Positions 1 through 12,315 of a stretch of DNA of 12,315 nt are shown one piece after another. A program made the position numbers and the translations under genes. This stretch comes from Chloroflexota bacterium (GTDB taxonomy: Bacteria; Chloroflexota; Anaerolineae; B4-G1; SLSP01): positions 1 to 12,315 of the forward strand of contig JAKJAE010000054.1 of NCBI GenBank assembly GCA_022707665.1, in the 5' to 3' direction. Each line of letters opens with the position of its first letter. Within the stretch, counting starts at the first letter, position 1. The notes under the pieces are model-generated. The model saw only the letters and a list, made by a program, of their open reading frames with translations, had not been told where the DNA came from and made no database searches.

Positions 1-35
1 GGTTGGCTGCCGCGACTACTCTGTCGTTCTGTCAT
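1..35 (-). CDS. Start of a gene downstream of cas10, probably csm2 (partial)
   Basis: An ATG at 35-33 on the minus strand is preceded by GGAGGT with a five-base spacer. It opens a reading frame of 11 codons (MTERQSSRGSQ) that runs off the left edge. It lies 73 bases downstream of the cas10 stop on the same strand, so it is very likely the next gene of the same operon. In type III-A operons the gene after csm1/cas10 is commonly csm2, the small subunit of the Csm complex. That identity is inferred from position alone; the visible peptide is too short to recognise. Confidence 0.5.
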   Translation of the reverse strand, partial: MTERQSSRGSQ

Positions 36-108
36 GGGTAACCTCCAGGTTATGACGTTACGGAACTCGCGTTCTTGGCTCTCCGTGTGAGTTCGGATGA
101 GTTGTTGC

Positions 109-2634
109 TCAGGAATTCCCGAACTGCACTTTCGTACCACCTCGGAGCTGTAGATCGGCCCAGCGGGCTGCCACTCCCAGCCACTCGAGCGCGTGGAACC
201 TGTCTGCGTGCAGACGCTCCGCCAAGGCCGCCACGTCAGGATAGCGCTTGCCGTCGCGCTTGAGCTGGTAGTAACCGCGCCACAGCCACGGACCATAGAG
301 ATCCTGGGGCTCGCCGGCGCGGTTGATGTCCTCTCCTTGCGCAGCCCGCCGGTCAGTGGCCTCGCGGTAGTCGGCATAGAGCGCCAGAAGAGTTCGGATC
401 ACGCTGTGCGGCGCACCGCCCTCGCGCAGGTCTACCAGGTGGCCTTCCATGCCGCTGACCGTATCGAGATCGCGACTGTCCCTCGAGAGGCCAAACCTCT
501 CCCAGGACAGAGGAATATTAAGAAAGGTGACGGCATTCTTCGTGTGCGCCACACCGTCCCGGCCCAACCAGCGGAGGTGTTTGGCCGCACTTTCGGCGTC
601 GCCGGCATCTTTCGCGGCCTGGTAGAGCGGGTACTTGCCACCGATCAGCACGATGCCGGCACTCGCGTGGATGTCCGGATGGTGCCCCGCGAACACTTCG
701 AGGTCGGCGCGAATCCTCTGAGCCAGCGGCGCAATGCGGTCCCAGGACCCGACAAAAAAGAGATCATCTCCACCGGAATAGATGGTGTAGAGAGTGTCGC
801 CTCGCTCTTGGCTGCGGCCCTCGACGTTCATTTCCTGCGCAATGGCGCCCACCCAGCCATCGAAAAAGAGGCTGATGGCGAAGCTCAACGATGCTACCCG
901 CGAGAGCGATGCAGTCGGCCCCAAACCATCCGAGAAAAGCAGTCCAAGGTTGTCAACGTCCATCCGCAGCACGCCCAGCCGGGCCACACCTTTTGCTTGG
1001 GCGGCCATCACGGAGAAGGGCTTGACGCTGCCTGCAGCCGGCAAGTCCTCAACGATGCCACGCAGGTCGTCGATCTCGGCCTGGGTGATGACAGGTGTGA
1101 CGTTGACGAGGAAGCGCCGCCCAATGGCGGTGTCAACCGTGGGCGACAGCGCGGCTAGGCCGTCATCGTCGAGCGCCAGCAGCAACCTGCGCCTGCCGTC
1201 TCCGCTGGGAGGATGAACGGCGACACAGGCGCCCATACCGAGGTCGGCAAGGACGCTCTGCCATGTATCCTGGGTCGCCGACGCGACGTTCGGCTCCAGC
1301 GCCAGCGCCAGGTACCGGGCCTGACGGAGGTCCTTGCCCAGGGCCTCGTACTCGCGACAGAGAGGGCACTTGCGCACGCCGGCTTCCAGTTCGATGTTGA
1401 TGTGTTCGCGTCCGCAGACATCGCATTGGCCGTCCTGATTTCCACCGCGCTCGTATGGCTCAAAGAGCCTGGCCAGGCCTGGCCCGAGCTCAGCAAAGCG
1501 CCGTTGCTTTGCGCGCTGCAACTGCTGTCCGAGGGTCTCCCACGCCTGGCCGATGTGGCCGCCTCCGAGGTCGGACGCTGTCAGTGGCTGCCAGGCCAGT
1601 GCAAGGTAGAGCTCGCCGCCATGATGGCGCCAGAGCGTGTCGCTGATCTCCTGTTGGACCATCTGCAGTGCATTTTCGGCATTGGGTGGAACCAGTAGGT
1701 AGAAGTTACCCCCTCCCTGGTACACGACGTTGGTGGGTGGCATACCAACGCCACTGAGCACGCGGCGCGCAAGGGCCTCGGTCAAGAGCTGCAGGTAGTA
1801 GGACCGTCCGCGCAGAGCGCTGGTTGCCCCTCGCGCTGCAATCGTGTAGATGAAGTCCTGAATTCCACTCAGATCGCCACCCACGAGCAACGCCACGGGT
1901 ATGCCAACCGATGCGGGTGGTGGTGTGCCTTCCCCGGCCTTGTACCAGGAGGTGAGTCCTCCTAGGAGGCGGTCGATCTGGTTCTCCTCCATGCCCACCA
2001 GGCACGCGGCAAGGGCCGCCGTCATACGGCTGTGGTCATAGAGACTCACGTCGGGCACCGACCGGTAATAAGCCGCGGGAATGCACCAGGTAGTCCTCTG
2101 GAGGAGCAACAGCATGCTATCCAGGTATGTGGCGAGGTCTCCCAAAGGAGTGTGGGCATCGCGCAGCGCCGATACCTCTTTGGTGAACAGCGCCCACAGA
2201 TGCCGGTAGCCTGCGGATTCCTCCGCCTCGCTTACTTCCGACCTTGGGAAGAGTGCCTCGCGTGAAAGCTGCAATGGCTCCAGCGGCCAGTAGCGTGGCG
2301 AAGGGCTGGGCATCCCATCCTTGGGCTTGAGTTGGCTCAAGACCGATAAGAGCTGACGGCGCTGGGGTTCCTGTTCGTCCAAGCGTTCCCGGGCCGATAG
2401 GCGATCTGCCAGGGCAACGCGCTTCGTCTCCAGGTCGACCATCTCGTGGTCGTGGTGTCCCATCACCGGATAGAGGTGGCTGCGCCACTGCTGTGGGATA
2501 AAGGTAGCGACCACCTCGCCTCCTACCTGAGTGTGGCTGCCCTTGGTGTACCCTGCCCGCTGCGCGAACTTGCCGATATCGTGTAGCAGGCCTGCCAGTG
2601 CGGCCAGGTAGACGTCCTCGTTCTTTTCCTCCAT
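109..2634 (-). CDS. cas10: Cas10/Csm1, large subunit of a type III-A CRISPR effector complex
   Basis: Signature subunit of a Csm complex. On target RNA binding, family members cut single-stranded DNA with the HD domain and make cyclic oligoadenylate with the Palm domain. The 841-residue product has an N-terminal HD domain (HDIGK near 18-22, GHHDH near 59-63, then ADRLSARER near 76-84). A Palm-like segment has GGDLSGIQDF near 252-261. A zinc-binding pair of CxxC motifs lies at about 404-407 and 423-426. The catalytic Palm carries VLRMDVDNLG near 555-564 and the cyclase motif GGDD at about 621-624. All key motifs are intact, so both activities are predicted. The zinc motif position and Palm layout resemble Csm1 more than Cmr2. 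I use ATG at 2634 because AGGAGGT (2645-2639) lies five bases upstream; an in-frame GTG at 2640 overlaps that site. Length is normal for Csm1. Confidence 0.96.
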   Translation of the reverse strand: MEEKNEDVYLAALAGLLHDIGKFAQRAGYTKGSHTQVGGEVVATFIPQQWRSHLYPVMGHHDHEMVDLETKRVALADRLSARERLDEQEPQRRQLLSVLSQLKPKDGMPSPSPRYWPLEPLQLSREALFPRSEVSEAEESAGYRHLWALFTKEVSALRDAHTPLGDLATYLDSMLLLLQRTTWCIPAAYYRSVPDVSLYDHSRMTAALAACLVGMEENQIDRLLGGLTSWYKAGEGTPPPASVGIPVALLVGGDLSGIQDFIYTIAARGATSALRGRSYYLQLLTEALARRVLSGVGMPPTNVVYQGGGNFYLLVPPNAENALQMVQQEISDTLWRHHGGELYLALAWQPLTASDLGGGHIGQAWETLGQQLQRAKQRRFAELGPGLARLFEPYERGGNQDGQCDVCGREHINIELEAGVRKCPLCREYEALGKDLRQARYLALALEPNVASATQDTWQSVLADLGMGACVAVHPPSGDGRRRLLLALDDDGLAALSPTVDTAIGRRFLVNVTPVITQAEIDDLRGIVEDLPAAGSVKPFSVMAAQAKGVARLGVLRMDVDNLGLLFSDGLGPTASLSRVASLSFAISLFFDGWVGAIAQEMNVEGRSQERGDTLYTIYSGGDDLFFVGSWDRIAPLAQRIRADLEVFAGHHPDIHASAGIVLIGGKYPLYQAAKDAGDAESAAKHLRWLGRDGVAHTKNAVTFLNIPLSWERFGLSRDSRDLDTVSGMEGHLVDLREGGAPHSVIRTLLALYADYREATDRRAAQGEDINRAGEPQDLYGPWLWRGYYQLKRDGKRYPDVAALAERLHADRFHALEWLGVAARWADLQLRGGTKVQFGNS

Positions 2635-2638
2635 ATGC

Positions 2639-2645
2639 ACCTCCT
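2639..2645 (-). promoter_or_regulatory. Ribosome binding site that fixes the cas10 start
   Basis: AGGAGGT read on the minus strand is a near-perfect Shine-Dalgarno sequence. Its spacing to ATG at 2634 is five bases. The alternative GTG start at 2640 lies inside this element, so the longer form is unlikely. Confidence 0.8.
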
Positions 2646-2717
2646 GTGTCGCGCCGCAGCACCGGAGTGCTTTAGCGCCCGCGTTTGCCCCTGTGTCTCT
2701 GCGCCTCTGCGTTCCTT

Positions 2718-2745
2718 ACCCTAGCACATCTGGCGCACCGGCGAA
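2718..2745 (-). promoter_or_regulatory. Possible promoter for the cas10 operon
   Basis: On the minus strand an extended -10 candidate TGCTAGGGT (2726-2718) is preceded after 16 bases by TTCGCC (2745-2740). The -35 match is weak and the -10 is imperfect, so this is tentative. It would place a start about 75 bases before cas10 and outside the upstream regulator gene. The rest of the 2641-2821 gap holds two small hairpins (around 2769-2785 and the GGCCGCGGCC palindrome near 2790) and a palindrome described separately. Confidence 0.25.
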
Positions 2746-2805
2746 TCGGGGCTTCCTCTGAATCCATCTCGGAGTTTTCTCCGATGTGGGCCGCGGCCTC
2801 TTCTG

Positions 2806-2820
2806 GTATGCTCAGCATAC
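2806..2820. promoter_or_regulatory. Perfect 7-base inverted repeat, operator candidate
   Basis: GTATGCT and AGCATAC flank a single central base. The symmetric 15-base site starts two bases after the stop codon of the CARF-HTH gene and lies upstream of cas10. Symmetric sites of this size are typical targets for dimeric LuxR-type regulators. The neighbouring gene encodes one, so an operator is a reasonable guess. There is no T-run after it, so a terminator is less likely. Confidence 0.3.
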
Positions 2821-2821
2821 T

Positions 2822-3727
2822 CTAAGGGGCGGGGGTGTCCCGCAACCACGACCCGAACGTCTCGCGAAGAAAGTGATAGGTCAGATGGGCGTCATCCGCC
2901 AACTTCCATGCGACCCGGCACTCCGCCAGGATCTGGGTCTTGTGGGTATCGAGTGTCTTGAGCGAGATGCCCAACGCATCGGCGGCTTCCTGAGGGAGCA
3001 TCCCATGGGCGAGCACGCGCACGACGTCCTGTTGCCGCGCCGTCAGGCGCTCCCATACGGCGTTGCAGGCCGCGGCGTCGGCGGGAGCAAGCGCTGGTGC
3101 CGTTCCCGGGGCCACCAGCGCCCGCAGCCCCGGCAGGTAGGCCCCCCAGGGCACCAGGGGCACCGGCACGAGGGTTACCCCGGCCTCCGCCGGAGCGTGC
3201 AGGATCGCGCCATCGCGGGCTTGTGCCAGGAAGTCGGGGGGTGTATAGAGATGCCAGAGCCGGTCGTGGTGGTCGCAGTAGAGCGCCGCGGCGCTGGTGA
3301 GCGTCAGAGCCAGAATGCGCGGTCCGCCGGCCAGACACAGATGGACCTGCACGCCTTCCTGCTTCAGCCCGGCCAACAAGTCACGCCCGAAAGCCCAGGC
3401 CCCGGCTGCCTCTTGCTCATTGGTAATGGCGACCAAGGGTCGCCCGGCAATCAGCGGTTGCCCGGCAGCCAGCGGCTGGCCGGCAACCTGGCGCCCGCCG
3501 GCCAGCACCGGCACGTGGCGGAACTGCAACGGCTGACCAACGTAACGATCGCCGGCAAACTCGGCCGTGAGTTGGCTCAACGCCCGTCGCACCCGCGGCT
3601 CGTGGGGCGCCACGTGCAGTACCAGCAGGCGCGAGACATGATGCCCGGCCGCGAGCAACCCATCAAGGGCGAAGGTGACAACCTGCGCCTGGCCGCCCAG
3701 CGTCACCAGCGCGACCGATGTGGACAT
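2822..3727 (-). CDS. CARF-like (NE0113/Csx14-type) sensor fused to a LuxR-type HTH; probable cOA-responsive regulator
   Basis: The 301-residue product has two parts. Residues 1 to about 205 look like a CARF sensor of the NE0113-like group: an N-terminal strand (SVALVTLGGQAQVVT), then the ligand-loop region HLCLAGGPRILALTLTSAAA around 129-148, then DRLWHLYTPP. The common GGRK signature appears here as GGPR. Residues about 224-275 match a LuxR/GerE helix-turn-helix: LTARQQDVVRVLAHG, QEAADALGIS, KTLDTHKTQILAE. CARF domains bind cyclic oligoadenylate made by Cas10, so a cOA-controlled transcription factor is the natural inference. No nuclease motif is visible. The gene lies between divergent csx3 and downstream cas10. 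The start at ATG 3727 has only a weak GAAAG site; an in-frame GTG seven codons upstream is possible. The reading frame stays open to 4210, but that extension overlaps the real plus-strand gene. Confidence 0.82.
   Translation of the reverse strand: MSTSVALVTLGGQAQVVTFALDGLLAAGHHVSRLLVLHVAPHEPRVRRALSQLTAEFAGDRYVGQPLQFRHVPVLAGGRQVAGQPLAAGQPLIAGRPLVAITNEQEAAGAWAFGRDLLAGLKQEGVQVHLCLAGGPRILALTLTSAAALYCDHHDRLWHLYTPPDFLAQARDGAILHAPAEAGVTLVPVPLVPWGAYLPGLRALVAPGTAPALAPADAAACNAVWERLTARQQDVVRVLAHGMLPQEAADALGISLKTLDTHKTQILAECRVAWKLADDAHLTYHFLRETFGSWLRDTPAP
3441..3512. repeat. Four tandem 18-base units inside the CARF-HTH gene
   Basis: Four consecutive 18-base units, each carrying a CCGGC-like core, encode a hexapeptide repeat around residues 76-100 (AGGRQV, AGQPLA, AGQPLI, AGRPLV). 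The repeat stays in frame and falls between the N-terminal strand and the ligand-loop region of the sensor domain. Units differ at several positions, so it is an old or diverging duplication rather than a fresh slippage. Confidence 0.6.
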
Positions 3728-3769
3728 CTCATCTGCTTTCAGGAGCACTTCCCTCAACAACACTGAGAG

Positions 3770-4959
3770 ATGACTATGACCTGCAGCGCATATGATACGA
3801 GCGCTTCGACGGGGGGGCAAATGGCCTACAACCCTTTGCCAGCGGTGGCCATCGGTGGCCCGCCTCACAGCGGTAAGTCCGTCCTCGTCTATAGCTTGAC
3901 GCAGGCCTTGCGCGCCCTGGATGTGGATCACTACGTCATTCGAGCGTATCCTCCCGATGGCGAAGGCGATTGGTTCCTGGAGGGTGATCCCGAGACGGTG
4001 CGGTCCTTCCGTCGCAAGGGGGCCGGGAGCGAGGCGTGGCTGGCTCCCCTGGTGCGCGATATCGCCCGGCGCCATCTCCCGCTCGTCGTCGACCTGGGTG
4101 GGATGCCGACGCCCGACCAGGAGGCCGCCCTCGATGTCTGCACTCACGCGATCCTGCTCGTGCGGCAGTGTATGACTGGTGGGGCACTCGCGCGAGATGT
4201 CGCGGCGCACCGTGTGTGGTCACAGCGCTTCGGGCGCCACGGGTTGGTGCTGCTGGCGGATCTCGACTCGGTGTTGGATGGCGTGAGTGTGCTCGAAGGC
4301 GATGCACCGATCATCACGGGCACGCTGGCGGGGTTGGAGCGCGGGACGCGGGCGGAGGGGCCGCAAGTGCGGGCCTCGCTCGCCATCATCTGGCGACGGC
4401 GCCGGTCGAGCTTGCGATCGATCTGGCGGCGCTTGCGCGGACGCTGGCGATTCACCCACTGGCCTGGCCCTCCGAGGTGTTGCCCAGGGTGCTGGCTTAT
4501 TTGCCGGAGGGCGAGCCGCTCGCCGTCTATGGGCGCGGGCCCAACTGGCTCTATGCGGCGATCGCGGCCCATGCCTTTCCAGCCCCCTTCTACCTCTTCG
4601 ACGTGCGCTGTGGGTGGGTGCGCGCACCGGATCTTGCGGCAGGCATGCCCGATTCGGGCGCGCCGGTCACTGTGGTGGTCACAGACCGCGATGGGACAGC
4701 GCGGCTGGACATTGGGCTGCGCGATGCCTATGTGGACCGTGCCGAGGTGCAGGGTCTGCACGTTCCCGACATTGCCGCGCCCACCGTCATTCTCTGTGGC
4801 AAGCTACCCCAATGGCTGTGGGCCAGCCTCGCACGAGCCTATGCTGGCTACCGGGTTGCCGTTGTCCAGCCGCAGATCGGTGGAGCCGTCGTGGTCCGCG
4901 ATCCGGTGCTGCACCGCATCGGCAGCCGCCTCCCGTTTAAGCCCCGTGCGGCGCGATAG
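3770..4959 (+). CDS. csx3: ATPase-Csx3 fusion, apparent frameshift; predicted cOA ring nuclease (Crn3-like)
   Basis: Csx3 proteins degrade cyclic tetra-adenylate, switching off type III CRISPR signalling. Fusions to an ATPase-like domain are known. Joining two frames gives about 396 residues. The N-terminal half has a P-loop (GGPPHSGKS near 29-37), the segment PPDGEGDW near 61-68 and a Walker B-like VVDLGG near 106-111. The C-terminal half has two Csx3-like units: GRGPNWLY near 255-262, and GKLPQWLW near 344-351 followed by GGAVVV near 371-376. The first frame stays open to 5029 but stops looking like Csx3 after about 4374; the second frame continues the family sequence to TAG at 4957-4959. 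One lost base near 4374 explains this, so the gene is either broken or affected by a sequencing error. Start choice is uncertain: ATG 3770, 3776 or 3821. Family resemblance and a TATGAT box at 3791-3796 favour 3821. It is divergent from the CARF-HTH gene. Confidence 0.85.
4370..4380 (+). other. Frameshift site within csx3
   Basis: Upstream of here the family-like protein is read in the frame of ATG 3770 (ending AEGPQVRA). Downstream it is read one base earlier (LARHHLATAPVEL). Adding one base to the CC at 4374-4375, giving CGG GCC CTC GCT, restores a single frame. I see no X-XXY-YYZ slippery heptamer, so programmed frameshifting is not supported. Confidence 0.75.
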
Positions 4960-5001
4960 CCCTGAGCCTTGGCCTGCGCGTCTGGCCCGTCCCCGCGCGC
5001 G

Positions 5002-5010
5002 TGGTATACT
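5002..5010 (+). promoter_or_regulatory. Extended -10 promoter for the two-component operon
   Basis: TGGTATACT combines the extended TG element with a TATACT -10 box, five of six consensus bases. No good -35 is seen at standard distance, as is usual for extended -10 promoters. Transcription would start near 5017, about 45 bases before the kinase gene. This suggests the kinase pair has its own promoter and is not only read through from csx3. Confidence 0.5.
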
Positions 5011-5061
5011 GCACCTACCGGCATCTTGAGCATTCGGAGATGCGGACCCTAAGGTGGGGCG

Positions 5062-6420
5062 ATGACGATAGCGGCGGTGCTGGGCCATTTTAGCCACGGG
5101 TTGGTGTTTTTCACCCTGGGCTTGACCGTGAGTTTCCTGCACTACCGCAGCCGCCGGATCTCCTTGGCCCGGCACCTGGGCTGGCTGGGCGGGTTCGCGA
5201 TGGGCGAGGCGCTGTATGCCTGGTATGAGATCCTCGCGATGCTGCTGCCCGCCGGGCGGCTCCTGCCCGTGGTCGTGCCCCCCATCGTCCTGGTGTCCGC
5301 CTACATCGGCCTCCTGGTCTTTGGGCTCCAGACGTTTATGTCGGAGGAGACCTACCGCAGACGTAGCCGGACGCTGTGGTTGGCCCTGAGCGCGATCTCG
5401 CTGTCTGCCTACGTGCTGGCGTTGTGGGGCTTCCACGTCGATGAGAACGTGGTAGTGCGTACGACCGAGGTGCTGGCGCGCTATCTGCTGGCCTTCCCCG
5501 GGGGAGTGCTGACCGCGATCGGCCTGCGCCGCCAGAGCTATCAATCGCTCGATGGCATGCTGCGGGCGCGGATCCGTCCGGCCCTGCGCCTCATCGAGAT
5601 CACGATGGCGACGTTTGGGTTGCTCAACCTGGTGATGGTGCCCGGGGTCGACAGGCCGGTCTCGCGCCTGTTCGGTTTCCACCTCATCGACTCGGCGGTG
5701 ACGGGCTGGGTATGGGCTGCGGTGGGCCTGGGCATCACGGTCGGGCTGGTGCGCTCGCTGACGACGATCCAGCACGAGGTCGAGACGTGGGTTGAGGACG
5801 TGGAGCGGCTGCAGGCGATGGCGGAGGACCGCGAGCGTATCGGACGCGATCTGCACGACGGCATCATCCAGTCGATCTATGCCGCCGGCCTGTTGCTGGA
5901 GAGCGTTATCCCGGTTATTCACACCGATCCCGACCGGGCGCAGGGACAGGTGGGCCGGGTGATCGACAATCTCAATTACACGATCCAGGATATCCGGCGC
6001 TATATCTTCGATCTGCGCAGCGATATGCCCGATGACGATCTCCAACCGGGCATAGAGCACCTGTTGCGCGACTTCCATGTCAATACGCTGCTGCAGACCG
6101 AGTTTGAGGTGGTGGGAGCGGTGCGCCCGATTCACTCGATGGCCCGTCGCCGGCACATCCTGCAGATCGTGCGCGAGGCGTTGGCCAACACGGCCAAGCA
6201 CGCACAGGCGCGCTGGGTCCGGGTGCGGCTGACTTATGACACCGACAGCCTCAACCTGGTGATCTCGGATGACGGGGTCGGGATGGAGAAGCTGCTGATC
6301 AGCAAAGGCTATGGGTTGCGCAACATCCGCGAGCGGACGCGTCTGCTCGACGGCACCCTGCGCATTGAGAGCGCGCCCGGAGCGGGCGTGACCTTCGATC
6401 TGACGGTACCGTATTCGTGA
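5062..6420 (+). CDS. Multi-pass membrane sensor histidine kinase, NarL/DesK type (HisKA_3)
   Basis: The 452-residue protein autophosphorylates a histidine and passes phosphate to a response regulator. The first 235 residues form about seven hydrophobic segments, near 10-27, 40-60, 67-92, 104-123, 136-154, 176-194 and 212-231, with very short loops; no periplasmic ligand domain is visible, so the stimulus is likely sensed in the membrane. A linker (236-256) leads to the HisKA_3 H-box [14 protein letters not shown], with phospho-acceptor His at about 265. The HATPase domain shows EALANTAKH (N-box, about 372-380), DDGVGM (403-408) and [16 protein letters not shown] (416-431). ATG 5062 is preceded by AGGTGG with a short spacer. 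The stop TGA overlaps the region of the regulator's ribosome binding site, so the two are translationally linked. The signal is unknown. Confidence 0.92.
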
Positions 6421-6428
6421 GGTGGCCA

Positions 6429-7091
6429 ATGACCTACAGGATCCTGGTGGTGGACGACCACGAGATTGTGCGGTTGGGATTGCGGACGCTGTTGAGCAAC
6501 CAGCCTGACTTCACCGTTGTCGACGAGGCGGGATCGGCGGAAGAGGCCGTGGAGAAGACGGTGCTTCATAATCCTGACGTCGTGGTGATGGACATCCGCA
6601 TGCCCGGCAAGAACGGGATCGATGCCTGCCGCGAGATCAAGCAGAAGCTCCCGAATGTCCACGTCCTGATGTTGACGTCCTTTGCTGAGGATGAGATGCT
6701 GTTCGAGGCCATCGAGGCGGGGGCCGCCGGCTACGTCCTCAAGCAGGGAGGGGGCGAGGATCTCGTGCGTGCCGTGCGGCGCGTGGGCGGTGGCGATGCG
6801 TTGCTCGACCCCGCGGTGACCCAGCGCGTGCTCGAGCGGGTACGTGAGGCGGGCCGCCAGGAGCAGGCCGCGTCCTTCAAGGACCTCACCGAACAGGAGC
6901 TCAAGGTCCTCGGGCTGGTGTCGCAGGGACACACGAACAAGGAGATCGCCAAGGAGCTCTTCCTCGGCGAGGGCACGGTCCGTAATTACGTCAGCAGCAT
7001 CCTGTCGAAGCTGGATCTGACCAACCGGGCGGAGGCCGCGGCCTATGCGGTCCGCCACAACCTGCGGGAATACCTCGAGGAGCTTGGATGA
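6429..7091 (+). CDS. NarL/LuxR-family response regulator, partner of the adjacent kinase
   Basis: This 220-residue DNA-binding regulator has a receiver domain at 1-120: acidic pair D9-D10, phospho-acceptor D55 in [10 protein letters not shown]83 in LMLTS, and K105 in YVLKQ. A linker follows (about 121-150), then a LuxR/GerE helix-turn-helix at about 153-210 ([25 protein letters not shown] is its first half). All phosphorylation residues are present. I use ATG 6429 because GAGGTGG at 6419-6425 is well placed for it; an in-frame GTG at 6417 overlaps the kinase stop and would lack a site. Gene order and overlap make it the cognate partner of the kinase. Its targets are unknown. Proximity to the CRISPR genes may be chance. 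Confidence 0.93.
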
Positions 7092-7099
7092 GTTTCCTT

Positions 7100-7288
7100 C
7101 CCCTCGCAGGGGAAGCTCTCCCCCTCGCAGGGTTTCGGCACCCTGCGAGGGGTTCTGATGCCGGCGACGTGGGAAGGGCAGAACCCTTGCGAGGGGTTCC
7201 GGCACAGGCGCAACAGGGAGCGCAGAACCCTTGCGAGGGTGCGGAAACCCTCGCAAGGGAAGCTCTCCCCCCTTGCGCGTTTCGGCAC
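7100..7288. repeat. Cluster of seven CCCTCGCAAGGG-type palindromic repeats
   Basis: This gene-free stretch carries about seven copies of a 12-13 base partly palindromic core, at about 7100, 7121, 7141, 7184, 7228, 7248 and 7268. The copies lie in both orientations: CCCCTCGCAGGGG, CCCTTGCGAGGG and variants. Cores are joined by recurring spacers: AAGCTCTCC, TTTCGGCAC or GTTCCGGCAC, and GCAGAA. The 29-base segments at 7113-7141 and 7260-7288 are nearly identical direct repeats. Spacing is irregular and the spacers recur, so it is not a CRISPR array. It resembles REP-type intergenic repeats able to fold into many hairpins, and it may end transcription of the two-component operon. Confidence 0.75.
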
Positions 7289-7292
7289 TGCG

Positions 7293-7320
7293 TTGTCACG
7301 CATTGGGCCTGTGGTATAAT
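7293..7320 (+). promoter_or_regulatory. Sigma-70 promoter for the tRNA-prfA unit
   Basis: TTGTCA at 7293-7298 and a perfect TATAAT at 7315-7320 are separated by 16 bases. A TG at 7312-7313 adds an extended -10. The start would fall near 7327, only a few bases before the tRNA-Gly, as expected for a strong stable-RNA promoter. Confidence 0.85.
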
Positions 7321-7330
7321 GCGGCTGCAT

Positions 7331-7401
7331 GCGGGCGTTGCTTAATGGTAGAGCCTTAGCCTTCCAAGCTAAAGATACGGGTTCGATTCCCGTCGCCCGC
7401 T
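7331..7401 (+). tRNA. tRNA-Gly (anticodon UCC)
   Basis: The cloverleaf is complete. The acceptor GCGGGCG (7331-7337) pairs with CGCCCGC (7394-7400), with discriminator U at 7401. The D-stem is GCTT/GAGC. The anticodon stem TTAGC/GCTAA carries loop CTTCCAA with anticodon UCC at 7363-7365. The T-stem ACGGG/CCCGT carries loop TTCGATT. The CCA end is not encoded. The promoter at 7293-7320 lies immediately upstream. Confidence 0.96.
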
Positions 7402-7407
7402 CTTTCG

Positions 7408-7480
7408 GGGCTCATAGCTCAACGGTTAGAGCAACCGGCTCATAACCGGTCGGTTCCAGGTTCGAATCCTGGTGGGCCCA
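7408..7480 (+). tRNA. tRNA with CAU anticodon: elongator Met, or Ile2
   Basis: The acceptor GGGCTCA (7408-7414) pairs with TGGGCCC (7473-7479) with one G-U pair; the discriminator is A at 7480. The D-stem is GCTC/GAGC. The anticodon stem ACCGG/CCGGT has loop CTCATAA, anticodon CAU at 7441-7443. The T-stem CCAGG/CCTGG has loop TTCGAAT. Base 1 pairs with base 72, so it is not an initiator tRNA. Elongator Met and lysidine-modified Ile2 share this anticodon and I cannot separate them by eye; Met is the more common annotation. It is six bases after tRNA-Gly and likely co-transcribed. Confidence 0.93.
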
Positions 7481-7495
7481 CTTCACTCAAACAGC

Positions 7496-7519
7496 GACGG
7501 CCCGCGTGGACGGGCCGTC
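7496..7519 (+). terminator. GC-rich hairpin between the tRNAs and prfA
   Basis: GACGGCCCG and CGGGCCGTC form a perfect nine-pair stem around a six-base loop. No T-run follows, so it could be a weak terminator or an RNA-processing or stability element for transcripts reading from the tRNA promoter into prfA. No separate prfA promoter is evident in 7481-7541. Confidence 0.3.
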
Positions 7520-7547
7520 TGTCATGTCCGTAAAGGGATAGGTGCAC

Positions 7548-8633
7548 GTGGATACGCAGAAGATGCTGGAAAGGCTGGGGGTGCTGGAGGAGCGGTATCA
7601 GGAGCTGACGCGCCTGATGGCCGATCCGGATATCGCCCAGGATTACGAGAAGGTGACTGACCTGGCGATCGAGCGGTCGGAGCTCGAGGAGACCGTGACC
7701 ATCTACCGCGAGTACCGCACCGTCCTCGAGGAGATCGATGGCGCCGAGGCGATGTTGGAGGACAACGATCCGGCCCTGCGTGAGCTGGCCCAGGACGAGT
7801 TGGCGACGCTCGTCGAGCGCCGCGAGGCTCTGCAGAACAGACTGCGCCTGCTGCTGGTGCCCAAGGACCCGCGCGATGAGCGCGATGTCATCGTCGAGAT
7901 CCGTGCCGGCGCCGGCGGCGATGAAGCGGGGCTCTTTGCCGCCGAGCTGTTCCGGTTGTACACCCGCTATGCCGAGCTGCAGTCGGGGTGGAAGACGCAC
8001 ATCATCTCCGAGAACCGCACCGGCATCGGCGGCTACAAAGAGGTGATCTTCGCGGTCGAGGGAAAGGGCGCCTACTCGCGGCTCAAGTACGAGAGCGGCG
8101 TCCACCGGGTGCAGCGGGTGCCGGCGACGGAGTCGAGCGGGCGCATTCACACGTCCACGGTGACGGTGGCGGTCCTGCCCGAGGTCGACGAGGTCGAGAT
8201 CAACATCAATCCGAATGACATCGAGATGACCAACTACGGCTCCTCGGGGCCGGGTGGCCAGCATATGCAGAAGAACGATACGGCGGTGCGCATCCTCTAC
8301 AAGCCCACCGGCATGGTGGTCACGTGCGAGAGCGAGCGGTCGCTCACGCAGAACAAGCTGCGGGCGATGAGCGTGCTGCGCGCCCGGCTCTATGAGATCG
8401 AGCGATTGAAGCAGATCTCCGAGCTCGAGCAGGCGCGCCGGTCGCAGGTGGGGATGGGCGACCGCAGCGAGAAGATCCGCACCTACAATTTTCCTCAGAA
8501 CCGTGTGACCGACCACCGGATCGGGATGACGTCCTACAATTTGGCCGGCGTGATGGCCGGCGATATTGACTCGTTCATCGAGGCGCTATCGCTCGATGAC
8601 CAGACGCGGCGGCTCGCGACGGTCGGCGAATAG
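7548..8633 (+). CDS. prfA: Peptide chain release factor 1
   Basis: RF1 recognises UAA and UAG stop codons in the ribosomal A site and releases the peptide. The 361-residue product has the N-terminal helical domain, then GAGGDEAGLFAAELF near 121-135 and the codon-recognition motif PAT near 192-194 within RVPATESSGRIHTS. This PxT motif marks RF1 and not RF2. The catalytic GGQ lies near 236-238. The loop around it reads GPGGQHMQKNDTAVR where most RF1 proteins have GAGGQHVN-T-SAVR-like sequence; the GGQ itself is intact. Length is normal. I prefer GTG 7548, nine bases after AAAGGGA; GTG 7542, two codons upstream, is too close to that site. The methyltransferase gene prmC, often next to prfA, is not here. 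Transcription probably comes from the tRNA promoter. Confidence 0.96.
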   Translation: MDTQKMLERLGVLEERYQELTRLMADPDIAQDYEKVTDLAIERSELEETVTIYREYRTVLEEIDGAEAMLEDNDPALRELAQDELATLVERREALQNRLRLLLVPKDPRDERDVIVEIRAGAGGDEAGLFAAELFRLYTRYAELQSGWKTHIISENRTGIGGYKEVIFAVEGKGAYSRLKYESGVHRVQRVPATESSGRIHTSTVTVAVLPEVDEVEININPNDIEMTNYGSSGPGGQHMQKNDTAVRILYKPTGMVVTCESERSLTQNKLRAMSVLRARLYEIERLKQISELEQARRSQVGMGDRSEKIRTYNFPQNRVTDHRIGMTSYNLAGVMAGDIDSFIEALSLDDQTRRLATVGE

Positions 8634-8654
8634 ACTTCTGGTTCGGTAGAACCC

Positions 8655-8700
8655 AAGTGCCGGGGACAGCGCCGTCTGCGGCGCCGTCCCCGGCACTTTT
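8655..8700. terminator. Strong hairpin terminator between convergent prfA and trpB2
   Basis: Two 20-base arms (8655-8674 and 8679-8698) pair with a single A-C mismatch around the loop TCTG. On the plus strand the stem ends in CACTTTT followed by CGTTT, consistent with an intrinsic terminator for prfA. On the minus strand the following run is weaker, but the same stem could also stop transcripts from trpB2. Confidence 0.8.
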
Positions 8701-8721
8701 CGTTTCCAGCCGTGTGAAGCG

Positions 8722-10083
8722 TTACTTGACGTTGGGCAGCCCTTCCAACGCCGCGGCGAGCTTGGCCTCTTCGAGTTCGTAATCGTCGAGTGCACGCCGG
8801 TGGTAGGCATCGTAGGCAGCGAGGTCGAAGTGCCCGTGGCCACTGGCGTTGAAGACGATCACCTTTGACTCCCCCGCTTCCTTGCACGCCAGCGCCTCGT
8901 CATAGGCGGCGCGGACGGCATGGGCCGTCTCGGGCGCCAGGATCGTACCTTCGGCGTTGCTGAAGCTGAGCGTGGCTTCGAACGCGGCGTTCTGGTGATA
9001 GGCCCGCGCCTCGGCCATCCCGTCGTTCAGCAGCGACGAAATCGTCGGCGCGATGCCGTGGTAGCGCAGCCCGCCGGCGTGAACGGGGGCCGGGACGAAG
9101 CCATGGCCCACGGTGTGCATCTTGGTCACCGGGCCGGTTTTGGCTGTATCACCCCAGTCGTAGGCGTAGGTGCCGCGGGTCATGCTCGGGCACGCCGTCG
9201 ATTCGACGAAGATCGCACGCAGGTTGGGCGTCTCGCCCGTCAGCTTGTGGCGCATGAAGGGATAGATCAGGCCCGCGGCGTTGCTGCCGCCGCCGGCACA
9301 GCCGATCACTATGTCCGGGCTATCGCCCGCCATCTCCAGTTGCTTCATCGTCTCCAGCCCGATGATGGTCTGGTGGAGCAACACGAAGTTGACCACGCTT
9401 CCAAGCGAGTACTTGTACCCGTCGTGGGTCATCGCGTACTCAAGCGCATCGCTGATCGCCATACCCAGGCTCCCCGGCGTATCGGGGTCCTGTTCGAGCA
9501 TCGCGCGTCCGGCGTGCGTCTCGGCACTTGGGCTGGGCACCACCTCGCCGCCCCATGTCTCCATCATCACGCGGCGATAGGGTTTCTGGCGGTAGGAGAC
9601 AGCGACCATAAAGACCTTGATCTTCAGGCCGAAGTACGATCCGGCAAGACTGAGTGCACACCCCCACTGACCGGCACCGGTTTCGGTCGCGAAGCCCGTC
9701 AGCCCTTCCTGCTTGGCATAGTAGGCCTGGGCGATCGCCGTGTTCAGCTTGTGGCTGCCGGTAGGGCTGGCTCCCTCCCATTTGTAATAGATCTTCGCTG
9801 GGGTGTCGAGCGCCTTCTCCCATCGGTGCGCACGGATGAGTGGTGTCGGGCGATACATCCTGAAGATGTCCTGGACCTCCTCGGGGATGTCGATGAAGCG
9901 CTCGCGGCTGGTCTCCTGCGCGACGCATCCCGTAGGGAAGACCGACGCCAGATCGTCGGGCGTCATCAGGTTCAGCGTTGCCGGATGCAGGTACGGCGGC
10001 GGGGGATTCTTCATATCCGCCAGGATGTTGTACCATTGCGTCGGCATGTCCTTCTCGGAGAGTAGGTACTTGTACTGCTTCAT
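8722..10083 (-). CDS. trpB2: Tryptophan synthase beta chain type 2 (TrpB2)
   Basis: This pyridoxal-phosphate enzyme condenses indole and serine to tryptophan. The TrpB2 branch usually acts without a dedicated TrpA partner and is thought to help salvage indole. The 453-residue protein has the PLP-lysine motif SPTGSHKLNTA (Lys about 112), TETGAGQWG (133-141), VSYRQKPYRRVMMETWGGE (162-180) and the phosphate-binding CAGGGSN (262-268). The longer N-terminus and the YRQKPYRR segment distinguish it from TrpB1. Start ATG 10083 has AAGGAGGAG six bases upstream. It is the last gene of the trpS-ATPase-trpB2 cluster, 36 bases after the ATPase, so it is probably controlled by the tryptophan T-box upstream of trpS. 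No trpA or other biosynthetic gene is in the window. Confidence 0.95.
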   Translation of the reverse strand: MKQYKYLLSEKDMPTQWYNILADMKNPPPPYLHPATLNLMTPDDLASVFPTGCVAQETSRERFIDIPEEVQDIFRMYRPTPLIRAHRWEKALDTPAKIYYKWEGASPTGSHKLNTAIAQAYYAKQEGLTGFATETGAGQWGCALSLAGSYFGLKIKVFMVAVSYRQKPYRRVMMETWGGEVVPSPSAETHAGRAMLEQDPDTPGSLGMAISDALEYAMTHDGYKYSLGSVVNFVLLHQTIIGLETMKQLEMAGDSPDIVIGCAGGGSNAAGLIYPFMRHKLTGETPNLRAIFVESTACPSMTRGTYAYDWGDTAKTGPVTKMHTVGHGFVPAPVHAGGLRYHGIAPTISSLLNDGMAEARAYHQNAAFEATLSFSNAEGTILAPETAHAVRAAYDEALACKEAGESKVIVFNASGHGHFDLAAYDAYHRRALDDYELEEAKLAAALEGLPNVK

Positions 10084-10119
10084 TGTTGCTCCTCCTTCTT
10101 TTGGGTATGAACTGGCTAC

Positions 10120-10923
10120 TCAGGATGACTCTGCAACGGCCAGGGCGGGCAGCGATACGCCGGCGTCCCCCTCTTCTGTGGCCGCTTCCTGCGCACGGTG
10201 GCGTCCTTCTGCCGGTGCTGTAGACCGTCGAGTGGCGAAGAACTGCCGGTACACCTGATAGTGCTCCGTTTCCTCGTAACGCACCTCCTGGACTCTGGGA
10301 CCATCGAAGCTGTAGATCTGTGCTCCAGACAAGGAGAGCAGGATCGGTGAATGGGTTGCGATGATGAACTGGGCCTGGCCTGTGGCGGCATACGCCTCTA
10401 TCTGTTCGAGGAACGTCACCTGGCTCTTCGGAGAGAGCGCTGCCTCGGGTTCGTCCAGCAGATAGAGCCCCTTGCGGCCGAATCGCCCGCGGAAATAGGC
10501 CAGCATTCCCTGACCGTGGGAGAGCGTGTTGAGCATCCTGCCGCCGTGGTACTGGAGCCGCCCGGGGTCGCACACGGCAACGTCATCCAGGAAGTCCGCA
10601 AGGTCGCGAAAGGTCTCCGCCTTGAAGAGCGACCCTGCCACGCGTTCCTCGCCCCAGACCACCTCGATGAAGTCGGCGAGGCGCGTCTCGTAGGGGTTCT
10701 CGTGGGCGATGTGGCGCTTCGGCTGGTCCCAGGTGTGCACCCCGCACTTGCGTGTGATGGCCTCCAGCAGCGTCGACTTGCCCGATCCGTTGTCCCCGAC
10801 GAAGAAGGTTACGGGGCGTTGGAACGTGATCTGCGATGTGGTCCGCAGCACCGGCACGTTGAACGGATAGTAGCGGGCCGTCGGGTAGTGGTCGGTGAAC
10901 AGTCGCACACTCGTGATGTACAT
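10120..10923 (-). CDS. SMC/ABC-like AAA-family ATPase (COG3910-like), role unknown
   Basis: The 267-residue product is a stand-alone ABC-type ATPase. It has Walker A GDNGSGKST (43-51), an ABC signature-like LSHGQ (134-138), Walker B YLLDEPE (154-160) and a switch histidine in ATHSP (189-193). No membrane segments or coiled-coil arms are visible. It resembles small predicted ATPases of the RecF/SMC-like group, whose role is not established. The last 40 residues are low in complexity (Ala, Glu, Arg rich). Start ATG 10923 is preceded by AAGGAG six bases upstream; the frame extends to 11013 but would overlap trpS. It sits between trpS (40-base gap) and trpB2 (36-base gap), so it is very likely in a tryptophan-regulated operon. 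Whether it acts in tryptophan metabolism cannot be told from sequence. Confidence 0.85.
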   Translation of the reverse strand: MYITSVRLFTDHYPTARYYPFNVPVLRTTSQITFQRPVTFFVGDNGSGKSTLLEAITRKCGVHTWDQPKRHIAHENPYETRLADFIEVVWGEERVAGSLFKAETFRDLADFLDDVAVCDPGRLQYHGGRMLNTLSHGQGMLAYFRGRFGRKGLYLLDEPEAALSPKSQVTFLEQIEAYAATGQAQFIIATHSPILLSLSGAQIYSFDGPRVQEVRYEETEHYQVYRQFFATRRSTAPAEGRHRAQEAATEEGDAGVSLPALAVAESS

Positions 10924-10963
10924 AGGATGCTCCTTGGGGCTTGCAGTGGGTGCCTGCGCTGCC

Positions 10964-12037
10964 CTATGCCTCTGCCTGAAGGCGGAAGGTGCTGGACTTG
11001 CCCTGTAGCACACGGCGCAGCCGGGGGCCTGCCATTCCCATTGCGTCGTAGACCATGCCGAGTGTCACCTCGGCCTCTCGTTGCATCCGGCGCGTGCCCT
11101 CGACGAGCACCTCTTCGACCAGCCCGGGCCTGGAGAGATAGGCGGCACGGCGCTCGCGGATCGGATCCAGGAACGCGTTGATGGCGCGGGCCAGTTTGCG
11201 CTTCACCTCGACGTCACCGACCTTGCCCAGCCGGTAGCGCTCCTTCAGGTCGTTGACCTCTTCGACGTTCGGGTTGAAGGCATCATGGTAGATGAAGACG
11301 GGGTTGCCCTCGACCTTGCCGGGGACGTCGGCGCGGATGCGGTTGGGGTCGGTGTACATCCCACGCACTTTCTCCTCGACCGTTTTGGGGTCATCGGAGA
11401 GCAGGATTGCATTGCCGAGTGATTTGCTCATTTTGGCCTGGCCATCGGTGCCGATGAGGGTGGGCACCTCGCCGATCAGGACGTCGGGCAGCGGGAAGAT
11501 CTCTACGTCGTACATATGGTTGAAGCGGCGCGCGATCTCGCGCGTGATCTCCACGTGTGCCTCGTTGTCCTTGCCCACGGGAACCAGGTGAGCGCGCGGG
11601 AGCAGGATGTCCGCGGCTTGCAGAACCGGGTAGCCGATCAGACCAAAGGGCACGGTCTCGTCGTCCATGTTGGCGGCGCGCGCCATATCCTTGATGCTCG
11701 GCAGCCGCGTGAGCCGGGGCAGCGTGACCAGATTCCCCAGGAGTTGGGCCAACTCGTATTCCTCGGGGATGGCCGACTGCAGGAAGATCACGCTCTTTTC
11801 GGGGTCGATGCCCACGCTCAGGTAGTCGAGCACGACGTTGTAGATGTTGTCGTCGAGTTCGGCCAGGTGTTCCTTCTCCGCCTTGGTGGTGAGCGTGTGG
11901 AGGTCCGCGATGATGAAATAGCACTCGTAGCTGTCCTGCAGTGCCACGCGGTTCTTCATGCTCCCCACATAGTGACCCAGGTGCAGCTTCCCGGTGGGGC
12001 GATCGCCCGTCAGGATTCGTTTCCTGGTCTCGTTCAT
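10964..12037 (-). CDS. trpS: Tryptophanyl-tRNA synthetase
   Basis: This class I aminoacyl-tRNA synthetase charges tRNA-Trp. The 357-residue protein has the HIGH-type motif as HLGH (about 19-22, after GDRPTGKL), the tryptophan pocket region [16 protein letters not shown] (131-146), [10 protein letters not shown] (154-163) and KMSKS at about 202-206. Length is normal for bacterial TrpRS. I use ATG 12037 because AAGGAG (12048-12043) lies five bases upstream. The frame is open to 12118, but that extension would be translated from the terminator and T-box leader and is not plausible. The gene is controlled by the T-box leader and begins a likely operon with the ATPase and trpB2. Confidence 0.97.
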
Positions 12038-12066
12038 ACTCTCTCCTTCTCTCTCCGGTTGGAAAC

Positions 12067-12097
12067 AAAAAACGCCCGTCCCCAAAAGGGACGAGCG
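12067..12097 (-). terminator. Intrinsic terminator of the trpS T-box leader
   Basis: On the minus strand CGCTCGTCCC and GGGACGGGCG pair around a short T-rich loop, with one A-C mismatch. Six U residues follow (12072-12067). It lies just downstream of the T-box sequence, and the 5' arm can instead be held by the antiterminator, as expected for T-box control. Confidence 0.88.
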
Positions 12098-12315
12098 CTG
12101 GAATGCCCGTGGTGCCACCCTCGTTAGGCCTTCTGCCCCAATGAAAAACGCGCTCGGAGAGCGCGTCGTTGAGTCAAGCCAGCCTCACTTGTTTCGGACA
12201 CGGCCCGATCATCGTATCGCGCGATGTCCTACGCCCTGATAACGGTGGCGTCTCCGTCTCGGACTACTCGTGTCTGATGTTCAGTAGAACACACATCCAC
12301 TTTCGGCGAGCAGCT
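12067..12315 (-). ncRNA. T-box riboswitch leader for trpS (5' part beyond window)
   Basis: T-box RNAs read the charging of a cognate tRNA: uncharged tRNA stabilises an antiterminator and allows transcription of the downstream genes. The diagnostic T-box sequence AGGGTGGCACC is at 12121-12111 on the minus strand. It is followed by the terminator and preceded by a perfect stem III-like hairpin, CGCGCTC/GAGCGCG at 12165-12149. An AGTA element near 12268-12265, flanked by GACACG/CGTGTC and GTCC/GGAC pairings, looks like an S-turn helix of stem II or lower stem I. The only UGG triplet in the upper leader is at 12299-12297, within TGGA; it is a plausible tryptophan specifier if stem I extends past the right edge. 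The promoter is not visible. Confidence 0.88.

Follow-up and report, generated by a model that had tools for sequence, protein, structure and literature searches.

A CARF-LuxR protein of bacterial type III CRISPR loci and a candidate tandem operator beside its gene

The window (the whole 12,315-nucleotide stretch of DNA analyzed here, from a Chloroflexota bacterium) contains a gene for a protein with a CARF domain and a LuxR-type helix-turn-helix (HTH), which lies between cas10/csm1 and a divergent AAA-csx3 gene. The features discussed below are as follows.

109..2640, minus strand: cas10/csm1, with HD and palm domains and GGDD in the translation, probable ATG at 2634 (Csm1 equivalog, 1.3e-183)
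2718..2723, minus strand: weak -10-like hexamer TAGGGT, 22 nt past the end of box 2 (offset conserved in relatives)
2746..2761, minus strand: candidate operator box 2 (proximal), TCAGAGGAAGCCCCGA, 23 bp from box 1 (pattern counts, geometry test)
2769..2784, minus strand: candidate operator box 1 (distal), TCGGAGAAAACTCCGA on the minus strand (pattern counts, geometry test, operator model R1)
2822..3727, minus strand: gene of the CARF-LuxR(GerE) regulator, 301 aa plus stop (ORF translation, Pfam, PADLOC, structure model)
2927..3049, minus strand: GerE/LuxR HTH, residues 227-267 (Pfam 2e-6, PDB profile matches, model helices)
3104..3685, minus strand: CARF (Cas_NE0113) domain, residues 15-208 (Pfam 1.7e-30, alignment, fold matches over residues 1-207)
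3770..4375, plus strand: AAA part of the divergent AAA-csx3, first frame, likely start ATG 3821 (PADLOC PDLC01059 AAA-Csx3, 5.7e-59)
4369..4959, plus strand: Csx3/Crn3 part of AAA-csx3, other frame (PDLC01059 1.9e-37; Pfam Cas_csx3 1.2e-11)

The first-pass annotation described a CARF-like sensor fused to a LuxR-type HTH, encoded next to cas10 and divergently from csx3, and the profile matches bear out both the architecture and the setting. The N-terminal part matches Pfam Cas_NE0113 (PF09623) with 106.8 bits against a cut-off of 23, which places it in the NE0113 branch of CARF domains, and the C-terminal part matches GerE with 27.8 bits against a cut-off of 23.5. The NCBIfam equivalog TIGR02584 (cas_NE0113) scores 20.3 bits, under its cut-off of 80.65, while the PADLOC model PDLC01855 (CARF3) covers residues 4-296, HTH included (7.9e-93). 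The predicted structure has the Rossmann-like CARF fold that the annotation proposed as a check, and over residues 1-207 it lies near Cad1-CARF, Crn1 and Csa3; whole-chain matches to Card1 and Csa3, with rmsd values of 12-18 Å, are uninformative on domain arrangement. Among PDB entries, LiaR/VraR/NarL-type HTHs are hit by the HTH profile (best 1.4e-10), with helices in the model at residues 230-240, 245-252 and 256-273, and a recognition helix around K-T258-L-D260-T-H-K263. Pfam finds no Response_reg match, and hence no NarL/FixJ receiver, in the protein, and the C-terminal domain is GerE rather than the winged HTH of the Csa3 family.

Two motifs stand out among 35 aligned relatives. GGQAQVVT (residues 11-18), which begins just N-terminal of the CARF domain and runs into it, is invariant. 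In the loop at residues 133-137 (AGGPR), G134, G135 and R137 never vary, and proline or arginine occupies position 136. The GGPR loop pointed out earlier is present, but it is not peculiar to this protein, since relatives have GG-P/R-R. The Gly-Thr-Ser of Crn1/Csx14 motif I is absent from all 35 sequences, which have the invariant GGQ after strand 1 (the place being matched by position). With residues matched by loop position, GGQ and GG-P/R-R lead us to expect binding of cyclic oligoadenylate (cOA) without cleavage, and this CARF domain, in which the GTS motif of ring nucleases is missing, probably senses the signal without cleaving it.

The cas10/csm1 gene, downstream of the CARF-LuxR gene on the same strand, is likely to be its regulated gene. 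The genome is 73% complete, and a separate contig of it (C211; RAMP matches, ORFs) holds genes of csm type arranged as csm2-csm3-csm4, as they are behind cas10 in locus L003. On the divergent side, the PADLOC AAA-Csx3 model matches residues 21-202 of ORF 3770-5029 and residues 112-301 of ORF 4036-4959, with a change of frame near 4370. The gene is a single ORF of 427 aa with a Cas_csx3 match in L003, and likewise one ORF in other relatives; the frame change is either a real frameshift or an assembly error. A histidine kinase and a NarL-type response regulator adjoin the locus (5062-7091, plus strand), and the GerE HTH of this pair is of the ordinary kind.

Relatives were gathered by a search of 5.8 billion proteins, in which 7996 candidates were scored and 305 reached E≤1e-5. 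Source names of some of the relatives listed (the best 120 of the 305) read 'CRISPR-associated ring nuclease' or Csx14. Labels assign 18 of 19 loci from genome contigs to Chloroflexota groups and the remaining one to a gammaproteobacterial bin. AAA-csx3 is divergent at the next position in all 19, and tblastn detected cas10 in only eight because several other loci carry cas10 of different subtypes. Within the window's class, 120 of 396 genomes have a CARF-LuxR match at E≤1e-20, and 106 loci with a match, drawn from these genomes and the loci gathered before, gave 91 distinct ones after those with identical first 150 residues were merged. AAA-csx3 is divergent in 78 of these, in the same direction in two and absent despite room in six, the other five loci having too little sequence; it thus stands beside the CARF-LuxR gene in 80 of 86 loci with room. 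The first downstream ORF (n=69) is a Cas10 in 31 cases and a CARF4-PD-(D/E)xK nuclease in 11 (PADLOC), and Pfam matches on the same 69 ORFs include Cas6 (4), RAMP (3) and RtcB (2). These counts place the homologues in type III (cas10/csx3) neighborhoods, which had been named as a point to check. Both Csm1-like and Cmr2-like Cas10 are present among the relatives, several of them under the curated cut-off. Such varied subtypes behind a near-constant pair indicate that the module of CARF-LuxR and AAA-Csx3 is steadier than the effector type.

Two gene arrangements among the relatives deserve mention in their own right. An RtcB RNA ligase gene, at L136:998-2446 (minus strand) and L141:2408-3856 (plus strand), lies 25-27 nt after a CARF-LuxR relative to which AAA-csx3 is also adjacent; this brings to mind RtcR, a CARF regulator in other bacteria. 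A protein of 679-705 aa with SLFN_AlbA_2 and NACHT domains (Pfam) is encoded between cas10 and csm2 in three relatives (L010:4694-6733, L018:5039-7138, L019:11425-13542) and is possibly an undescribed type III effector.

Between the CARF-LuxR stop codon and the next gene, relatives carry two 16-bp dyads spaced 22-23 bp centre to centre, standing before cas10, cas6 or nuclease genes. Most near relatives share the consensus TC(A/G)GAG-N4-(C/T)TC(C/T)GA. In the window and L003-L023, from part of which the pattern was derived, boxes with at most one mismatch number 26, compared with 1.95 in shuffles, while boxes with up to two mismatches (47 seen, 30.15 in shuffles) are near chance. A tandem pattern with a fixed 22-bp spacing, which misses the window because the spacing there is 23, occurs 11 times in nine of 18 whole genomes, nine of these occurrences adjoining a CARF-LuxR gene; the reversed pattern does not occur. 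The annotation had proposed 2806-2820 and 3728-3769 as the DNA sites, and the conserved site was found instead at 2746-2784. The 15-bp perfect palindrome at 2806-2820 is real (mean expectation for the window 0.01, with up to two mismatches allowed), yet among 155 loci fetched it is confined to four pieces of the window's own contig and was rejected as the operator. The stretch 3728-3769 has no box of the conserved type at 0-1 mismatch, its single two-mismatch match starting at 3764, and the csx3/CARF intergenic stretch was likewise rejected as a general operator, a 0-1-mismatch box being present there in L015 and L016 only.

A sequence-only model of the operator (R1) was built from 16 training sites, the window among them. 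It matches the window at 2720-2787 (E 7.3e-9, a training site), and this is its only place in the window's own genome at E≤1. At E≤1e-3, R1 matches 25 of 396 genomes, 21 of which have the CARF-LuxR protein (Fisher 1.4e-8); with the 11 training genomes removed, ten of 14 positive genomes have it (8.1e-4). The match is within 250 nt of the 3' end of the gene in eight of those 14 (G244, G048, G145, G248, G392, G082, G247 and G141, the protein match in the last being a fragment). Against our reading, 99 of the 120 genomes in the class with a protein match have no R1 match at 1e-3, the model covering one box class under strict search filters. A second test ignores the sequence of the boxes and scores dyads, spacing and the -10 element only. 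Among the 85 of 91 loci with enough clean downstream DNA, 41 passed at p≤0.05 with dinucleotide shuffles (44 fail) and 39 with mononucleotide shuffles. In controls, 9 of 90 gene-interior stretches passed, which is above the nominal 5%, as did 15 of 85 reversed stretches, in which dyads are kept. By this test, then, a clear operator of this form is present in about half of the loci and missing from the others.

The position of the boxes relative to the promoter is also conserved. In 24 loci, with boxes chosen by sequence alone, a TA...T hexamer starts 22 nt after box 2 in 19, 21 nt in three and 23 nt in two (mean 0.73 per offset). If this hexamer spans -12 to -7, the center of box 2 falls at -42.5 and that of box 1 at -64.5 or -65.5. 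LuxR and several NarL-type activators bind around these positions, -42.5 being that of the lux box. The TAGGGT of the window is a poor -10 element, which counts against our preferred explanation. TATAAT precedes the ATG of the CARF-LuxR gene by 9-10 nt in L004-L006, as for a leaderless message.

The strongest sign that the CARF-LuxR protein, rather than a neighbor, reads the boxes is their co-variation with its recognition helix. A Mantel test was applied to 39 loci at p≤0.05 in the geometry test, their boxes having been found without regard to the protein. Operator distance correlates with recognition-helix distance (0.58; 0.536 with CARF distance held fixed, partial Mantel p 0.0005), whereas its correlation with CARF distance vanishes when the helix is held fixed (0.004, p 0.47), and that with the rest of the HTH is weak (0.139, p 0.061). 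These loci are linked and related, and ancestry is removed only in part. Half-site position 4 is G in 29 of the 30 loci with an aspartate at the D260 position, compared with one of the six with asparagine or arginine there (p 9.3e-5, uncorrected for relatedness). We take D260 and T261 to correspond to the base-contacting K188 and V189 of NarL. TTGGAA-like half-sites accompany a [V/I]HAHK helix in L012, L014 and L059; L060, also an HAHK locus, has no clear operator. Loci with DSHL (in the Mantel test, L121, L122, L124, L125 and L127) have mostly TCCGG/TCGGG-like half-sites.

The domain architecture, the fold, the gene association, the conserved operator with its -10 spacing and the helix co-variation were all established by computation. 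From these we infer the ligand, DNA binding and direction of regulation: the CARF-LuxR protein probably senses cOA and activates CRISPR genes, and AAA-Csx3/Crn3 would erase the signal. The protein would act as a one-component transcription factor of type III loci, whose CARF domain binds cOA made by Cas10. The ligand would most likely be cA4, since Crn3/Csx3, described as carrying in some cases a fused AAA domain whose function is unknown, is reported to cleave cA4 (PMC12409355). Two dimers of the LuxR-type HTH would sit on the tandem boxes at the cas operon promoter, with box 2 at -42.5 placed for contact with RNA polymerase and class II activation. Infection would then raise cas10-csm output by positive feedback, and that of other cas operons in some relatives. 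The Crn3-type ring nuclease domain of the divergent AAA-Csx3 would erase the signal, a presumed role in vivo.

The main rival to activation is repression from the same operator, either with the cas promoter shut at rest and freed by cOA, or with cOA-bound repression as negative feedback. Binding to the operator is equally well supported for a repressor, and WYL-kind regulators of CRISPR loci are described as repressing (PMC4012209). In addition, TTGAC, a good -35-like element, abuts box 2 in L004, L005, L006 and L008, where a bound dimer could block polymerase. We consider repression rather unlikely, as the placing of box 2 at -42.5, plus another dimer one turn-pair further upstream, is how class II activators are laid out, the lux box being an example, and as several promoters, including that of the window, have poor -35 and -10 elements, as activator-dependent promoters often do. 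It seems improbable that the protein serves chiefly as a ring nuclease or cOA sponge with a structural HTH, a reading to which some database names and the closeness of the fold to Crn1 and Cad1-CARF lend support. The motifs described as required in Crn1 are Gly-Thr-Ser (motif I) and Gly-Arg-Lys (motif II) (PMC10018336), and these are replaced here by invariant G11-G12-Q13 and G135-P/R-R137, a correspondence that follows from loop position; moreover, a structural HTH would not have a recognition helix whose residues change in step with a DNA site close by. That the boxes belong to another regulator, linked to the CARF-LuxR gene by position only, is most improbable: sites do occur in four genomes in which the protein was not found, but box sequence follows the recognition helix independently of the CARF part, HAHK and DSHL loci differing in their half-sites as described above.

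Further matches to the operator raise the prospect that the activator serves more than one cas operon. A site before cas10/Cmr2 lies on a different contig of a protein-bearing genome in L033 (57.4 bits, cut-off 79.4), and L008 has a site at 734-804 before cmr1 on the same contig (62.2 bits, cut-off 28.65). Sites also precede Cas8b1/Cst1 genes of type I-B, each of which scores above its cut-off. They are found in L084 (E 2.9e-5), L092 (0.0012) and L094 (0.00165), the protein not being found in the genome of the last. The evidence linking type I genes to the operator is suggestive and not settled, and is weaker than that for other type III operons. Counting against the activator reading, the protein was not found in four genomes positive for R1 at E≤1e-3. 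G188 has a full tandem operator (L148:2500-2564, minus strand) ahead of a cas10 sharing 72% identity with the L017 gene; in G049 the site precedes cas10/Cmr2; in G037 ~0.9 kb separates it from a downstream HTH gene and Cas3-like helicase; and in G068 (L149:3046-3111, minus strand; E 2.8e-6) it precedes a non-cas gene at a contig end. Listed by locus, for genomes in which the protein was not found, L087 has a site before cas10/Cmr2, and in L150 and L151 the site stands 0.6-0.9 kb ahead of an HTH gene with a Cas3-like helicase after it (81 bits with a cut-off of 102.45 in L150; by eye in L151). Three loci were left out of the regulon: L089 (G320; three repeat-like matches in the genome, HAHK-class helix), L090 (G369; alpha/beta-hydrolase-like ORF, by eye) and L149 (non-cas gene). 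Membership of L093 (G216), an opposite-strand match (E 0.0012) with a TIGR02710-like CARF protein, is uncertain. We put forward as a tentative possibility that cOA from one type III complex, acting via a LuxR-type CARF activator, raises transcription of its own cas operon, of other type III operons elsewhere in the genome (L033, L008) and of type I-B genes (L084, L092, L094).

Csa3 (Csa3a) of Sulfolobales, the CARF regulator that has been studied best, likewise joins a CARF sensor to a C-terminal DNA-binding domain, which is a winged HTH instead of GerE. A palindrome (CAPPa) at cas promoters and leaders is reported to co-occur with its gene, and Csa3 has been proposed as a bridge from type III cOA signaling to type I genes; in vitro binding of Csa3a to the palindrome was non-specific and without cA4 dependence, which counts against the explanation preferred here (PMC8699464). 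Cad1-CARF and Crn1 (Sso2081, Sis0455) are close in fold; Cad1 carries a deaminase and Crn1 has nothing attached, and the catalytic GTS of Crn1 contrasts with the GGQ of the CARF-LuxR protein. The HTH resembles that of LuxR/NarL/FixJ-type regulators (LiaR, VraR, NarL), with CARF replacing their receiver or autoinducer domain. Tandem dyads and a -42.5 site are also known from lux boxes. The fusion itself is less new than the first-pass annotation suggested: the PADLOC CARF3 model of the NE0113 family (PF09623), with which the protein shares its CARF domain, spans the HTH, and the family was predicted in 2014 to be direct transcription regulators (PMC4012209). The sources drawn on here give no operator or regulon for the family. 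Transcriptional regulators are listed among type III outputs in a 2025 classification (PMC12669027), and a limited literature search found no paper joining CARF, the LuxR HTH and type III CRISPR, although the architecture or the boxes may have been described before. The present analysis contributes the operator together with its geometry, a specificity code and a candidate regulon.

For a large family of bacterial CARF regulators there is now an exact candidate for the operator, together with a promoter geometry and a clade-dependent specificity code, so that whether type III signaling drives transcription, and of what, can be tested with short DNA probes and box swaps. If the wider regulon is real, it would be a CRISPR-wide second-messenger regulon in bacteria, in which type III detection summons DNA-cutting type I immunity; the alarm molecule may then also call up more of the immune system.
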